From Maribacter sp. MMG018 (GTDB lineage: Bacteria > Bacteroidota > Bacteroidia > Flavobacteriales > Flavobacteriaceae): a stretch of 64,000 nt of DNA. The notes under the pieces are model-generated. The model was not told where the DNA came from. It was given only the letters and a program-made list of their open reading frames with translations, and did not search any database. The stretch lies in the NCBI RefSeq assembly GCF_018100785.1, contig NZ_JAGJEC010000002.1, forward strand, positions 62,001 through 126,000. The letters run 5' to 3'. Position 1 is the first letter of the stretch; the number at the start of each line of letters is the position of its first letter. A program made the translations under genes and the position numbers. Positions 1 through 64,000 of this stretch are shown here, one piece after another.

Positions 1-1
1 G

Positions 2-700
2 AAGGTAAAAATTGTTTTTACCTCTGCGGGCAACCCTAAAACATGGACCTCTTATTTAAAAGAAAAAGGGATAACCGTAGTACACGTGGTCAGTAGTGTA
101 AAATTTGCCATAAAGGCCAAAGAAGCCGGTGTAGATGCTATTGTTGCGGAAGGTTTTGAGGCCGGGGGGCATAATGGCCGTGATGAGACGACCTCTTTGG
201 TATTGATACCCGCCGTAAGACAAGAAATAGATATTCCATTAATAGCGGCAGGTGGTATAGCTACGGGCAAGGCCATGCTTGCGGCCATGGTGCTCGGGGC
301 CGATGGTGTTCAGATAGGGAGTAGGTTTATTGCTTCTACGGAAGCCTCGTCACATCAAAATTTTAAACAAAAGATACTAGAAGCCAAGGAAGGGGATACC
401 AGTTTAACTTTGAAAGAGTTGACCCCAGTGCGTTTGCTGAAGAATAAATTTTATCTCGAAATACAGAAGGCCTATGAAAACGGGGCCTCAAAAGAAGAAC
501 TCAAAAATCTTTTGGGTAGGGGAAGGGCAAAAAAAGGAATGTTCGAAGGTGACCTTGACGATGGCGAATTAGAAATAGGCCAAGTATCATCGTTGATCCA
601 TACGATTCGGCCAGCAGCCGAAATAGTCAAGGAAATTGTAAATGAATACGAAATGACCAGGATACAGGCCCTTAACGATAAAAGTTTCAGTTTTAGCTAA
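2..700 (+). CDS. Nitronate monooxygenase-like flavoprotein, 3' part
   Basis: The reading frame is open from base 2, so the N-terminus lies outside the window; the ATG at 86 is internal. The visible 232 residues form the C-terminal half of a TIM barrel of the 2-nitropropane dioxygenase / nitronate monooxygenase family, which also includes FabK-type enoyl-ACP reductases. Seen are the GGHNGR phosphate-binding loop, the PLIAAGGIATGKAM strand-loop and the GADGVQIGSRFIAS FMN-phosphate segment, all typical of FMN binding in this family. Expected role is FMN-dependent oxidation of alkyl nitronates, or a related flavin reaction, in the cytoplasm. The nitronate or FabK choice cannot be made from the fragment. 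It converges on the lipoprotein gene that follows. Confidence 0.85.
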   Translation, partial: KVKIVFTSAGNPKTWTSYLKEKGITVVHVVSSVKFAIKAKEAGVDAIVAEGFEAGGHNGRDETTSLVLIPAVRQEIDIPLIAAGGIATGKAMLAAMVLGADGVQIGSRFIASTEASSHQNFKQKILEAKEGDTSLTLKELTPVRLLKNKFYLEIQKAYENGASKEELKNLLGRGRAKKGMFEGDLDDGELEIGQVSSLIHTIRPAAEIVKEIVNEYEMTRIQALNDKSFSFS

Positions 701-716
701 CTTTGGTTTTTAAAGG

Positions 717-1244
717 CTATTCGGTAGATTCTAGCTTTGTGTAAGTAAAAGTAACCTGTGTGTCGGTTATGACAGCATTTACATCTTGAATGCTCAAGGT
801 TGATGTGTATTGAAATTCAGTGGCCGATTCGTTAAAAGTTAACGAGAAACCAAGCTGTTCACATGACACTATTAAATACAATTGGTCTTCAGATAATGCC
901 CATGTACCGTTAGTGGAGGTTATATTGCATCCGGATGCTCTACTCCCTTTTTCGTACGAGTAAACTCTATTAGATCCAAAACTGAACAAGGCATCTTTGT
1001 AACATTCTGAATATTGTTGAAAAATGTCGGTACTTGGGTTGTCAATATCATCATTGCTCAAGTCTATTTCGGTATCGGCGATTAAACCTGTAAGCGTCCA
1101 TTGTCCCACTAGTTTAACTTCTTCGTCCTCTAATTCACCTGTAAAGTTATCTGGGCAGGAAACAGGCTCGCTATCAACACTGCATCCAGCAAACAAGCAA
1201 TTAATGATTACTAATATTGCGATAAGATATTTTTTGTTTTTCAT
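717..1244 (-). CDS. Lipocalin-like lipoprotein
   Basis: A 175-residue protein with a lipoprotein signal peptide: charged MKNKK start, hydrophobic core and a lipobox ending at Cys21 (CLFAGC). The mature part contains a stretch beginning VKLVGQWTLTGL followed by beta-rich sequence with several conserved-looking Cys, which resembles the lipocalin-like domains common in Flavobacteriia lipoproteins. It is probably anchored in the outer membrane or the outer leaflet of the inner membrane. The ligand and role are unknown. The gene stands alone, convergent with the nitronate monooxygenase-like gene and separated by about 95 bp from the large lipoprotein gene transcribed in the same direction. Family assignment is by resemblance only. 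Confidence 0.7.
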   Translation of the reverse strand: MKNKKYLIAILVIINCLFAGCSVDSEPVSCPDNFTGELEDEEVKLVGQWTLTGLIADTEIDLSNDDIDNPSTDIFQQYSECYKDALFSFGSNRVYSYEKGSRASGCNITSTNGTWALSEDQLYLIVSCEQLGFSLTFNESATEFQYTSTLSIQDVNAVITDTQVTFTYTKLESTE

Positions 1245-1338
1245 TTAAATCATTTTATACAAGATGTAATATTCAAGATTAGGTTGCTTTCAATTTAAAA
1301 AAATAAGGAAAATGAAGAATCTATAATTAACTAGGAAA

Positions 1339-4300
1339 CTATGCTCCTTTTTGTTTAAGATTTCCTAAATACTCCATTAGATCCCTTAGCTCTCTTCTTG
1401 ATATCATTCGCCCCATTGCCGGCATTGCCGAAATAGAGTTTTCCCTTTTTTTGATTCTCGCCAATGGAACTTCCATGGGTTCGGCCTCGGAGGTTCTTAA
1501 CAATAGATCCGTTTTACGTTCTTCTATTAAAACCCCTGTAACCTTCTGTCCGTCGGTCAATGTTAGGGTTACTGATCCATACCCCGGCGCCAGTCTTGCA
1601 CTAGGTTCTATCAAGGCCTCCAGTATTTCTTCCCTAGTAAGTATATTGGCAATATTGTCAAGTGCAGGGCCTACCTCTCCGCCGGTACCGTTTACCGCAT
1701 GGCACCGAACACATTGTGCCGTAGGGTTGTTGTTAAATACTGTTCTACCGTTCCACCAACTACCTCCGTACAAGGTTTCTTGGTAAGAATCGGCGGTATA
1801 TCCAAGATTTTTCAATTTCCCCATTTGTGCTATTAAAGTCGAATCTTCGGTCGCTTTCACCGATTCCATTAAGTCGAGCATAATTTCTTGACGCAATTGA
1901 TTTTTACTTGCCTTGGCAATCAAATTAGTTAAAATGGCACTGCTTTTTTCTTTGGGTAAATCACCAAGTACATTGAGCATACGCTGTTGTTCGCCTACAG
2001 ATCCTTTTTGGAAAATAGGGCCAACAATAGAAGGTAGTTTTTCTTTGGGCAAATCCAATTGTCCCAACAAGCCGACGGCGGCGGTACGTACTTCGGCATT
2101 GCTATCTTTCATTCCACGTGCCATGGCCGTTTCTATTTGTGAAAACTTCAGATTACCAAGAGTGGTCAAAAGAGTGGCCCTGACTTTTGATGAACCGTTC
2201 GATTTAAATATATTGTATAGTTTGTTGTTATAGGTGTTGATTCCGATAGATCCAATAGCTTTTGAAATGCCTATAAGTATCTCTGGGTTTTTTTGTTCAA
2301 GAAAGAATGGAATGTCTTTTTCCAGTTTATCTTTTAAAAGGTTTCCTTCTCTAATTACCTCTCCTCTGTAACGGCCGTCCACCCTGTCCAGCACACTTGG
2401 GTTGTTCCATGTTCCCAGTGCGGCAAGTGCCTCGCCTCTTATGACATTGGAGACCGAATTTCGTTTTGCAAAACGGATAAGGTCTTCAAGGGCCGTTTCG
2501 GTTCCCACTCGTAATGCCGCGTTAATGGCCCTTCTTAATAGAGGTTCTGAAGTAAAACGTTCTTCGGAAAGAGTTGCGGCAAGTGCAGGTAAAGCCTCTT
2601 CTATAGACCAGTCATCGTTTATGGCCCTCGCTGCCTCTGTTACTATATATTCGTCTTTATCAGATAAAAAGATGGATATTTTCGGATTTTGAAGTTTTCT
2701 TAATACTAAAACTGCCGCAATTCTTAAACTTCTATTATCGCTATCGGCTAAAGCGATTATGGGATCTACCTCTCCAATTCTTGATAGGGCCAAAACCCCG
2801 GCATGCCTTATATATAGATCCTTGTCATTGTTTTCTGCAATCATTTTGATCAATGGGTCTATAGCTTCTTTGTAAGCTAATCTACCTAATGCTTGGGCAG
2901 CAAAAAACTTGACCCTATCATTTTGATGCGATAACAATGGGAGCAGGTTTTCTGCAGCGTCATCAAATTTTACATCGCCAATGACCTTGGCAGCCTGTGC
3001 AATAATTTCCGGATCTTCATCAGAAAGTAAAGGTATTAAGGGTTCGGCTTTGTCTTTATTATTGGCCGCTATCTGCCCGATTGCCCAGATAGCATGAATA
3101 CGTGCAAATTGATTTTCTTCTTCAATAATAGCTTTTTTTAAGGCTCTATAGCCCCAGAAGGTTCTTTGTGCCAGTTCAAATTGTGCCTTTTGGCGTATGC
3201 GCATATCTTCATAGCTAAGCAATTTGATCAAATTGTCAGTATCATCATTTTCATAATCATGGGTCATTAGTCTTTTGGTTTCAAGACGCTGTTGCTCTAG
3301 ATCGTTTTCGTTGGCCGTAACATCCAGTTTCCAGACTCTTCCAAAATCTTTGGTCCCCCAACCATTGATCCAGTCTGCAAGATATAGGGCACCTTCGGGG
3401 CCAAAAGCTATGCCCGTAGGTAATACACCTGTAAGGATAGATTCGTCCGATTTTAGTTCAAAACTGGCACCTTTTGGTTGAAGGTCGAAAGACCAAATAT
3501 GAGAGCGACTGGGGTCGCCTACAAATTCTACCAAGAAAAACTTGTCCAACCACTTTTTTCCCAATGCGGTACCCGGATTGTACAGCATACCTGTAGGGCC
3601 GTTATGAAAATTTTGAATCGGTGGTATAATATAGGCAGCTTGTCCTTCCCATCTGGGAACAAATAGTTTTTCGTCCATCCAAACATTATAGCCGTTATTG
3701 TTGGGGTCTGTATATTTTCCATATTGCCAGTTGGATCGCCAGCCAGCGTCGGAACCTTCAACAATATGAACCAGTCTTTCACTTTCTCCCTTGTGGTCGC
3801 CGTCGTTATCTGAAGATATAATATTGCCATAGGCATCAAAAACAAATTCATGGGTGTTTCTTAACCCGTGGGCAAAAACTTCAAAATCACTTCCATCAGG
3901 ATTGCTTCTTACGATAACCCCTTGGTTCGGGTATTTATGGTTGACCCCATCAACAGTAGTTAGGTTGGCACCGATATCACCGATACCCCAATATATTTTA
4001 CCATCGGGCCCTTGTATGGCTCCGGACATACCATGTCCGGAAAATCCGATATGCACGGCAAAACCTGTGGCTATACTGGTTTTTTCATCAATAACCTTAT
4101 CATCATTGGTATCTCTAAGGCGATACATGTCGGGGCCTATACCCAAAAATATATCTTCGTCCCTGACCAAAAGTGCTCCGGCGACATCATTTACTTCGTC
4201 ATTAAAATCATTCAAGATTTGTGTTGAAATATCTGCAATGCCATCACCGTCAGAATCTTCCAGCATCCATACCTCGTCCTTTTCAACGGCCAAATCGCGC

Positions 4301-4743
4301 CAATCATGAATAGAGTCGTTGTTCAAATCAGGAAACCAGCTATTTTCCTTGCTCTTTTCGGGGGCGAAGGTTTCATGTAGAAAAGCTCTCCTTTCTTCAA
4401 CAGATTGTAATCCGATGGAGGCGGTCATCCAATCACGATGTCCCCTAATATCAAATTCCGAATTTTTATTTCTATTGGATCTGGTAATATATACCCTACC
4501 TTCATTGTCCATATCCATGGCAATTGGATCTGGAGCCAAAGAGTCGGAAGCCCATAGACTTAGTTGCAGACCATCTGCAACAATAGCGGTAACACCTTCT
4601 CTGGCCTTTTGTACCGTTTCAGAAATAGCGGTGCTATCCTCATAAATTACCACAGGGGTTTCTATGGGTTTTTTGTTTTGACAGGAAAAAGATAAAATAG
4701 AAAGGCAGGTAACGTAAAAAACAGAGTTGGAAAATAATTTCAT
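1339..4743 (-). CDS. Large PVC-type dehydrogenase-like lipoprotein: beta-propeller, HEAT repeats, cytochrome c
   Basis: 1134 residues with a lipobox at Cys21 (SILSFSC). Residues about 40-480 look like a sorbosone-dehydrogenase-type six-bladed beta-propeller (putative membrane-bound dehydrogenase domain of the Pirellula/Verrucomicrobium type); it carries acidic DxDxDG calcium-binding-like motifs (EDSDGDGIAD). Residues about 500-960 are helical HEAT-like repeats, and the C-terminus holds a cytochrome c domain with a CVRCH haem motif near residue 1011, GPAL, and a candidate axial Met in the SAMPAMGRM segment. It should be anchored on the outside of the inner membrane or on the cell surface and pass electrons to haem. 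Substrate unknown; similar proteins occur with sugar oxidation and DUF1080 genes, and one lies divergently next door. Confidence 0.85.
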   Translation of the reverse strand: MKLFSNSVFYVTCLSILSFSCQNKKPIETPVVIYEDSTAISETVQKAREGVTAIVADGLQLSLWASDSLAPDPIAMDMDNEGRVYITRSNRNKNSEFDIRGHRDWMTASIGLQSVEERRAFLHETFAPEKSKENSWFPDLNNDSIHDWRDLAVEKDEVWMLEDSDGDGIADISTQILNDFNDEVNDVAGALLVRDEDIFLGIGPDMYRLRDTNDDKVIDEKTSIATGFAVHIGFSGHGMSGAIQGPDGKIYWGIGDIGANLTTVDGVNHKYPNQGVIVRSNPDGSDFEVFAHGLRNTHEFVFDAYGNIISSDNDGDHKGESERLVHIVEGSDAGWRSNWQYGKYTDPNNNGYNVWMDEKLFVPRWEGQAAYIIPPIQNFHNGPTGMLYNPGTALGKKWLDKFFLVEFVGDPSRSHIWSFDLQPKGASFELKSDESILTGVLPTGIAFGPEGALYLADWINGWGTKDFGRVWKLDVTANENDLEQQRLETKRLMTHDYENDDTDNLIKLLSYEDMRIRQKAQFELAQRTFWGYRALKKAIIEEENQFARIHAIWAIGQIAANNKDKAEPLIPLLSDEDPEIIAQAAKVIGDVKFDDAAENLLPLLSHQNDRVKFFAAQALGRLAYKEAIDPLIKMIAENNDKDLYIRHAGVLALSRIGEVDPIIALADSDNRSLRIAAVLVLRKLQNPKISIFLSDKDEYIVTEAARAINDDWSIEEALPALAATLSEERFTSEPLLRRAINAALRVGTETALEDLIRFAKRNSVSNVIRGEALAALGTWNNPSVLDRVDGRYRGEVIREGNLLKDKLEKDIPFFLEQKNPEILIGISKAIGSIGINTYNNKLYNIFKSNGSSKVRATLLTTLGNLKFSQIETAMARGMKDSNAEVRTAAVGLLGQLDLPKEKLPSIVGPIFQKGSVGEQQRMLNVLGDLPKEKSSAILTNLIAKASKNQLRQEIMLDLMESVKATEDSTLIAQMGKLKNLGYTADSYQETLYGGSWWNGRTVFNNNPTAQCVRCHAVNGTGGEVGPALDNIANILTREEILEALIEPSARLAPGYGSVTLTLTDGQKVTGVLIEERKTDLLLRTSEAEPMEVPLARIKKRENSISAMPAMGRMISRRELRDLMEYLGNLKQKGA

Positions 4744-4918
4744 TGGTTGGTTTTGAAGGGACTATTAATTGTTCGAATTTAAAATAAAGAACCGATAAAT
4801 GAATGTAGTTTTGTGTTTGAATTTATCAATCGTTAAGTTATTCCATAATATTAAATGTTATTGTGACACTACACAAGTATTTTAAAAAAAATCGCTTAAG
4901 TTTTTAAATAACATGCCC

Positions 4919-4926
4919 TATATTTG
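4919..4926 (+). promoter_or_regulatory. Candidate -7 promoter element for the DUF1080 gene
   Basis: TATATTTG matches the Bacteroidota -7 consensus TAnnTTTG exactly and lies 30 bases before the ATG at 4957, giving a leader of roughly 20-25 nt. No clear TTG is seen at the -33 spacing, so the promoter is judged on the -7 element and position only. Confidence 0.55.
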
Positions 4927-4956
4927 ATAATATCATAATTATAAATAGTTAGATTC

Positions 4957-5889
4957 ATGAAGTACAGATTTTTGTTTTTTTCGTTTTTGCTTATTGTCTT
5001 ATCTACATCTGTGACGGCCCAAGAAGGTCATCCCCTTGAAGGAAGGTGGAACTTAACCATTGATCAAGAGGGTAAAGAGTTACCTAGTTGGTTAGAGATT
5101 AGACATTCTGGTCATAATACTTTGATCGGTAGGTTTACGTTTGCTTTTGGTAGTGCAAGACCTATAGCGGAAGTAAAAAAATATGGAGATATTTTTTATT
5201 TTGAAATTCCACCACAATGGGAACCTGGTGCTTCAAATATGGAATTTGAAGGAAAATTGGTAGGTGACGGTCTTGAGGGTACCATGGTGTTTACGAATGG
5301 AAAAACCTATAAATGGACAGCGGTCAAGGCCCCAGAGTTGCCGTATTACGAAAAAGTAAAAACAGGAAAGAAAATCGAACTTTTCAATGGTAAAAATTTG
5401 AATGGGTGGAAAATTGTGGAAGGTAACCAATGGAAAGTGGTCGATGGAATATTAAGAAGCGATAAATCCGGTGTAAACCTTGTATCGGAAGAGAAGTTCA
5501 AAGATTTTAAGATCCATGTAGAATTTAGATATCCTGAAGGAAGTAATAGTGGTCTTTATTTAAGAGGAAGGTATGAGGTTCAGATTGCCGATAATTATGG
5601 TTTAGAACCTTCTTCTATCTACTTTGGAGGTATTTACGGGTTGATCGACCCAAATGAAAATGCAGCCTTAAAGGCAGGGGAGTGGCAGACCTATGATATT
5701 ACCTTAATAGGTAGAAGGGTTACGGTTGTAGCGAACGGAAAAACGATTATCAATGGTCAGAACATTCTGGGTATGACAGGCGGTGCCTTGGATAATAAAG
5801 AAGCAGAAGCAGGACCGATTATGATACAAGGAGATCATGGCGCTGTAGAATTTAGGGCTATTGAGATAACTCCCCTTACAAAAGGATAG
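4957..5889 (+). CDS. Secreted DUF1080 (3-keto-disaccharide hydrolase) protein
   Basis: 310 residues with a Sec signal peptide ending near residue 21 (STSVTAQ). Residues about 125-305 form a concanavalin-like jelly roll of the DUF1080 / 3-keto-disaccharide hydrolase family: FNGKNLNGWKI, EFRYPEGSNSGLYLRGRYEVQI and GEWQTYDITLIGRRVTVVANG are family landmarks. Before it is a beta-rich domain of about 100 residues (LEGRWNLTI, SWLEIR) often found fused to DUF1080. Family members hydrolyse 3-keto-glycosides produced by glucoside 3-dehydrogenases, in the periplasm. The divergent propeller-cytochrome lipoprotein and the nearby Gfo/Idh/MocA protein make such a role plausible, but the substrate is not known. 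A strong hairpin terminator follows the stop codon. Confidence 0.88.
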   Translation: MKYRFLFFSFLLIVLSTSVTAQEGHPLEGRWNLTIDQEGKELPSWLEIRHSGHNTLIGRFTFAFGSARPIAEVKKYGDIFYFEIPPQWEPGASNMEFEGKLVGDGLEGTMVFTNGKTYKWTAVKAPELPYYEKVKTGKKIELFNGKNLNGWKIVEGNQWKVVDGILRSDKSGVNLVSEEKFKDFKIHVEFRYPEGSNSGLYLRGRYEVQIADNYGLEPSSIYFGGIYGLIDPNENAALKAGEWQTYDITLIGRRVTVVANGKTIINGQNILGMTGGALDNKEAEAGPIMIQGDHGAVEFRAIEITPLTKG

Positions 5890-5907
5890 TTAATATCTAT
5901 AACAGAT

Positions 5908-5940
5908 AAAAAAAGCCTCCGGTTTATGGAGGCTTTTTTT
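5908..5940. terminator. Bidirectional hairpin terminator
   Basis: AAGCCTCC and GGAGGCTT form a stem with a short loop, flanked by an A-run on the left and a T-run on the right. It serves the + strand DUF1080 gene and the convergent DUF2007 gene whose stop codon is at 5942. Confidence 0.85.
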
Positions 5941-5941
5941 G

Positions 5942-6169
5942 TTATTCTTCCCATTTAATCCCCGAAATAAGAGAAAGGGTTTTCTCTTCTTCATCTTTGT
6001 TCACATATATTTCCAATATATGTGGCAGGGGAGTGCCAAAACCGGCCAAACGGGCCGATTCATTTTCGTTTTTAATAATGGGGCGGATGCCATTTTTTAT
6101 TAAAAGTAATTCAATGCGCTTGGTCTTAGCACTATCTCCCGCAAAAACTTTTATATAGTCGGCACCCAT
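5942..6169 (-). CDS. DUF2007 putative signal-transducing protein
   Basis: A 75-residue cytoplasmic protein with no signal peptide. The pattern YIKVFAGDSAKTKRIELLLIKNGI followed by a beta strand ending in EIYVNKDEEEKTLSLI fits the DUF2007 family, a ferredoxin-like alpha/beta fold widespread in Flavobacteriia. The name putative signal transducing protein has no firm experimental basis. It starts 7 bp after the stop of the M28 peptidase gene on the same strand, so the two are probably cotranscribed. Confidence 0.75.
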   Translation of the reverse strand: MGADYIKVFAGDSAKTKRIELLLIKNGIRPIIKNENESARLAGFGTPLPHILEIYVNKDEEEKTLSLISGIKWEE

Positions 6170-6176
6170 AATCGTC

Positions 6177-8372
6177 TTATTTAATGTTCGTGTTTATTTC
6201 TTTTAAGTAGTTGTTAAAAACACTTAGTGTTGTACTAAGTACTTTAATTTGTTCTTCGGCTTCTTTCCAGTTTTTCTGCTCTACGGCCTCTCTTACCCCT
6301 GGTAATGTTTTTACGCCATAACCGGTATAAAAACCTGGGGCATATATTTGATGCTTGTACCAAGGTCTTCTTGGTAATCCTTTTTCGGATGTAAGCATCT
6401 GTTCGGCCTTTATTAATTTTTGGTTCAATTGGCTTTTCTGTTCTTTGGAAAGATGATCGGTCTTAAGCTTTGAGAATTCGTCAATGGTAGATTTAAGTGT
6501 ACTTAATTCGTTTTGTAAAGGAGAAAAGTCCAGATAAGGTACCATTGCTTTTAATTCGGGGCTTTTGGCCGGCTTTTTAGGGTCGGCAGAGAGGTCAAAA
6601 GCATTTGCCTTTACAAGTTTGTTATGTTTTTCTACCTCTTTTCTCATTTTCTCGGTCAATGACATTATTTCGTCCAAATACCCGGAAACGGTAGTATGCC
6701 ATTGTTGAAAATCTAATGGAACTACATCTGCATTTGCCAATCTTAAGGTAATTCTGCCCGCAGTATTTGCCAATGCGATACCATAGGCAAAATCAGGATC
6801 TTTAAACCTTTTGTAATGCGGGTAGGTGTCGTAAATAGTGTGGTATTCGCCACCGGCATTTTCACCACCAAAACCAAGGTTAAGGGCGGCAATGCCCGCA
6901 TGTTGAATAAATGGGGTGTAATCAGACCCAGAACCTAGGGCATATAGTTTAAATGAACCATCGCTACCTTGTACCATATCTCTTGCGATTCTGCGTTCTT
7001 TTACCGAAACTTTGGTCTGTGGGTCCGTCACCGAACCGGCAACTTCTGATACCATTGCCTGTAACGAATGTGACCCACCTGCACCTAAAAAGCCACGGCC
7101 ATTGCCGTCGGTATTTATATAGGCAACAACCTTTTCCTGTAGTTCCTTTTTGTGGTCCTCGACCCATTCCGTGGAGCCTATCAATCCAGGTTCTTCGGCA
7201 TCCCACGCACAATATACCAATGTTCTTTTTGGTTTGTGGCCTTGCTTCCCCAGTTGTGCGACCGCCCTGGCTTCTTCCATTAAGGCGACCATTCCACTTA
7301 TCGGGTCATTGGCGCCGTGTACCCATGCATCGTGGTGGTTACCTCGCATTACCCATTGATCGGGATATTCTGAACCTTTCATGGTGGCAATAACATTATG
7401 GGCTGGGGTAATTTGCCAGTCAAACTTTAGTTTAAGATGTACTTTTGCCGGACCAGGACCTATGTGGTAGGTAATGGGTAACCCTCCACGCCAAGATTCC
7501 GGAGCCACAGGTCCTTCCAAGGCGGCCAATAATGGTTGGGCGTCTTCATAAGAAATTGGCAATACGGGTATTTTGGTTATCGTCGGGGCATTTTCCTTTT
7601 TTAATCTTTTGGCATCTTTGGTAGCCCCGTAACCAGGAGTTAGAACATCTCCAGGGTATGTAGGCATATCCATGACAGATCCTCTTTGAACACCTGTTTT
7701 GTTTTTAAACGCCCCTTTCGGATAAACATCACCTCTACCATACCCGTCATCTTGTGGGTCTGAATAAATGATGCAACCTATGGCTCCGTTTTCGGCTGCC
7801 AATTTTGGTTTAATACCACGCCATGATCCTTGATATTTGGCAATGACGATTTTTCCTTTTACGCTAATGCCCAATTTTTCCAATTCTTCATAATCTTTAG
7901 GTATGCCATAGTTTACAAAAACAAGCTCTGCTTCTACATCGCCATCTATAGAAAAGGCATTGTAACTGGGTAAAAGAGCATCGCCCTGAGCGGTAAAAGG
8001 GTCTCCTTCTACCGGAACAGCGGTAAGTTTTGCCTTGTATTTTGTTGGTGCCGTAAGTTCCAATACTCTTTCTGTAGGGTAAGGAAATAGAATATGATAG
8101 GTTTCTATTTTGGCATCGTAACCCCAAGACTTAAATTGGTCTCTGATCCATTTTGCATTTTTTTCTCCATACTTTGTGCCTACCCAATGGGGTTCTGCCG
8201 ACATTCTCTGCATCCATTCATCTAAATTGGAAGCTTTTAGTTTGTCTTCAAAATCTTTTTCGATTTTAGCTTGTTGAGCTGCGCTGGTCGTAGAAAAACC
8301 GATGATGGGGCTCTGGGCTTTTAGGGAGCCAAAGAATAGAATAAAGATAAGTGGGATAAAAAGTTGTTTCAT
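6177..8372 (-). CDS. Secreted M28 peptidase, GCPII / NAALADase-like
   Basis: 731 residues with a signal peptide ending near residue 20 (FGSLKAQ). The order is a protease-associated domain (about 120-310), an M28 zinc peptidase domain (about 320-560) and a transferrin-receptor-like dimerisation domain (about 590-720), as in glutamate carboxypeptidase II. Two-zinc ligands are visible: His in GNHHDAW (near 347), Asp in GANDPISG, the Glu pair in WDAEEPGL, Asp in INTDGNGRG and His in GEYHTIYDTYPH. It should be an extracytoplasmic di-/oligopeptide carboxypeptidase. It is followed at 7 bp by the DUF2007 gene and preceded at 34 bp by the Gfo/Idh/MocA gene, suggesting an operon of exported proteins. 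Confidence 0.92.
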   Translation of the reverse strand: MKQLFIPLIFILFFGSLKAQSPIIGFSTTSAAQQAKIEKDFEDKLKASNLDEWMQRMSAEPHWVGTKYGEKNAKWIRDQFKSWGYDAKIETYHILFPYPTERVLELTAPTKYKAKLTAVPVEGDPFTAQGDALLPSYNAFSIDGDVEAELVFVNYGIPKDYEELEKLGISVKGKIVIAKYQGSWRGIKPKLAAENGAIGCIIYSDPQDDGYGRGDVYPKGAFKNKTGVQRGSVMDMPTYPGDVLTPGYGATKDAKRLKKENAPTITKIPVLPISYEDAQPLLAALEGPVAPESWRGGLPITYHIGPGPAKVHLKLKFDWQITPAHNVIATMKGSEYPDQWVMRGNHHDAWVHGANDPISGMVALMEEARAVAQLGKQGHKPKRTLVYCAWDAEEPGLIGSTEWVEDHKKELQEKVVAYINTDGNGRGFLGAGGSHSLQAMVSEVAGSVTDPQTKVSVKERRIARDMVQGSDGSFKLYALGSGSDYTPFIQHAGIAALNLGFGGENAGGEYHTIYDTYPHYKRFKDPDFAYGIALANTAGRITLRLANADVVPLDFQQWHTTVSGYLDEIMSLTEKMRKEVEKHNKLVKANAFDLSADPKKPAKSPELKAMVPYLDFSPLQNELSTLKSTIDEFSKLKTDHLSKEQKSQLNQKLIKAEQMLTSEKGLPRRPWYKHQIYAPGFYTGYGVKTLPGVREAVEQKNWKEAEEQIKVLSTTLSVFNNYLKEINTNIK

Positions 8373-8406
8373 AATAGTGGTTTTTTTTGGTTGGGTTATT
8401 GGTCGA

Positions 8407-9510
8407 TTACTTTTTATTTAGAATGATGGTTTTTCCTGATTCCGAACTGTCTTTGGAGGCCTGTAGTATTTCCATGGCAACAATATTGTTCTCTAGGGTA
8501 TAAGGGCCAAATGGTTCAAGTTTTAAAGAATTGTTGATTACAGCGGCTAATACCGAAAAAGGGTCGTTATAGGGTTCTGGCCTATTTTGAAAGAAGAGGG
8601 TTTCTTCTGTAAAATCACTATACCCTTTTGATAGTCTTATACGAAGTTGATTGGCATTATCGGAATACAGAGCACCTTTCTCACCGTAGATTTCCATATC
8701 CTTTCTACCAATAGGCCAATTCCATGAAGGTTCTAAAATGGCCATGGCACCGTCATAGGTTAAAATGATGGTAGCGTCGTCATCTACCAACGGGTTGTTT
8801 TCTGGCTGTAACTGCTGTTTTACGGCAGTGACCGAATTTGGTTTTTTTCCCTTCATTAACCAGGTCATTAAATTAGCACCATAACAACCAAAATCCATAA
8901 TGGCACCACCTCCGTTTAGTTCAGGGTCTGTTAGCCATTCTAGAAACTCGTCGGATACACCTATTTTTTTAGGCCCTTTATGTCCATCTCTAACAATTAC
9001 CTTTCTTAGTCCTCCTATAGTACCATCTTCTAAAAGAGCTTTGGCTTTAAAATTGGTTTCGTACCATGAGGTTTCATAATTTGTAAGTACATGTATTTGG
9101 TGTTTCTCGGCCAAGTTTTTAATTTTTTGAGCATCGGCTAGACTGGTTGCCAGGGGTTTCTCTACCATTACATGAATTCCTTTCGGTGCACAGACCTCTA
9201 CTACGTTTAAATGTTCTTTAATGTTTCCGAAAGCGGCAACGGCATCGGGTTTGGTGGCCTTTATCATTTCTTCTAGGCTATCGTAAACAATATCCATAGA
9301 AAACCCGTACTGTTGCGATAACTTTTGTGCCAGTTCTTTATTCTTTTCTACAATGCCCACCATGTTGATGTCCGATTGTGGTTTTCGGCTTAAGATCCAA
9401 CCAACATGACCGTGGGTTAATCCGGCGACCCCTAATTTAAGGGGGGCTTCTTGCGAAAAAGAAGTGATAACGGTAAAAAAGGCAAGCGCAATGGTCGTAT
9501 AAATTTTCAT
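8407..9510 (-). CDS. Sec-exported Gfo/Idh/MocA family oxidoreductase
   Basis: The ATG at 9510 is preferred over an upstream TTG at 9534, because it yields a clean signal peptide (MKIYTTIALAFFTVITSFSQ) for a 367-residue protein. The mature protein starts with a Rossmann strand LKLGVAGLTHGHVG, has the family EKP motif (HVMVEKPLATS, a catalytic Lys), and a GGGAIMDFGCYGANL segment in the C-terminal alpha/beta domain. Family members use tightly bound or exchangeable NAD(P) to oxidise or reduce sugars. Export by an ordinary Sec signal without a twin-arginine motif is odd for a nucleotide-dependent enzyme. The dinucleotide loop is degenerate relative to GxGxxG. Probably a periplasmic sugar-modifying enzyme; substrate unknown. 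Confidence 0.85.
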   Translation of the reverse strand: MKIYTTIALAFFTVITSFSQEAPLKLGVAGLTHGHVGWILSRKPQSDINMVGIVEKNKELAQKLSQQYGFSMDIVYDSLEEMIKATKPDAVAAFGNIKEHLNVVEVCAPKGIHVMVEKPLATSLADAQKIKNLAEKHQIHVLTNYETSWYETNFKAKALLEDGTIGGLRKVIVRDGHKGPKKIGVSDEFLEWLTDPELNGGGAIMDFGCYGANLMTWLMKGKKPNSVTAVKQQLQPENNPLVDDDATIILTYDGAMAILEPSWNWPIGRKDMEIYGEKGALYSDNANQLRIRLSKGYSDFTEETLFFQNRPEPYNDPFSVLAAVINNSLKLEPFGPYTLENNIVAMEILQASKDSSESGKTIILNKK

Positions 9511-9562
9511 GATCAAATGTTTTTTGCCCGTCAACTACCGAGCCAATGATAACCTTGGTTTA

Positions 9563-10891
9563 TTACTTTAAAGGTAATGTAAAATAGAAAGTACTACCTT
9601 TATTTTCAGTGGATTCTACCCAAATTCGTCCACCGTGGTATTCAACTACTTTTTTGCATCCGTAGAGACCTATACCCGAACCTTCAAATTCTTTTGAGGC
9701 ATGAAGTTTTTGAAATGCCTTGAATATTTTATCGAAATGTTTTTTGGGGATTCCGATACCATTGTCCGAAACGGTAAACAGATAACTATCCGCTTTTTTG
9801 TAACAGGTGATGTTTATTTCCGGGTTTTTGTTTTTTGGTACAAATTTTAAAGCATTGTCCAATAGGTTTTGAAATAGCAGACCTAGTTCTATAGGGTAGC
9901 CCTGTACAACAGGTAGGTTATCTATGTTAATTATGGCTTTGGTCTCTTTTGTTCTGTGTGATAGATCTTTTAGTATATCGTTCAAGAGGTTGTTCAGATC
10001 AACCGATTCCTTTACTTTAGAGTTGCCGATCTTGGCATTCTCCAAGAGGTTATCTACCAAGAGCATCATTCTTGAAGAACTTGCCTTAAGATAATTAAAG
10101 TACGTGTCGACCTCTGGGCTACTTGAATTTTTAAAATGTGATTTTAACTGGTCGGTAATCGTATCGATATTACTTATGGGGGCTTTTAGATCGTGGGTTA
10201 CCATATAGGTGAATTCCTCGATCTGTTTATTTTTAAGTTCCAGTTCTTGGTTTAAAAGGGCCAATTCTTTGTTTTGGGATTTTAAACTCTCTTGAGATTT
10301 TTTAAGCTCTAGGGCATTGGCTTTTAAAGACTTGTTTTTTAATTCTAGCTCAGTGGTATAGGATCTTGTTTTCTTTTCATCGTACATGAAAAAAGTAATG
10401 GATAGCCAACCCAAACATACCAAGAAAACAATAATTTCATCAAAAGGAAGGTCTATCGGCTCCAGTAACGGGCCATATATGTTAATATATAACGTTGGTA
10501 ATATAAATATTAAGACATTAAATGCGATTATGATTTTTCTTAATTGCGGATGTTTACGAAAAATAATAAAGCTCATAAAGGCCGAAGTGGCCATTATAAG
10601 GTCTTGGCCAAAAAAACCGCCTACCAAAATTATGATACTCCCTAACATCAAAGGGGGCACGGTGGTCATATAGACCCTTGTTAGGTGCTTTTTATGAAGT
10701 CTATCAAAAACAACTCCCAAACTAAAGCCGATAGTAAGGATAAAAGTAATTATTTGAGCAGTTTGGGAATAGAAAAATAGTGAGGTCAGAAAAACGATGA
10801 ACGAACATGCTGCGGAGATTGATGTAATATAGCCGAATTTAATAATCCACTTAGAGTGTTTCTTTTTACGGTCAGAAGCGTTTGCAAACAT
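9563..10891 (-). CDS. Membrane sensor histidine kinase
   Basis: 442 residues. About five or six hydrophobic segments occupy residues 15-170, followed by a coiled coil rich in ELKNKSLKANALELKKSQ-type heptads, then a HisKA dimerisation domain with the phospho-acceptor His near 231 (MVTHDLKAPISNIDTI) and a HATPase_c domain with N box (LLFQNLLDNALKFVP), G1 (SDNGIGIP) and G2 (GSGIGLYGCKKVVEYHGG). The sensor part is a plain 5-6TM module without PAS. No response regulator is adjacent, so it is an orphan kinase by position. It may be autoregulated through the membrane module; the signal is unknown. Confidence 0.9.
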   Translation of the reverse strand: MFANASDRKKKHSKWIIKFGYITSISAACSFIVFLTSLFFYSQTAQIITFILTIGFSLGVVFDRLHKKHLTRVYMTTVPPLMLGSIIILVGGFFGQDLIMATSAFMSFIIFRKHPQLRKIIIAFNVLIFILPTLYINIYGPLLEPIDLPFDEIIVFLVCLGWLSITFFMYDEKKTRSYTTELELKNKSLKANALELKKSQESLKSQNKELALLNQELELKNKQIEEFTYMVTHDLKAPISNIDTITDQLKSHFKNSSSPEVDTYFNYLKASSSRMMLLVDNLLENAKIGNSKVKESVDLNNLLNDILKDLSHRTKETKAIINIDNLPVVQGYPIELGLLFQNLLDNALKFVPKNKNPEINITCYKKADSYLFTVSDNGIGIPKKHFDKIFKAFQKLHASKEFEGSGIGLYGCKKVVEYHGGRIWVESTENKGSTFYFTLPLK

Positions 10892-10958
10892 AAATATGGT
10901 GAGTTTTTTTACACAAAAAAATATTACGTACTAATATAATTTTATTTTTTGTGTTTTT

Positions 10959-12422
10959 TTAATTACTGTTTTTTAGCAAGTTGATATAAAACTGTATACC
11001 ATTGTTAAAATCTGAAACGGCCAATCTTTCATTTAAACCGTGAAAAGATTTTTTAGTGTCCTCATTAAGGTGAATGGGGGAAAATCTATAAATATTTGGA
11101 CTTAGTAGTTTAAAATGTCTGGAATCGGTGGCACCCACGACCAAGTTCGGAGAGGTTAATACCTCGGGGTACAATTCTTTAATAGTTCTATTGATCAACT
11201 GAAAGCCATAAGAATCTGTACTGGATAGATTGGAGGCTTCATTAGCGGTACTACTTTTTTTGATAACCACACGGTCATCGTTTATAACCTTGGTTACATG
11301 GTCTAATACATCTTGTATGGTGGTCTCCGGTAATATTCTAAAATTTACGGTAGCATTGGCCCTTTGCGGAATTATATTGTCTTTTATTCCGCTGTTAAAG
11401 ATAGTCGGGGCGGTAGTGGTTCTTATCATGGCACTACTACTGGGACTTTTTTCGAAGGCAGATAGTATTACAGGTTTAAGAATATTCTTATTGGCAAAGA
11501 CAAGTTTATTGGGAAAAGGCATTTCTGGACCTAGATAATCTATAAAACCTTCAAGTGGCACCGTCAATTTTGTAGGCAACGGGTTTTTTTTGATTTTTGA
11601 GATGGCAGCGGCCAAGACATCTATTGCGGTTTCTTTACCGGGCATAGACGAATGTCCTCCTTCTATCTTAACGGAAAAATTCAAGCTCAAAAAACCTTTT
11701 TCGGCTGTTCCGATAAGGGCTACATCTTTAGAAACCCCCGGAACAAGCCCTTTTGCGATAACACCTCCTTCATCCATGATAAATTCGGCTTCTACGCCTT
11801 TATCCTTTAAATAACCGGCCATGGCCGTTGCTCCCCTTGGACCACCAATTTCTTCATCGTGCCCAAAAGCCAAATAGATATCCCTTTTAGGGCGATAATT
11901 ATTCTTTAAGAGCCACTCTACTGCTTCCGATATGGCAATAACGCCTACTTTGTCATCAATGGCACCACGGCCCCAAATAGTATCGTTTTTAACAATCCCT
12001 GAAAATGGAGGTACTTTCCATTCCGGTAGATTTTTTTCTATCACAGGTACCACATCTAAATGTGCCATAAGAATTATTGGCTTTAAAGAGGTATCCGTTC
12101 CTTTCCATAAGTATAGATGGCTAAAGTCGTTAAATCGTTTTTTTATCAAGAGAGAATCCATGAGCGGGTAGCTGGATTTCATGAAGTCATTGAATTTTTT
12201 GAATTCCAAAGAATCAAAATCCGCTAAATTTTCCGGTGAAACGGTTTTTATTTGTAGCGCTTTAGAAAAACGGTGTATTGCACCAGGATCTATAGCCACT
12301 TTCTCGACTTTTTCTATCGATATCTGTTTCGACTCAAAATTGAAATAATTGTAAGTTAAAATTGCAGCAAACACTAGTATACAAACTAGTAAAAAAAGAA
12401 GGATTTTTTTGAGTGGTTTCAT
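10959..12422 (-). CDS. Membrane-anchored M20 peptidase, PM20D1/CPS1-like
   Basis: The ATG at 12422 (MKPLKKILLFLLVCILVFAA) gives an uncleaved-looking N-terminal membrane anchor; the longer frame from 12452 adds ten residues of no obvious use. The 487-residue protein has M20 zinc-peptidase motifs: MAHLDVVPV (near residue 120), WGRGAIDDKVG with the bridging Asp, and FGHDEEIGG with the catalytic and metal-binding Glu pair; a final zinc His is in PIHLNED. The bacterial dimerisation domain lies between about 240 and 370. Relatives include yeast carboxypeptidase S and mammalian PM20D1, which act on N-acyl amino acids or dipeptides. It should work on the periplasmic side. Confidence 0.9.
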   Translation of the reverse strand: MKPLKKILLFLLVCILVFAAILTYNYFNFESKQISIEKVEKVAIDPGAIHRFSKALQIKTVSPENLADFDSLEFKKFNDFMKSSYPLMDSLLIKKRFNDFSHLYLWKGTDTSLKPIILMAHLDVVPVIEKNLPEWKVPPFSGIVKNDTIWGRGAIDDKVGVIAISEAVEWLLKNNYRPKRDIYLAFGHDEEIGGPRGATAMAGYLKDKGVEAEFIMDEGGVIAKGLVPGVSKDVALIGTAEKGFLSLNFSVKIEGGHSSMPGKETAIDVLAAAISKIKKNPLPTKLTVPLEGFIDYLGPEMPFPNKLVFANKNILKPVILSAFEKSPSSSAMIRTTTAPTIFNSGIKDNIIPQRANATVNFRILPETTIQDVLDHVTKVINDDRVVIKKSSTANEASNLSSTDSYGFQLINRTIKELYPEVLTSPNLVVGATDSRHFKLLSPNIYRFSPIHLNEDTKKSFHGLNERLAVSDFNNGIQFYINLLKNSN

Positions 12423-12704
12423 TGGTTGGTTTATTATCCTTAAATATAACAAACTTGTAAAATAAATGGGTTATCCTCATTTTTTTAATGGATTAAAACA
12501 TGTTTTGTTCGTTTATAATCGCACTTCGTTACTTTTTTTGTCGCTATAGGTATTCAAATTATAGGACAGATATTTATAAGGGTAGTGATGATATGATGGA
12601 TGTAATCGAATATATTGGTGCTTGATGGAAAAATAGGTCAAATATGAAATGAAAATAATTGTTGCACGTTATATTAGTCGTGAACTTATTATTTTTTTAA
12701 AAAA

Positions 12705-13169
12705 ATGAAAATAAAGGTTTTTCTTTTATTGTTAATGGCGAATACCTATTTGGTATATTCTCAAGGAGTCTCAAATGCAGCAAAGCATGTAGGTGCAGGT
12801 ATTGTAATCGGAGGAGTTGGCGGATATGCCGCTCATGAAATTTTTAACGGACGACAGGGCTGGACCTGGGCCGGTTCTTTTGGGAGCAGTTTGGCCGCTG
12901 GGCTAATAAAGGAATCGTACGATAAAGCTAATGCCGATATGTGGCAAACAGATGATGTCGTTTTTACTGCTCTCGGAGGCTTTATTTCTGGTTTGGTCCT
13001 AGATTTGATATTAGAGAATAATAGAAGAGGAGGAGGTAGGTCCGGTAAAAATTGTGGTTGTTTGGTAGCGTTTGAAAATACTATCTCACCAACCTATGTT
13101 CCTATAATCAATGAAGGGGGCTCTAGGGATATAGGATCGGAAATACAAGCTTCTTATCTTTTAAAGTAG
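12705..13169 (+). CDS. Exported glycine-zipper protein, YfiM/DUF2279-like
   Basis: 154 residues with a signal peptide ending near residue 20 (YLVYSQ). The mature part has small-residue membrane segments (VGAGIVIGGVGGYAAHE; FTALGGFISGLVLDLIL) and a central SLAAGLIKESYDKANADMW stretch that resembles the conserved core of YfiM-type putative lipoproteins (GLxKExxD...W). The C-terminus contains a CGC motif and is otherwise low in features. The role is unknown. It is flanked by a 280-bp AT-rich intergenic region upstream, and ends only 2 bp from the convergent DUF58 gene. Confidence 0.65.
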   Translation: MKIKVFLLLLMANTYLVYSQGVSNAAKHVGAGIVIGGVGGYAAHEIFNGRQGWTWAGSFGSSLAAGLIKESYDKANADMWQTDDVVFTALGGFISGLVLDLILENNRRGGGRSGKNCGCLVAFENTISPTYVPIINEGGSRDIGSEIQASYLLK

Positions 13170-13171
13170 GA

Positions 13172-14503
13172 CTAGAGCAACCCTCTGGCCTTTATTTCCA
13201 AATATTTGTTTATTGTATTGATGGTGAGCTGTTCTGGTTTTGTAAGTATGGTCTGTATGCCGTATTTTTCTAGCTCTTTTTGCATCAGTTTTTTCTCTAA
13301 CGAGAATTTTTCTGCAATGGCTTTATGATAAATGGCCTGTAAATCTTCCGCATCTGTTTCTATAAGTTTTTCCAATTCCGAATTTTCAAAGAAAATGACG
13401 ACCAATACATGTTTTTTGGACATTGCCAAAAGATAGGGCAATTGGCGCTTTAACCCCGAGATATGTTCAAAATTGGTATAAAGCAGTAACAGGCTACTAT
13501 GGTTCACCTTACGTTTAATATGACCGTATAAAAGGCCAAAGTCAGAATCGGTGAAAGCTGTGTCAATATTGTAAAGCTGCTCGAGTATGGTGTTCAGGTG
13601 GGTAGTTTTCTGAATGGCCGGCACATAGGTCTCAATATTTTTTGAGAAACCTATAAGTCCCGTTTTATCGTTTCGTTTTAGAGCTACGTTAGAAAATGCC
13701 AAACAACTATTTATAGCGTAGTCCAATAATTTTAATCCGTTAAAAGGCATTTTCATAACCCTACCCGTATCTATGACCGAGTAAATGGGTTGTGATTTTT
13801 CATCTTGGTATTGGTTGACCATTAATTGGCGCTGCTTGGCGGTCGCTTTCCAGTTAAGGGTCCTAATATCGTCTCCGGGTACATACTCCTTGATCTGTTC
13901 AAATTCTTGAGTATGCCCAATTTTCCTTATTTTCTTTAATCCAATAGCGGTAAGTCTATTGCTGATTGCCAAAAAATCGTATTGCTGCATTTGTATTATG
14001 GACGGATAAACGGGGACCATTTGGTCTTTTTGAAATACAAATTTTCTTTTAATGATCTTTAATGGCGAAGAGGCGAATAAAATAAGGTTTCCAAAAACGT
14101 ATTCTCCTCTATCTACGGGACGAACCTCATAATCAAAATTCTTCTTTTTACCCTTTACCAGAGAGGTTTGAAAGTTAAAATCCCTTTTTTGAAATTGAAC
14201 GGGGAGTTCATCTATAAGTGAAATATAGGTTTTAAAAGAATAACCGGTCTCAAAATATATTGTGATCGGGTTTACATCGCTGTTCGATAATTTTTTAGGA
14301 AGTTTTCTTTTTGCCTTTAGACCCGAACCGGTACCATAAAGAAGATATATATCAAAAAGAAAGAAACCGATCAGTAAAAGGGTCAATACCCAAGCAATCG
14401 GGTAGATGGGTTTGATCCAATAAGAAAGTATAAAGCATGCCGATAGGCAGGCCAAATATTTAAAAAAGGTGTTATGTATATAAAAGGATCTTAGAAATTT
14501 CAT
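13172..14503 (-). CDS. DUF58 domain protein (MoxR partner)
   Basis: 443 residues: two N-terminal membrane segments (about 14-60), then a beta-rich region and the DUF58 signature VPGDDIRTLNWKATAKQ near residue 205, leading into a von Willebrand A-like region (YSVIDTGRVM, TGLIGFSKNIETY). DUF58 proteins accompany MoxR ATPases and are thought to be their clients or adaptors at the membrane. The start codon directly abuts the moxR stop codon, so it is the last gene of a six-gene operon of envelope proteins. The VWA-like metal site (DxSxS) is degenerate here (DTGRV), common in this family. Confidence 0.9.
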   Translation of the reverse strand: MKFLRSFYIHNTFFKYLACLSACFILSYWIKPIYPIAWVLTLLLIGFFLFDIYLLYGTGSGLKAKRKLPKKLSNSDVNPITIYFETGYSFKTYISLIDELPVQFQKRDFNFQTSLVKGKKKNFDYEVRPVDRGEYVFGNLILFASSPLKIIKRKFVFQKDQMVPVYPSIIQMQQYDFLAISNRLTAIGLKKIRKIGHTQEFEQIKEYVPGDDIRTLNWKATAKQRQLMVNQYQDEKSQPIYSVIDTGRVMKMPFNGLKLLDYAINSCLAFSNVALKRNDKTGLIGFSKNIETYVPAIQKTTHLNTILEQLYNIDTAFTDSDFGLLYGHIKRKVNHSSLLLLYTNFEHISGLKRQLPYLLAMSKKHVLVVIFFENSELEKLIETDAEDLQAIYHKAIAEKFSLEKKLMQKELEKYGIQTILTKPEQLTINTINKYLEIKARGLL

Positions 14504-15502
14504 CTACCGTGGTATTTCTACACTTTCCATTATCATTTTAACTACGTTCTCAGTAGTCATACCTTCCATTTCTCTTTCAGGGGTTAGTATTACCCTATGG
14601 TTAAGAACGGGTACCATTGCTTTTTTAACGTCTTCGGGGGTAACAAAATCTCTTCCGTTGATTGCGGCGAAAGCCTTGGCGCTATTTAAAATGGCCAATG
14701 ATGCCCGCGGAGATCCCCCTAGGTATAAATGGGGGTGGTTGCGTGTTTTGGAAACCACCTCGGCAATGTATTTAAAAATTTTCTCCTCTACGATAATCTC
14801 ATGGATCTGTTCTTTAAATACCTGTAATTGTTTTGGCGACAACACATCGTTGACCAAGGTTTGAGGTAATGAGCCTTTTCTGTTGTGATGTGTTTTTAAT
14901 ATAAGTATTTCTTCTTCGGTTGCTGGGTACGATACTTTTATCTTGAACAAAAACCTGTCTAATTGAGCTTCTGGTAGGGCGTAGGTTCCCTCTTGCTCTA
15001 TAGGATTTTGAGTGGCCAATACCATAAAAGGCGCTTCCAATTTATAGGTGGTACCGTCCATGGTCACTTGTTTCTCTTCCATAGTTTCGAACATGGCGGC
15101 CTGTGTTTTGGCAGGAGCCCTATTAATTTCATCTATTAAGACGATGTTAGAAAAAATGGGACCTTTTTTAAATTCAAAATCCGAGGTTTTAGCATTAAAG
15201 ACAGAGGTGCCAAGAATATCACTGGGCATAAGGTCTGGCGTAAATTGAATGCGGTTAAAATCGGTTTTTAGGGTTTTGGCAAATAGTTTTGCGGTAATGG
15301 TCTTTGCAACGCCGGGCACCCCTTCTATCAGAACATGGCCATCTACCAATAATGAAACGATCAAAAGTTCAATGAAGTTTTCTTGCCCTATAATGACCTT
15401 GGCCAATTCTTGTTTAATATCCTTAACCGCCTTTTGTAGATCGGCCAAGGGTATTCTGTTATCAAAACTAAGGTCGTCTTTTTGTTCCTCGTTATTTTGC
15501 AT
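14504..15502 (-). CDS. MoxR family AAA+ ATPase
   Basis: 332 residues covering the entire MoxR family length. Walker A is EGVPGVAKT near residue 59, Walker B is VLIDEINRAPAKTQAAMFE near 121, the sensor 1 region is VLATQNPIEQEGTYALPEAQLDRF, and the sensor 2/lid helix carries GGSPRASLAI. MoxR ATPases act as chaperones that mature or activate VWA/DUF58 proteins. The upstream DUF4350 gene overlaps its start by 11 bp and the DUF58 gene follows without a gap, so translation is probably coupled. Confidence 0.95.
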   Translation of the reverse strand: MQNNEEQKDDLSFDNRIPLADLQKAVKDIKQELAKVIIGQENFIELLIVSLLVDGHVLIEGVPGVAKTITAKLFAKTLKTDFNRIQFTPDLMPSDILGTSVFNAKTSDFEFKKGPIFSNIVLIDEINRAPAKTQAAMFETMEEKQVTMDGTTYKLEAPFMVLATQNPIEQEGTYALPEAQLDRFLFKIKVSYPATEEEILILKTHHNRKGSLPQTLVNDVLSPKQLQVFKEQIHEIIVEEKIFKYIAEVVSKTRNHPHLYLGGSPRASLAILNSAKAFAAINGRDFVTPEDVKKAMVPVLNHRVILTPEREMEGMTTENVVKMIMESVEIPR

Positions 15503-16712
15503 CTATCTCGGATTTAAATTTTTGTATAAGTTTATTAAGGGTTATCAGTTCATTGTCCGTAATCTGAGAGCTATTTTTAAGTTTTTCTATGTACGAAAAC
15601 AATGTGATAGTTTCTTCCAATGTATTTCCACTTCTAGCGGCCAATCGGCGGTAAAAGTCATCACCTTTGGTAATATTGTCTATATAGTAGCGACTTTTTA
15701 AATAATTTAAAAAGTAGTTTATTTTATGTTCTACGATCAGTTTTTTTTCACCTTTCTCAAAATACATGTCCGAAATGGTCTTGGTAAAGGCCATGGTTTG
15801 GTTTTGCAGCGGGGTAATTAACGGTATGGCCCTTTGTTTTCTCTTGCCTTCAAAAACAATGTATAAAAGACTTCCGATCAGAACAATGTAGTAGGCCCAT
15901 TTTAGTTCTTTTGTATTAAGAAAAATATACATGGGCGAAGTATAAACAGCCTTTCCGCTTTTATAATGGTTATCCATATATACATTTCTAGAATCATCAA
16001 AGTATGAAACCAGGCCAGCGGTATAATCTTTATTATTTTCCTCTAAAATAAAGTAATTGGTAAATGCCTTTGGAAATGTGGAAAGAATGATCTCTCCTTT
16101 TCCAAAATGTTTTTTAATGGCGGTCAGTTCTTCTATATCTTTCTCGTTTTCATTTTCCGATACCCTTACGGTTGCCAAGGCGGAGGTATTTACCGTATCT
16201 ATTTTCTCAAAAACAGTCACGAAATTTACTTTTTCGTAATTAAAAGGATGTTCGCCCTTTAATGTTTTGTTTACTAGCTGGTGTTCTTGTTTCTGGGCGA
16301 CTTCAAATCCTCCGTATACGACTTTTGTGTCTATGCCCAAGGTATCCTTTAAATCGGTTTCAAAACTTTCCGAAGCTATGAATAGGGTGTTTCCCTGTGA
16401 TGTCCAATCCAAGAGTTCATTCAATTCTGCCTTTTCAAAAGCGACATTGTCGTTAATAAAGACATAGGTGCCTTGCGGCGTATTTTCTTTGCTCAAAAAT
16501 TCAAAAGGGGGTATATGCACTTGTACAACCTTATTCTTGAAAAGGCTGTTTGTTATTAACTCATTGGCTATTAATGTGCCATAAGGTATTTTGTGGGTGG
16601 CGACGTAAGACTCGAACCAATTAATCTCTTTTGGGCGGTTGTATTGCAAGAGAAATAGTGCTCCTAGGGTAATTACCGCAATTACGATATATACAAGGCT
16701 CTTTTTACGCAT
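15492..16712 (-). CDS. DUF4350 membrane protein
   Basis: The ATG at 16712 is preferred to a TTG two codons upstream. About 406 residues: one N-terminal membrane segment (LVYIVIAVITLGALFLL), an extracytoplasmic alpha/beta domain resembling a DUF4350 / ThuA-like glutamine-amidotransferase fold (GTYVFINDNVAFEKAELNEL; GNTLFIASESFETDL), a second membrane segment near 275 (WAYYIVLIGSLLYIVFEG) and a helical cytoplasmic tail. DUF4350 proteins occur next to MoxR/DUF58/DUF4129 in many Bacteroidota. It overlaps both neighbours by a few bases. Function unknown, presumably part of the same envelope complex. Confidence 0.8.
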   Translation of the reverse strand: MRKKSLVYIVIAVITLGALFLLQYNRPKEINWFESYVATHKIPYGTLIANELITNSLFKNKVVQVHIPPFEFLSKENTPQGTYVFINDNVAFEKAELNELLDWTSQGNTLFIASESFETDLKDTLGIDTKVVYGGFEVAQKQEHQLVNKTLKGEHPFNYEKVNFVTVFEKIDTVNTSALATVRVSENENEKDIEELTAIKKHFGKGEIILSTFPKAFTNYFILEENNKDYTAGLVSYFDDSRNVYMDNHYKSGKAVYTSPMYIFLNTKELKWAYYIVLIGSLLYIVFEGKRKQRAIPLITPLQNQTMAFTKTISDMYFEKGEKKLIVEHKINYFLNYLKSRYYIDNITKGDDFYRRLAARSGNTLEETITLFSYIEKLKNSSQITDNELITLNKLIQKFKSEIDAK

Positions 16713-17442
16713 TGGCAATTATTTTTTTTAATGCCAAGAAAGAAGCTTCCGCCTTGTTGTACTTGGTATGGTCTATAGGAAAATCTCCGTACCATATATA
16801 GTTATAATGCCTAGTGATAGTATTAAAGTTTTCTTTTAGACCGGCTTCTTGTATTTCCTTTAAATAATCTTCATTGGTTTTTTGAAGCTCCCATTTTATA
16901 ATATCCTTTTCGGTCATCAACTGTAAAATATACAGGTAATAATACCTAATGGCCAAACGATAATCGTTGTTGGCCAATGCCTGCTTTATAAGCTGTTCTA
17001 TATCGGTATTCTTTATAATATGTTCTTCTTCTGATAAACTTACCAAAGGTGTGTTGCTTTTTGAAATTACGGAGTTGGTGTTTATGTTAATGAAGAATTT
17101 GATGAGTATAAAAAGAAGGGCGACCAATAAAAGGTAAGGTAATATCTCTAAAAAAGTATTAAAGGCACCACTTGCTTTTTCTATTCCAAAAAGCCACTCA
17201 AAAAACCGCATAACAAGATTTGACATCCAGTTCTTGAAAGATACCCACCAAGTAGGCGCATCTTGCTTCACCACTTCATAGTCAAAGTCGGGGTTGTTCT
17301 TATATGATTCCAGATCGGCAGGGCTGATTTCTTTACGGACAATCTCAGAGTTATCATAGATGACCGATACCGAATCTGTTTGGGCATGGGAAAAAGTGAT
17401 GGTAAGACCAATCAATATAAAAAGCAAAAAATGTTTTGGCAT
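16705..17442 (-). CDS. DUF4129 membrane protein
   Basis: The ATG at 17442 (MPKHFLLFILIGLTITFSHAQ) gives a signal peptide; the longer frame begins at a TTG. About 245 residues: signal peptide, a short extracytoplasmic region rich in acidic and aromatic residues, one membrane segment (ILPYLLLVALLFILIKFFI, about 105-125) and a C-terminal cytoplasmic helical DUF4129 domain (DYRLAIRYYYLYILQLMTEK, then NEDYLKEI). DUF4129 domains are often found with transglutaminase-like and MoxR/DUF58 proteins. The upstream gene stops 1 bp before this start, the downstream one begins inside its end. Confidence 0.8.
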   Translation of the reverse strand: MPKHFLLFILIGLTITFSHAQTDSVSVIYDNSEIVRKEISPADLESYKNNPDFDYEVVKQDAPTWWVSFKNWMSNLVMRFFEWLFGIEKASGAFNTFLEILPYLLLVALLFILIKFFININTNSVISKSNTPLVSLSEEEHIIKNTDIEQLIKQALANNDYRLAIRYYYLYILQLMTEKDIIKWELQKTNEDYLKEIQEAGLKENFNTITRHYNYIWYGDFPIDHTKYNKAEASFLALKKIIANA

Positions 17443-17443
17443 T

Positions 17444-18328
17444 TTATTCCTCAAGAGATTTCCCTAGATTTTCTATGCGTTCGTATGTACCTGTAAAATT
17501 CTTTTTTTCATTAAGGTTAAAATAAATGAAAACCGTAGCTATCACAGAGATGAGGTTCAGTAAAAATTGGCCCACTGTATTTAAGACGTTCAATAAAATA
17601 TAAATAGGATCTTTGGTAACGCCCATAACACTTTCCGCGTCTATTTCACCAGAAAAAATACCCATTTTTAACCATTGGTAAATAATGGATGGTATTGCAA
17701 AGGCATAGCTGGCGACTACAATAATGATTCCGATTACGAAAAGTGTCGCAAAGGTGATCCACCATTCCTCTTTTATAAGTTTAAAACTGTAGCTATATGC
17801 ATCTGAAGCTCCCATTTTATTATAGACCATTATAGAGAAAGAAAGTATTAAGGGTACGTAAAGGTATATGCCCGGTATAATGCAAAGCATAAAGCCCACA
17901 CCTAAAGAAAGCCCTACCATGATACCAAGCCCTATAAAACTCCAGAAACTACCGTAGACTTCTTTTTTAATGGTGTCAAAATCTATTTCTCCCTTCCCGT
18001 TGGCATAAGATTTTATATAGTGGAGCACTGTAGATTGCGACATGGTGTATACCGCAATAATAGAGCAAAAATAGATCAGGGCTATTACAAATACCGTGGC
18101 TAGGTTCGTACCTTCGTTCCATCGGTCTTCTATCATAAGGTTAAAAGAGTTTCCGGCATAATATAAATAACCTACTAAAGAAATGACCATAACGGCCAAA
18201 AATGGACCTACGATCTTAAAGTAGGTAGAAAAAAAGGTTTTGAACTCTGATCTTAGAAAAGCAAAAGTATCTGTAAGTACGTCGCCTAATTCACGTTGTT
18301 TTTTAAACTCAATATAATTTGGATTCAT
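17444..18328 (-). CDS. Multi-pass membrane protein of the MoxR operon
   Basis: 294 residues with about six hydrophobic segments (for example FFSTYFKIVGPFLAVMVISL, LATVFVIALIYFCSIIAVYT, GIMVGLSLGVGFMLCIIPGI, WITFATLFVIGIIIVVASYA, VGQFLLNLISVIATVFIYF). The CIIPGIYLYVPLILSFSIMV stretch resembles glycerophosphodiesterase-type membrane domains and other DUF975-like proteins, but no catalytic motif is visible. Its start lies inside the end of the SpoIIM-like gene (20-bp overlap), so it is translated with that gene. It is a conserved companion in the flavobacterial MoxR cluster; function unknown. Confidence 0.75.
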   Translation of the reverse strand: MNPNYIEFKKQRELGDVLTDTFAFLRSEFKTFFSTYFKIVGPFLAVMVISLVGYLYYAGNSFNLMIEDRWNEGTNLATVFVIALIYFCSIIAVYTMSQSTVLHYIKSYANGKGEIDFDTIKKEVYGSFWSFIGLGIMVGLSLGVGFMLCIIPGIYLYVPLILSFSIMVYNKMGASDAYSYSFKLIKEEWWITFATLFVIGIIIVVASYAFAIPSIIYQWLKMGIFSGEIDAESVMGVTKDPIYILLNVLNTVGQFLLNLISVIATVFIYFNLNEKKNFTGTYERIENLGKSLEE

Positions 18329-19286
18329 CTAATTTTGGTTTTTTATGTATTTGGGTTGGATATATAACGTAGTAAAATAAAATAAGTGCCAACGAGCCTA
18401 AAATAATTATAATGGCCAGCCAATCGGGCATTTCGGTATGTCTTGTTACAAAACCTTCCAAGAACCCCGCAATTATAAAAAACGGTATGGTACTTATCAT
18501 TATTTTAAGTCCGTTTTTTACTCCTCTTTTAAATGACTCCAGTCTGGTATACGTACCCGGAAACAACATGCCGTTGGCCAAGACCAATCCAGCACAGCCT
18601 GCAATGATAATTACCGATATTTCTATAGTGCCATGGATCCATATTGTTCTTACGGATTCCCATAAAAGGCCTTTTTCATAAAAGAAATATTGAAAACTGC
18701 CCAACATTATACCATTCTGCAGCATAATTATTAAAGTACCCACACCCAACATAATACCGTAAGCAAATGCCATTAGGGCAACCCTTATATTGTTGATGGT
18801 AATACCAAGGAACATGTTAAATTCACCCATTTTTTTGTACACGGCCATAGGGTCTCCTTTTTCTATATTTTCCAAGGTCATGTTCACATAGGCATCACCG
18901 AGAATGGAACGCACAAAATCACCTTCGTTGGCTGCCGAAAAGGCCCCCACAAAAGAGAAAAAGACAAACACTAAAAAAGCGATCAACAGTTCGCGATGAT
19001 GTTGCTTGAACATGTATGGGAATTCGGTTTTCCAAAAAGTGATGATCCTATTTTTAGATTCCCTCTTTGATTTGTAAATCTTCTGATGGGCCTGCGAGGC
19101 AAGGGAGTTTAAATAAAGCTCTGTGTTGCTAGATGGGTAGAAGGTCTTTGCATAGCTTAAGTGATCCGTTACCTCTATGTATAAATCGGACAATACATTG
19201 GGGTCAAGATTCGTTTTGTTTGCCAGTGCATTTTCAAAAGTTGACCATTTGTCCTTATTTTGCTTTACAAAGGCAGCTTCGCGCAT
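18309..19286 (-). CDS. Stage II sporulation protein M-like (DUF95) membrane protein
   Basis: 325 residues. An N-terminal helical cytoplasmic region of about 100 residues (REAAFVKQNKDKWSTFENAL) precedes five to six membrane segments with the SpoIIM/DUF95 pattern NNIRVALMAFAYGIMLGVGT and HGTIEISVIIIAGCAGL, including the HGxxE motif. The family name comes from a Bacillus peptidoglycan-degradation complex at the engulfing septum; in non-sporulating Bacteroidota the role is unknown but envelope related. It heads the MoxR-DUF58 operon, with only 33 bp separating its ATG from that of the divergent RDD gene. Confidence 0.85.
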   Translation of the reverse strand: MREAAFVKQNKDKWSTFENALANKTNLDPNVLSDLYIEVTDHLSYAKTFYPSSNTELYLNSLASQAHQKIYKSKRESKNRIITFWKTEFPYMFKQHHRELLIAFLVFVFFSFVGAFSAANEGDFVRSILGDAYVNMTLENIEKGDPMAVYKKMGEFNMFLGITINNIRVALMAFAYGIMLGVGTLIIMLQNGIMLGSFQYFFYEKGLLWESVRTIWIHGTIEISVIIIAGCAGLVLANGMLFPGTYTRLESFKRGVKNGLKIMISTIPFFIIAGFLEGFVTRHTEMPDWLAIIIILGSLALILFYYVIYPTQIHKKPKLDESKLY

Positions 19287-19319
19287 TAACTATTAGGTTT
19301 ATACCAAAGAAACAAAAGA

Positions 19320-20036
19320 ATGGAACAATTTCAAATAGAAACCGCCCAAAATATAAGTATAGACCAAAATACGGCGCATCTTGGCGACCGTATGCTAGCA
19401 TACATTATAGATAGCCTTATTATCGTAGTATATTATGTATTAATGATCTGGTTTTTATTGGCTTTAGATGTGGATCCCAAAGATCAATGGGCTATTTTTA
19501 TGTTAATGGGGCTTCCTGCCTTTCTCTATTATTTGTTATTGGAAACCTTTATGGATGGCAAGACCGTAGGGAAACATTTTATGAAGATAAGAGTCGTAAA
19601 ATTAGATGGCACCAAAGCTGGCTTTTCTAGTTTCTTTGTACGTTGGATATTGCGTTTTATAGATGTAATGCTCAGCTCTGGAGGTATTGCCGTATTTACC
19701 ATTTTGATTAGGGGAAAAGGACAGCGCTTAGGTGATATAGCAGCCGGTACGACCGTAATCAGTGAAAAAAAACGAGTTTTTTTAAAAGATACCCTATTAC
19801 GTGATCTACCTGAGGATTATATTCCTAAATTCCCCCAGGTAACCGTTTTTAAGGATAGTGAAATGCAAACCATCAAAAATCTCTTTGATGATGCCAAACG
19901 TAATGCCAACCATAAAATAATTCTTTCATTGGATCAAAGAATAAAAAAAGTACTGGATATAACCTCTGATCTTCAACCTATAGAGTTTGTGGATACGGTT
20001 ATAAAAGATTATAGTTATTATACCCAAGACCTATAA
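19320..20036 (+). CDS. RDD family membrane protein
   Basis: 238 residues. The N-terminal half holds the RDD domain: HLGDRMLAYIIDSLIIVVYY with the conserved Arg-Asp pair, a second membrane helix (FMLMGLPAFLYYLLLETFMD), the DGKTVGKHFMKIRVVKLDG segment and a third hydrophobic stretch around 110-130. The C-terminal 70 residues are soluble and charged. RDD proteins are often transport- or envelope-associated, some of them Na+/H+ antiporter-like. The gene is divergent from the SpoIIM-like gene and sits 3 bp before the TRIC channel gene, with which it is likely cotranscribed. Confidence 0.85.
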   Translation: MEQFQIETAQNISIDQNTAHLGDRMLAYIIDSLIIVVYYVLMIWFLLALDVDPKDQWAIFMLMGLPAFLYYLLLETFMDGKTVGKHFMKIRVVKLDGTKAGFSSFFVRWILRFIDVMLSSGGIAVFTILIRGKGQRLGDIAAGTTVISEKKRVFLKDTLLRDLPEDYIPKFPQVTVFKDSEMQTIKNLFDDAKRNANHKIILSLDQRIKKVLDITSDLQPIEFVDTVIKDYSYYTQDL

Positions 20037-20039
20037 TCT

Positions 20040-20654
20040 ATGTTTTATACTCTAATAGATATTTTGGGTACCATCGCTTTTGCGATTTCGGGGGTGTTGG
20101 TCGCCATGAACAAAAAGTTGGATGTATTTGGTGTTTTCATTATCGCATTTGTTACGGCAGTAGGGGGCGGAACTTTGAGAGATGTGTTGATTGGGAGTAC
20201 GCCCGTTGGGTGGATGAAAGAGCCCAGTTACATCGTTATTATTCTGGTTACCGTTATTATCTCTATTCTGTTCTCGAATAAATTGAAACATTTTAGAAAA
20301 TCACTTTTCTTGTTCGATACTATTGGTATAGGCCTGTATACGATGGTAGGTGTAGAAAAAGGTCTTAATGTGGGGCTTATGCCCATAATGTGTATAGCCC
20401 TAGGTACCATGACAGCCTGTTTTGGTGGTGTTATTAGAGATATCTTGTGTAATGAAATACCGGTAATTTTCAGAAAAGAGGTTTATGCAACTATCTGTAT
20501 TGCAGGTGGAAGTATCTACTTTATAATTATTCAGTTTCCCGTAAATTCTGAGATTGCGTATGCAGTGGCTATCCTTTCTATTATAGTTATGCGATTACTG
20601 GCCGTAAAATTTAAGATATCGCTACCTAATATTTATCCCGAAAATAGAAAATAG
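20040..20654 (+). CDS. TRIC-type (UPF0126) cation channel protein
   Basis: 204 residues with seven hydrophobic segments arranged as two related halves, each carrying the family motif: VTAVGGGTLRDVLIG near residue 38 and TACFGGVIRDILCNE near 125. This internal repeat with GGxxRD is diagnostic of the UPF0126 / trimeric intracellular cation channel family, which conducts monovalent cations as a trimer in the inner membrane. It starts 3 bp after the RDD gene and ends 15 bp from the convergent cyclophilin gene. Confidence 0.92.
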   Translation: MFYTLIDILGTIAFAISGVLVAMNKKLDVFGVFIIAFVTAVGGGTLRDVLIGSTPVGWMKEPSYIVIILVTVIISILFSNKLKHFRKSLFLFDTIGIGLYTMVGVEKGLNVGLMPIMCIALGTMTACFGGVIRDILCNEIPVIFRKEVYATICIAGGSIYFIIIQFPVNSEIAYAVAILSIIVMRLLAVKFKISLPNIYPENRK

Positions 20655-20669
20655 GAAATACCAAATCGG

Positions 20670-21392
20670 TTATTCAACGACCTCCGCTTTGGTAATATAT
20701 ATGTTCTGTGAAGGCCAATCGCCTTTTCCTACCGGTTGTCTACTTATCTCATCCACTACATCCATACCTTCTATAACCTTGCCAAATGGGGTGAAATCTC
20801 CATCTAGATGGTAAGATCCAGGATTGGTCACCACGATAAAAAACTCGTATGGCGATGCTAACATATGTGGGTTGTCTATTTCGCTACTGGGCATAGATAC
20901 CGTACCTCTGTGGTGTTTGTATCCTTTTCTTGTATCGGGCGGTAAAAGGTAACGTCCAATTTTTTTTCTCTTTTTTGCCGTTCTTTCGTCATCGGAATTA
21001 CCGCCCTGAATAATAAAATCTTTAACAACCCTATGAAATTGGGTTTGGTCAAAGTATCCCTTTTTGGTCAGGTAAATAAAATTGGCCTTGTGATAGGGCA
21101 CATTGTCATAGAGCTGTATTACAAAACTTCCGAATTTTGTGGTGATCTTTACTTTGTTCTCTTTTAGGTCTTTTTGATAATCAAAGAAGAAATCTATGGC
21201 ATTGTCCTCGGTAAGTTTAAATTCTTCTTCCTTGGGTTTTTCTTCTTCTACTATAATTGTAGAATCTTTTTCTTTTGTAGCCGTGTTAGATGGTGTTTCT
21301 GGTTTCTTCGGATTATCTTTGCATCCTACGACCATAGCCATCACAAAAAATAAAGAATATAAGAAAGTCTTTGAGCGCATGGATTTTAACAT
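20670..21392 (-). CDS. Cyclophilin-type peptidyl-prolyl isomerase lipoprotein
   Basis: 240 residues with a lipobox ending at Cys24 (MAMVVGC), an acidic Lys/Glu-rich linker (KEKDSTIIVEEEKPKEEEF) and a cyclophilin domain (about 80-240). Family landmarks are FGSFVIQLYDNVPYHKANF, TQFHRVVKDFIIQGG with the catalytic Arg/Phe region, and FTPFGKVIEGMDVVDEI. It should catalyse prolyl cis-trans isomerisation of envelope proteins. An in-frame ATG at 21380 (MRSKTF) would also make a good lipoprotein; with either start it overlaps the start codon of the divergent Nudix gene. Confidence 0.9.
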   Translation of the reverse strand: MLKSMRSKTFLYSLFFVMAMVVGCKDNPKKPETPSNTATKEKDSTIIVEEEKPKEEEFKLTEDNAIDFFFDYQKDLKENKVKITTKFGSFVIQLYDNVPYHKANFIYLTKKGYFDQTQFHRVVKDFIIQGGNSDDERTAKKRKKIGRYLLPPDTRKGYKHHRGTVSMPSSEIDNPHMLASPYEFFIVVTNPGSYHLDGDFTPFGKVIEGMDVVDEISRQPVGKGDWPSQNIYITKAEVVE

Positions 21393-22020
21393 TTTTGAGC
21401 AACGGATATCAAAAATAAAAGAATTACCTCTTCCGGGCGAAATTTCACATTATAAAATGGCACCTGAGGTAAGGGTCAAAGAACTTTTAGAAGGTAAAAT
21501 TGTCAAGAGAAACCCAAGAAAAGCGGGGGTTATGGCTCTTTTTTATCCCGGCAGGGAAAACAGGACCCATCTATTGTGTATTTTAAGAAAAACATATGAA
21601 GGGGTACACTCCAATCAAGTTGCCTTACCCGGGGGAAAAGCGGAGAACGAGGATTTAGATCTAGAGATGACCGCATTAAGGGAAACCCATGAGGAAGTAG
21701 GGGTGGATCCCACCGATATTGAAGTTGTACGCGAACTTTCAGAAGTTTATATTCCACCTAGCAATTTTGAAGTGCAACCGTTCGTTGGACTATATAAAAG
21801 ACCGAAACCATTCAAGATTCAAGAATCTGAAGTGGAGTCGTTATTGGAGATTTCATTGACAGATTTTTTAGAAGATTTGAACATGGTTACCAAGACCCTG
21901 AGCACATCATATGCAAAAGATATAGACGTACCTGCCTTTAAATTAAATAATTATATTGTTTGGGGCGCAACCGCCATGATGTTAAGTGAGATTAAAGACC
22001 TTTTAAAACAAGTGTTGTAA
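21379..22020 (+). CDS. Nudix hydrolase, CoA pyrophosphatase-like
   Basis: 213 residues from ATG 21379; this start matches the usual flavobacterial N-terminus (MDF...LPGE...YKMAP), and the longer open frame upstream is antisense to the cyclophilin gene. The Nudix box is GGKAENEDLDLEMTALRETH followed by EEVG, preceded by the UPF0035/CoA-pyrophosphatase signature LRKTYEGVHSNQVALPGG. The family hydrolyses CoA or acyl-CoA to phosphopantetheine and 3',5'-ADP. Its start codon shares bases with a start codon of the divergent cyclophilin gene (CATG at 21378-21381). The acyltransferase gene follows after 24 bp. Confidence 0.9.
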   Translation: MDFNIFEQRISKIKELPLPGEISHYKMAPEVRVKELLEGKIVKRNPRKAGVMALFYPGRENRTHLLCILRKTYEGVHSNQVALPGGKAENEDLDLEMTALRETHEEVGVDPTDIEVVRELSEVYIPPSNFEVQPFVGLYKRPKPFKIQESEVESLLEISLTDFLEDLNMVTKTLSTSYAKDIDVPAFKLNNYIVWGATAMMLSEIKDLLKQVL

Positions 22021-22044
22021 GGCTTATTTAGTATTTTAGCAAAT

Positions 22045-22851
22045 ATGGAACTGTTTAAGAAAAATCCTTTTGGGCATAACTTATTTTTAAAGAAATGGTT
22101 AATACGTGTTCTTGCGGTATTATCCCATCAACGTTACAAACGTTTTAATAAGTTAGAGATAGAAGGTTCTGAGATAATAAGAAGCTTGCCCGATTCAAAT
22201 GTATTGTTCGTAAGTAATCACCAAACTTATTTTGCCGACGTGGTGGCTATGTTCCACGTTTTTAATGCGAGTTTAAGTGGTAGGGAAAACTCCATAAAAA
22301 ACTTGGGTTATATATGGCAACCTAAATTGAACATGTATTATGTTGCCGCAGCGGAAACCATGAAAAAAAGTTTGTTGACAAAAATTTTGGCCTATGCGGG
22401 CTCTGTAAGTGTGGAACGAACCTGGCGATCAGAGGGCAAAGATGTGAAAAGGCAGGTTAAAATGAGCGATATTTCCAATATAGGAAAGGCGCTACAAGAC
22501 GGCTGGGTCATTACCTTCCCCCAGGGTACTACGACCCCTTGGAAACCCTTAAGAAAGGGAACGGCACACATTATTAAAAAATATAAGCCTGTAGTGGTAC
22601 CCGTGGTAATAGATGGTTTTAGGCGTTCTTTTGATAAAAAAGGGCTGCGGGTAAAGAAAAAAGGTATTCTACAGTCTATGGTAATAAAAGAACCTTTAGA
22701 TATTGATTACGAAAATGAATCTACAGAATCTATTATTGAAAAATTAGAGTACGCCATAGAGCAACACCCATCCTTCTTAAAAGTAATTCCAAAAGAGGAG
22801 CTGTTGGCCTATGAAGAAGAAAATAAACAACGAAAATGGAAGGCCAATTAA
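22045..22851 (+). CDS. Atypical lysophospholipid (PlsC-like) acyltransferase
   Basis: 268 residues of the lysophosphatidate acyltransferase superfamily. Motif I is VSNHQTYFAD near residues 57-65, where His59 and Asp65 are separated by five residues instead of the standard four; motif III is FPQGTTTPWKPLRKG, where the usual EGTR is QGTT; motif IV-like VPVVIDGFRRSF follows. It should transfer acyl groups to a lyso-phospholipid or other amphiphile at the inner membrane. The altered motifs suggest a Bacteroidota-specific subfamily with a different acceptor. It may be cotranscribed with the Nudix gene. Its stop overlaps by 4 bp the end of the convergent gene. Confidence 0.82.
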   Translation: MELFKKNPFGHNLFLKKWLIRVLAVLSHQRYKRFNKLEIEGSEIIRSLPDSNVLFVSNHQTYFADVVAMFHVFNASLSGRENSIKNLGYIWQPKLNMYYVAAAETMKKSLLTKILAYAGSVSVERTWRSEGKDVKRQVKMSDISNIGKALQDGWVITFPQGTTTPWKPLRKGTAHIIKKYKPVVVPVVIDGFRRSFDKKGLRVKKKGILQSMVIKEPLDIDYENESTESIIEKLEYAIEQHPSFLKVIPKEELLAYEEENKQRKWKAN

Positions 22852-23498
22852 AATTCCAGCTGCCTTAATTCCTTATAATTTTTCTGTAATTTTTTTAAAA
22901 GTAGACCATATAGCAAAAAGTATACACCGCCCATAAAGAGGGTAAGTAACACTCCAAAGCCACCAATACTCAGCATTAGCGTAAATCTAAGTTTTTCTTC
23001 GGATATATGTTTTAGCCCTTCTTTTAGTTCTGGAAAAGCATCTGCAAGATTATCACTTAAAAAGACCCCTATTAACATTATAATTATGGTAACCATAATC
23101 ATGGACAAAGAAAATATGACATAATGCTTTACGGTTGCCCTAGTTCTAATAATTTTTTTCATTAGGCTCTTCGAGTCATCCAATACGCTTATTTCTTTAA
23201 ATCTTTTATAAAATTGATAAATGAAATATATAGCGAAAATATAAGTGATGATTGAAGCGGCCAAAAGATAATTGGACACCCCTATATTGTCATAGATCTT
23301 TAGACCCTCTTCCATAGAAGGAATTAGGTAAAGCAAATGTGGCAAAGTAAATTCAAGGATACTTATGATCAATATCCATTTTACTATGGAAGATGATTTT
23401 TTCCAAATCATTTTATGGATATCCGAATAGGAAAGTTTTGGCATATCCATTTCCTTTTTTTGCCAGTCTTTTTTTAATAAATCCAACTCATCCGTCAT
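22848..23498 (-). CDS. Four-helix membrane protein paired with an ECF sigma factor
   Basis: 216 residues: a charged N-terminus (MTDELDLLKKDWQKKEMDMP) followed by four hydrophobic segments at roughly 38-58, 77-97, 127-147 and 172-196, with a basic C-terminal tail. It starts 3 bp downstream of the sigma factor stop codon and is surely cotranscribed. The position and cytoplasmic N-terminus suggest a membrane anti-sigma factor, but no zinc anti-sigma HxxxCxxC motif is present, so this is inference. Similar membrane proteins follow ECF sigma genes in many Flavobacteriia. Confidence 0.7.
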   Translation of the reverse strand: MTDELDLLKKDWQKKEMDMPKLSYSDIHKMIWKKSSSIVKWILIISILEFTLPHLLYLIPSMEEGLKIYDNIGVSNYLLAASIITYIFAIYFIYQFYKRFKEISVLDDSKSLMKKIIRTRATVKHYVIFSLSMIMVTIIIMLIGVFLSDNLADAFPELKEGLKHISEEKLRFTLMLSIGGFGVLLTLFMGGVYFLLYGLLLKKLQKNYKELRQLEF

Positions 23499-23501
23499 AA
23501 T

Positions 23502-23996
23502 TTAAGGATTCAAAATGGTTCTTAATTTTGTTTTTATACGGTTCATCTTTACCCTAGCATTTACTTCTGTAATACCTAGGGTTTCTGCTATTTCTGTATA
23601 ATTTTTATCTTCTAGGTACATAAATACCAGTGCTTTGTCTATATCTCCCAACTGCCTTACCGCTTTGTACATTAGTTTTAATTGTTGCTCTTCGGTTTCA
23701 TCGTATTCATCTGCCTTTATCTTAAATATTACCGATTCATAGTCTTGGGTATTTATCCTTTTTTTAGATTTTCTGTAGAGGGTTATAGCCGTATTTAGGG
23801 CAACCCTGTACATCCAAGTGCTAAATTTGGCCTCTCCCCTGAACTTCGGATACGCTTTCCATAACTGAATGGTTATTTCCTGAAACAGGTCATTGTGCGA
23901 CTCCCGGTCATTTGTGTAAAGAGAGCATACTTTATGAACAATATTCTGATTGTCCTGCAGCTCTGTCACAAATTTATGTTCCAGTTCTTTTTTCAC
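23502..23996 (-). CDS. ECF-type RNA polymerase sigma factor
   Basis: 164 residues starting with a GTG codon at 23996 (MKKELEHKFV). Region 2 is visible as SHNDLFQEITIQLWKAYPKF and FSTWMYRVALNTAITLYRK, region 4 as DKALVFMYLEDKNYTEIAETLGITEVNARVKMNRIKTKL. Short sigma-70 factors of this kind direct RNA polymerase to small stress or envelope regulons. No ATG lies at a suitable position, so GTG initiation is likely. The four-helix membrane protein downstream is the probable partner. A hairpin terminator at 24071-24096 separates it from the upstream amidohydrolase gene. Confidence 0.9.
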   Translation of the reverse strand: MKKELEHKFVTELQDNQNIVHKVCSLYTNDRESHNDLFQEITIQLWKAYPKFRGEAKFSTWMYRVALNTAITLYRKSKKRINTQDYESVIFKIKADEYDETEEQQLKLMYKAVRQLGDIDKALVFMYLEDKNYTEIAETLGITEVNARVKMNRIKTKLRTILNP

Positions 23997-24070
23997 TAGT
24001 AGTTGGTTGTTTCTAATTAGTAGTAGATACTTGGCTAATGTTACAAAAAACTATAATTTATAATAAAAAA

Positions 24071-24104
24071 AGTGCACCGGGCTAATACGGTGCACTCTTT
24101 TGTT
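24071..24104 (-). terminator. Hairpin terminator after the amidohydrolase gene
   Basis: AGTGCACCG (24071-24079) pairs with CGGTGCACT (24088-24096) around an 8-nt loop; read on the minus strand the stem is followed by a run of seven T. It lies about 20 bp beyond the stop codon at 24117. Confidence 0.85.
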
Positions 24105-24116
24105 TTTGTAATCTGT

Positions 24117-25544
24117 TTAGTTTCGGTATTCTAGGGCGGGTTCTCTATCGCCTAGTAATGGAATGTATTTAAAGTTTGGTCCGCGTCGCTCTTCAAATTC
24201 TTGTTTGGCCTTTTCTATCAATTTATGGTCTTTGAATAAATCTATGGCCGTAAGAGTCATTGTTTTGGCAGCGACCATCATACCTTTTTTTCCTATAGAT
24301 GTTCCCCCGGCGGCAACTGCCTGCCAACTATGTGCAGGTGTGCCAGGCACCCACGTTGCAGATCCCATACCTACTGTGGGCACTGCAAAACTAACGTCAC
24401 CAACATCGGTAGAGGCAAATGCTTTGGCCTCTGTTTTGTAGGGAAGTACGTTTTTGACCAGGCTTATATCTGCTTCTTCCTTACCCAATGTTTTTGCAAT
24501 TTTATCTGCGAATTCTTTTTCTTCTTCGGTGTATTCAAAGCCACCAACCTCTGTAAGATTGTCGTGCATCAACTTTTGCAAAGTAAGGTTTGGCAAAAGT
24601 TCATGTGTGCCACCGATCATTTCGTAATCCACAGTTGTACCTGTACCCATTGCGGCACCTTTGGCCGCTTTTACAATGCGGTCAAAAATTTCGATGACAA
24701 CATCTCTATTGCCATGACGGGCATAGTAATATACCTCGGCAAAATCGGGTACTACGTTCGGGGCTTTACCTCCGTTGGTAATTACATAATGTATTCGTAC
24801 ATCAGAAGGAATATGTTCTCGCATCATATTTACCATCATATTCATTGCTTCTACGCCATCTAAAGCCGAACGTCCTTTTTCTGGTGCGGCAGCGGCATGG
24901 GCAGAAATACCGTGAAATCTGAATTTTGCCGATTTATTGGCCAATGCGGCCCCTGCGCTAGCAGAATTCACAGAGCTTGGGTGCCAATGCAAGGCAACAT
25001 CCACATCGTCAAAAAGACCGGCCCTTACCATATATACTTTACCCGAACCGCCTTCTTCGGCAGGTGTGCCATAAAAACGGATGGTACCCTTTATGTTATT
25101 GGCGACCATCCACTCCTTTGTTGTTATGGCCGCTGCTGTTGAGGCCGTACCAAAAAGGTGGTGGCCACAAGCGTGGCCAGCTGCGGCACCTGCTGATTTT
25201 TTTTCGGGGACCGCTTGTTGAGAAAGCCCTGGAAGAGCATCATATTCTCCTAAAATTCCTATGACTGGGTTTCCGCTCCCGTACTCCGCTACGAATGCAG
25301 TGGGAATACCGGCTACTCCTTTTTTTATGGAAAATCCTGCATCTTTTAATGTTTCTTGTAATAGAGCGGCACTTTTATACTCTTGATAGCCCATTTCTGC
25401 CAAATCAAATATTTGTTGCGAAATGTCACCATAGGTGTCACTTTTTTGGTCAAGGATTTTTAGTACCTCCTTTTTAGATTTTTGAGCTCTTAAGGAAAGT
25501 ACCGATATACTTATGGCGAAAAGAACCATCATTGACTTTTTCAT
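24117..25544 (-). CDS. Secreted M20-family amidohydrolase, AbgB-like
   Basis: 475 residues with a signal peptide ending near residue 20 (ISVLSLRAQ). The M20D amidohydrolase pattern is clear: GILGEYDALPGLSQ, AGHACGHHLFG with the metal-binding Cys-Gly-His-His, FYGTPAEEGGSGKVYM with the catalytic Glu pair, ALHWHP, and the lid domain FHGISAHAAAAPEKGRSALD. The closest known functional relatives are p-aminobenzoyl-glutamate hydrolase subunit B and other N-acyl-amino-acid hydrolases. Those are cytoplasmic, whereas this one is exported, so it probably trims peptides or N-acylated compounds in the periplasm. Single-gene unit with its own terminator. Confidence 0.88.
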   Translation of the reverse strand: MKKSMMVLFAISISVLSLRAQKSKKEVLKILDQKSDTYGDISQQIFDLAEMGYQEYKSAALLQETLKDAGFSIKKGVAGIPTAFVAEYGSGNPVIGILGEYDALPGLSQQAVPEKKSAGAAAGHACGHHLFGTASTAAAITTKEWMVANNIKGTIRFYGTPAEEGGSGKVYMVRAGLFDDVDVALHWHPSSVNSASAGAALANKSAKFRFHGISAHAAAAPEKGRSALDGVEAMNMMVNMMREHIPSDVRIHYVITNGGKAPNVVPDFAEVYYYARHGNRDVVIEIFDRIVKAAKGAAMGTGTTVDYEMIGGTHELLPNLTLQKLMHDNLTEVGGFEYTEEEKEFADKIAKTLGKEEADISLVKNVLPYKTEAKAFASTDVGDVSFAVPTVGMGSATWVPGTPAHSWQAVAAGGTSIGKKGMMVAAKTMTLTAIDLFKDHKLIEKAKQEFEERRGPNFKYIPLLGDREPALEYRN

Positions 25545-25621
25545 TATTTAGTATAAGTTTTGAGTTAGTCCTTAAAGTTACTAAAAACAGGATATTCTTT
25601 TCTATTGGAAGTGTGATTGTT

Positions 25622-25629
25622 TAATTTTG
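25622..25629 (+). promoter_or_regulatory. Candidate -7 promoter element for the NDH-2 gene
   Basis: TAATTTTG matches TAnnTTTG and lies 18 bases before the ATG at 25648. A TTG at 25605 is too close for the usual -33 spacing. The leader would be about 10-12 nt. Confidence 0.5.
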
Positions 25630-25647
25630 CTCCCTTATAATTAAAAT

Positions 25648-26940
25648 ATGAACATACCTCGTTCCAATTGTCCTAGAATTATTATTATCGGTGGTGGTTT
25701 TGGTGGAGTTTCACTGGCCCAGAAATTAAGAAAAAAGGATGTACAGGTAGTACTGCTCGACAAAAACAATTATCACACCTTTCAACCTTTGTTATATCAG
25801 GTCTCAACAGGTGGTTTGGAGCCGGACTCTATTGCGTATCCGTTGCGTAAAGTATTGATAGGCTATGATAATTTCTTTTTTAGGTTGGCCGAGGTAACCG
25901 AGATTTTGGCGGAAAAAAAGATGCTGAAAACTACCATTGGAGAGATTTCTTATGATTACTTGATAATTGCCACGGGGTCGGAGACCAATTTTTTTGGCAA
26001 CGATGAGTTAGAGAAACATGCAATGGCAATGAAGACCATTCCGCAATCCTTAAACCTTAGAAGCTTAATTCTAGAGAACTTTGAGCAGGCGTTGTTAACG
26101 GACGATTACCATGAGCGCGATGCGTTAATGAACTTCGTAATTGTTGGTGGTGGCCCAACTGGGGTGGAATTGGCAGGGGCACTGGCAGAAATAAAAAAAG
26201 GTATTCTGCCAAAAGATTATCCGGACTTGGATACAAGAAGGGCCCAAATAAACTTGGTGCAAGGGGGCGACCGGCTTTTAAATGCCATGAGTGACAAGGC
26301 GTCTAAAAAGGCCGAACAGTTTTTAGAAGAATTAGGGGTACAGGTATGGAAGAACGTACGGGTTACTGGCTATGATGGAAAAACCGTAAGAACAAAAACG
26401 GATTTAACCTTTGAAACCGCTACCTTGGTATGGGCGGCAGGGGTAAAGGGCGCCACCATAAAAGGAATGGACGCCAAAGAACTTTTGGCCGGAGGCCATA
26501 GATTGCCCGTAAATGAGTTTAACCAAGTTGTGGGGTACAAAGATATATTCGCCATAGGCGATATTGCCTGTATGCAGACAGAAGATACCCCCTATGGACA
26601 TCCTATGATGGCGCAGCCCGCTATACAGCAAGGCAGAAATTTGGGTGAAAATTTAGAACGGTTATTAGAGGGTAAACCCCTAAAGCCTTTTCAATATAAA
26701 GACAAGGGCAGTATGGCCACTGTTGGCCGTAACAAAGCAGTTTGCGATCTAAAGAATATAAGGTTTCAGGGTGTTTTTGCTTGGTTCGTGTGGATGTTCG
26801 TGCATTTATTTTTTCTTATAGGCTTTAGAAATAGAGTAGTGGTCTTTGTAAACTGGGTATATAATTATGTGCGTTTTGATAGAGAGGCAAGACTAATAAT
26901 CAGGCCTTTTAAAAGAGATTACAGTCAGTTCAAAGATTAA
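25648..26940 (+). CDS. ndh: Type II NADH:quinone oxidoreductase
   Basis: 430 residues. The FAD-binding Rossmann fold is at the N-terminus (IIIGGGFGGVSLAQKL), the NADH-binding one near 160 (FVIVGGGPTGVELAGALAEI), and DIFAIGDIACM marks the second FAD contact. The C-terminal amphipathic/hydrophobic stretch FAWFVWMFVHLFFLIGFRNR is the usual membrane-docking region of NDH-2. It oxidises NADH and reduces menaquinone at the inner face of the membrane without proton pumping. The gene is single, with a TAnnTTTG promoter, and ends 6 bp from the convergent xerD gene. Confidence 0.93.
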   Translation: MNIPRSNCPRIIIIGGGFGGVSLAQKLRKKDVQVVLLDKNNYHTFQPLLYQVSTGGLEPDSIAYPLRKVLIGYDNFFFRLAEVTEILAEKKMLKTTIGEISYDYLIIATGSETNFFGNDELEKHAMAMKTIPQSLNLRSLILENFEQALLTDDYHERDALMNFVIVGGGPTGVELAGALAEIKKGILPKDYPDLDTRRAQINLVQGGDRLLNAMSDKASKKAEQFLEELGVQVWKNVRVTGYDGKTVRTKTDLTFETATLVWAAGVKGATIKGMDAKELLAGGHRLPVNEFNQVVGYKDIFAIGDIACMQTEDTPYGHPMMAQPAIQQGRNLGENLERLLEGKPLKPFQYKDKGSMATVGRNKAVCDLKNIRFQGVFAWFVWMFVHLFFLIGFRNRVVVFVNWVYNYVRFDREARLIIRPFKRDYSQFKD

Positions 26941-26946
26941 ATACGT

Positions 26947-27843
26947 TTACTTTCTTGGGTGATATTTGTTCATCACATCTGCCAAGTGGCTACGGTCTAC
27001 GTGCATATAAACTTCGGTAGTGGTGATGCTTTCGTGACCAAGCATTTGTTGTATGGCCCTTAGGTCTGCGCCATTTTCCAATAAGTGGGTCGCGAAAGAA
27101 TGGCGAAACGTGTGTGGACTTATGTTTTTTTGAAGCCCGATTTTCTCCGCCAAATTTTTAACAATGGTAAAAATCATGGCTCTCGTCAATTGCTTGCCCC
27201 TTCGGTTTAAGAACAGAGTGTCCTCAAACCCTTTTTGGATATTTAAATGTACCCGAATTTCGTTTCTATAAATGTTAATGTACTTCTTGTTGATGTCGCT
27301 AATAGGTACAAAACGTTGTTTGTTTCCTTTACCTGTTACTTTTATAAAATCTTCCTCAAAGAAAAGATCGGAAAGTTTTAGGGTTGTCAACTCTGAAACA
27401 CGCAATCCACAACCGTACAAAGTTTCTAGGATCGCTCTATTGCGTTCTCCTTCGGGCGTACTTAAGTCTATGGCCTCTATAAGTTGGTTGATCTCTTTTT
27501 CAGAAAGTGTATCCGGTAGCTTACGACCAATTTTTGGGGACTCTATCAAATCTAGGGGATTATCGGGCCTATAATCCTCGAATACCAGATAGTTGAAAAA
27601 ACTTTTAAGGCCCGATATAATTCTGGCCTGTGAGCGGGGATTTACAATTTTTGCAATTTCATAAACGAATTGCTGTATGGTCTCTTTTTTTATGTGGACA
27701 GGGTCCTCATTTAGTTCCCCGGAGTTTAAAAACTCAATGAGTTTAGACACATCCAAAGTATAGTTGGTAATAGAATTATCGGATAGGCCCCGCTCTATTT
27801 TCAGGTAGTGACGATAGTCTTTAAGTGCGTCATTCCAATTCAT
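26947..27843 (-). CDS. xerD: Tyrosine recombinase XerD
   Basis: 298 residues, the usual Xer length. An N-terminal SAM-like core-binding domain (YRHYLKIERGLSDNSITNY) precedes the catalytic domain with Arg in LYGCGLRVSELTTL, Lys in VTGKGNKQRFVP, the HxxR motif in SPHTFRHSFATHLLENGADL, His in MLGHESITTTEVYMH and the nucleophilic Tyr in the same segment. It resolves chromosome dimers at dif with a partner Xer. The housekeeping setting (opposite aroQ, no phage genes or attachment repeats) argues against a phage integrase. XerC versus XerD is judged by similarity only. Confidence 0.88.
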   Translation of the reverse strand: MNWNDALKDYRHYLKIERGLSDNSITNYTLDVSKLIEFLNSGELNEDPVHIKKETIQQFVYEIAKIVNPRSQARIISGLKSFFNYLVFEDYRPDNPLDLIESPKIGRKLPDTLSEKEINQLIEAIDLSTPEGERNRAILETLYGCGLRVSELTTLKLSDLFFEEDFIKVTGKGNKQRFVPISDINKKYINIYRNEIRVHLNIQKGFEDTLFLNRRGKQLTRAMIFTIVKNLAEKIGLQKNISPHTFRHSFATHLLENGADLRAIQQMLGHESITTTEVYMHVDRSHLADVMNKYHPRK

Positions 27844-28238
27844 GCCGTAAAGGTAACTATTACATGGGTTATGTCCATTAATTCGACATAGGTCTACATC
27901 TTGTTAAGATAGTTTTCGGCAAGGGGTTAAAGACCGATGTTTGTCTTTTTTGGTAAGATACGTCTCTATTTTATATATGTTAAAGGACCAGTTTCAAGTT
28001 TTTGTTACTTGTACTTTATTTATACAATGGTTTAAAATTGGTATTAAAGAGAAGACGTACTTTCATTTTTTTATATGTACAAGCTAACGGAAAAACGTTT
28101 AAATCTTCGTTTTGATAAAACTGCTTACTAGCTAAATTAGACCATACACAACCATTTGGGGCATGCTTACAACTAAAATTATATCACGGTAAATAACGTA
28201 GTAAGTTTATGGTATTAATTAATCACAATAAGCAAAAA
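27844..28238. other. Intergenic region between xerD and a putative outer-membrane protein gene
   Basis: A 395-bp AT-rich divergent intergenic region. No open frame of note, tRNA, tandem repeat or terminator was seen. A short stretch near 27930-27950 (AAAGAC, spacer, GTCTTT) could form a weak hairpin upstream of xerD. No exact TAnnTTTG element was found on either strand, so the promoters of both neighbours remain unassigned. Confidence 0.5.
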
Positions 28239-28757
28239 ATGAGATTCTTTATAATTGTATTGTTTTCGATGGGTATTGGTTATATGGGAATGGCCCAGAA
28301 AACGGACCGTACCAATTTTAGGGCCGGATTAAACGGAGGGGTGGTAACCGGTGATTTTTCCGATACCCATAGTCTTACTCTTGGAATAGATATTTACCAA
28401 CATTGGGGAGTGTCTAAAGAATTGGATTTGGGTTTTACGACCGGATTTTTGAATGCCTTCGGAGAAAAGAAATCTATTACCAACGGTGGGCTCACCATAG
28501 AGACCGAGTTTGATAACATTCAATTTATACCCGTAGCCGGTTCTTTGCGGATCTATCCATTTTCAGGGTTTAAGTTTGGAGCTGATCTAGGGTATGCCGT
28601 CGGTGTAAATAAAGATAATGGCGGTGGCTTTTTGTACAGGCCCTCTATCGGCGTAGATCTTAATCAAGGATCTTCAGAATTAAATATATCTTACTTTGCG
28701 GTAAACGATGAAACAACTTTTTCTAGTGTACTTCTAGGATTTTTGTTCTTGTTTTAG
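28239..28757 (+). CDS. Small outer-membrane beta-barrel-like protein
   Basis: The ATG at 28239 (MRFFIIVLFSMGIGYMGMAQ) gives a signal peptide; the frame could start ten codons earlier without benefit. The mature 150 residues are alternating polar/hydrophobic beta strands with Gly and aromatic residues (FRAGLNGGVVTGDFSD, LDLGFTTGFLNAFGEK, FKFGADLGYAVGV) and end in an aromatic strand (SVLLGFLFLF), the pattern of an eight-stranded outer-membrane barrel. The specific role is unknown. It is followed by a strong terminator hairpin. Confidence 0.75.
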   Translation: MRFFIIVLFSMGIGYMGMAQKTDRTNFRAGLNGGVVTGDFSDTHSLTLGIDIYQHWGVSKELDLGFTTGFLNAFGEKKSITNGGLTIETEFDNIQFIPVAGSLRIYPFSGFKFGADLGYAVGVNKDNGGGFLYRPSIGVDLNQGSSELNISYFAVNDETTFSSVLLGFLFLF

Positions 28758-28823
28758 CAGTTGGTTTAAGAGGTTTTTGAATAATATACCAAGATACTTT
28801 TGGTGTTTTGTGACAGTTTAAAC

Positions 28824-28855
28824 AAAAATGGTTTTCTACGAAAACCATTTTTTTT
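28824..28855 (+). terminator. Hairpin terminator after the beta-barrel gene
   Basis: AAAAATGGTTTT and AAAACCATTTTT form a 12-bp stem with a 5-nt loop, running into a T-run. It lies 67 bp after the stop codon at 28757. Confidence 0.85.
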
Positions 28856-28885
28856 GCGATAAAATTATTTAGTACTTTTAACCGC

Positions 28886-29299
28886 ATGAGAATCATTATA
28901 ATCAACGGCCCTAATCTAAATCTTTTAGGGAAAAGAGAGCCTACGGTTTACGGAAACAAGACCTTTGAAGATTACTTTTCTGAGCTTCAGTTTAGGTTCA
29001 AAGATGTAGCGTTGGAGTATTATCAATCTAACATAGAGGGTGAGCTTATATCTAAGCTGCACGAGGTAGGTTTTGATTATGATGGTATTGTTCTCAATGC
29101 AGCGGCCTATACCCATACTTCTGTAGGCTTAGGCGATGCCGTTAAGGCAATAGAAACGCCAGTGGTAGAGGTTCATATTTCAAATACCCACAAAAGAGAA
29201 GAATTTAGGCATGTCTCGTATATTTCTTCTGGCGCCAAGGGAGTAATTTTGGGTTTTGGCCTACAAAGTTATGATTTGGCCATTCAAAGTTTTTTGTAG
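28886..29299 (+). CDS. aroQ: 3-dehydroquinate dehydratase, type II
   Basis: 137 residues, close to the 140-150 typical for type II enzymes. Landmarks are INGPNLNLLGKREPTVYG with the active-site Arg and the catalytic Tyr on the following lid, YYQSNIEGELISKLHE, the ILNAAAYTHTSVGLGDAV segment, and VEVHISNTHKREEFRHVSYIS with the catalytic His. It converts 3-dehydroquinate to 3-dehydroshikimate in the shikimate pathway, as a dodecamer in the cytoplasm. Divergent arrangement of aroQ and xerD is common in Flavobacteriia, here interrupted by the beta-barrel gene. Confidence 0.95.
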   Translation: MRIIIINGPNLNLLGKREPTVYGNKTFEDYFSELQFRFKDVALEYYQSNIEGELISKLHEVGFDYDGIVLNAAAYTHTSVGLGDAVKAIETPVVEVHISNTHKREEFRHVSYISSGAKGVILGFGLQSYDLAIQSFL

Positions 29300-29349
29300 C
29301 CGTTTATTTTTGGTTGTAAATTCAGGAAAAATCCGATTGGAACCGTAGG

Positions 29350-29625
29350 TTACCTTAAGTACTTTTCTTCCACATAAAACGTGGCAAAAGGTAAAAGAGA
29401 GGCGATACCAAAAATGATAAATCTTTTAATGCCCCACTTTTTGTTTAGGCAAACTGCGGCTGCAAGTACAATGAAAACAACGAACAACAGCCCGTGTGCG
29501 TACCCTACATATTTATTGGGTTCTGGAATTTCTGCCCAATATTTCAAGGGCATCGTAATTCCGAATAAGGCCAGATAGGAAATACCTTCTAGTATTGCGG
29601 TAGCTCTAAAAGATTTTAATAACAT
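29350..29625 (-). CDS. DUF3817 small integral membrane protein
   Basis: 91 residues with three hydrophobic helices. The FRATAILEGISYLALFGITMPLKY opening, the GYAHGLLFVVFIV helix with its His and the RFIIFGIASLLPFATFYVEEK ending fit the DUF3817 family. Function unknown. It lies downstream of the dihydrolipoyl dehydrogenase gene on the same strand; a perfect 10-bp inverted repeat occupies the space between them. Confidence 0.8.
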   Translation of the reverse strand: MLLKSFRATAILEGISYLALFGITMPLKYWAEIPEPNKYVGYAHGLLFVVFIVLAAAVCLNKKWGIKRFIIFGIASLLPFATFYVEEKYLR

Positions 29626-29642
29626 ATGCAGCAGTATATGAA

Positions 29643-29683
29643 TCTAGGGAAAACAAGATTATAAACGTCCTGCTTTCCCTAGA
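29643..29683 (-). terminator. Inverted repeat downstream of lpd, possible terminator or leader structure
   Basis: TCTAGGGAAA (29643-29652) and TTTCCCTAGA (29674-29683) are perfectly complementary with a 21-nt loop. There is no good T-tract, so it may be a weak terminator for lpd or a structure in the leader of the DUF3817 gene. The loop holds TAATCTTG on the minus strand, one mismatch from the -7 consensus. Confidence 0.45.
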
Positions 29684-29692
29684 GAATGTTTG

Positions 29693-31084
29693 TTATAAAT
29701 GTATTACTTCGTCATAAGCATCGGCAACCGCTTCCATTACAGCTTCGCTCATGGTAGGGTGTGGGTGCACTGCTTTTAGTATTTCGTGTCCTGTAGTCTC
29801 TAATTTTCTTGCGACCACGGCTTCGGCGATCATATCGGTTACACCTGATCCGATCATATGGCACCCAAGCCACTCACCGTATTTGGCGTCAAAAATAACT
29901 TTAACAAATCCGTCAGAAGCACCTGAAGCTTTTGCTTTACCACTGGCGGAAAAAGGAAATTTCCCGATTTTTATATCCAATCCTTTTTCTTTGGCCTGCT
30001 TTTCCGTTAAACCAACTGAAGCAATCTCGGGCGTACAATAGGTACAACCGGGAATATTTCCATAATCTAAAGGTTCAACATGCATTCCCGCGATTTTTTC
30101 TACACAAAGAATTCCTTCCGCAGAGGCTACATGAGCCAAGGCTTGCCCTGGGGTTACGTCTCCGATGGCATAATAGCCAGGTATGTTTGTTTGGTAATAA
30201 TCATTTACCAAAATCTTATCTCTATCCGTGGCTATGCCAACAGACTCAAGACCTATGTTTTCGATATTTGTTTTGATACCAACGGCAGAAAGTACAATGT
30301 CGGCTTCCAAGACTTTTTCGCCTTTGGCCGTTTTTACGGTTGCTTTTACCCCGTCACCAGAAGTATCTACAGAAGTAACTTCGGCAGAGGTCATTATTTT
30401 TACCCCGGCTTTCTTAAAGCTACGTTCCAATTGTTTAGAAACATCTTCGTCTTCTACCGGTACAATGTTCGGTAAGTATTCAACAACGGTAACCTCGGTC
30501 CCCATCGCATTATAGAAATAGGCAAATTCTATACCTATGGCACCACTGCCCACAACAATCATTTTCTTTGGTTGCTCGGCCAATGTCATGGCCTCCCGAT
30601 AACCGATTATTTTTTTGCCGTCTTGTGGTAAACTCGGTAATTCTCTACTTCTGGCGCCGGTAGCTATAATTATGTGCTGTCCACTATATTCTGTTTCTGA
30701 GCCATCTTCCGCCTTAACAGATACTTTTTTACCTGATTTTAAAGTTCCGTAGCCCTTAATAACTTCAATTTTGTTCTTTTTCATTAGAAATTGAACACCC
30801 TTGCTCATACCATCGGCAACGTTTCTACTTCTCTTGACTACAGAATCAAAATCTTTGTCGATACCTTCGGCCTTTAAACCGTAATCTTCGGCATGTTTTA
30901 GATATTCGAATACCTGAGCGGACTTTAATAACGCCTTGGTAGGTATACATCCCCAATTTAGACAAACACCGCCTAAATTTTCTTTTTCAATTATAGCAGT
31001 TTTAAAGCCTAGTTGAGAGGCTCTGATAGCCGTAACATATCCTCCAGGTCCACTACCTAAAACAATAACGTCGAAAGTGCTCAT
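29693..31084 (-). CDS. lpdA: Dihydrolipoyl dehydrogenase (E3)
   Basis: The ATG at 31084 (MSTFDVIVLGSGPGG) is the standard start; the open frame extends twelve codons further without support. 463 residues: FAD fold with GSGPGGYVTAIRASQLG, the redox disulfide in GGVCLNWGCIPTKALLKS (about 37-47), the NAD fold with VVGSGAIGIEFAYF, YAIGDVTPGQALAHVASAEG, and the dimer-interface His-Glu pair in HPHPTMSEAVMEA. It reoxidises dihydrolipoyl groups of 2-oxo-acid dehydrogenase and/or glycine cleavage complexes. No other complex subunit is nearby. A TAnnTTTG element lies upstream. Confidence 0.95.
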   Translation of the reverse strand: MSTFDVIVLGSGPGGYVTAIRASQLGFKTAIIEKENLGGVCLNWGCIPTKALLKSAQVFEYLKHAEDYGLKAEGIDKDFDSVVKRSRNVADGMSKGVQFLMKKNKIEVIKGYGTLKSGKKVSVKAEDGSETEYSGQHIIIATGARSRELPSLPQDGKKIIGYREAMTLAEQPKKMIVVGSGAIGIEFAYFYNAMGTEVTVVEYLPNIVPVEDEDVSKQLERSFKKAGVKIMTSAEVTSVDTSGDGVKATVKTAKGEKVLEADIVLSAVGIKTNIENIGLESVGIATDRDKILVNDYYQTNIPGYYAIGDVTPGQALAHVASAEGILCVEKIAGMHVEPLDYGNIPGCTYCTPEIASVGLTEKQAKEKGLDIKIGKFPFSASGKAKASGASDGFVKVIFDAKYGEWLGCHMIGSGVTDMIAEAVVARKLETTGHEILKAVHPHPTMSEAVMEAVADAYDEVIHL

Positions 31085-31117
31085 ATTTAATTCTTTTTGT
31101 AGTTGAAAATTGAGGTG

Positions 31118-31125
31118 CAAAAATA
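31118..31125 (-). promoter_or_regulatory. Candidate -7 promoter element for lpdA
   Basis: On the minus strand the sequence is TATTTTTG, an exact TAnnTTTG match, 33 bases before the chosen ATG. No TTG at the usual -33 distance was seen. Confidence 0.55.
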
Positions 31126-31241
31126 CAAAACCAAATTGGAATTTGTTTCGGGTCGGAAATAATTAAACATATGGATGTTGTCTCAATTGTGATATTTTAC
31201 CACATAACATAGTAGTAGTCAAAGAGGTTCTGGGAATTATA

Positions 31242-31279
31242 AAACAAATAGGAACCAATATATTGGTCCCTATTTGTTT
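31242..31279 (-). terminator. Long near-perfect hairpin downstream of msrB
   Basis: Two 19-base arms (31242-31260 and 31261-31279) are complementary except for one A-C mismatch, with a turn at ATAT in the centre. On the minus strand the stem runs into TTTTATAA, so it is most likely the terminator of the msrB gene, whose stop is at 31320. Confidence 0.7.
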
Positions 31280-31319
31280 GTTCAGTACCGAGAAAGTAAC
31301 TACAATAATGTTTTAAAGC

Positions 31320-31814
31320 TTATTGGTTATTGTCCGCTACAAACTTTAAGGCCACACCGTTAACGCAATGCCTTAATCCGGTAGGGGCAGGACCATCTTC
31401 AAAAACATGGCCTAGATGTCCACCGCAGGTAGCACAATGTTCTTCTGTTCTTTTATACCCTATTTTGTAATCAACATCGTACGCAACATTACCTTCTATC
31501 TCTTTGTAGAAACTAGGCCATCCCGTACCCGAATCAAATTTGGTTTCGCTCTTAAAAAGAGGAGTGCTGCAGGCTGCGCACACATAGGTTCCCTTTTTTT
31601 TGTTTTCCAAAAGGTTGCTGGAAAACGGGGTTTCGGTAGCGGCCTTTCTTAAAACGTAAAATTCGGCTTCTGTCAACTCAGCTTTCCACTCCGCTTCGGT
31701 TTTTTGAATTTTAACACTAGTTGCGGTATCGTCGGCCGCTATTTCTTTTTCCTGCGATACTCCTTTACAATTGGTGAGCAAAAGTAAGAAGGTAATCAAA
31801 ATTGATGTTTTCAT
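31320..31814 (-). CDS. msrB: Lipoprotein methionine-R-sulfoxide reductase
   Basis: 164 residues with a lipobox at Cys16 (LLLTNC). The MsrB domain has the four zinc Cys (79, 82, 127, 130 in CAACS and CATCG), the substrate region FDSGTGWPSFYKEI, the GGHLGHVFEDGP segment and the catalytic Cys150 in GLRHCVNGVALKF. The second, resolving Cys of many MsrBs is not obvious, so recycling may need another partner. It should repair oxidised methionine in envelope proteins from the outer face of a membrane. Single gene with its own terminator. Confidence 0.93.
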   Translation of the reverse strand: MKTSILITFLLLLTNCKGVSQEKEIAADDTATSVKIQKTEAEWKAELTEAEFYVLRKAATETPFSSNLLENKKKGTYVCAACSTPLFKSETKFDSGTGWPSFYKEIEGNVAYDVDYKIGYKRTEEHCATCGGHLGHVFEDGPAPTGLRHCVNGVALKFVADNNQ

Positions 31815-31935
31815 ATGTTCGGTACTTTTTGTCTTTAGTCAAGAAAAGATCATCTTACTTTCAAAGTTAACGTGTTTATTTTAGATTGTGGGTGTAAGGT
31901 ATTGTAAATTAATGTTTTATATGTGCAAAACAAAA

Positions 31936-31960
31936 AAACTCCGCTAGATAGCGGAGTTTG
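31936..31960 (-). terminator. Hairpin terminator after the collagen-like lipoprotein gene
   Basis: AACTCCGCT (31937-31945) pairs with AGCGGAGTT (31950-31958) around a 4-nt loop, followed on the minus strand by a run of seven T. It lies 22 bp past the stop codon. Confidence 0.85.
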
Positions 31961-31979
31961 ATATTTTATGTTGGGTATC

Positions 31980-32546
31980 TTAATCTAGAATTACTTTTTG
32001 AATTTCATTTTCAGAAACTCCTAAAGTGCTCATTACACTATGTACGTTCGAAGTGTCCAATTTACCTGTTTGCGCAGCGTCTGCAGGCAAAATAGCAATT
32101 CTAAACACCTGGTCGTCGGTGTCTCCTGGGAGTAAGGTGCCCATGTCAAAATCTGATTCCAAGAAAATATTTACATCAAAAAAGGTGTAATCGTAATTAT
32201 ATTGAAGCAAACCTTGGTCCAAGATTCTTGTCTGTGGCATTAGCCTCCATATATCTACGGGGTCTCCGTTGCCGTCCTCGGTCACGTCCCATAAAAGATA
32301 TACAAGAACCACATCGGTCTCAAATACTTCGATAGTTTGTGGAAATTCATAGAACAGGGAATAATCGTTTTCTGCCGAGAAAGTTCCTTGTATGTCTACT
32401 ACTTGGCCTAAAATGTTTACACCGTCTTGTCCATCTATGCCATCTCGGCCATCTATGCCATCATAGCCCGGAGGTCCTTGTGGGCCTTCACAAGAAATGA
32501 ACATGATCGCAAAAAGACAGCTAAAAAGAAGTGTTATTTTTTTCAT
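31980..32546 (-). CDS. Lipoprotein with a short collagen-like Gly-X-Y stretch
   Basis: 188 residues. The lipobox ends at Cys19 (MFISC), and one residue later eight uninterrupted Gly-X-Y triplets run from Gly21 to Asn44 (GPQGPPGYDGIDGRDGID then GQDGVN). The remaining 140 residues are a beta-rich acidic domain (VVDIQGTFSAENDYSLFYEF; VFRIAILPADAAQ) without a recognised family. Such lipoproteins are frequent in Bacteroidota and are thought to be surface exposed; the collagen stretch may trimerise the protein or act as a rigid spacer. Function unknown. Confidence 0.75.
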   Translation of the reverse strand: MKKITLLFSCLFAIMFISCEGPQGPPGYDGIDGRDGIDGQDGVNILGQVVDIQGTFSAENDYSLFYEFPQTIEVFETDVVLVYLLWDVTEDGNGDPVDIWRLMPQTRILDQGLLQYNYDYTFFDVNIFLESDFDMGTLLPGDTDDQVFRIAILPADAAQTGKLDTSNVHSVMSTLGVSENEIQKVILD

Positions 32547-32663
32547 CGTTTTTTATTTTTTTGGTTTATCATAATTTAATTCATGGTGTTTCAAAAAGCG
32601 TTCCAATTTTAGTATTTTAGAAATTATATCTAGAATTTAGATATAGGGGCCAAGTAAAATGGA

Positions 32664-32684
32664 TAAAAGAACGGTGTTCTTTTA
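32664..32684. promoter_or_regulatory. Operator-like palindrome upstream of glgB
   Basis: TAAAAGAAC, spacer GGT, GTTCTTTTA: nine perfectly paired bases on each side of three. It lies 36 bp before the glgB ATG and just upstream of TAGATTTA (32693-32700), a one-mismatch -7 element. No T-run follows, so a protein-binding site fits better than a terminator. Confidence 0.45.
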
Positions 32685-32719
32685 AAGTTGATTAGATTTA
32701 CCATAAAACTACAATAAAT

Positions 32720-34615
32720 ATGTCCAAAGTAATTCCACATTCGCTTTTTACAGATTTTGATATCAATCTATTTAAAGGTGGTAAGCATTATCGTTTGTAC
32801 GAAAAGTTAGGGTCGCGTGTAATTGAGGTGGATGGAAAAAAAGGAACATATTTTGCTGTTTGGGCGCCTTCTGCCAAATCTGTTTCCGTTGTGGGGAACT
32901 TTAATGATTGGGACGCCAATGAACACAAATTAAACGTACGTTGGGATTCTAGCGGAATATGGGAAGGTTTTATACCTAATGTAGGCCATGGGGACATATA
33001 CAAGTATAAAATACAATCCAACAATAATGATATATGGACAGAAAAAGCAGATCCTTTTGCTAGGTTGTGCGAACACCCGCCAAAGACCGCCTCTATAATC
33101 CACCAAGCGGACTATGAATGGAAAGATGCCGAATGGATGGGGTATAGAAAGGATAAAAATGGATTGGATCGGCCATACTCGGTTTATGAAGTGCACTTAG
33201 GTTCATGGAAAAGAAAAAAGGACAATGACTTTTTAAGCTATACCGAACTTGCCAAAGAGCTGGTTTCCTATGTAAAGGAAATGGGGTATACCCACGTAGA
33301 GTTTATGCCGATAATGGAATACCCTTACGATCCTTCTTGGGGCTATCAATTAACGGGGTATTTTGCGCCTACTTCACGTTTTGGCACCCCTGAGGAATTT
33401 AAACTATTGGTAGACACTTTTCATCAAAACGATATTGGGGTCATTTTAGATTGGGTACCTTCCCATTTTCCTGAAGATGCACACGGACTCGGTTTTTTTG
33501 ATGGATCCCATCTGTATGAACATCCAGATCGTAGAAAAGGCTATCATCCAGACTGGAAAAGCTTAATATTTAATTACGGGCGTAACGAGGTACGGGCGTT
33601 TTTGATCAGTAACGCCATATTTTGGTTAGAACAATTTCATGTAGACGGTTTGCGTGTAGATGCCGTAGCCTCAATGTTGTATTTGGATTATTCTAGGGAA
33701 GACGGTGAATGGGAGCCTAATATTTATGGCAATAACGAGCATTTGGAAGCCATCTCGTTTATCAGGGAGCTCAATCAAGAGATATATGCAAGTTTTGAAG
33801 GGGTACAGACCATAGCCGAAGAATCTACGGCATTTGCCGGAGTATCGAAACCTGTGGATCTTGGGGGCTTAGGTTTTGGTATGAAATGGATGATGGGTTG
33901 GATGCACGATACCTTGGAGTACTTTAAGAAAGAACCGATATATAGAAAACACCATCAGAATGATCTTACTTTTAGTATGACCTATGCCTTTACCGAGAAT
34001 TTTATGCTGCCGTTTTCGCATGATGAAGTGGTCTATGGAAAACAATCGTTGGTCTATAGAATGCCCGGCGACGAGTGGCAAAGATTTGCCAATTTAAGGT
34101 TGCTGTTCGGTTATATGTTTACACACCCCGGTACCAATCTCATGTTTATGGGCGGAGAGTTCGGCCAAACCGCTGAATGGAATTTTCAGAAGAGTCTAGA
34201 TTGGCATTTGTTGAACTATGAGGTACACTCGGGAGTGCAACAATTTATAAAGGACTTGAATAAAACCTATAAAAATTCACCGGCATTATATGAAAAGCAG
34301 TTTAGTCCAGAAGGTTTTCAATGGATAGATTACAGCGATCATGAGAACTCTGTTTTGACCTATGTAAGAAAAGGGCACGATGCTAAGAACGATTTGATAG
34401 TAGCCTGCAATTTTACCCCGGTAGTTCGAGAAAATTATCGAGTAGGAATGCCTAAAAAAGGAAAGTTGAAAGAAATTTTGAACAGTGATGCTACAAAATA
34501 TGGAGGGTCCGGATTGTTGAACCATGATATAAAAACGTCTTCGATAGCATGGCACGGACATCCAAGGTCTATAGAAATAACAATTCCGCCATTGGGTATT
34601 GTTATTTTAAAATAG
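32720..34615 (+). CDS. glgB: 1,4-alpha-glucan branching enzyme
   Basis: 631 residues. An N-terminal CBM48 domain (TYFAVWAPSAKSVSVVGNFN) precedes a GH13 barrel: YTHVEFMPIMEYPYDPSWGY, the nucleophile Asp in GLRVDAVASMLYLDYSR near 313, the acid Glu in TIAEES near 366 and the stabiliser in PFSHDEVVYGK; a C-terminal beta domain ends the protein. It makes alpha-1,6 branches in glycogen. Length matches single-CBM48 GlgB proteins. No glgA or glgC is present in the window, but a GH31 alpha-glucosidase follows after 99 bp. Confidence 0.95.
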   Translation: MSKVIPHSLFTDFDINLFKGGKHYRLYEKLGSRVIEVDGKKGTYFAVWAPSAKSVSVVGNFNDWDANEHKLNVRWDSSGIWEGFIPNVGHGDIYKYKIQSNNNDIWTEKADPFARLCEHPPKTASIIHQADYEWKDAEWMGYRKDKNGLDRPYSVYEVHLGSWKRKKDNDFLSYTELAKELVSYVKEMGYTHVEFMPIMEYPYDPSWGYQLTGYFAPTSRFGTPEEFKLLVDTFHQNDIGVILDWVPSHFPEDAHGLGFFDGSHLYEHPDRRKGYHPDWKSLIFNYGRNEVRAFLISNAIFWLEQFHVDGLRVDAVASMLYLDYSREDGEWEPNIYGNNEHLEAISFIRELNQEIYASFEGVQTIAEESTAFAGVSKPVDLGGLGFGMKWMMGWMHDTLEYFKKEPIYRKHHQNDLTFSMTYAFTENFMLPFSHDEVVYGKQSLVYRMPGDEWQRFANLRLLFGYMFTHPGTNLMFMGGEFGQTAEWNFQKSLDWHLLNYEVHSGVQQFIKDLNKTYKNSPALYEKQFSPEGFQWIDYSDHENSVLTYVRKGHDAKNDLIVACNFTPVVRENYRVGMPKKGKLKEILNSDATKYGGSGLLNHDIKTSSIAWHGHPRSIEITIPPLGIVILK

Positions 34616-34714
34616 GGTAAAATAGAATTATTTCAGTAGCGTACGATTGCACTGTTAATATTTCGTTTTTAAAGGTTATTGTCCTTCTTTTGCGGATATC
34701 AAAATTCTAAAGTT

Positions 34715-37114
34715 ATGATTACAAATACGGAATTGGAATATAAGGGTAATCTTTACCCTAATCATATAGTCGATTTTTATCAAGACAACGACAAATTATA
34801 TTTTACTACCGAGAACGGGGTCATACTTCAGATAACTATTTTAAGGGGAAGTGTCATACGCTTTAGGTATGCTACCAATCATATTTTTGAACCGGACTTT
34901 TCCTATGCCATAGACCCCGAGGCTACTATGGGCTACAGTACATTGGAGGTTGTAGAGAATGATACCGATTATGTGATAAGAACGGCCAGGGTAAGTATTT
35001 TGGTTGATAAGAGCAGTTTACGTACACAGGTTTCAGACCTGGAAGGGAATATTATAAATGAAGATGAACTCGGTTTTCACTGGGAGGAAAACTACGAGTA
35101 TGGTGGTAACACGGTTAAAATGAGTAAAATTACCCAGACCGGTGAAAGCTTTTTCGGAATGGGCGATAAGGCCGTTCACAGTAATTTAAAGGGAAAGCGT
35201 GTTCAGAATTGGGTAATGGACCAATATGCCTATGGCAAAGACCAAGATCCATTGTACAAGGCCATACCATTTTATATAGGGTTGAACAAGGGCAAGGCAT
35301 ATGGTATTTTCTTTGATAATAGTTTTAGAACACATTTCGACTTCGCCCATGAAAAAAGGAATACGACCAGTTTTTGGGCCGATGGCGGCGAAATGAATTA
35401 TTATTTTTGTTACGGCCCAAGTATGTCAAATGTTGTGTCTGCCTATTCAAGTTTAACCGGCACTCCAGAACTTCCTCCGTTATGGGCGTTGGGCTTCCAT
35501 CAATCCAAATGGAGTTATTACCCAGAGAGTAACGTAAAGGAAATTACCAGACAGTTTAGAGAGCTCCGTATTCCGTGCGATGCCATTTATTTGGATATAG
35601 ATTACATGGATGGTTTTAGATGCTTTACTTGGGATAAAAATCATTTTCCCGATCCAAAAAGAATGGTAAGCGAGCTAGAGGAAGAGGGTTTCAAGACTGT
35701 AGTAATGATCGATCCGGGCATTAAGATAGATCGCGATTATTGGGTGTATAGGGAAGCCTTGGAAAACGATTATTTCTGCAAACGTGGTGATGGCCCGTTA
35801 ATGCAGGGCAAAGTATGGCCGGGAGAATGTAATTTTCCAGATTTTACAAATCCTAAAGTAAGGGAATGGTGGGCCGAGCTGTACAAAGAATTTATGTCCG
35901 ATATAGGGGTGCATGCCGTTTGGAACGATATGAACGAGCCCGCGGTAATGGAAGTGCCCAGCAAGACGGCCCCTTTAGATACTAGACATGATTATGATGG
36001 CCACCCCTGTACACATAGAAAGGCACACAATATTTATGGAATGCAGATGGTACGTGCCACTTATGAGGGGGTAAAAAAATATGTGTATCCCAAAAGACCC
36101 TTTGTAATTACAAGGGCGGCATTTTCTGGAACACAAAGATATTCTTCTACCTGGACCGGTGATAATGTGGCGACTTGGGAGCATCTATGGATCGCGAATG
36201 TTCAAATGCAGCGTATGTGTATGAGCGGCTACTCTTTTGTTGGTTCCGATATTGGCGGGTTTGCCGAACAACCCAATGGAGAATTGTTCTTAAGATGGGT
36301 TCAATTGGGTATATTTCATCCATTTTGTAGGGTACACTCCAGTGGTGATCATGGTGATCAAGAACCGTGGTCGTTTGGTTCAGAAATTACTGATATCGTA
36401 CGGAAGTTTATAGAGATCAGATATCAATTGTTGCCATATCTGTATACCATGTTCTATAAATACAGCAAAGAGTATGTGCCAATGTTAAAGCCATTGGTGT
36501 TTTTTGATCAAGAAGATGCCCAAACACATTTTAGAACCGACGAGTTTATATTTGGGGATCAAATTTTGGTATGTCCGATCCAAGAGCCGAATGCTCAGGG
36601 AAGAAGAATGTATTTTCCAAAAGGAAGATGGTATGATTTTTGGACAGATGATATACTGGATGGGGGAAAAGAACGATGGATACAGGCAGATATAGATACG
36701 ATTCCCGTTTATGTAATTGAGGGGTCCATTATACCTAAATATCCCGTTCAACAGTATGTAGGCGAATTGGAGATAAAAGAACTTGTCTTGGAAACCTATT
36801 TTAAGATAGGGGTAGAAACTTCGATGGTATATGAAGACGCCCAAGACGGTTATGATTATAAGAAAGGACGATACTCGTTAAGAAACTTTAAATTAACGGG
36901 AAAAGATAATTCCTTGACCATTCAGCAATTTAAGGACGGCAGTTTTGTAACGCAATATGAAACTTTGAAATTTAATTTTCATGGGCTGCCTTTTGAGATC
37001 GGAAGAATTCAGATAGATAATGAAGAAGTACCTTTAGAGTCGGTTTTATCAGATGAGGACAATGCATTGCATATTGACAAAAATTTTACGCTTTTGCATC
37101 TAATGGCAAAATAA
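34715..37114 (+). CDS. GH31 family alpha-glucosidase
   Basis: The ATG at 34715 (MITNTELEYKGNL) is preferred; the frame is open twelve codons further upstream. About 799 residues: an N-terminal galactose-mutarotase-like beta domain (about 1-220), a GH31 barrel with the nucleophile Asp in VWNDMNEPAVME near 403, the acid/base Asp in WTGDNVATWEHLW near 482 and SDIGGFAEQPNGELF, then C-terminal beta domains. There is no signal peptide, so it is cytoplasmic and likely removes terminal glucose from maltodextrin or glycogen. It probably works with GlgB in glucan storage and turnover. Confidence 0.93.
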   Translation: MITNTELEYKGNLYPNHIVDFYQDNDKLYFTTENGVILQITILRGSVIRFRYATNHIFEPDFSYAIDPEATMGYSTLEVVENDTDYVIRTARVSILVDKSSLRTQVSDLEGNIINEDELGFHWEENYEYGGNTVKMSKITQTGESFFGMGDKAVHSNLKGKRVQNWVMDQYAYGKDQDPLYKAIPFYIGLNKGKAYGIFFDNSFRTHFDFAHEKRNTTSFWADGGEMNYYFCYGPSMSNVVSAYSSLTGTPELPPLWALGFHQSKWSYYPESNVKEITRQFRELRIPCDAIYLDIDYMDGFRCFTWDKNHFPDPKRMVSELEEEGFKTVVMIDPGIKIDRDYWVYREALENDYFCKRGDGPLMQGKVWPGECNFPDFTNPKVREWWAELYKEFMSDIGVHAVWNDMNEPAVMEVPSKTAPLDTRHDYDGHPCTHRKAHNIYGMQMVRATYEGVKKYVYPKRPFVITRAAFSGTQRYSSTWTGDNVATWEHLWIANVQMQRMCMSGYSFVGSDIGGFAEQPNGELFLRWVQLGIFHPFCRVHSSGDHGDQEPWSFGSEITDIVRKFIEIRYQLLPYLYTMFYKYSKEYVPMLKPLVFFDQEDAQTHFRTDEFIFGDQILVCPIQEPNAQGRRMYFPKGRWYDFWTDDILDGGKERWIQADIDTIPVYVIEGSIIPKYPVQQYVGELEIKELVLETYFKIGVETSMVYEDAQDGYDYKKGRYSLRNFKLTGKDNSLTIQQFKDGSFVTQYETLKFNFHGLPFEIGRIQIDNEEVPLESVLSDEDNALHIDKNFTLLHLMAK

Positions 37115-37153
37115 TATTTTCGTAATTTTCAGCCCTTTTTAAACACAATAACC

Positions 37154-37963
37154 ATGAGAAAATCACTTTTAGCACTAGGTCTTTTGCTGGCTGTTTCAGC
37201 CTGCAAGGTCAACCCTTTTACAGGGCAAAAAACATTGAATTTTTATCCTAACAGTCAAATATTTCCAACAGCGTTTGCCCAATATGATCAGTTTTTGGGC
37301 GAGAATAAGGTAATAACCGGTACCAGCGAAGCCCATATGATCACCAGGGTAGGGCAACGTATATCGGCCGCTGCCGAGCGTTGGTTGTCGGCAAATGGCT
37401 ATCCTGGGTATTTAAGCGATTATAAATGGGAGTATAATTTGGTAGATGACGAAACTGTGAATGCATGGTGTATGCCAGGAGGTAAAATTGTTTTCTATAC
37501 CGGTATATTGCCTATAACACAGACAGAAACAGGGGTCGCAGTTGTAATGGGGCACGAAGTTGCACATGCATTGGCGGATCATGGAGCTCAACGTATGAGT
37601 GCCGGTACTTTACAACAGGTAGGTGCCGTAGCGGGCAATGTCGCCATAAAAGATGATAAGGCCTTAAGTATTTTTAACCAAGCCTATGGTGTTGGATCTC
37701 AGTATTTGGGTATGCTTCCGTTTAGTAGAAGTCATGAGACCGAGGCGGATCGGATTGGATTACAGATTATGGCAATCGCAGGATATGACCCTTACGAAGC
37801 GGCCGAATTATGGAAAAGAATGAAAGCAAATAGTGGAGGAGAGGCTCCACCAGAGTTCATGAGTACGCACCCATCTAACGATACAAGAATAAACAACCTT
37901 ACTGTTTGGGCGCCCGAAGCAGCGGCGGAAGCGGCCAAATTTGGTGTTACCAGTTTTAAATAA
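37154..37963 (+). CDS. M48 family metallopeptidase lipoprotein
   Basis: 269 residues with a lipobox at Cys17 (LLAVSAC). The zinc motif is MGHEVAHALADHG near residues 133-145, the third ligand Glu is in SHETEADRIGLQIM. This is the periplasmic Oma1/LoiP-BepA-like branch of M48, which degrades or helps assemble outer-membrane proteins; there are no TPR repeats. It is followed by a hairpin and then the UMF1 transporter gene. The upstream TAATTTTC is one mismatch from the -7 consensus. Confidence 0.93.
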   Translation: MRKSLLALGLLLAVSACKVNPFTGQKTLNFYPNSQIFPTAFAQYDQFLGENKVITGTSEAHMITRVGQRISAAAERWLSANGYPGYLSDYKWEYNLVDDETVNAWCMPGGKIVFYTGILPITQTETGVAVVMGHEVAHALADHGAQRMSAGTLQQVGAVAGNVAIKDDKALSIFNQAYGVGSQYLGMLPFSRSHETEADRIGLQIMAIAGYDPYEAAELWKRMKANSGGEAPPEFMSTHPSNDTRINNLTVWAPEAAAEAAKFGVTSFK

Positions 37964-37986
37964 ACAAACCTTTATTGTATATTGAG

Positions 37987-38010
37987 GCCGTTCTAAAAGA
38001 ACGGCTTTAT
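37987..38010 (+). terminator. Hairpin terminator between the M48 and UMF1 genes
   Basis: GCCGTTCT (37987-37994) pairs with AGAACGGC (37998-38005) around AAA and is followed by TTTATT. It is short of a full T-run but well placed 24 bp after the stop; partial read-through into the transporter gene is possible. Confidence 0.7.
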
Positions 38011-38021
38011 TATTTATTAGA

Positions 38022-39338
38022 ATGTCCAAAGCATTAGTATTAAAAGGGAGTAAAAAATTATTGAACGCTTGGGCTTTCTACGATTGGGCCAATTCTGTAT
38101 ATAGTCTGGTCATTTCCTCCGCCGTTTTTCCGATATTTTATGGAGCTTTGTTTCGTGTTGCCGAGATAGAAAAGGTAACCGTTTTTGGGGGTGAAATAGC
38201 ACGCGCTCCACTAATCAGTTATACCACTTCCCTTGCTTTTATATTTATTGCCATTATTACCCCGCTGATTTCTGGGGTAGCGGATTATCTGGGAAACAAA
38301 AAGATCTTCATGAAGTTTTTTTGTTATCTGGGGGGGCTTTCATGTATTGGTCTATATTGGTTCTCATTAGAGAATATTTATATAGGCTTATTGTGCTACT
38401 TTTTGGGCTTAGTGGGTTTTTGGGTAAGTTTTGCCATTAATAATTCGTATTTGCCGGATGTAGCTTTCCCCGAACAACAAGATGCGATCAGTGCAAAAGG
38501 CTTTTCGTTAGGGTATGTAGGCAGTGTTTTGTTGCTCATCGTTAACCTTGCCATGATCATGAACCCGAGCCTATTCGGTATAATTACGGATGTGAACGGT
38601 ATTGCCGAGGTAAAGGCCATGAAATATTCGTTCGTTTCGGTAGGTATTTGGTGGATCGTTTTTGCTCAATACAGCTTTTATTATTTACCGGAAGGAAACA
38701 AACGAGAAGGAAACCGTACACATATAATTTTAAACGGTTTTAAAGAGTTGAGGTCGGTATGGCATCAATTGGGGGGGCAAGTTCATCTAAAACGCTATTT
38801 AGGCGCTTTTTTTGTTTATAGCATGGCGGTACAGACCGTAATGCTGATAGCTACTTATTTTGGGGAAGAGGAGATCCAATGGGGAACCGATTCAGAACGT
38901 ACCACGGGTCTTATCGTGAGTATTCTGGTAATTCAGATAGTAGCTATCCTAGGGGCTTCAGTTACCGCATGGGCATCAAAGAATTTTGGTAATATTATAA
39001 CCTTGGTAGTCGTGAACGGTCTATGGGTGTCTATATGTATTTATGCTTATTTTGTAATTACCCCTGTTGATTTTTACATAGCGGCCGGTTGTGTCGGCCT
39101 TGTTATGGGGGGTATACAGGCATTATCGCGATCAACGTATTCTAAGTTTATACCGCCGACAAAAGATACCGCTTCTTTTTTTAGCTTTTATGATGTGGCA
39201 GAAAAAATAGGTATAGTAATAGGTACTTTTATATATGGGTTTATAGCGCAGTATACCGGTAGCATGCGCAATGCCATTATCTTTTTGGGTATATTTTTCT
39301 TGGCGGGTATGCTCATGCTCTTTAGGGTTAAGAAATAA
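38022..39338 (+). CDS. MFS transporter of the UMF1 / Atg22-like family
   Basis: 438 residues with about twelve hydrophobic segments. The signature WAFYDWANSVYSLVISSAVFP at the N-terminus and the ALSRSTYSKFIPPTKDTASF loop near 370 are typical of UMF1 (vacuole-effluxer-like) proteins. Yeast Atg22 members export amino acids; the bacterial substrates are unknown. Probably in the inner membrane. A stem-loop directly follows the stop codon. Confidence 0.9.
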   Translation: MSKALVLKGSKKLLNAWAFYDWANSVYSLVISSAVFPIFYGALFRVAEIEKVTVFGGEIARAPLISYTTSLAFIFIAIITPLISGVADYLGNKKIFMKFFCYLGGLSCIGLYWFSLENIYIGLLCYFLGLVGFWVSFAINNSYLPDVAFPEQQDAISAKGFSLGYVGSVLLLIVNLAMIMNPSLFGIITDVNGIAEVKAMKYSFVSVGIWWIVFAQYSFYYLPEGNKREGNRTHIILNGFKELRSVWHQLGGQVHLKRYLGAFFVYSMAVQTVMLIATYFGEEEIQWGTDSERTTGLIVSILVIQIVAILGASVTAWASKNFGNIITLVVVNGLWVSICIYAYFVITPVDFYIAAGCVGLVMGGIQALSRSTYSKFIPPTKDTASFFSFYDVAEKIGIVIGTFIYGFIAQYTGSMRNAIIFLGIFFLAGMLMLFRVKK

Positions 39339-39340
39339 AA

Positions 39341-39362
39341 AGCCCCTTAAAAATAAGGGGCT
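39341..39362. terminator. Hairpin between convergent UMF1 and DUF2807 genes
   Basis: AGCCCCTTA (39341-39349) pairs with TAAGGGGCT (39354-39362) around four A. On the minus strand it is followed by TTTTATTTC, so it terminates the DUF2807 gene, and it may also end the UMF1 transcript. Confidence 0.8.
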
Positions 39363-39392
39363 CTACAGTTATCGATTGTTCGTTGATTTGAT

Positions 39393-40118
39393 TTAACCTT
39401 TTGAGATGTCTCCAGATCCAGAAGTTTTGGTATCTAGTTTAGTGGGGTTGCCCCTATATGTAATATCCCCAGACCCTGAGACCCGAGCTTTTAATGTTTT
39501 ATTGGCGGTTACCTTAATATCTGCAGAACCGGATACGGTGGCATTTACATTGTCGGCCTCCATATCAAAGGCCTTTATGTCTCCACTACCGGAGATGGTC
39601 GCTTCAAAGTCTTGGGTGCTTCCGCTCAGGGTAATATCGCCCGAACCTGACATACTTGCACTTAAAGATTGTGTATCTACTTTTAAGGTGATGTCTCCGG
39701 ATCCGGACATGGCAGTACTTAAGTTATTTCCTTTGATGGTGGTTTTGCTTACAATATCTCCCGAACCGGATAAAGAAATGGCATCGATCTTTTCTATCGG
39801 AACGGTAATACGTATGCCATTGTTCCAATTAGATGGTTTAAGATTGACACCTTTTTTTGTTTTGATGACCAGTTTTCCACTTTTTACTTCGGTAACGATA
39901 TATTCCAAAAGATTGGATTCTCCCTCTAAAGTAATGTTACCTTCATTACCATCTACCAGATCCACATCGAACCATCCAGAAACGGCAATTGCGTCATAAT
40001 CTGCGGTAGATCTATCAATAGTTACATTTTCCCCGTTTCCTTTTATGGATTTTCCCCATTGGCCGGCACATGATACCGTAATTGCAAATACAAATAATAG
40101 TGTTGTGACTTTTTTCAT
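39393..40118 (-). CDS. Head-GIN (DUF2807) beta-helix lipoprotein
   Basis: 241 residues with a lipobox at Cys17 (AITVSC). From residue about 30 the protein is a DUF2807 (putative autotransporter adhesin, head GIN) right-handed beta-helix. The SGSGDI motif occurs seven times (one as SGSADI) at intervals of about 18-20 residues, each corresponding to a turn of the helix. The first turn reads DYDAIAVSGWFDVDLVDG. It should lie in the periplasm or at the surface. It closes an operon led by an ECF sigma factor and is expected to be part of that regulon. Confidence 0.85.
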   Translation of the reverse strand: MKKVTTLLFVFAITVSCAGQWGKSIKGNGENVTIDRSTADYDAIAVSGWFDVDLVDGNEGNITLEGESNLLEYIVTEVKSGKLVIKTKKGVNLKPSNWNNGIRITVPIEKIDAISLSGSGDIVSKTTIKGNNLSTAMSGSGDITLKVDTQSLSASMSGSGDITLSGSTQDFEATISGSGDIKAFDMEADNVNATVSGSADIKVTANKTLKARVSGSGDITYRGNPTKLDTKTSGSGDISKG

Positions 40119-40162
40119 TTTATATTGATTTAATACTGAAAAGATTCAGCTTTTGATTGATA

Positions 40163-41257
40163 TTAATTTTTGGTAAAACTTATGCCCCCATAGTCGCTGT
40201 CTAGGGTGATCCTGTTGCCACTTCCTTGGCTTCCGTAGTATCCTTCGTAGTGCTTAGAAGAGGATTTTTCTATACTTATGTTTATTTCAAAATCATCTTT
40301 TCCCTTTACTCCTGCATAGCTGGTGGTGATATCAAAATCGAAATGATAATTAGGGTTATAACCGATCTTTACGCCGGTATAATCGGTTCTAATGGAAACA
40401 TTACCTGCATCTTCTGCCAATTCGTTTATCCGTATGGATCCATAATCGGAAACAATATCCACATTACCGTGTATTGTACCCATTTTCACCGTAATGTAAT
40501 CTCCGTTCCCTTTTACGTTGTTTACTTCTTCTACTTCCATTTTGCCATAGTCACTAGTGTACTCCAGATTCTCCATTTTTCCCACTCGGGCATTGGTATA
40601 ATCAGAGTTAATGATAAGGTTTCCTGCTTTTTCTATGGTAAAGCCAGAGTAATCTGCTCTGATCTCTCCGCTATTTATATAAGCAATACTGGAATTGGAG
40701 GTGTAATCGAAATTTAATTGATTGTTACGGCCTCTTAGTTCGCCAATTTCCAATCTGCCATAATCGCAACTTATTTTTGCGTGTCCATCTATGCGGTCCA
40801 AGATAATGTTGCCATAATCATTGTCTAGATTTATGCTGTTCTTGACCGGCAGTTTAATGGTGTAGTTGATTTGCATGTTTACATTATTGTTGTTGCCCCA
40901 GTTCCAGCCCCAGCCACTTTTTCTGTTATTGAAGATGGTTTCGGCGGAAACCATGCTTTTGCTGGCTTCGAACGATACCGATATATCGTCTAGTTTTCGC
41001 TGTACTTTTTCCTCGTTGTTACCATTGGTCTTTATATGTACCTCTATCATTATTCTATTTTCGTTCCAAGAGGTAATGGTAAGGTTGCCATAATTGTTGT
41101 CTACTTTTAACAGGGCGTCCGAATTTACGTTAAACTCTTTCTTGATCGTTTTTTCTTTGGTGTACTTGCCACGTAGCTTGCCGTCATGGGCCAATAATAA
41201 TCCCGGACTTAGTAATAGGATCAGTAGGCTGTATTTAAATAGTAAAGTTTTCATCAT
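40163..41257 (-). CDS. DUF4097-like exported beta-helix protein
   Basis: 364 residues with a signal peptide ending near residue 23 (SPGLLLAHDG). The mature protein has repeated beta turns built on DYGNI/DYGSI/DYTGV motifs (for example KVDNNYGNLTITSW, LDNDYGNIILDRI, VSDYGSIRINEL, RTDYTGVKIGY), the hallmark of DUF4097-type putative adhesins. The WGWNWGNNNNVN insertion is unusual. It overlaps the anti-sigma gene by 20-23 bp and lies 44 bp before the DUF2807 gene, so all are one operon. Function unknown; probably an envelope structural or sensing protein. Confidence 0.8.
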   Translation of the reverse strand: MMKTLLFKYSLLILLLSPGLLLAHDGKLRGKYTKEKTIKKEFNVNSDALLKVDNNYGNLTITSWNENRIMIEVHIKTNGNNEEKVQRKLDDISVSFEASKSMVSAETIFNNRKSGWGWNWGNNNNVNMQINYTIKLPVKNSINLDNDYGNIILDRIDGHAKISCDYGRLEIGELRGRNNQLNFDYTSNSSIAYINSGEIRADYSGFTIEKAGNLIINSDYTNARVGKMENLEYTSDYGKMEVEEVNNVKGNGDYITVKMGTIHGNVDIVSDYGSIRINELAEDAGNVSIRTDYTGVKIGYNPNYHFDFDITTSYAGVKGKDDFEINISIEKSSSKHYEGYYGSQGSGNRITLDSDYGGISFTKN

Positions 41258-41798
41258 TATAATTCTTTAGATTTTTAATTGTTTCGATTTGACTCAAAAC
41301 ATCATTCAATAAATCAATTCTTGTTTGAAAGTTGGTGATCATTGCACTTAAGATCAATTTGCTGTTGCCACCTTTTATCAGTTCTTTTTCTAAATTTTGA
41401 TAGTCTGTTTCCAATGTTTTCAACTGCACCATGGTATCGGAAATAATTTTCTTGGTTTCCGGGGTCTCTTCGGCTTCCAGTTCCTTTACCTGCTCTTCTA
41501 TTAAACTTGCAAAATAAAACTGACTTTTGGCAACTTCGGGCGAAATCTCCGCTACTTGGTTTTCTAGGCTCGTATTGCTGTTTAGTTGACCATATGCCAG
41601 ACCAAGAAGTATGGCTATCGAAGCTGCAATGGATAACGGTTTCCATAACCAAGATTTTTTCTTAGTTACGGTAGTGGCCTTTTCTCCTGTGCTGTTCAAT
41701 TTTTCTAAAAATCGCATTTGATGCCCTTTAGCGGGTTCTTCAGTATCAAAGGCACCTTGCATATTTTTAAACAGTTCTTCTAAATTGTCCTTTTCCAT
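41235..41798 (-). CDS. Probable anti-sigma factor, single-pass membrane protein
   Basis: The ATG at 41798 overlaps the sigma stop by one base (TGATG); the frame also has a TTG one codon earlier. 187 residues: a cytoplasmic N-terminus (EELFKNMQGAFDTEEPAKGHQMRFLEKL), one membrane segment near 51-66 (PLSIAASIAILLGLAYG) and an extracytoplasmic helical region (EEQVKELEAEETPETKK). No HxxxCxxC zinc motif is seen. The arrangement and topology are those of membrane anti-sigma factors that hold the neighbouring sigma factor at the membrane. Confidence 0.75.
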   Translation of the reverse strand: MEKDNLEELFKNMQGAFDTEEPAKGHQMRFLEKLNSTGEKATTVTKKKSWLWKPLSIAASIAILLGLAYGQLNSNTSLENQVAEISPEVAKSQFYFASLIEEQVKELEAEETPETKKIISDTMVQLKTLETDYQNLEKELIKGGNSKLILSAMITNFQTRIDLLNDVLSQIETIKNLKNYNDENFTI

Positions 41799-42352
41799 CA
41801 ATTAGCTGTTAACAATTGTTTTCTTAAACTTTCTTTTGCCCTAGAGATCGTAGTTCTGCAATTGGCATAACTTAAATTCATTATAGCACATATTTCTTCA
41901 TAGTCGTATCCTTCTACTAAATGTAAGGTCAAAGAAATTCTGTAATTATCTTTTAGACGTTTCATGGTTTCCATCACTTTTTGAGCCTTTTGTTCCGTAA
42001 ACACATGATCCGAAGTAATTTCATCATTATCTTCGACCTTGTACATTATATCATTTAGGGCAACTTCATTTTTTTTCTGTTGCTTTTTGTAATGATAAAT
42101 ACTGTTGTTTATTACAATTCGCTTAAGCCAGGCACCGAAAGTTACTTCACCTTTGAAAGTATGCAGTTTCGTAAACGCGTTTAAAAACGATTCTTGCATA
42201 ATGTCTTCAGCTTCCGCACTATCTTTTACAATACGTAAAGCAGTGTTGTACATAGCTTTGTAATATCGATTGTAAACCTCTAGTTGCGCACTTCGCTTAC
42301 CTTCCATGCACGATTGCAACAATGCATCAATATGTACTTTTCTTTGGCTCAA
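41798..42352 (-). CDS. ECF-type RNA polymerase sigma factor (adhesin operon)
   Basis: 184 residues. Region 2: YNRYYKAMYNTALRIVKDSA and EDIMQESFLNAFTKLHTFKG, then FGAWLKRIVINNSIYHYKK; region 4: YRISLTLHLVEGYDYEEICAIMNLSYANCRTTISRAKESLRK. The frame opens with TTG at 42352 (MSQRKVHIDALLQSCMEGKR); no ATG is available upstream, and the next ATG (at 42307) would cut into the first sigma helix, so TTG initiation is plausible. It heads the operon with the anti-sigma, DUF4097 and DUF2807 genes and probably directs its own transcription. Confidence 0.9.
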   Translation of the reverse strand: MSQRKVHIDALLQSCMEGKRSAQLEVYNRYYKAMYNTALRIVKDSAEAEDIMQESFLNAFTKLHTFKGEVTFGAWLKRIVINNSIYHYKKQQKKNEVALNDIMYKVEDNDEITSDHVFTEQKAQKVMETMKRLKDNYRISLTLHLVEGYDYEEICAIMNLSYANCRTTISRAKESLRKQLLTAN

Positions 42353-42476
42353 AAAAGTGATTGGTTTGTCTTATAGATGATTCAATTTACGCTTTGTTAC
42401 AGTTTAGGAGAAAAGATTTTATAAATTCAGCTAATTATTAAGATTAAATCAATCTGTACATTAAAATAAATAGGAG

Positions 42477-43049
42477 GTGACGGAAAAACAAAAAATGTTA
42501 AAGGGTGACTATTACAACTCTAGAGACGCCGAACTATTGGCAATGTATCATAATGCCAGAAGGTTGTTAAAGCAGTACAATAATTTAGATTCTGATCAGA
42601 GTGAAGATAGAGAAAGAATACTGTCAGCTCTTTTTGGCAAGAAAGGTTCTGGTGTGTGGGTAGAAATTCCTTTTTTCTGTGATTATGGCACTAATATCCA
42701 TATAGGTGAAAATACTTTTGTGAACACCAATTGTATGTTTTTGGACAACAATAGGATCACTATTGGCAAAAATGGACTCATAGCCCCTTATGTACAGATA
42801 TACACGGCAACACATCCGTTAAAAGCATCTGAAAGAATAATTGAGAAACCTGATGGATCGACTTATTTGACATTTAGCAAACCTGTTACCATAGGTAATA
42901 ATGTTTGGATCGGTGGCAATGCCATTATCTGTCCGGGCGTAACCATTGGCGACAATGTTACCATAGGGGCGGGCAGTGTGGTGGTCAAAGATGTGCCGGA
43001 CAATGTGCTCGCCATGGGGAACCCCTGTAAAGTGGTCCGCAATATATAA
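42477..43049 (+). CDS. Maltose/galactoside O-acetyltransferase-type enzyme
   Basis: 190 residues starting with GTG at 42477; MTEKQKMLKGDYYNSRDAEL matches the family N-terminus exactly, so the later ATG at 42495 is rejected. The C-terminal left-handed beta-helix is made of hexapeptide repeats (IHIGENTFVNTNC, ITIGKNGLIAPYV, VTIGNNVWIGGNA, VTIGDNVTIGAGS); the catalytic His is in TATHPL. It uses acetyl-CoA to acetylate a sugar or related acceptor, as a trimer. The acceptor is unknown. A hairpin at 43186-43218 closes the unit. Confidence 0.9.
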   Translation: MTEKQKMLKGDYYNSRDAELLAMYHNARRLLKQYNNLDSDQSEDRERILSALFGKKGSGVWVEIPFFCDYGTNIHIGENTFVNTNCMFLDNNRITIGKNGLIAPYVQIYTATHPLKASERIIEKPDGSTYLTFSKPVTIGNNVWIGGNAIICPGVTIGDNVTIGAGSVVVKDVPDNVLAMGNPCKVVRNI

Positions 43050-43185
43050 AGGAAAGACTTAGGCATTTCTGCAAAGGCTCGTAGCTGTTATTCCAGGGAG
43101 AAGAAAACAACTATTTATGCTCGTTTATAACGAATGGCACAAGAATTGAAATAATCATATAGAGGTAAGGTAATAAATCTTGCTT

Positions 43186-43218
43186 AACCCTGTAGACAAG
43201 GTCTTTCTAGGGTTTTTT
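43186..43218 (+). terminator. Hairpin terminator upstream of lon
   Basis: AACCCT (43186-43191) pairs with AGGGTT (43209-43214), with a further GAC/GTC pairing inside, followed by a T-run. It lies about 140 bp after the acetyltransferase stop. Confidence 0.55.
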
Positions 43219-43238
43219 AATATTTAACAATTAAATGT

Positions 43239-43260
43239 TTCTGTTATTTTAATGACAGAA
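43239..43260. promoter_or_regulatory. Near-perfect palindrome just before lon
   Basis: Arms TTCTGTTATT (43239-43248) and AATGACAGAA (43251-43260) pair over ten positions, one as a T-G wobble, around TT. The lon ATG is 11 bp downstream. It could be an operator or a hairpin in the lon leader covering the start region. Confidence 0.45.
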
Positions 43261-43270
43261 TGACCGATAT

Positions 43271-45727
43271 ATGAGTATGGGAGATTCTAAATTTTCAAAT
43301 TTTGACAATATGTCCTTACAAGGAATTGATGAGGAGTCCGAGTTAATACCGTTGCTAACGGCGGAAGACGAGGAGCAAATGAACAGTGAGCAGTTGCCAG
43401 AGACCCTGCCAATTTTGCCTTTAAGGAATACTGTATTGTTTCCAGGGGTTGTAATACCTATCACTGCCGGAAGGGACAAGTCTATTCAGTTGATAAAGGA
43501 TGCCAATAATGGCAGTAAGGTTATCGGGGTGGTTTCTCAAAAAGATGAGCAAACCGAGAATCCTGATGTAAACGATATAAATACCTTGGGTACGGTGGCC
43601 AGAATTTTAAGGGTGCTACAAATGCCCGATGGTAATACTACAGTGATCATTCAAGGTAAAAAACGTTTTGAAATCGCTGAGGTTCTTACCAAGAAACCGT
43701 ATATGACGGCAACGATACGGGAAACGGAAGAGGTTAGGCCGGACAGGAACAACAAAGAGTTTTTGGCCATTATAGAGTCTATCAAGGATTTATCTTTAAA
43801 AATAATCAAAGACAATCCAAATATACCGAGCGAGGCATCTTTTGCCATAAAGAATATTCAGAGCGATTCTTTCTTGATCAACTTTGTTTCTTCGAACCTA
43901 AACCTTGGTGTAAAAGAGAAACAGGCACTTTTAGAAATTGGCGATTTGCAAGAAAGAGCCTTGGCCACATTGAAGTATATGAACGTAGAGCTTCAGAAGC
44001 TAGAGCTGAAGAACGATATACAATCGAAGGTGAGAAGTGATTTGGACCAACAACAACGAGAATATTTTCTTCATCAGCAAATGAAGACCATTCAAGAAGA
44101 GTTGGGTGGTGTTTCCCATGATGAGGAGTTTGAGGAAATGCGCGAAAGGGCCAAAAAGAAAAAGTGGGGCAAAAAGGTTAAGGAGCATTTTGACAAGGAG
44201 CTTGCAAAAATGCAACGCATGAACCCTCAAGTAGCGGAGTATTCTATTCAAAGAAACTATTTAGATCTGTTGCTGGATCTACCTTGGAACGAATTTTCTA
44301 AAGATAAGTTCGATCTTAAAAGAGCGCAACGTATTTTAGATCGTGACCATTACGGTCTAGAGGATGTTAAGAAGCGTATAATAGAGTATTTGGCCGTCTT
44401 AAAATTAAGAAACGACATGAAATCGCCCATTTTGTGCTTATATGGACCTCCGGGAGTTGGTAAGACATCTTTGGGTAAATCCATCGCAGAGGCTTTGGGT
44501 AGAGAGTATGTACGTATGTCTTTAGGTGGTTTACGGGACGAAGCGGAAATTCGTGGTCATAGAAAGACGTATATAGGGGCCATGCCGGGTAGAATTATTC
44601 AGAGCATCAAGAAAGCCGGTACTTCTAATCCTGTTTTTATTTTGGATGAAATAGACAAGTTGTCCAATAGCAGTCAGGGCGATCCTTCTTCTGCAATGTT
44701 GGAAGTATTAGATCCAGAGCAAAACAATGATTTCTATGATAACTTTTTAGAAATGGGCTATGACCTTTCAAAGGTAATGTTCGTGGCTACCGCAAATAAT
44801 TTGGGAGACATTCAACCAGCTCTAAGGGATAGAATGGAAATTATAAACGTTAGTGGTTACACGATAGAGGAAAAGGTAGAAATAGCCAAAAAACATTTGT
44901 TGCCAAAACAGCTAGAGGAACATGGTTTGGATGCTTCGCATTTGAAGATAGGTAAGCCACAGCTAGAGAAAATCGTGGAAGGCTATACAAGAGAATCGGG
45001 TGTTCGTTCTTTAGAAAAGCAAATAGCCAAAATGGTACGTTATGCGGCCAAATCCATTGCCACCGAAGAAGATTACGATGTTAAGGTTAGCAACGAGGAT
45101 ATAATCAAGGTTCTTGGTGCACCAAAAATGGAACGTACCAAATATGAGAACAACGAAGTGGCCGGTGTGGTAACCGGTTTGGCCTGGACCAGTGTTGGGG
45201 GAGATATTTTGTTTATAGAGTCTATACTGTCAAAAGGTAAGGGCAATATGAGCATTACCGGAAACCTGGGCAAGGTGATGAAAGAGTCAGCCACCATTGC
45301 AATGGAGTATATAAAATCGAATGCCGAAAGATTTGGTATCGATCCCGAGGTTTTTGATAAGTACAATGTACATATTCACGTGCCCGAAGGTGCAACGCCA
45401 AAAGATGGGCCAAGTGCCGGTATAACCATGTTGACATCTTTGGTGTCATTGTTCACCCAAAAAAGGGTGAAGAAAAGTTTGGCCATGACGGGGGAAATTA
45501 CCTTAAGGGGTAAAGTATTGCCCGTAGGTGGTATTAAAGAGAAGATCTTGGCGGCCAAAAGAGCAAGGATAAAGGAAATTATTCTATGTGCCGATAATGA
45601 AAGGGATATTAAAGAGATTAAAGAGTCGTATTTGAAGGGGCTTACTTTTCATTACGTAAAAGAGATGTACGAGGTGATAGATATTGCCTTGACCGATCAA
45701 GATGTTAAGAACGCAAAGAAGCTATAG
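43271..45727 (+). CDS. lon: ATP-dependent protease La
   Basis: 818 residues. An N-terminal LON substrate-binding domain ([19 protein letters not shown], about 45-255), AAA+ module with Walker [15 protein letters not shown] near 393, Walker [10 protein letters not shown] and sensor 1 [12 protein letters not shown], and the C-terminal serine protease domain with the Ser-Lys dyad in [14 protein letters not shown] near 714 and [11 protein letters not shown] near 755. It degrades misfolded and regulatory proteins in the cytoplasm. The leader carries an inverted repeat immediately before the start codon, suggesting control. cmk follows after 27 bp. Confidence 0.97.
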
Positions 45728-45754
45728 CAATGGTTTTCTTGTTACCTTTATAAT

Positions 45755-46444
45755 ATGAAAAAGATTACTATAGCGATCGACGGATTTTCGTCTACCGGTA
45801 AAAGTACGTTGGCCAAGCAATTGGCCAAAGAGCTTGAATATGTTTATGTGGATACAGGAGCTATGTACAGGGCGGTTACGTTATATGCCATGGAAAATGG
45901 CATGATTTCCGAAGAAGGCGTAGACAAAGAAGCTTTGGTCGCAGCACTTGATGATATAGAGTTGAAATTTGTTTTTAATCCGAGCGTTGGTTTTGCCGAA
46001 ATGTACTTGAACGGTAAAAACGTAGAAAAACAGATAAGAAGCTTAGAGGTGTCCAGAAATGTTTCTCCTGTCTCTGAAGTAAGAGAGGTGAGGTCTAAGT
46101 TGGTGTCCCTTCAGCAAGAAATGGGAAAAGAGAAAGGCATTGTCATGGACGGCAGGGATATAGGAACGGTAGTTTTTCCCGATGCCGAACTCAAGGTTTT
46201 TATGACAGCTTCTCCCGAAAAAAGGGCGGTTCGCAGGTATAAGGAACTTTTGGATAGGGGAGAGGACGTTAATTATGAAGATATTCTAGAGAATGTGCAA
46301 AACAGGGACTATATCGACTCACATAGAGAAGTATCTCCTTTAACAAAGGCAAAAGATGCTATAGAGTTTGATAATAGTGATCTTGGGTTGGTGCAGCAAT
46401 TTGAAAGAATATATGAGCACGCCTTGAGGATTATTAATAATTAG
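45755..46444 (+). CDS. cmk: Cytidylate kinase
   Basis: 229 residues, the normal length. P-loop IAIDGFSSTGKSTLAKQLA (family usually DGPSGSGKS/T), YVYVDTGAMYRAVTLYA nucleotide-binding helix, DGRDIGTVVFPDAELKVFMT and SPEKRAVRRYKEL. It phosphorylates CMP and dCMP for nucleotide synthesis. It lies 27 bp after lon and may share its transcript; TACCTTTA just upstream is one mismatch from the -7 element. A strong hairpin follows the stop. Confidence 0.95.
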   Translation: MKKITIAIDGFSSTGKSTLAKQLAKELEYVYVDTGAMYRAVTLYAMENGMISEEGVDKEALVAALDDIELKFVFNPSVGFAEMYLNGKNVEKQIRSLEVSRNVSPVSEVREVRSKLVSLQQEMGKEKGIVMDGRDIGTVVFPDAELKVFMTASPEKRAVRRYKELLDRGEDVNYEDILENVQNRDYIDSHREVSPLTKAKDAIEFDNSDLGLVQQFERIYEHALRIINN

Positions 46445-46449
46445 ATATA

Positions 46450-46483
46450 AAAAAACCGTTAGCAAGGCTAACGGTTTTTTTTA
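46450..46483. terminator. Bidirectional terminator between cmk and the BON-LysM gene
   Basis: AAAACCGTTAGC (46452-46463) and GCTAACGGTTTT (46467-46478) form a 12-bp stem with a 3-nt loop, with A- and T-runs on the two sides. Confidence 0.9.
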
Positions 46484-46505
46484 TTTTATAGAGAAAATAT
46501 TTTAC

Positions 46506-46886
46506 CTACAATTTTGGTATCACCAATACCTGATCAGGGTGAATAACATCTGGGTTGCTCAATACATTGGTATTTGCAGAAAATATTTCTTTGTACTTCA
46601 TAGGGTCGCCGTAGTAATGCTTGGCGATTTTACTTAGAGACTCACCACTTTTAACAGTGTGTCTGTGGTAAACAGAATCATCGCTTACGGTAATGTTGGC
46701 TTTAATATCTGATGGATGCTCTCCACCAATTTCCTTTATTTTGTCCCATAGGATATCTTTTTCGTATGGGGTGTTGGCTTCACCTTTCACTTTTAAAGTA
46801 TCACCCTCTACGGTCACATTTCCGTCTTTAATACCTAATTGCTCTCCAAGGTCCAATACAGGTTGATATTTCGCTTTTACGCTCAT
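46506..46886 (-). CDS. Cytoplasmic BON-LysM protein, Kbp/YgaU-like
   Basis: 126 residues without a signal peptide: a BON-like N-terminal domain (NVTVEGDTLKVKGEANTPYEKDIL, about 22-70) and a C-terminal LysM domain (HRHTVKSGESLSKIAKHYYGDPMKYKEIF ... HPDQVLVIPKL, shown in parts). The order and length agree with E. coli Kbp (YgaU), a cytoplasmic K+-binding protein; despite the LysM it need not bind peptidoglycan. Potassium binding here is inferred from architecture. It is a single gene divergent from rpsA. Confidence 0.82.
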   Translation of the reverse strand: MSVKAKYQPVLDLGEQLGIKDGNVTVEGDTLKVKGEANTPYEKDILWDKIKEIGGEHPSDIKANITVSDDSVYHRHTVKSGESLSKIAKHYYGDPMKYKEIFSANTNVLSNPDVIHPDQVLVIPKL

Positions 46887-47000
46887 GATAAATATAATTT
46901 AATGGTTAATATTTGAGTCCGTAAGGTAACAATAATTGGTCTATTTCGGGGCAAAAAAACAAAAATTACCAAAAGCACCTATAATGGTAGGGATAACTAG

Positions 47001-47031
47001 TTGTGTGTTAATTAATTTAATTGTATTTTTG
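47001..47031 (+). promoter_or_regulatory. Promoter of rpsA
   Basis: TTG at 47001-47003 and TATTTTTG at 47024-47031 are separated by 20 bases, matching the Bacteroidota promoter (TTG, 17-23 bases, TAnnTTTG). The predicted transcript has a leader of about 115 nt before the rpsA ATG. Confidence 0.75.
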
Positions 47032-47051
47032 CACACCTTTTTTCGCAAGCA

Positions 47052-47122
47052 TATCAAGAGAAATTAGGGGATTTAAAATCATAATAATAATAGCTTTCAT
47101 ACTTATTGCTTAATTCTTGATA
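47052..47122 (+). promoter_or_regulatory. Long-range inverted repeat in the rpsA leader
   Basis: TATCAAGA (47052-47059) and TCTTGATA (47115-47122) are perfectly complementary, enclosing 55 nt of mostly A/T-rich leader. It could fold in the mRNA near the ribosome-binding region and serve autogenous control by S1. Confidence 0.35.
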
Positions 47123-47153
47123 AGGTTATGAAATACAAATTTTAAATCAGCAA

Positions 47154-48995
47154 ATGGCTGAAGAAAAAACAACGGCTGAAGTAGAAGAAACTACAGAAGC
47201 TACTACACAAAAAGCTGCTGCGGAAGCTCCAAAGCAGGACCCACAAGAGTTTTTAGAAAATTTTGATTGGGAAAAGTACGAGCAAGGAATCGAAAGAGTT
47301 GATGATTCTAAGCTTAAAGAATTCGAAGAATTGGTTGCCGAAAATTTCGTTGATACTGCCGATGAGGAAGTAGTCGAAGGGACGGTAGTTTATTTAACGG
47401 ACAGAGAGGCGATTATTGATATAAATGCTAAGTCTGAAGGTGTTATTTCCTTGAACGAGTTTCGTTACAACCCAAATTTGAAGGTTGGCGATAAAGTAGA
47501 AGTTCTAATTGATATTCGCGAAGATAAGAGCGGTCAGTTGGTATTGTCTCACAGAAAAGCTCGTACCATTATGGCTTGGGATCGTGTAAATGCGGCCCAT
47601 GACAAAGAGGAAATCGTATCTGGTTTTGTTAAATGTAGAACCAAAGGTGGTATGATCGTTGATGTTTTCGGAATCGAGGCTTTCTTGCCAGGTTCTCAGA
47701 TCGATGTGAAGCCTATTCGTGATTACGATCAGTATGTGAACAAGACAATGGAATTCAAGGTGGTGAAAATTAACCATGAGTTCAAAAACGTTGTTGTATC
47801 TCACAAAGCATTGATCGAAGCGGATATCGAAGAGCAGAAAAAAGAGATCATTAGCCAATTGGAGAAAGGACAAGTATTGGAAGGTGTTGTTAAGAACATT
47901 ACTTCTTACGGTGTCTTTATCGACCTTGGTGGTGTTGATGGTCTTGTACATATTACCGACCTTTCTTGGAGCAGGATCAACCACCCGAACGAGGTTGTTG
48001 AACTTGACCAAAAATTGAATGTGGTAATTCTTGATTTTGATGAAAACAAATCTAGAATCCAATTAGGTCTTAAACAATTGGAGAAACATCCTTGGGAAGC
48101 ACTTAGCGATGATATCAAAGTTGGTGACAAGGTAAAAGGTAAAGTAGTCGTTATTGCCGATTACGGTGCGTTTATAGAAGTTGTTGAAGGTGTTGAAGGA
48201 CTAATTCACGTTTCTGAAATGTCATGGTCTACGCATTTACGTTCTGCACAAGATTTCGTTAAAGTTGGCGATGAGGTAGAAGCGGTAGTATTGACCTTGG
48301 ATAGAGAAGATCGTAAAATGTCTTTGGGTATTAAACAATTGACACCAGATCCATGGACCGATATTACTACTAAATACCCTGTTGGGTCTAGACATAAAGG
48401 TATCGTTCGTAACTTTACAAACTTCGGTGTTTTTGTAGAGTTAGAAGAAGGTATCGATGGTCTTATCTATATCTCTGATCTTTCTTGGACCAAGAAAATC
48501 AAACACCCTTCAGAATTCACCAATGTTGGCGATACTCTAGAGGTTGAGGTGTTGGAGTTGGATGTTGAAGGACGTAAGTTAAGCTTGGGTCACAAACAAA
48601 CAACAGAAAACCCATGGGATAAATATGAAACTGAATTCGCTTTAGGAACAGTTCATAAAGCTACTATTTCTGATGTAGTGGATAAAGGAGCAACTATTGA
48701 ATTTAACGAGGATATAACTGCATTTATACCACAACGTCATTTAGAAAAAGAGGATGGCAAAAAACTTGGTAAAGGCGATGAGGCAGAATTCAAGATCATT
48801 GAGTTCAACAAAGACTTCAAACGTGTTGTAGCCAGTCATACAGCTATCTTTAGAGAAGAAGAGCAACGTAATGTAAAAGCTGCCGCTAAAAGACAGGCCG
48901 CTGCATCTGAGGAAGCTAAACCTACTTTAGGTGATGCCAACGATGCGCTACAAGCGTTGAAAGATAAAATGGAAGCCGATTCTAAAAAGAAATAA
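47154..48995 (+). CDS. rpsA: 30S ribosomal protein S1
   Basis: 613 residues. After an acidic Ala/Glu/Thr-rich N-terminus come six S1 OB domains, starting at about residues 77 (VVEGTVVYLTDREAIIDINA), 160 (IVSGFVKCRTKGGMIVDVFG), 245 (VLEGVVKNITSYGVFIDLGG), 330 (KVKGKVVVIADYGAFIEVVE), 417 (RHKGIVRNFTNFGVFVELEE) and 504 (VHKATISDVVDKGATIEFNE). It binds mRNA to the small subunit, which matters in Bacteroidota where Shine-Dalgarno pairing is rarely used. Codon use is that of a highly expressed gene (many GGT, GTT, AAA). Own strong promoter and terminator. Confidence 0.97.
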   Translation: MAEEKTTAEVEETTEATTQKAAAEAPKQDPQEFLENFDWEKYEQGIERVDDSKLKEFEELVAENFVDTADEEVVEGTVVYLTDREAIIDINAKSEGVISLNEFRYNPNLKVGDKVEVLIDIREDKSGQLVLSHRKARTIMAWDRVNAAHDKEEIVSGFVKCRTKGGMIVDVFGIEAFLPGSQIDVKPIRDYDQYVNKTMEFKVVKINHEFKNVVVSHKALIEADIEEQKKEIISQLEKGQVLEGVVKNITSYGVFIDLGGVDGLVHITDLSWSRINHPNEVVELDQKLNVVILDFDENKSRIQLGLKQLEKHPWEALSDDIKVGDKVKGKVVVIADYGAFIEVVEGVEGLIHVSEMSWSTHLRSAQDFVKVGDEVEAVVLTLDREDRKMSLGIKQLTPDPWTDITTKYPVGSRHKGIVRNFTNFGVFVELEEGIDGLIYISDLSWTKKIKHPSEFTNVGDTLEVEVLELDVEGRKLSLGHKQTTENPWDKYETEFALGTVHKATISDVVDKGATIEFNEDITAFIPQRHLEKEDGKKLGKGDEAEFKIIEFNKDFKRVVASHTAIFREEEQRNVKAAAKRQAAASEEAKPTLGDANDALQALKDKMEADSKKK

Positions 48996-49024
48996 GGCCT
49001 TTTATTTAGTATCTTATTAAATAT

Positions 49025-49063
49025 AAAAAGCCCGGACAAATATTTGTCCGGGCTTTTTTTTTA
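49025..49063 (+). terminator. Terminator of rpsA
   Basis: AGCCCGGACAAA (49029-49040) and TTTGTCCGGGCT (49043-49054) form a 12-bp GC-rich stem with a 2-nt spacer, followed by nine T. It can also serve the minus strand. Confidence 0.92.
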
Positions 49064-49112
49064 TGACCTATAGAGTAACAATAAATAATTCGTTTTTATC
49101 GGTAACGATATT

Positions 49113-50366
49113 TTAATTGATCTTCCTTTTTACGAACCATACATCTTCAAGACTTAGGTTAAGGGTGAGCAAATGATACTGTTCTTTTATAACTACATTT
49201 TGGATCTTACCTCTGTTTCCAAAACTATAGGAAAGGTTTAAGAAAGAACTTCTGCCACTGTGCAGCGGTATGCCAATACCTCCGGTAATGTTATAGCCGT
49301 CTATTTTTTTATTGCCGATAGACAAGTTTCCGTCGTCGTAATTATATCCTAGTCGATATTGGATCCTATCTTTATATTTATAGCTCGTCGCATTTTTTTG
49401 GTATTCTAGTCCTATGGCGTAAATATTTTGGTCCACATAATGGCCTATCGCCTCTTCTTGGTCGGTTTCTGTCCAATAGTTTTTCTTATAATCGGCACTT
49501 ATGGTCCAAGAATTAAATACGGTAGCTCCGACTCCTATACCAACTTCCATGGGCAAGGTAAAATCGTCAACGGACTCAACAGTTTCATCCTCTACCGTTA
49601 CTTCGGCCCCGTCCAATGTTTTTATCACGTTTCTGGTGACTTTACCGCTTAGGTTGGTTGGAAATTGAATGGTGCTTCCAATAGTAATCTTGTCCGTCAG
49701 GTCAAATTGAAGGCCTGTAGATAATCTAAAACCTGAATAATTGGTCTTTTCACTAGATTCGAAATAACTGCCAGAGATGTAAAAACTTTCGTTTTCTTCT
49801 ATATTACCAAAAAGGAAGGATCCTGAAAGACCGAATCTGATATTGTCGTTTAGCTGATATCCTAGATTCATTTTAAGGTCGCTAAGTCCTCCTAAGCCAC
49901 TAATAGTGCTTTCGAAAGTATCGGTAGAGCCTTCAATATTCGTCTCTACCCCAACAACGGAATAGCCGACCTCGCTATAGGGGATCAAACTGACTCCCGC
50001 CCCGAAGCCTTGCCCTATAGGGAAGGCAAAAGCAAGATTGGAAAAATTAAAGTTCGTCTTGGACTCAGAATCGTTATTGTTGGAATACTCGTTGAACTGT
50101 CCCTTAAGTCCTACGTCGTATAAAAACGAGTTTCTTGGAACCAAAGAAAATGTGGCCGGATTTAAATTGTTGATACTTCCTACATTTTTTAGTCCCAATC
50201 CGCTATATCCCAATCCGTTAGATTTACCGATACTTGCTTGGTTTACCACTCCCAGTCCGTAAAGGGAGTATGGAGAACTGGTCAGGGCTTCCGACTGTGA
50301 ATATGCCGTTGAACAGACGGCGACCGTAAGTGTAAAAAATATTATTTTAAGATTAATCTTCATCAT
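49113..50366 (-). CDS. FadL/OmpP1-like outer-membrane protein
   Basis: About 417 residues with a signal peptide ending near SYSQ-like AYSQ (MMKINLKIIFFTLTVAVCST start; ATGs at 50375 and 50363 are alternatives). The mature start SSPYSLYGLGVVNQASIGKS resembles the N-terminus of PorV/FadL-like barrels, followed by alternating beta strands (FSNLAFAFPIGQGFGAGVSL, YKYKDRIQYRLGYNYDDGNL) and a C-terminal strand FVKRKIN region. It likely forms a 14-stranded outer-membrane barrel. The upstream DUF4270 gene overlaps its start, so the two are a functional pair. Cargo unknown. Confidence 0.8.
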   Translation of the reverse strand: MMKINLKIIFFTLTVAVCSTAYSQSEALTSSPYSLYGLGVVNQASIGKSNGLGYSGLGLKNVGSINNLNPATFSLVPRNSFLYDVGLKGQFNEYSNNNDSESKTNFNFSNLAFAFPIGQGFGAGVSLIPYSEVGYSVVGVETNIEGSTDTFESTISGLGGLSDLKMNLGYQLNDNIRFGLSGSFLFGNIEENESFYISGSYFESSEKTNYSGFRLSTGLQFDLTDKITIGSTIQFPTNLSGKVTRNVIKTLDGAEVTVEDETVESVDDFTLPMEVGIGVGATVFNSWTISADYKKNYWTETDQEEAIGHYVDQNIYAIGLEYQKNATSYKYKDRIQYRLGYNYDDGNLSIGNKKIDGYNITGGIGIPLHSGRSSFLNLSYSFGNRGKIQNVVIKEQYHLLTLNLSLEDVWFVKRKIN

Positions 50367-51705
50367 ATATGGCATAAGTAATTTCTAAAACAGTTTCAAA
50401 TGAATCTTGGCTATTTCCTTGAAGAATAAAACGATTGACCTCAGATATATAATCATAAGGAAAGAGAATTAAAGATTCGTTGGTTTCGGGACTTTCGGTT
50501 AAAATTTCTTCTATATAAGTGCTTAAAGGAATTTCGTAGTAAATCTCATTAAATTCTTGATTATCAGTATTTAATGTGGCTGTAACCGCGGTCGCACCAT
50601 CAATTGTAAGCTGTTCTGTCAAGGCATTGTTTTGGTCCACTTTAAAAACCGATAGGGTGCTACTTAACATTAGATTTTCGTCATAGGATTGTTCCGCGGG
50701 CTTTATTTTTAAGACGGCATCCAAAACGGTTCCCGATCCGTTTATATCGTATAATCGTTTAATATGGGGAAATGAGATTTTCATGGCTATACCGACCCCA
50801 GATTGAATAAAACTTAGGTCGTACGAATCTTCACTTTTAAGGTCTATTTCTTTGTCTGTAAGGGTTTGAAGGGGTTCAATGGGGTCTTTGGACGTAATAC
50901 TAACAAAGAAAGGTGTCGGGCTGTCCAACATGTTTATTTGTAAATCTGTATACGACTGTACACGTTCGTCCGATTCGGGTATGCTATGGTATAACCTTAT
51001 GTAGGTAGATGCGGTATCGTAAGAGTAACCTAGTATAGATCCGTCATCGCTATCGTCGGGTATAAAGGCAAGGCCCTTAAGTACGTTTGTGAATTCATCA
51101 TTGTTGACAATTAATTTGTCTTGAAGATTTTCGAATATTTCAATACCAAAAGAATCCGATAGTCTAATTTCTAACGAATCTGCCGTAATAGGTCTAGGGG
51201 TAAAGCTAATAGATCCCATATCGGTATCATCGTATGCAATGGTACTTGTATTGTAAAAATAGGTCTCTCCGTTATCCGGTTTTAGGTCTTCTGTAATTCT
51301 CCTGATCTTAATATTGTTTGTTAGAAGTGTATCGTTGTAGTAATATGAATCCGGTTTTAAATACAGTACAATACTGTCGAATTCAGAGTCGGTATCAATG
51401 GTGTATGAAGTTGGTATCACTTGCGCGTAACTAGAAGCTGTAACGGTGCCAAAAACTGGGTCGTTGTATTGTCCTATTAACATTCTAGAGGCAGAAGATG
51501 TTGCCAAGCTATCGAACTTCATGGTCGATGTTGATACGGTGACGGTATCAATTTCATAAACACGGATATTGCTATTGGTAAACGCTTCTCCTGCCTCAAA
51601 GTCCGATGAGTTTAAATTGTCGTCGGTACAAGATTGAAAAGATATTATTACCAAAAAAAACAATAAGGGCACGGCTGGCCATGCAGATTTTTTCGTCAAG
51701 GTCAT
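50353..51705 (-). CDS. DUF4270 lipoprotein
   Basis: 450 residues with a lipobox at Cys26 (IISFQSC), then a Ser/Thr/Asp-rich beta protein typical of DUF4270: TDSEFDSIVLYLKPDSYYYN, repeated mentions of ASTYIRLYHSIPE-like strands and a C-terminal PYDYISEVNRFILQGNSQDS segment. The family is common in Bacteroidota; the role is unknown but the location is probably the outer-membrane surface. Its 3' end overlaps the FadL/OmpP1-like gene by 11-23 bp depending on that start. No clear -7 element is visible upstream. Confidence 0.85.
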   Translation of the reverse strand: MTLTKKSAWPAVPLLFFLVIISFQSCTDDNLNSSDFEAGEAFTNSNIRVYEIDTVTVSTSTMKFDSLATSSASRMLIGQYNDPVFGTVTASSYAQVIPTSYTIDTDSEFDSIVLYLKPDSYYYNDTLLTNNIKIRRITEDLKPDNGETYFYNTSTIAYDDTDMGSISFTPRPITADSLEIRLSDSFGIEIFENLQDKLIVNNDEFTNVLKGLAFIPDDSDDGSILGYSYDTASTYIRLYHSIPESDERVQSYTDLQINMLDSPTPFFVSITSKDPIEPLQTLTDKEIDLKSEDSYDLSFIQSGVGIAMKISFPHIKRLYDINGSGTVLDAVLKIKPAEQSYDENLMLSSTLSVFKVDQNNALTEQLTIDGATAVTATLNTDNQEFNEIYYEIPLSTYIEEILTESPETNESLILFPYDYISEVNRFILQGNSQDSFETVLEITYAIYDED

Positions 51706-51815
51706 ATAATCAATAATTAGTTGTTCGGCGAAGCTACATACAACATATAGGCTTAGAAATTGGAATAGACGAACCAGTTTTCTTAAGGGATGAAGAGGGA
51801 TATTGTCACGATAAA

Positions 51816-51833
51816 ATCAATATCGATATTGAT
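51816..51833. promoter_or_regulatory. Perfect 18-bp palindrome upstream of the kelch operon
   Basis: ATCAATATCGATATTGAT reads the same on both strands. It lies 110 bp from the DUF4270 ATG and 115 bp from the kelch ATG, about 75 bp upstream of the kelch -7 element. A dimeric regulator site is the simplest reading. Confidence 0.45.
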
Positions 51834-51907
51834 AGATCAAAAAGCCTTGTTCGTATGTTAAATCGAGCTGTAGATATATTCTATTTTCTATAGGGGAGAC
51901 AAGATTC

Positions 51908-51915
51908 TAGATTTG
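51908..51915 (+). promoter_or_regulatory. Candidate -7 element of the kelch operon
   Basis: TAGATTTG matches TAnnTTTG and lies 16 bases before the ATG at 51932. The leader would be short, which would favour the second in-frame ATG at 51947. No TTG is seen at the -33 distance. Confidence 0.5.
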
Positions 51916-51931
51916 CCTATCTAATAATTTC

Positions 51932-52936
51932 ATGAATTTTTCTAAAATGATACAAACGATTTTAAAGTATAGGGCAGCAGTATTATTAAGTATGGTTATG
52001 GTAATGACCTATAGTTGTTCTAGTGATGATGAAGAGGATTTGGGTAACTGGACGGATAGTTCTGTTTTTGATGGTAGTGCTAGAAGTAGTGTTGCGTATT
52101 TTACCGTAGGATCCACTGGTTACATGGGTGTAGGTTATGATGGAGATGACTATTTAAATTCTTTTTGGTCATATAATATTGATGGTGATTATTGGAGCCA
52201 GAAAGCAGATTTCCCGGGTGTTGCCCGTAATGCGGCCGTAGGCTTTGAAATTGATGGTATAGGGTACATTGGGTCTGGTTATGATGGAGTCGATGAATTG
52301 AGTGATTTTTATAAGTACGACCCAAGTACCAATACATGGAGCGAAATTGCATCACTACCGGTAGTAAGAAGAAGTGCAATAGCATTTTCTGCGAACGGTT
52401 ATGGGTATTTCGGTACTGGGTATGACGGTGAAAACGATATGAAAGACTTCTGGAGGTATGATCCAAGTACGGATCAATGGACAGAATTAGTAGGCTTTGG
52501 TGGAAACAAAAGACGTTCTGCTACATCGTTTACCGTTAATGGTATTGTGTATATGGGAACAGGAATTTCTAACGGGGTGTACCTTGATGATTTTTGGGCC
52601 TTTGATCCTTCTACGGAAACATGGACACAAAAATTGGATCTAGATGAAGAGGACGATTATACTATTGTTAGGAGTAGTGCTTTAGGTTTTGAAATGAATG
52701 GGTACGGTTATATAGCTTGTGGAGAATCTAGCGGTGCGCTTACCAGTGTATGGGAATATGATCCTACTACCGATGAGTGGGACCTAAAAACCCCTTTTGA
52801 AGGAACCGCAAGGCAAGATGGGGTTGTGTTTTCAAATTCTGCTCGGGCATTTATAGGTATGGGAAGAACAGGTTCTCTTTATTTGGACGACCTAAAAGAG
52901 TTCTTTCCGATGGATGAGTATGATGATGAAGATTAA
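51932..52936 (+). CDS. Kelch-repeat lipoprotein
   Basis: 334 residues with a lipobox at Cys29 (VMTYSC) followed by SSDDEED. The rest is six kelch-like beta-propeller blades with the pattern GxGYIGxGYDG...LSDFYKYDPSTNTW (for example ANGYGYFGTGYDGENDMKDF, VNGIVYMGTGI, MNGYGYIACGESSGALTSV). The hydrophobic-Gly-Gly and Trp/Tyr spacing of kelch is clear. It should sit on the cell surface or periplasm and bind a glycan or protein. A terminator hairpin with read-through potential follows, and DUF4907 and the LytS/LytTR pair come next, so it may be a sensor or target of that system. Confidence 0.85.
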   Translation: MNFSKMIQTILKYRAAVLLSMVMVMTYSCSSDDEEDLGNWTDSSVFDGSARSSVAYFTVGSTGYMGVGYDGDDYLNSFWSYNIDGDYWSQKADFPGVARNAAVGFEIDGIGYIGSGYDGVDELSDFYKYDPSTNTWSEIASLPVVRRSAIAFSANGYGYFGTGYDGENDMKDFWRYDPSTDQWTELVGFGGNKRRSATSFTVNGIVYMGTGISNGVYLDDFWAFDPSTETWTQKLDLDEEDDYTIVRSSALGFEMNGYGYIACGESSGALTSVWEYDPTTDEWDLKTPFEGTARQDGVVFSNSARAFIGMGRTGSLYLDDLKEFFPMDEYDDED

Positions 52937-52974
52937 GAAAGTTTTATTTAGTGCATTGGTTGTTGATTAAAGGG

Positions 52975-53006
52975 AAAGGATCAAACAGTTTTGTTTGGTC
53001 CTTTTT
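52975..53006 (+). terminator. Hairpin terminator or attenuator between the kelch and DUF4907 genes
   Basis: AAAGGATCAAAC (52975-52986) pairs with GTTTGGTCCTTT (53093-like arm at 52993-53004) through one G-T wobble, with a 6-nt loop and a T-run. The next gene on the same strand starts 15 bp later, so it may reduce rather than stop transcription of the signalling genes. Confidence 0.7.
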
Positions 53007-53020
53007 AAAAGTTTAAGATT

Positions 53021-53383
53021 ATGAAGGGTTTTTTAACTTTTGTTATAGGAATATGTATAGTGGGTATAATGTACATTGCCTTGAACAATGACAAAAAGGA
53101 CCAAGTGCATAAAAATGCTCATTATTTATATGGTGAAGTAATAGATCAAGGAGATGGTTATGGCTATCGGATCTATAATGGAGAGAAACTGATCATACAA
53201 CAAGAAACAATACCTGGTTTTGTGGGCGAAATTGCCTTTGCGACCCATGATGATGCCGATAAGGTGGCTAAATGTGTGATGGGTAAATTGTTGAAAGGGG
53301 TAAACCCTACTATCACTCTTGAGGAGCTTAATGCATTGGGTATTGGTATGGAGGGTAACAAAGTGTCGAATGGTGTTCAATAG
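53021..53383 (+). CDS. DUF4907 exported protein
   Basis: 120 residues with an N-terminal membrane/signal segment (GFLTFVIGICIVGIMYIAL). The mature part GYGYRIYNGEKLIIQQETIP then FATHDDADKVAKCVMGKLLKG corresponds to the DUF4907 family, small periplasmic proteins of Flavobacteriia with no known role. The 3' end overlaps the kinase gene by 14 bp. It probably helps in sensing, given its constant position between a kelch protein and LytS-type kinase here. Confidence 0.75.
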   Translation: MKGFLTFVIGICIVGIMYIALNNDKKDQVHKNAHYLYGEVIDQGDGYGYRIYNGEKLIIQQETIPGFVGEIAFATHDDADKVAKCVMGKLLKGVNPTITLEELNALGIGMEGNKVSNGVQ

Positions 53384-54467
53384 GTCTACCTATACCAATC
53401 TATTCGTTCATATAATCGTTTGGATTTTATTTTATAGTATTTTAAGCTACCCTTTTCTTTCTGAAGGAGGTTCTTTCCCATTGTTCATGTTGCCCAGAAT
53501 GGTTTCAATAATTATCCTTTTCTATATAAACTACTTTTATTTTGTGCCTAGGTTTTTACTTAATAAAGGAGTTCTTTTTTATTTGGTCCTGTCTTTGGTG
53601 TGTATCACTTTGGTGGTGATCCTTGAAAATATTCTATTGTCTCAACCACCTCCAAGGGTATTTGGTCCAATGGGCCTTAATGGTGTAGGGGCAAGATATA
53701 GGCCTTCTTCTGTTTCAAGGGCCGTTGAGCTTATAGATATGCCAAGGGGAGATTTTAGGTTTAGACCTTTCTTTGCCTCTTTTGTGCGTTTGGGTATCCC
53801 GTATTCCATTAGTTCCATATTACGTATTTATTTAGAATGGAAGAAAAATAATAATCTGCGCGAAGAGATAGAAAAAGAGAATATTAAGTCAGAACTACAG
53901 CTTTTAAAAAATCAACTGGATCCCCATTTTTTGTTTAATTCCCTAAACACCATTTATGCACTTTCGGTAAAAAAATCATTGGATACCTCGCAGGCCGTGG
54001 TTAATCTATCGGAACTGATGCGGTATATGATCTATGAGGCGGATAAGGACATGGTTCCTTTGACAAAAGAATTGGATTATATAAAAAGCTATGTGCAGTT
54101 GCAGCTTTTACGGCTGTCCGATAGTGAAAATGTGACCCTTAAGATATCGGGCGAAGATAAGGGCAGGGCCATACCTCCGCTAATATTTATTTCGTTTATA
54201 GAAAATGCCTTTAAGTACGGAACCGATTATAATGGCAAGACCTCCATTAGAATAGAACTATGTATTAGCAATGAGTCTATTCGTTTTTTTATAGACAATA
54301 AAATAGGAGTGATAAGAAAATCTGCCAAAAGCTCTGGAATCGGTCTGGAAAACGTACGAAACCGATTAAATCTTTTATACCCCAACATGCATACTCTAAA
54401 TGTGTTTAACAACGGTGTCAATTATCGGGTAGAATTGGAATTAAAAAATTTAAAAACCGCAGGATGA
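53370..54467 (+). CDS. LytS-type (His_kinase domain) sensor kinase
   Basis: The ATG at 53370 (MVFNRSTYTNLFVHIIVWIL) is preferred over the earlier ORF start inside the DUF4907 gene. About 365 residues: four membrane segments within 1-150, a juxtamembrane helix (YLEWKKNNNLREEIEKENIK), the His_kinase signature LLKNQLDPHFLFNSLNTIYA with phospho-acceptor His near 184, and a HATPase_c-like C-terminus (FISFIENAFKYGT; SSGIGLENVRNRLNLLYPN). Between helices is a proline-rich loop, SQPPPRVFGPMG. It phosphorylates the LytTR regulator encoded next; the stop overlaps that ATG (ATGA). Confidence 0.9.
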   Translation: MVFNRSTYTNLFVHIIVWILFYSILSYPFLSEGGSFPLFMLPRMVSIIILFYINYFYFVPRFLLNKGVLFYLVLSLVCITLVVILENILLSQPPPRVFGPMGLNGVGARYRPSSVSRAVELIDMPRGDFRFRPFFASFVRLGIPYSISSILRIYLEWKKNNNLREEIEKENIKSELQLLKNQLDPHFLFNSLNTIYALSVKKSLDTSQAVVNLSELMRYMIYEADKDMVPLTKELDYIKSYVQLQLLRLSDSENVTLKISGEDKGRAIPPLIFISFIENAFKYGTDYNGKTSIRIELCISNESIRFFIDNKIGVIRKSAKSSGIGLENVRNRLNLLYPNMHTLNVFNNGVNYRVELELKNLKTAG

Positions 54468-55189
54468 AGTGTATATTTATAGATGATGAACCTTTGGCAA
54501 TAGAAATATTGGTAGACTATTGCTCTAAGTTAGATTTCATAGAGGTTGTAGGTACCTATAGCAACCCTTTGGATGCCATTACGGAAATCCGCAAAAAAAA
54601 TGTAGACCTTATTTTTTGTGATATTGAGATGCCCCAAATAAATGGTATAGATTTTATAAATTCATTGGACAATAGACCCTTGTTTATATTCACCACGGCC
54701 TATTCGCAATATGCGGTCGAAGGGTTTAATCTTAATGCGATAGATTATTTGGTAAAACCGATTCCTTATCATAGGTTTATTAAGGCAATTGCCAGGGCCC
54801 AAGAACTATTGTCCAACAAGAATGTCCCCACTACCGGAAACGTGTTTTCTAGCCATGGCGATACCAATGAATCTCAAAAATTTGTTTTCGTAAAATCTGA
54901 ATACGAAAGTGTTAAGATAAATTTAGATTCGATAGAATATATACAGGGCCTTAAAGATTACCTTAAAATTCATGTTCAGGATACCAATAAGGCAATTTTG
55001 ACATTGATGAGTTTTAGGGAGTTGATGAGCAAATTGCCGCCGAACCAATTTTTACGTGTGCATAAGTCTTATGTGGTGAACGTGAACCATATAAAAAAGG
55101 TGCAACGGAATAGAATCGTCATCAACGACTTTCGTATTCCGATAGGGGAGAGCCATAAAGAGGCGTTCTTCTCTATTTTGGGTATTTAG
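54464..55189 (+). CDS. LytTR-type response regulator
   Basis: 241 residues. The receiver domain carries DDE at residues 7-9, the phosphorylated Asp53 in LIFCDIEMPQ, Thr in FTTAYSQYAVEGF and Lys in DYLVKPIPYHRF. The C-terminal LytTR DNA-binding domain (about 140-240) has IEYIQGLKDYLKIHV and FLRVHKSYVVNVNHIKKVQR. It pairs with the kinase upstream by a 4-bp overlap (ATGA). LytTR regulators bind direct repeats upstream of small target sets; the kelch operon is a natural candidate target. Confidence 0.95.
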   Translation: MKCIFIDDEPLAIEILVDYCSKLDFIEVVGTYSNPLDAITEIRKKNVDLIFCDIEMPQINGIDFINSLDNRPLFIFTTAYSQYAVEGFNLNAIDYLVKPIPYHRFIKAIARAQELLSNKNVPTTGNVFSSHGDTNESQKFVFVKSEYESVKINLDSIEYIQGLKDYLKIHVQDTNKAILTLMSFRELMSKLPPNQFLRVHKSYVVNVNHIKKVQRNRIVINDFRIPIGESHKEAFFSILGI

Positions 55190-55237
55190 GGCCTTCGGTT
55201 TGCGGACATATTTTTTTTAAGCCTTGTGGCTTCGATA

Positions 55238-55269
55238 TTGAGTAATTTGTTTTGAATTTCATATTTTTG
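55238..55269 (+). promoter_or_regulatory. Promoter of the pyrR operon
   Basis: TTG at 55238-55240 and TATTTTTG at 55262-55269 are 21 bases apart. The ATG at 55297 follows after 27 bases, leaving a leader of only about 20 nt. Confidence 0.7.
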
Positions 55270-55296
55270 TGAAGCTAAAAGCACGGATGACATACT

Positions 55297-55836
55297 ATGG
55301 GTCAAAAAGTCTTACTCTCTTCAAAGGAAATAAATATCATCCTACATCGTTTGGCTTGTCAGCTTCTTGAAAATCACGAGGACTTTAAAAATACCGTACT
55401 TATAGGCATACAGCCTAGAGGTATCTATGTGGCACAGAGACTCGCAAAAATTCTTTCAGAGGAATACAAGGTAAAGCATATTGATCTAGGTTTTCTGGAT
55501 ATCACTTTTTATAGAGACGATTTTAGAAGGGGGGACAAACCCTTAGAGGCTACAAAGACCAAGATCAATTTTTTGGTAGAGGACAAGAAAGTTGTTTTAA
55601 TCGACGATGTGCTGTATACCGGTCGTAGTATCAATGCCGCCTTAACGGCATTACAATCTTTTGGCCGACCTTCAGAAGTAGAACTTTTAACCTTGATAGA
55701 CAGGAGGTTTAGCAGGCATTTGCCTATACAGCCCAATTATAGGGGGCGACAAGTAGATGCCATTGATGATGAGAAAGTGAAAGTAATGTGGGAAGAAAAC
55801 GATGGAGAGGATATAATTTATTTGATTAATAGATAA
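55297..55836 (+). CDS. pyrR: PyrR bifunctional regulator / uracil phosphoribosyltransferase
   Basis: 179 residues, the usual PyrR length. The type I phosphoribosyltransferase loop VVLIDDVLYTGRSINAALTAL lies near residues 97-117, LIGIQPRGIYVAQRL near 34, and VELLTLIDRRFSRHLPIQPN with the RRxxRxLPI-type RNA-binding region near 133. It converts uracil and PRPP to UMP and can bind pyr mRNA in Firmicutes. Here the leader from the predicted promoter is too short for the classic attenuator, so regulation by that mechanism is doubtful. pyrB starts 3 bp after its stop. Confidence 0.93.
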   Translation: MGQKVLLSSKEINIILHRLACQLLENHEDFKNTVLIGIQPRGIYVAQRLAKILSEEYKVKHIDLGFLDITFYRDDFRRGDKPLEATKTKINFLVEDKKVVLIDDVLYTGRSINAALTALQSFGRPSEVELLTLIDRRFSRHLPIQPNYRGRQVDAIDDEKVKVMWEENDGEDIIYLINR

Positions 55837-55839
55837 AAA

Positions 55840-56769
55840 ATGGGCGAACTGAGTGTAAATCACTTGCTAGGGATTAAATATTTAAAAGAGTCGGATATTC
55901 AACTCATTTTTGAAACAGCAGATCATTTTAAAGAAGTTATCAATCGCTCCATTAAAAAAGTTCCTTCGTTAAGAGATATTACCATAGCCAACATATTTTT
56001 TGAAAATAGTACCCGTACCAAACTTTCATTTGAACTTGCGGAAAAGAGACTCTCTGCCGATGTATTAAACTTTTCGGCAAGTCAATCTTCCGTAAAAAAA
56101 GGAGAGACACTAATAGATACGGTGAACAATATTCTCTCTATGAAAGTAGATATGGTGGTAATGAGGCATCCAAATCCGGGTGCCGGCATATTTCTGTCAA
56201 AACATGTGAAGGCTTCTATTGTAAATGCTGGCGATGGGGCTCATGAACACCCTACACAAGCATTGTTGGATTCCTATTCCATAAGAGAAAAATTAGGGGA
56301 TGTAGCTGGTAAAAATGTGGTCATAGTCGGCGATATTTTACATTCGAGAGTAGCTCTTTCAAATATATTTGCCTTAAAACTACAAGGAGCGAACGTAAAG
56401 GTTTGTGGTCCTAAAACGTTGATTCCAAAACATATAGAATCATTAGGGGTGCAGGTTGAAATGAACTTGAGAAAAGCATTGGAATGGTGCGATGTGGCAA
56501 ATATGTTGAGAATACAAAACGAACGATTGGATATTAGTTATTTTCCTACTACAAGAGAGTATACACAACAATTTGGAGTAAATAAAAACCTTTTGGACAG
56601 CCTTGGTAAAGAAATTGTAATCATGCACCCGGGTCCTATAAACAGGGGGGTGGAAATTACGAGTGATGTTGCCGACTCAAAACAGTCCATTATTTTGAAT
56701 CAGGTAGAGAACGGAGTGGCAATTCGTATGGCGGTAATTTATTTATTGGCTTCAAAGATTAAACAGTAA
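55840..56769 (+). CDS. pyrB: Aspartate carbamoyltransferase, catalytic chain
   Basis: 309 residues. Carbamoyl-phosphate loop FFENSTRTKLSFELAEKRLS near 51, MRHPNPGAG, the NAGDGAHEHPTQALLDSYS segment near 130, GDILHSRVALSN and the C-terminal MHPGPINRGVEI. It makes N-carbamoyl-aspartate, the second step of pyrimidine synthesis. No pyrI regulatory gene is nearby, consistent with a PyrR-linked stand-alone enzyme. It lies 3 bp downstream of pyrR. Confidence 0.96.
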   Translation: MGELSVNHLLGIKYLKESDIQLIFETADHFKEVINRSIKKVPSLRDITIANIFFENSTRTKLSFELAEKRLSADVLNFSASQSSVKKGETLIDTVNNILSMKVDMVVMRHPNPGAGIFLSKHVKASIVNAGDGAHEHPTQALLDSYSIREKLGDVAGKNVVIVGDILHSRVALSNIFALKLQGANVKVCGPKTLIPKHIESLGVQVEMNLRKALEWCDVANMLRIQNERLDISYFPTTREYTQQFGVNKNLLDSLGKEIVIMHPGPINRGVEITSDVADSKQSIILNQVENGVAIRMAVIYLLASKIKQ

Positions 56770-56773
56770 GAAG

Positions 56774-57106
56774 ATGATTTTTGATAAAGAAGGAACCACT
56801 ACCATTGTAGACCAAGAAAAGAAAGTCATTACTACTTTTCTAAAAAATTTAGAAGACCGTTATTCAGAGGTTGAAAACGACAATCTGATTGTGAACCTTT
56901 TTTCTTTTGAAAAATTATCTGCGGGTGATGTATTGGAGTTTCTTGAGATTTCCAATAGGCATAAAGATTCGGGAAAATCGTTCGTAATAGTTACCGATAA
57001 GGTAAGTTATGATGAAGTGCCGGAAGAAATTATGGTAGTACCTACACTACAAGAGGCCAAAGATATTGTAGAAATGGAAGAAATAGAAAGGGACCTAGGC
57101 CTGTGA
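56774..57106 (+). CDS. Small STAS-like protein between pyrB and rnz
   Basis: 110 residues with no signal peptide or membrane segment. Predicted order beta-alpha-beta-alpha-beta-alpha: NLIVNLFSFEKLSAGDVLEF resembles the STAS motif region around the phosphorylatable Ser, then KSFVIVTDKV and VVPTLQEAKDIVEMEEIERD as in anti-sigma antagonist domains. It starts 4 bp after pyrB, and its TGA stop overlaps the GTG start of rnz, so it is translationally coupled to rnz. Family assignment is inference from pattern; a role with RNase Z is suggested only by the coupling. Confidence 0.6.
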   Translation: MIFDKEGTTTIVDQEKKVITTFLKNLEDRYSEVENDNLIVNLFSFEKLSAGDVLEFLEISNRHKDSGKSFVIVTDKVSYDEVPEEIMVVPTLQEAKDIVEMEEIERDLGL

Positions 57107-58008
57107 AATTAACGATACTTGGTTGTTATGCGGCCACTCCACGAACTTTAACGAACCCGACATCACAAGTTTTGGAAATCAAGAACCACATGTTCTTGAT
57201 AGATTGTGGCGAGGGTACGCAGGTACAGTTACGGAAGCATAAGATCAAGTTCTCTAGAATTAACCATATATTTATTTCCCACTTACATGGTGACCATTTT
57301 TTTGGTCTTCCTGGACTTGTTTCAACTTTTAGATTATTGGGAAGGGATAAGGAAATGCACATATACGGACCCAAAGGAATAAAGGAGGCCGTAACACTTC
57401 TGCTGAAACTGGGAGATTCTTGGACCAATTATCAACTCTATTTTCATGAATTGACTTCTACTGAGAAAGAATTGATATTTGAAGATGAAAAAGTAACGGT
57501 CGAGACCATACCGTTAAACCATAGGGTCTATACCAATGGTTTTTTGTTCAGAGAGAAATTGGGCGAACGCAAGCTAAATGTCGATGCCGTAAAATACCAC
57601 GAAATAGACAAGGCCTACTTTCAAAATATTAAAAAGGGGAAAGATGTGGTTACAGAAATCGGAGAGATAATAGCGAATTCTGAGCTTAGTTTTGATCCCG
57701 TTAAACCAAAATCATATGCTTTTTGTAGTGATACCGCCTACAGGCCAGAAATAATTCCGCAGATTAAAGAAGTGGACGTTCTGTACCATGAATCCACTTT
57801 TCTGGAATCGGAAAAACATTTGGCGGAAAAGACGAAACATGCTACGGCAAAAGAAGCCGCTGAAATAGCAAAAGAAGCCAATGTTGGCACCTTGATATTG
57901 GGGCACTATTCTACACGGTACAAATCAATATCCTTATTTAAGAAGCAGGCAGAAGAAGTTTTTGGCAATGTGCTTTTGGCCGATGATGGCAAGCATTTTG
58001 AATTTTAG
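57103..58008 (+). CDS. rnz: Ribonuclease Z
   Basis: 301 residues starting at GTG 57103, which overlaps the upstream stop (GTGA). The protein starts MKLTILGCYAATPRTLTNPT as in RNase Z; metallo-beta-lactamase ligands are in SHLHGDHFFGLP (His60, His62, Asp64, His65), CSDTAYRP, HESTF, and GHYSTRY near 270. It cuts the 3' trailer from tRNA precursors. It is the end of a run pyrR-pyrB-STAS-like-rnz. Confidence 0.95.
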   Translation: MKLTILGCYAATPRTLTNPTSQVLEIKNHMFLIDCGEGTQVQLRKHKIKFSRINHIFISHLHGDHFFGLPGLVSTFRLLGRDKEMHIYGPKGIKEAVTLLLKLGDSWTNYQLYFHELTSTEKELIFEDEKVTVETIPLNHRVYTNGFLFREKLGERKLNVDAVKYHEIDKAYFQNIKKGKDVVTEIGEIIANSELSFDPVKPKSYAFCSDTAYRPEIIPQIKEVDVLYHESTFLESEKHLAEKTKHATAKEAAEIAKEANVGTLILGHYSTRYKSISLFKKQAEEVFGNVLLADDGKHFEF

Positions 58009-58127
58009 ATTCACCTGCACTGCAGATAGATAAAATAATCTTCGTTCCATCGAACAAAAGAGCAAGACTTGCTTTAAAAAATGAGATCTTTTCATGATCT
58101 TTGAGTATATTGTTTTTTTAAGTTTTA

Positions 58128-58778
58128 ATGATGCAGAAAGATCTAGGGGATTACAGAAAATCATATGAAAAAAGTGCGTTGATGGAAAACAATATTTCCG
58201 ACAATCCAATGCAGCTTTTTCAAACTTGGTTTTATGAAGTGGAACAATCTAACGGAGTAGATGAGCCCAATGCAATGACGGTTTCTACGATTGGTTTAGA
58301 TGGTTTTCCAAAAAGCAGGGTAGTGCTGTTAAAAAAATATACCCATGAGGGATTTATTTTTTATACCAACTATAAAAGTGAAAAAGGAAGGGCTATTGCC
58401 AATAACCCGAACGTGTGCGTGTCTTTCTTTTGGCCTAACCTCGAAAGGCAGGTGATTATTAAGGGAAAAGCGGAAAAAATAGCAGAAAACCTTTCTGATG
58501 GGTATTTTGAATCAAGACCCCATGGCAGTAAACTTGGTGCCTTGGTTTCTAACCAGAGCAATGTTATTGCCTCTCGGGACGAACTGGAAGATGAACTAAA
58601 AAGACTGGAGAAAGAATTTGAGGGAAAAGAAGTGCAAAGACCAAAACATTGGGGAGGTTATATAGTAAAACCTATTTCGGTAGAGTTTTGGCAAGGAAGA
58701 CCCAATAGGTTGCACGATAGAATCCGTTATAGGTTAGAAAATGGTTTAGATTGGGTAGTGGAACGTTTGGCGCCATAA
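58128..58778 (+). CDS. pdxH: Pyridoxamine 5'-phosphate oxidase
   Basis: 216 residues. The N-terminal DLGDYRKSYEKSALMENN leads into the FMN-binding barrel: NAMTVSTIGLDGFPKSRVVL, FIFYTNYKSEKGRAIANNPN, NVCVSFFWPNLERQVIIKG, then the C-terminal VEFWQGRPNRLHDRIRYR signature. It converts pyridoxine/pyridoxamine 5'-phosphate to pyridoxal phosphate with FMN and oxygen. The ATG at 58131 is an equivalent start. It is followed after 12 bp by sixA. Confidence 0.95.
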   Translation: MMQKDLGDYRKSYEKSALMENNISDNPMQLFQTWFYEVEQSNGVDEPNAMTVSTIGLDGFPKSRVVLLKKYTHEGFIFYTNYKSEKGRAIANNPNVCVSFFWPNLERQVIIKGKAEKIAENLSDGYFESRPHGSKLGALVSNQSNVIASRDELEDELKRLEKEFEGKEVQRPKHWGGYIVKPISVEFWQGRPNRLHDRIRYRLENGLDWVVERLAP

Positions 58779-58790
58779 AACTGGATAGGT

Positions 58791-59276
58791 ATGAAAAATT
58801 TATTGCTTATGCGCCATGGAAAATCTTCCTGGGAACTTAATGTTGGAGATCAAGATAGAGCTTTGTTGCAACGGGGTATAATGGATGCCCATTTGGTAGG
58901 CGCTAAATTGGCGGAAGAAAACATGGCTATCGATTATGTGTTTTCGAGCCCGGCGAACCGAGCGTTGCATACGGCGATAATCTGCCTAAGAAGTTTAAAG
59001 TATCCTTTAAATAGATTAAAGATCGTTCCAGATTTGTACGACTTCTCGGGCAATGGCGTATTGGATTTTTTGAAAAGCCTAGATGATGGGTTGGATACCG
59101 TCTTGCTATTTGGTCATAACCATGCTTTTACCCATTTGGTAAATTCTTTGGGAGACAGGCATATCGATAATCTTCCTACGAGTGGTTTTGCCCATATACA
59201 ATTCAATGAAGGGTCATGGAAAGATATTTCACGGGGCTCTACGATTAAAACAATATTTCCAAAGCAGTTAAAATAA
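58791..59276 (+). CDS. sixA: SixA-type phosphohistidine phosphatase
   Basis: 161 residues, single histidine-phosphatase domain. The catalytic LLMRHGKSSWE motif is at residues 5-15 (His9), the second His is in FGHNHAFTHLVN near 107. SixA dephosphorylates phosphohistidine proteins such as PTS or phosphorelay HPt domains. It lies 3 bp before ppk1, which works through a phosphohistidine intermediate, so a link between the two is possible. pdxH is 12 bp upstream. Confidence 0.9.
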   Translation: MKNLLLMRHGKSSWELNVGDQDRALLQRGIMDAHLVGAKLAEENMAIDYVFSSPANRALHTAIICLRSLKYPLNRLKIVPDLYDFSGNGVLDFLKSLDDGLDTVLLFGHNHAFTHLVNSLGDRHIDNLPTSGFAHIQFNEGSWKDISRGSTIKTIFPKQLK

Positions 59277-59279
59277 ATT

Positions 59280-61346
59280 ATGGTGAAGTATAATAATCAG
59301 TACGTAAATAGAGAAATAAGTTGGTTGTGGTTCAACGAGCGTGTGTTGCAAGAGAGTGCCGATACCAAGGTGCCCTTAATAGAAAGGTTAAGGTTTTTGG
59401 GTATTTTCTCTAATAATTTGGATGAGTTTTTTAAAGTACGTTATGCCACCGTAAAAAGAATAGTAGAGGCCGGTAAAACGGGTAAAAGTGTTTTGGGAGG
59501 TGAAAAGGCCAAAGACCTGTTAGAGGAAATTACAGAGATCGTTATTAACCAACAGGCCAAAAGCTTGGTTATTTTAAAACGGATAGAGAAAGAACTGGAA
59601 AATCAGAATATATTCATTATCAAAGAGACCGAACTTAATGATAATCAGAAGGAATTTGTTAAGCGATATTTTCTTCAGAATGTGAGTCCGCAGTTAATGA
59701 CAATCATACTTAACGACCTTACCCGTTTTCCGACCCTAAAGGATACAGCAGCTTATTTGGCGGTAAAGATGATTATTAAAAGTGATAAGACGAAAAAAGA
59801 AAAAAGATTTGCGCTGATAGAAATTCCAAAAGGTATTGATCGTTTTGTGGTATTGCCCAAAGAAGGTGATAAAGATTATATTATAATTCTCGATGATGTG
59901 ATCAGGTATTGTCTGGACAGTATTTTTACCATGTTCGAATACGAGTCCATTTCTGCCCATATGATAAAGATTACCAGAGATGCGGAATTGGATATCGATA
60001 ATGATTTGAGCAAAAGCTTTATCGAGAAAATTTCCTCTAGCGTAGAACATAGAAAAATCAGTGATCCGGTACGTTTTGTATATGATAAAAGTATTGCTAA
60101 GGATACCCTCGCCTTTTTAAAGGAGAAGATGAACATAGAGGAAACCGACAGTGTAATACCCGGTGGAAGATATCATAACAAAAGGGATTATATGGGTTTT
60201 CCCAGTCTTAATAGAAAAGATTTGTTGTATGATAGAATTACACCTTTACCTGTTAAGGGTTTAAGTATAGAAGGCAGTATTCTTGAAAGTATCGCTAAAA
60301 AAGATTATTTACAATATACTCCATACCACACCTTTACTTACATTTTAAAATTTTTGAGGGAAGCCGCTCTGGACCCAAAAGTGCGTACCATTAAGATTAC
60401 GGTATATAGGTTGGCAAACAATTCGCAGGTGGCCGCATCTTTGATTAATGCCGTGAAAAATGGAAAGCAGGTAACCGTACAGATAGAGCTGCAGGCGCGT
60501 TTTGATGAGCAGGCGAATATTGAATATGCGGAACAATTACAGGCAGAAGGGGTTAAGTTGATCTTTGGGGTACCCGGGTTAAAGGTGCATAGTAAAATTT
60601 GTTTAATAGAAAGGGAAGAAGAGCAAGGCTTAAAAAGATACGGTTTTATTAGTACGGGTAATTTTAATGAGGATACGGCCAGAATTTATACCGATTATAC
60701 ATTGTTTACCGCCCATGAAGCAATTTTAAAAGAGCTGAATAAAGTTTTCGACTTTTTTGAGACTACTTATAAAATCAATAAGTACAAGCATCTTATCGTA
60801 TCTCCACACTATACCAAGAGTATCTTTTCGAAGTTGATAGACAATGAGATCAAAAATGCCATTGCGGGAAAAGAAGCCTATATAAAAATTAAAATGAACA
60901 GTTTTACCTCTTATAAAATGGTAGATAAACTGTATAAGGCGAGTAGGGCAGGTGTTAAGATTCAATTGATTATTCGTGGTATTTGTTGTTTGGTGCCAGG
61001 TGTAAAAGGTATGAGTGAGAACATTGAGGCTATTAGTGTGGTAGACAAGTTTTTAGAACATACCCGGTTATTCGTTTTTGCCAATGGAGGTAACCCGAAA
61101 GTATATATATCTTCGGCCGATTGGATGACCAGAAACCTAGATTATAGGGTAGAGGTAGGTTGTCCTATTTATGATGAGGATATTAAACAAGAGCTTATGG
61201 ATACCTTTGAAATTTGTTGGAGAGACAACCTTAAAGCGCGCGTATTTACAGAAAAACAAGACAACGCCTATCGTGAAACAACCGTACCAGAATGTAGGTC
61301 ACAGTTTGAGACATATGATTATTATTTGAAAAAATTAAAATCATAG
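59280..61346 (+). CDS. ppk1: Polyphosphate kinase 1
   Basis: 688 residues. The N-terminal domain starts NREISWLWFNERVLQES, the middle HD-like domain follows, and the C-terminal PLD-like halves contain VKNGKQVTVQIELQARFDEQ with the ATP-site Arg, the phospho-acceptor His in GVPGLKVHSKICLIERE near 437 and YISSADWMTRNLDYRVEVGC. It makes inorganic polyphosphate from ATP at the membrane. There is no ppx next to it; sixA precedes it by 3 bp. A 15-bp-stem terminator follows. Confidence 0.96.
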   Translation: MVKYNNQYVNREISWLWFNERVLQESADTKVPLIERLRFLGIFSNNLDEFFKVRYATVKRIVEAGKTGKSVLGGEKAKDLLEEITEIVINQQAKSLVILKRIEKELENQNIFIIKETELNDNQKEFVKRYFLQNVSPQLMTIILNDLTRFPTLKDTAAYLAVKMIIKSDKTKKEKRFALIEIPKGIDRFVVLPKEGDKDYIIILDDVIRYCLDSIFTMFEYESISAHMIKITRDAELDIDNDLSKSFIEKISSSVEHRKISDPVRFVYDKSIAKDTLAFLKEKMNIEETDSVIPGGRYHNKRDYMGFPSLNRKDLLYDRITPLPVKGLSIEGSILESIAKKDYLQYTPYHTFTYILKFLREAALDPKVRTIKITVYRLANNSQVAASLINAVKNGKQVTVQIELQARFDEQANIEYAEQLQAEGVKLIFGVPGLKVHSKICLIEREEEQGLKRYGFISTGNFNEDTARIYTDYTLFTAHEAILKELNKVFDFFETTYKINKYKHLIVSPHYTKSIFSKLIDNEIKNAIAGKEAYIKIKMNSFTSYKMVDKLYKASRAGVKIQLIIRGICCLVPGVKGMSENIEAISVVDKFLEHTRLFVFANGGNPKVYISSADWMTRNLDYRVEVGCPIYDEDIKQELMDTFEICWRDNLKARVFTEKQDNAYRETTVPECRSQFETYDYYLKKLKS

Positions 61347-61383
61347 CCCGTTTTACTTATAAAAACAGAAATCGATTTTATAA

Positions 61384-61436
61384 AAAAACCATGGAACCTA
61401 TAGCTTTTTAAGACAAGGTTCCATGGTTTTTCTTTT
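61384..61436. terminator. Bidirectional terminator between ppk1 and miaE
   Basis: Positions 61385-61399 and 61416-61430 form a 15-bp stem (core ACCATGGAACC / GGTTCCATGGT) with a 16-nt loop, flanked by A- and T-runs. It lies between convergent genes. Confidence 0.88.
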
Positions 61437-61462
61437 GTAAATGTATTTGGTCGGTTAAAAAA

Positions 61463-62047
61463 TTAACCGTGTACCTTTTCCGATTTGCTAAGGTTTTCCA
61501 TAATTTTTGCCTCATAGGTAAGAAGGTCTTGCCATTTTTTGTCCACTTCTTCGCGGTCACCGTATTGTCTGGCAAATTTTAAGAACATGGTATAATGGCC
61601 AGCTTCGCTGATCATTAGTTTATGGTAGAAATCAGCCAATTTTTTGTCCGTTAATTCTTCTGAGAGTAATCTAAAACGTTCACAACTTCTAGCTTCTATA
61701 AGGGCGGCGTACAAGAGTCTATGAACCAGTTGGGTTGTTCTGCTGCCTCCTTTAGGAAAAAACTTTACGAGCTCTAATACATATTCATCTTTGCGGTCAC
61801 GTCCCAATTTTTTGCCACGGGCAATAATTAGGTCATGTACCATTTTAAAATGCCCCATTTCTTCTCTAGAAAGGGCTACCATTTCTTCAACCAGTTCTGT
61901 GTATTCAGGAAATGAGACTATTAACGAAATAGCGGTACTTGCCGCCTTTTGTTCGCAATAGGCATGGTCGGTAAGTATTTCATCAATGTTTTTTTCTACG
62001 ATATTTACCCATCTTGGGTCCGTGGGAAGTTTTAGGCCTAACATCAT
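61463..62047 (-). CDS. miaE: tRNA-(ms2io6A)-hydroxylase
   Basis: 194 residues, a ferritin-like di-iron protein. DPRWVNIVEKNIDEILTDHA leads to EQKAASTAISLI with the first Glu, EEMGHFKMVHDL with the ExxH motif, LIEARSCERF and SEAGHYTMFLKFARQYGD with the second ExxH. It hydroxylates 2-methylthio-N6-isopentenyladenosine at position 37 of tRNA. The arrangement is convergent with ppk1; single gene. Confidence 0.93.
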   Translation of the reverse strand: MMLGLKLPTDPRWVNIVEKNIDEILTDHAYCEQKAASTAISLIVSFPEYTELVEEMVALSREEMGHFKMVHDLIIARGKKLGRDRKDEYVLELVKFFPKGGSRTTQLVHRLLYAALIEARSCERFRLLSEELTDKKLADFYHKLMISEAGHYTMFLKFARQYGDREEVDKKWQDLLTYEAKIMENLSKSEKVHG

Positions 62048-62115
62048 TATTGCAACTTTAGTTTTTTAACTCTTGTTTAAAGTTGTAAAAATAAGGCTTT
62101 GTGGGTTTTAATAAT

Positions 62116-62123
62116 TATTTTTG
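62116..62123 (+). promoter_or_regulatory. Candidate -7 element of the ebo operon
   Basis: TATTTTTG matches TAnnTTTG and lies 28 bases before the preferred ATG at 62151. It covers the TTG at 62121, so that upstream start is ruled out if this promoter is used. Confidence 0.55.
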
Positions 62124-62150
62124 AAAAGGAGATTATATAATAGATACTTA

Positions 62151-62999
62151 ATGCAGGTTAGCGAACAGATAAAAGAAGCCATAGGGTCACAGTCAAATGA
62201 GGATGCCATATTATGGTTAGATGAGAAAACTTCTAAATTGGAAACCGATAAGAACGTAAGGGATCTTTACATGTCTTACAGTTTGTTGGCATCTAAATTC
62301 GATAAAAACATACCATTAAAATTTGAGGGGGAGGTAAGTGGGGCGTTGTCCTATTTAGATTCCCATAATGCAAATTTATTGGAGGCTGCCAGAATTTATC
62401 TTCTTGCAAAAGTATTGGAGATCGATGATGGGTTTTATGGCCCTAAGGTTGCCAATATTATTCAAGTAGCAGATACTACAGAACTAGAAACATTTTTAAA
62501 GTTCTTGGTGCTTTTACCAGAACCCGAAACGTATAAATCTACGGCGGTGGAGGCGCTTAGAACCAATATTTCTGTAATTTTTGATGCCATTACCTTGAAC
62601 AATCCATATCCGGCGAAGTATTTTAATGATCAGCAATGGAACCAAATGTATTTAAAGGCGGCCTTCATGGAAAGGGATCTTTCACAGATCCAATCGGTCG
62701 ACGAAAGGGCTAATGCCGATCTGGCGCGTATTATTTCTGATTACGCACATGAAAGGTGGGCGGCTTCAAGAAAGATAGACCCCATGTTCTGGAGACCGGT
62801 ATCTAAATTTTTGAACGATACCCTGTTAAAGGATATGCAAAGGTTATTGGGTAGCGAAGATGTATATGAGAATAGGGCGGGGGTCTTGTGCTGTTATTAT
62901 TCAGAGAATAAAGAAGCATTAAAATTATTGGAACCCTACAATAATTTAAAGACAGAAATAGAAACAAACAAGTTAACTTGGAACACCTTAAAGAAATAA
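62151..62999 (+). CDS. eboA: EboA domain protein
   Basis: 282 residues from ATG 62151 (MQVSEQIKEAIG); the longer frame begins at a TTG inside the promoter element. The protein is almost all helix and has no signal peptide. The DAITLNNPYPAKYFNDQQWN segment near 160 followed by LKAAFMERDLSQI is the recognisable EboA signature. EboA is the first gene of the ebo (EDB) cluster found in Bacteroidota, cyanobacteria and a few algae; in scytonemin-producing cyanobacteria the cluster is needed to move a metabolite precursor to the periplasm. Its own activity is unknown. It is 3 bp before eboB. Confidence 0.85.
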   Translation: MQVSEQIKEAIGSQSNEDAILWLDEKTSKLETDKNVRDLYMSYSLLASKFDKNIPLKFEGEVSGALSYLDSHNANLLEAARIYLLAKVLEIDDGFYGPKVANIIQVADTTELETFLKFLVLLPEPETYKSTAVEALRTNISVIFDAITLNNPYPAKYFNDQQWNQMYLKAAFMERDLSQIQSVDERANADLARIISDYAHERWAASRKIDPMFWRPVSKFLNDTLLKDMQRLLGSEDVYENRAGVLCCYYSENKEALKLLEPYNNLKTEIETNKLTWNTLKK

Positions 63000-63002
63000 A
63001 TA

Positions 63003-63911
63003 ATGGAAGATAAGATGATGATAATTGATCCACACGTTCATATGACATCAAGAACGACCGATGACTATGAAGCTATGCAAAAAGCTGGTGTGGTAGCTGT
63101 AATAGAACCTTCTTTTTGGCTTGGCCAGCCAAGAACACAAGTAGGGTCTTTCCAAGATTACTTTAGTAGTTTGGTAGGTTGGGAGCCTTTTAGGGCCAGT
63201 CAATTTGGTATTAAGCATTACTGCACGATTGGTTTAAACTCTAAAGAAGCCAATAACGAAGCTTTGGCAGAGCAGGTGGTAGAGTTGTTGCCCCTGTATT
63301 TGCATAAAGAAAATGTAGTGGCCATTGGTGAGATCGGTTATGATGATCAAACACCTGCAGAAGACAAATATTTTAGAATGCAGTTAGATTTGGCCAAAGA
63401 GCTGAATATGACGGTACAGGTACATACACCTCACAGGGATAAAAAAGCGGGAACCATCAAAAGTATGGAGGTTTGTTTAGAACATGGTCTTGACCCCTCG
63501 AATGTAATTATTGACCATAACAATGAAGAAACGGTAAAAGAAGTTCTGGACCGTGGATTTATTGCGGCGTTTACCATATATCCAAAAACAAAAATGGGGA
63601 ACGAACGTATGGTCGAAGTGGTAAAAAAATTCGGTAGCACCAATATTATCGTTGATAGTTCGGCAGATTGGGGAGTTAGTGATCCATTGGCAGTACCAAA
63701 AACAGCCTCTTTAATGTTGAAAAGGGGAATTGCGAAAGAAGATGTTGTAAAAACATGTTACCAAAATGCATTGGATGCCTTTAGTAAAAATGGGAAAATG
63801 AAAGAGGAACATTGGTTGAATCCAGGTGGCATAGACCAATCACAATTATTTAATGATAATAGCGTTTTAAGAGGGCAAACACCTCGAATTGATTCCGACC
63901 AAATCACCTAA
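63003..63911 (+). CDS. eboB: EboB, TatD-like metal-dependent hydrolase
   Basis: 302 residues (an ATG at 63015 would also be possible). The TatD/amidohydrolase barrel has metal ligands in MIIDPHVHMTSRT, VVAIGEIGYDDQTP with the bridging Glu, VQVHTPHRDK, VIIDHNNEE and the final Asp in IIVDSSADWGVSDP. The sequence KAGVVAVIEPSFWLGQP is typical of EboB rather than of housekeeping TatD. It is between eboA (3 bp) and eboC (1 bp), so the three are one operon. The substrate is unknown. Confidence 0.88.
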   Translation: MEDKMMIIDPHVHMTSRTTDDYEAMQKAGVVAVIEPSFWLGQPRTQVGSFQDYFSSLVGWEPFRASQFGIKHYCTIGLNSKEANNEALAEQVVELLPLYLHKENVVAIGEIGYDDQTPAEDKYFRMQLDLAKELNMTVQVHTPHRDKKAGTIKSMEVCLEHGLDPSNVIIDHNNEETVKEVLDRGFIAAFTIYPKTKMGNERMVEVVKKFGSTNIIVDSSADWGVSDPLAVPKTASLMLKRGIAKEDVVKTCYQNALDAFSKNGKMKEEHWLNPGGIDQSQLFNDNSVLRGQTPRIDSDQIT

Positions 63912-63912
63912 C

Positions 63913-64000
63913 ATGATGAAAAAAATCATGGGTTTTGCTAGACTGGCAAGACCTGCGAACCTGCCAACGGCGGCTGCCGATATTTTGGCAGGTATCACTA
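63913..64000 (+). CDS. eboC: EboC, UbiA-like prenyltransferase, 5' end only
   Basis: The frame opens one base after the eboB stop with two ATGs (MMKKIMGFARLARPANLPTA) and is cut at the window edge after 29 residues. The ARLARPANLPTAAADILAG start is that of EboC, a UbiA-superfamily membrane prenyltransferase (RPxNxPT...ADxLAG). It should continue with about nine membrane helices and DxxxD motifs outside the window. Position after eboA and eboB supports the assignment. Confidence 0.8.
   Translation, partial: MMKKIMGFARLARPANLPTAAADILAGIT

Follow-up and report, generated by a model that had tools for sequence, protein, structure and literature searches.

An ebo operon of the ABCDEF type in Maribacter sp. 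MMG018 and the probably co-transcribed TMEM220 gene behind it

The window analysed here, 64,000 nucleotides of the forward strand of Maribacter sp. MMG018 (assembly GCF_018100785.1, contig NZ_JAGJEC010000002.1; G000:C10:62001-126000), ends within a run of closely packed genes, which we followed into the downstream stretch L002 of the same contig (G000:C10:122001-142000; window position = L002 position + 60000). A sequence-only reading of the window had proposed an ebo cluster cut by its right edge, with EboA, a TatD-like EboB and the start of a UbiA-like EboC, and all three are borne out by the profile scores given below. Past the edge, the open reading frames and profile matches of L002 place eboD, eboE and eboF directly downstream of eboC, with all six genes in the order eboA-B-C-D-E-F on the + strand (Table 1); it is confirmed that the window ends inside a complete eboA-F operon of the ABCDEF type of Bacteroidota. 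EboC, EboE and the EboA domain were assigned by NCBIfam cut-offs; for EboB, EboD and EboF, which have no listed model specific to ebo, the Pfam family and the place in the gene order were used. Membership in the ebo group is seen in the presence of all six genes, in their order, on one strand and at tight spacing. The gaps measure 3 bp (A-B), 1 or 4 bp (B-C), 4 bp (C-D), 7 bp (D-E) and 1 bp (E-F), and the 1-3 bp spacing read earlier is right if the first of the two in-frame ATGs of eboC is used. No Rfam family matched L002 1400-9200 at the gathering threshold. This copy is an ordinary member of an already described cluster, as the ABCDEF type has been reported in Bacteroidota, and the eustigmatophyte and bacterial operons of that type have the same six genes in the same order on one strand (PMC5133447). 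The label 'EDB', which the earlier reading had also used, comes from Pseudomonas fluorescens and stands for 'edible' (PMC6282210).

Table 1. Features at the ebo locus, in window numbering unless L002 is named
Feature	Position	Strand	Product	Description
miaE-like gene	61463..62047	-		Divergent upstream neighbour, boundary and not operon member; PF06175 149 bits, cut-off 27
TAnnTTTG (-7-like) box	62116..62123	+		Read in the sequence, upstream of eboA
eboA	62151..62999 (L002 2151-2999)	+	282 aa	All-helical; NF035938
eboB	63003..63911 (L002 3003-3911)	+	302 aa	TatD-like metal-dependent hydrolase; PF01026
eboC	63913/63916 to G000:C10:126812 (L002 4812); window holds 63913..64000	+		UbiA-like prenyltransferase; NF035940; in-frame ATGs at 63913 (1 bp after eboB) and 63916 (4 bp)
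eboD	L002 4817-5977	+		PF01761, PF24621
eboE	L002 5985-7178	+		NF035939
eboF	L002 7180-8553	+		PF01663
TMEM220 gene	L002 8560-8913 (68560-68913)		117 aa	PF15071

To place the operon among its relatives we drew 149 genomes of the host's family, for which at least 90% completeness was asked, and found EboC over the cut-off in 26. In the surroundings of all 26, matches to A-F follow in order on one strand, eboA being only a partial match in L049 and L051 and eboE in L043. Two Arenibacter loci from a separate search (L147, L153) have eboA about 8 kb away from eboB, a split already noted in that genus (PMC5133447). Of the 26 family loci, 21 have a miaE gene a short way upstream of eboA, and in the other five (L032, L047, L049, L051 and L053) the surroundings of the cluster showed neither miaE nor ppk nor dnaX. 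The TAnnTTTG box occurs within 140 nt upstream of eboA at 18/26 loci, that of the host among them, where shuffled sequence would give 3.2, and upstream of eboD at 9/26, where it would give 3.5. The longer pattern TTG-N17-23-TAnnTTTG precedes eboA in only four of the 26, and in the window no TTG is seen by eye at 17-23 nt from the box. Of the promoter claimed earlier, the box itself is present and its function as the eboA promoter is likely.

The first two proteins of the operon are conserved to very different degrees, with a mean column identity over the same 26 loci of 56% for EboA and 85% for EboB (58% for EboC, 67% for EboD). EboA clears the EboA domain model NF035938 (151.8 bits, cut-off 50) and falls below the cut-off of the full-length subfamily NF035937 (173 bits, below 320). 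Its AlphaFold2 model (pLDDT 94.6) is nearly all helix; in the PDB no fold matched it at E<=0.001, the best hit (0.15) being a loose likeness to helical repeats of the armadillo/HEAT type, and its profile found no PDB sequence at E<=1. EboB scores 68 bits with PF01026 (gathering cut-off 27) and 43 bits with the strict TatD model TIGR00010 (below the cut-off of 206), therefore we call it TatD-like only. Its sole PDB match at E<=1e-8 is AF_1765 (3guw, E 3e-24). D9, H11, H13, E110, H141, H172 and D222 are invariant in 26/26 EboB sequences and also in a wider set of 23, six of which are shared with the 26; we take these residues to form the metal-binding site that a TatD/amidohydrolase-type enzyme should have. 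Even cyanobacterial EboB proteins, among the best 80 of 562 loci, are 71-78% identical to this one. The protein is 90% identical to EboB of Arenibacter sp. 6A1 and 85% to that of a Maribacter, and DnaX is nearer to Maribacter, its closest relative among 14 named loci being a Maribacter protein (L157) with 91% identity over 361 aa. The high conservation and the Arenibacter likeness of EboB could possibly reflect transfer or strong constraint. A further cluster on a contig filed under Candidatus Neomarinimicrobiota (L164) has ebo A-F plus TMEM220 in the order typical of Flavobacteriaceae, with an 80% identical EboB, and is either a transfer or a misbinned contig.

Read at full length beyond the window edge, EboC scores 373 bits with NF035940 (cut-off 250) and 76 bits with PF01040 (cut-off 34.2), so the frame from the first ATG does encode a UbiA-fold protein, as had been predicted. 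Its assignment to the UbiA-family prenyltransferases is supported by these profiles and the activity is a predicted one. Counting from the second ATG, D68xxD71xxxD75, Y60 and R149 are invariant in 26 sequences. The Asp-rich motif and Tyr60 probably correspond to the motif and Tyr56 of UbiA-297, a flavobacterial EboC and farnesyltransferase in vitro (PMC9235831). Since Arg145 of UbiA-297 could be replaced by alanine without loss (PMC9235831), the conserved Arg149 adds no support here, and only the Asp motif and the tyrosine count. EboC proteins of Maribacter, Zobellia and Algoriphagus, of the same family and with the same motif and tyrosine, farnesylate 8-hydroxyquinoline-2-carboxylic acid in vitro; UbiA-297 farnesylates 8-HQA as well as quinaldic acid but yielded nothing with phenols or catechols, and the acceptors named are aromatic compounds, not cyclitols, which counts against the reading that we prefer below (PMC9235831). 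These assays were made on relatives, whereas the present EboC is known from its sequence. The sequence-only reading had called the Bacteroidota metabolite unknown, which stands for the native product and overlooks this farnesylation, by which the matter is already partly addressed (PMC9235831).

EboD matches PF01761 (121 bits) and PF24621 (114 bits) and stays below the cut-off of the strict AroB model TIGR01357 (229 bits, below 305), with which the separate AroB of the genome scores 337.9 bits. It does match NF004852, the NCBIfam model for 3-dehydroquinate synthase (557 bits, cut-off 333), a point against an entirely new substrate. In the PDB it is matched best by 3-dehydroquinate synthases, with ValA (4p53) also among the matches; EboD belongs to the same superfamily as these, with the metal-ligand positions kept. 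Compared with the genome's own AroB, the E, H, H metal positions are retained but two active-site segments differ, with RPLDFGH in place of ILNYGH and EFREHLGG in place of YDKKNSHG, the roles of these active-site and metal-ligand residues in EboD being assumed by us. On this comparison EboD appears to be related to the sugar phosphate cyclases and to differ from the housekeeping AroB. The segment differences agree with the reported placement of EboD in its own clade near the sedoheptulose 7-phosphate cyclases, and sedoheptulose 7-phosphate as its substrate would rest on that work (PMC5133447); fingerprint residues of the sugar phosphate cyclases are mentioned in PMC4426668. No eboD was found at the locus in a Leeuwenhoekiella MAG (L155), in Nostoc mirabile (L207) or in L084 (G318), where the gene may be dispensable or located elsewhere, and a Leeuwenhoekiella cluster lacking it has been reported before (PMC5133447). 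Therefore, the cyclitol may not be obligatory. EboE clears NF035939 (475 bits, cut-off 250) and has no Pfam match, and EboF matches PF01663 with 221 bits.

Six bp after eboF starts a gene for a protein of TMEM220, a conserved four-helix membrane family that is also found in animals (PF15071, 76.8 bits, cut-off 27). Is it a part of the operon, or only a neighbour carried along by lineage? To the second answer we give a little less than an even chance, and the distribution of the gene bears on it from both sides. In the family draw TMEM220 is found in 35 of the 149 genomes, with 26/26 of those carrying EboC against 9/123 of those without it (Fisher p 9e-22, uncorrected for descent, which leaves room for the lineage reading). 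Among the 26, the gene stands after eboF in 20, one of them at a distance of 3.2 kb (L033), 0.02-0.3 kb before eboA in four (G002, G033, G045, G137), and unlinked to ebo in two (G016, G095). The gap to eboF is at most 26 nt in 18/20, and in five loci the two genes overlap by 4 nt, which counts against a mere neighbour; the gene behind eboF in the host is probably co-transcribed. Linkage in several different arrangements argues in the same direction, as TMEM220 also precedes eboE in G461 (order T-E-F-A-B-C-D, where T is TMEM220) and lies convergent after eboF in L183 and L189.

A wider draw of 345 genomes from the phylum (EboC in 29, TMEM220 in 44, both in 22) gives TMEM220 in 22/29 genomes with EboC against 22/316 without, an odds ratio of 42, again uncorrected for descent. 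Two controls were run, MiaE (14/29 against 102/316; odds ratio 2.0, p 0.10) and rhodopsin (9/29 against 45/316; odds ratio 2.7, p 0.03), so that miaE, itself a neighbour, has no comparable association with EboC. The co-occurrence extends over 10 of the 12 EboC-bearing families, and by their coordinates only 7/22 pairs lie within 10 kb of each other while 15/22 are not close together, which counts against passive carriage beside ebo. Seven of the 29 EboC genomes are without TMEM220 (G261, G306, G311, G350, G365, G393, G467); in family f24 it is missing from five of eight EboC genomes and present in 3/8. Of the best 80 EboB loci (of 562), 24 have TMEM220 inside the fetched stretch, Cyclobacterium, Pleomorphovibrio and Hymenobacter among them, many of the stretches ending at contig ends. 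From the same 80 we chose 40 loci for a survey of whole genomes and searched 39 (all but L221), setting aside L147-L168 (22 loci), L187 and a further 17, many of which lie on short contigs; in five of the 39 (L197, L203, L204, L211, L224) only EboA and/or EboB was found in the fetched stretch. TMEM220 is present in 15 of the 18 Bacteroidota, the three without it being Rufibacter, Rhodocytophaga and Flavobacterium supellecticarium, and was found in 0/21 EboB-bearing genomes from outside the phylum (16 cyanobacteria, 3 beta-proteobacteria, 1 planctomycete and 1 verrucomicrobium). The host thus differs from the 16 cyanobacteria searched in having the gene behind eboF. Since these 21 genomes do without it, TMEM220 is not part of the core ebo pathway and, given also its stand-alone copies, is at most a Bacteroidota accessory.

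These stand-alone copies speak for the lineage reading. In G029, G034 and G110, all EboC-negative, and in G016, which has ebo elsewhere, TMEM220 sits between miaE and dnaX without ebo, the site reading ppk/miaE-T-dnaX; the gene therefore adjoins miaE and dnaX with or without the operon, and either it is able to last without the operon or ebo came in next to it later. The opposite case is G095, where ebo is at the usual site and TMEM220 is gone from there, the sole copy being divergent (27% identity over 99 aa) and located elsewhere. We looked at the surroundings of TMEM220 in 30 chosen places, namely nine EboC-negative and two unlinked EboC-positive ones from the family draw and 19 from the phylum draw. 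Around 29 copies some neighbours recur: Gfo/Idh/MocA oxidoreductases at 3 loci, aldo/keto reductases and ThuA proteins at 4 each, and xylose-isomerase-like TIM barrels in two groups of 3. That some unlinked copies adjoin Gfo/Idh/MocA, TIM-barrel or aldo/keto-reductase genes again speaks for the lineage reading. In L118, L133 and L134 the unlinked TMEM220 is near genes for a Gfo/Idh/MocA oxidoreductase and a xylose-isomerase-like TIM barrel, and in L136, L140 and L142 near another TIM-barrel group. Such neighbours hint at a second role, or at sugar-like chemistry.

What would TMEM220 do in the operon, then? Its model (pLDDT 92.8) has helices at 3-25, 29-47, 54-70 and 85-116, and the residues invariant in 20 sequences (N25, D26, D28, W32, E89, R92, E93, G96) fall at the junction of helices 1 and 2 and in the early part of helix 4. 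By helix count these residues would lie on one face of the membrane, which the positive-inside rule would make the periplasmic one. No PDB fold matched at E<=0.001 (best 0.26, synaptogyrin), and the profile found nothing among PDB sequences at E<=1. The human protein, of the same family as the bacterial copy by profile, is Golgi-resident and its knock-down disturbs glycoprotein secretion (PMC6979480). We considered the described EboG as a possible identity and set it aside, as EboG is reported from clusters without eboA, a judgement made by its description (PMC5133447). The main text of PMC5133447 is without the string 'TMEM', whereas here the TMEM220 gene follows eboF; among the matches listed in the open-licence literature, preprints and supplements excluded, no mention of a TMEM220-ebo link was found, nor anything on TMEM220 together with flavobacteria. 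We give even odds to TMEM220 being a seventh, Bacteroidota-specific working part, which would share a transcript with eboF, be retained in ebo-bearing genomes also where the two are not linked, and use N25/D26/D28 and E89/R92/E93, on one face of the inner membrane, to act there on the prenylated product.

The product of the ebo cluster as a whole is probably a small molecule linked to a prenyl chain and made at the inner membrane; an isoprenoid-cyclitol product has been proposed (PMC5133447). Our preferred reading, at a probability of roughly 0.5, is that the complete eboA-F operon with its probably co-transcribed TMEM220 makes, tailors and prenylates a cyclitol, the resulting amphiphile either aiding export or being the product. 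The analysis itself shows which genes are present and in what order, their families, the conserved residues and the co-occurrence with TMEM220, whereas all of the chemistry, the part in export in Maribacter sp. MMG018 and the role of TMEM220 are what we infer, as follows. EboD would make a C7 cyclitol, and the xylose-isomerase-like EboE, the metal hydrolase EboB and the phosphodiesterase-like EboF would tailor this cyclitol or a partner of it. In the inner membrane EboC would then attach a farnesyl-type chain to the acceptor so formed, and the amphiphile would help small aromatic molecules to reach the periplasm, or would itself be the exported product, on which TMEM220 would act at the inner membrane in Bacteroidota. 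A functional parallel is Nostoc punctiforme, where ebo genes homologous to those found here are needed for scytonemin: when eboA, eboB, eboC, eboE or eboF is deleted singly, the scytonemin monomer stays behind in the cytoplasm (PMC6282210). The export role stated earlier for scytonemin producers matches these mutants, and the prenyl carrier suggested with it is itself a published hypothesis (PMC6282210).

The same mutants lend weight to a reading that we regard as possible though clearly short of even odds, in which the enzymes of eboA-F assist transport by supplying an exporter that already exists with a lipid cofactor, as in the published prenyl-glycolipid carrier model: in all five the monomer fails to leave the cytoplasm (PMC6282210). 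Also in its favour, EboA and EboE are labelled 'metabolite traffic protein' by NCBIfam, although the name may have been taken from the Nostoc study. Against it, no lipid-conjugated scytonemin monomer was found in that study (PMC6282210).

That the operon makes a meroterpenoid (a farnesylated quinoline-type aromatic), a conventional secondary metabolite without any wider part in export, we consider less likely than not. The tryptophan dioxygenase family opens the kynurenine route to quinolines, and the host genome has one match to it over the cut-off, which covers only model positions 15-144 of 346, but none of the six ebo proteins nor TMEM220 matches a quinoline-pathway family among the NCBIfam/Pfam profiles. 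The acceptor range of UbiA-297 (PMC9235831) and a Pseudomonas fluorescens cluster that holds ebo genes and is needed to deter nematodes (PMC6282210) fit such a product, yet what was seen in Nostoc is a block in transport and not gene-specific intermediates (PMC6282210).

The ebo operon itself was already known, and in Nostoc it is tied to the transfer of a small molecule across the inner membrane (PMC6282210); the new part of the finding is the link with TMEM220. For the animal family, in which no report of a biochemical activity was found in PMC6979480, the bacterial protein may be a possible model. In Bacteroidota TMEM220 is a possible membrane step of ebo, and offers a testable handle on it.
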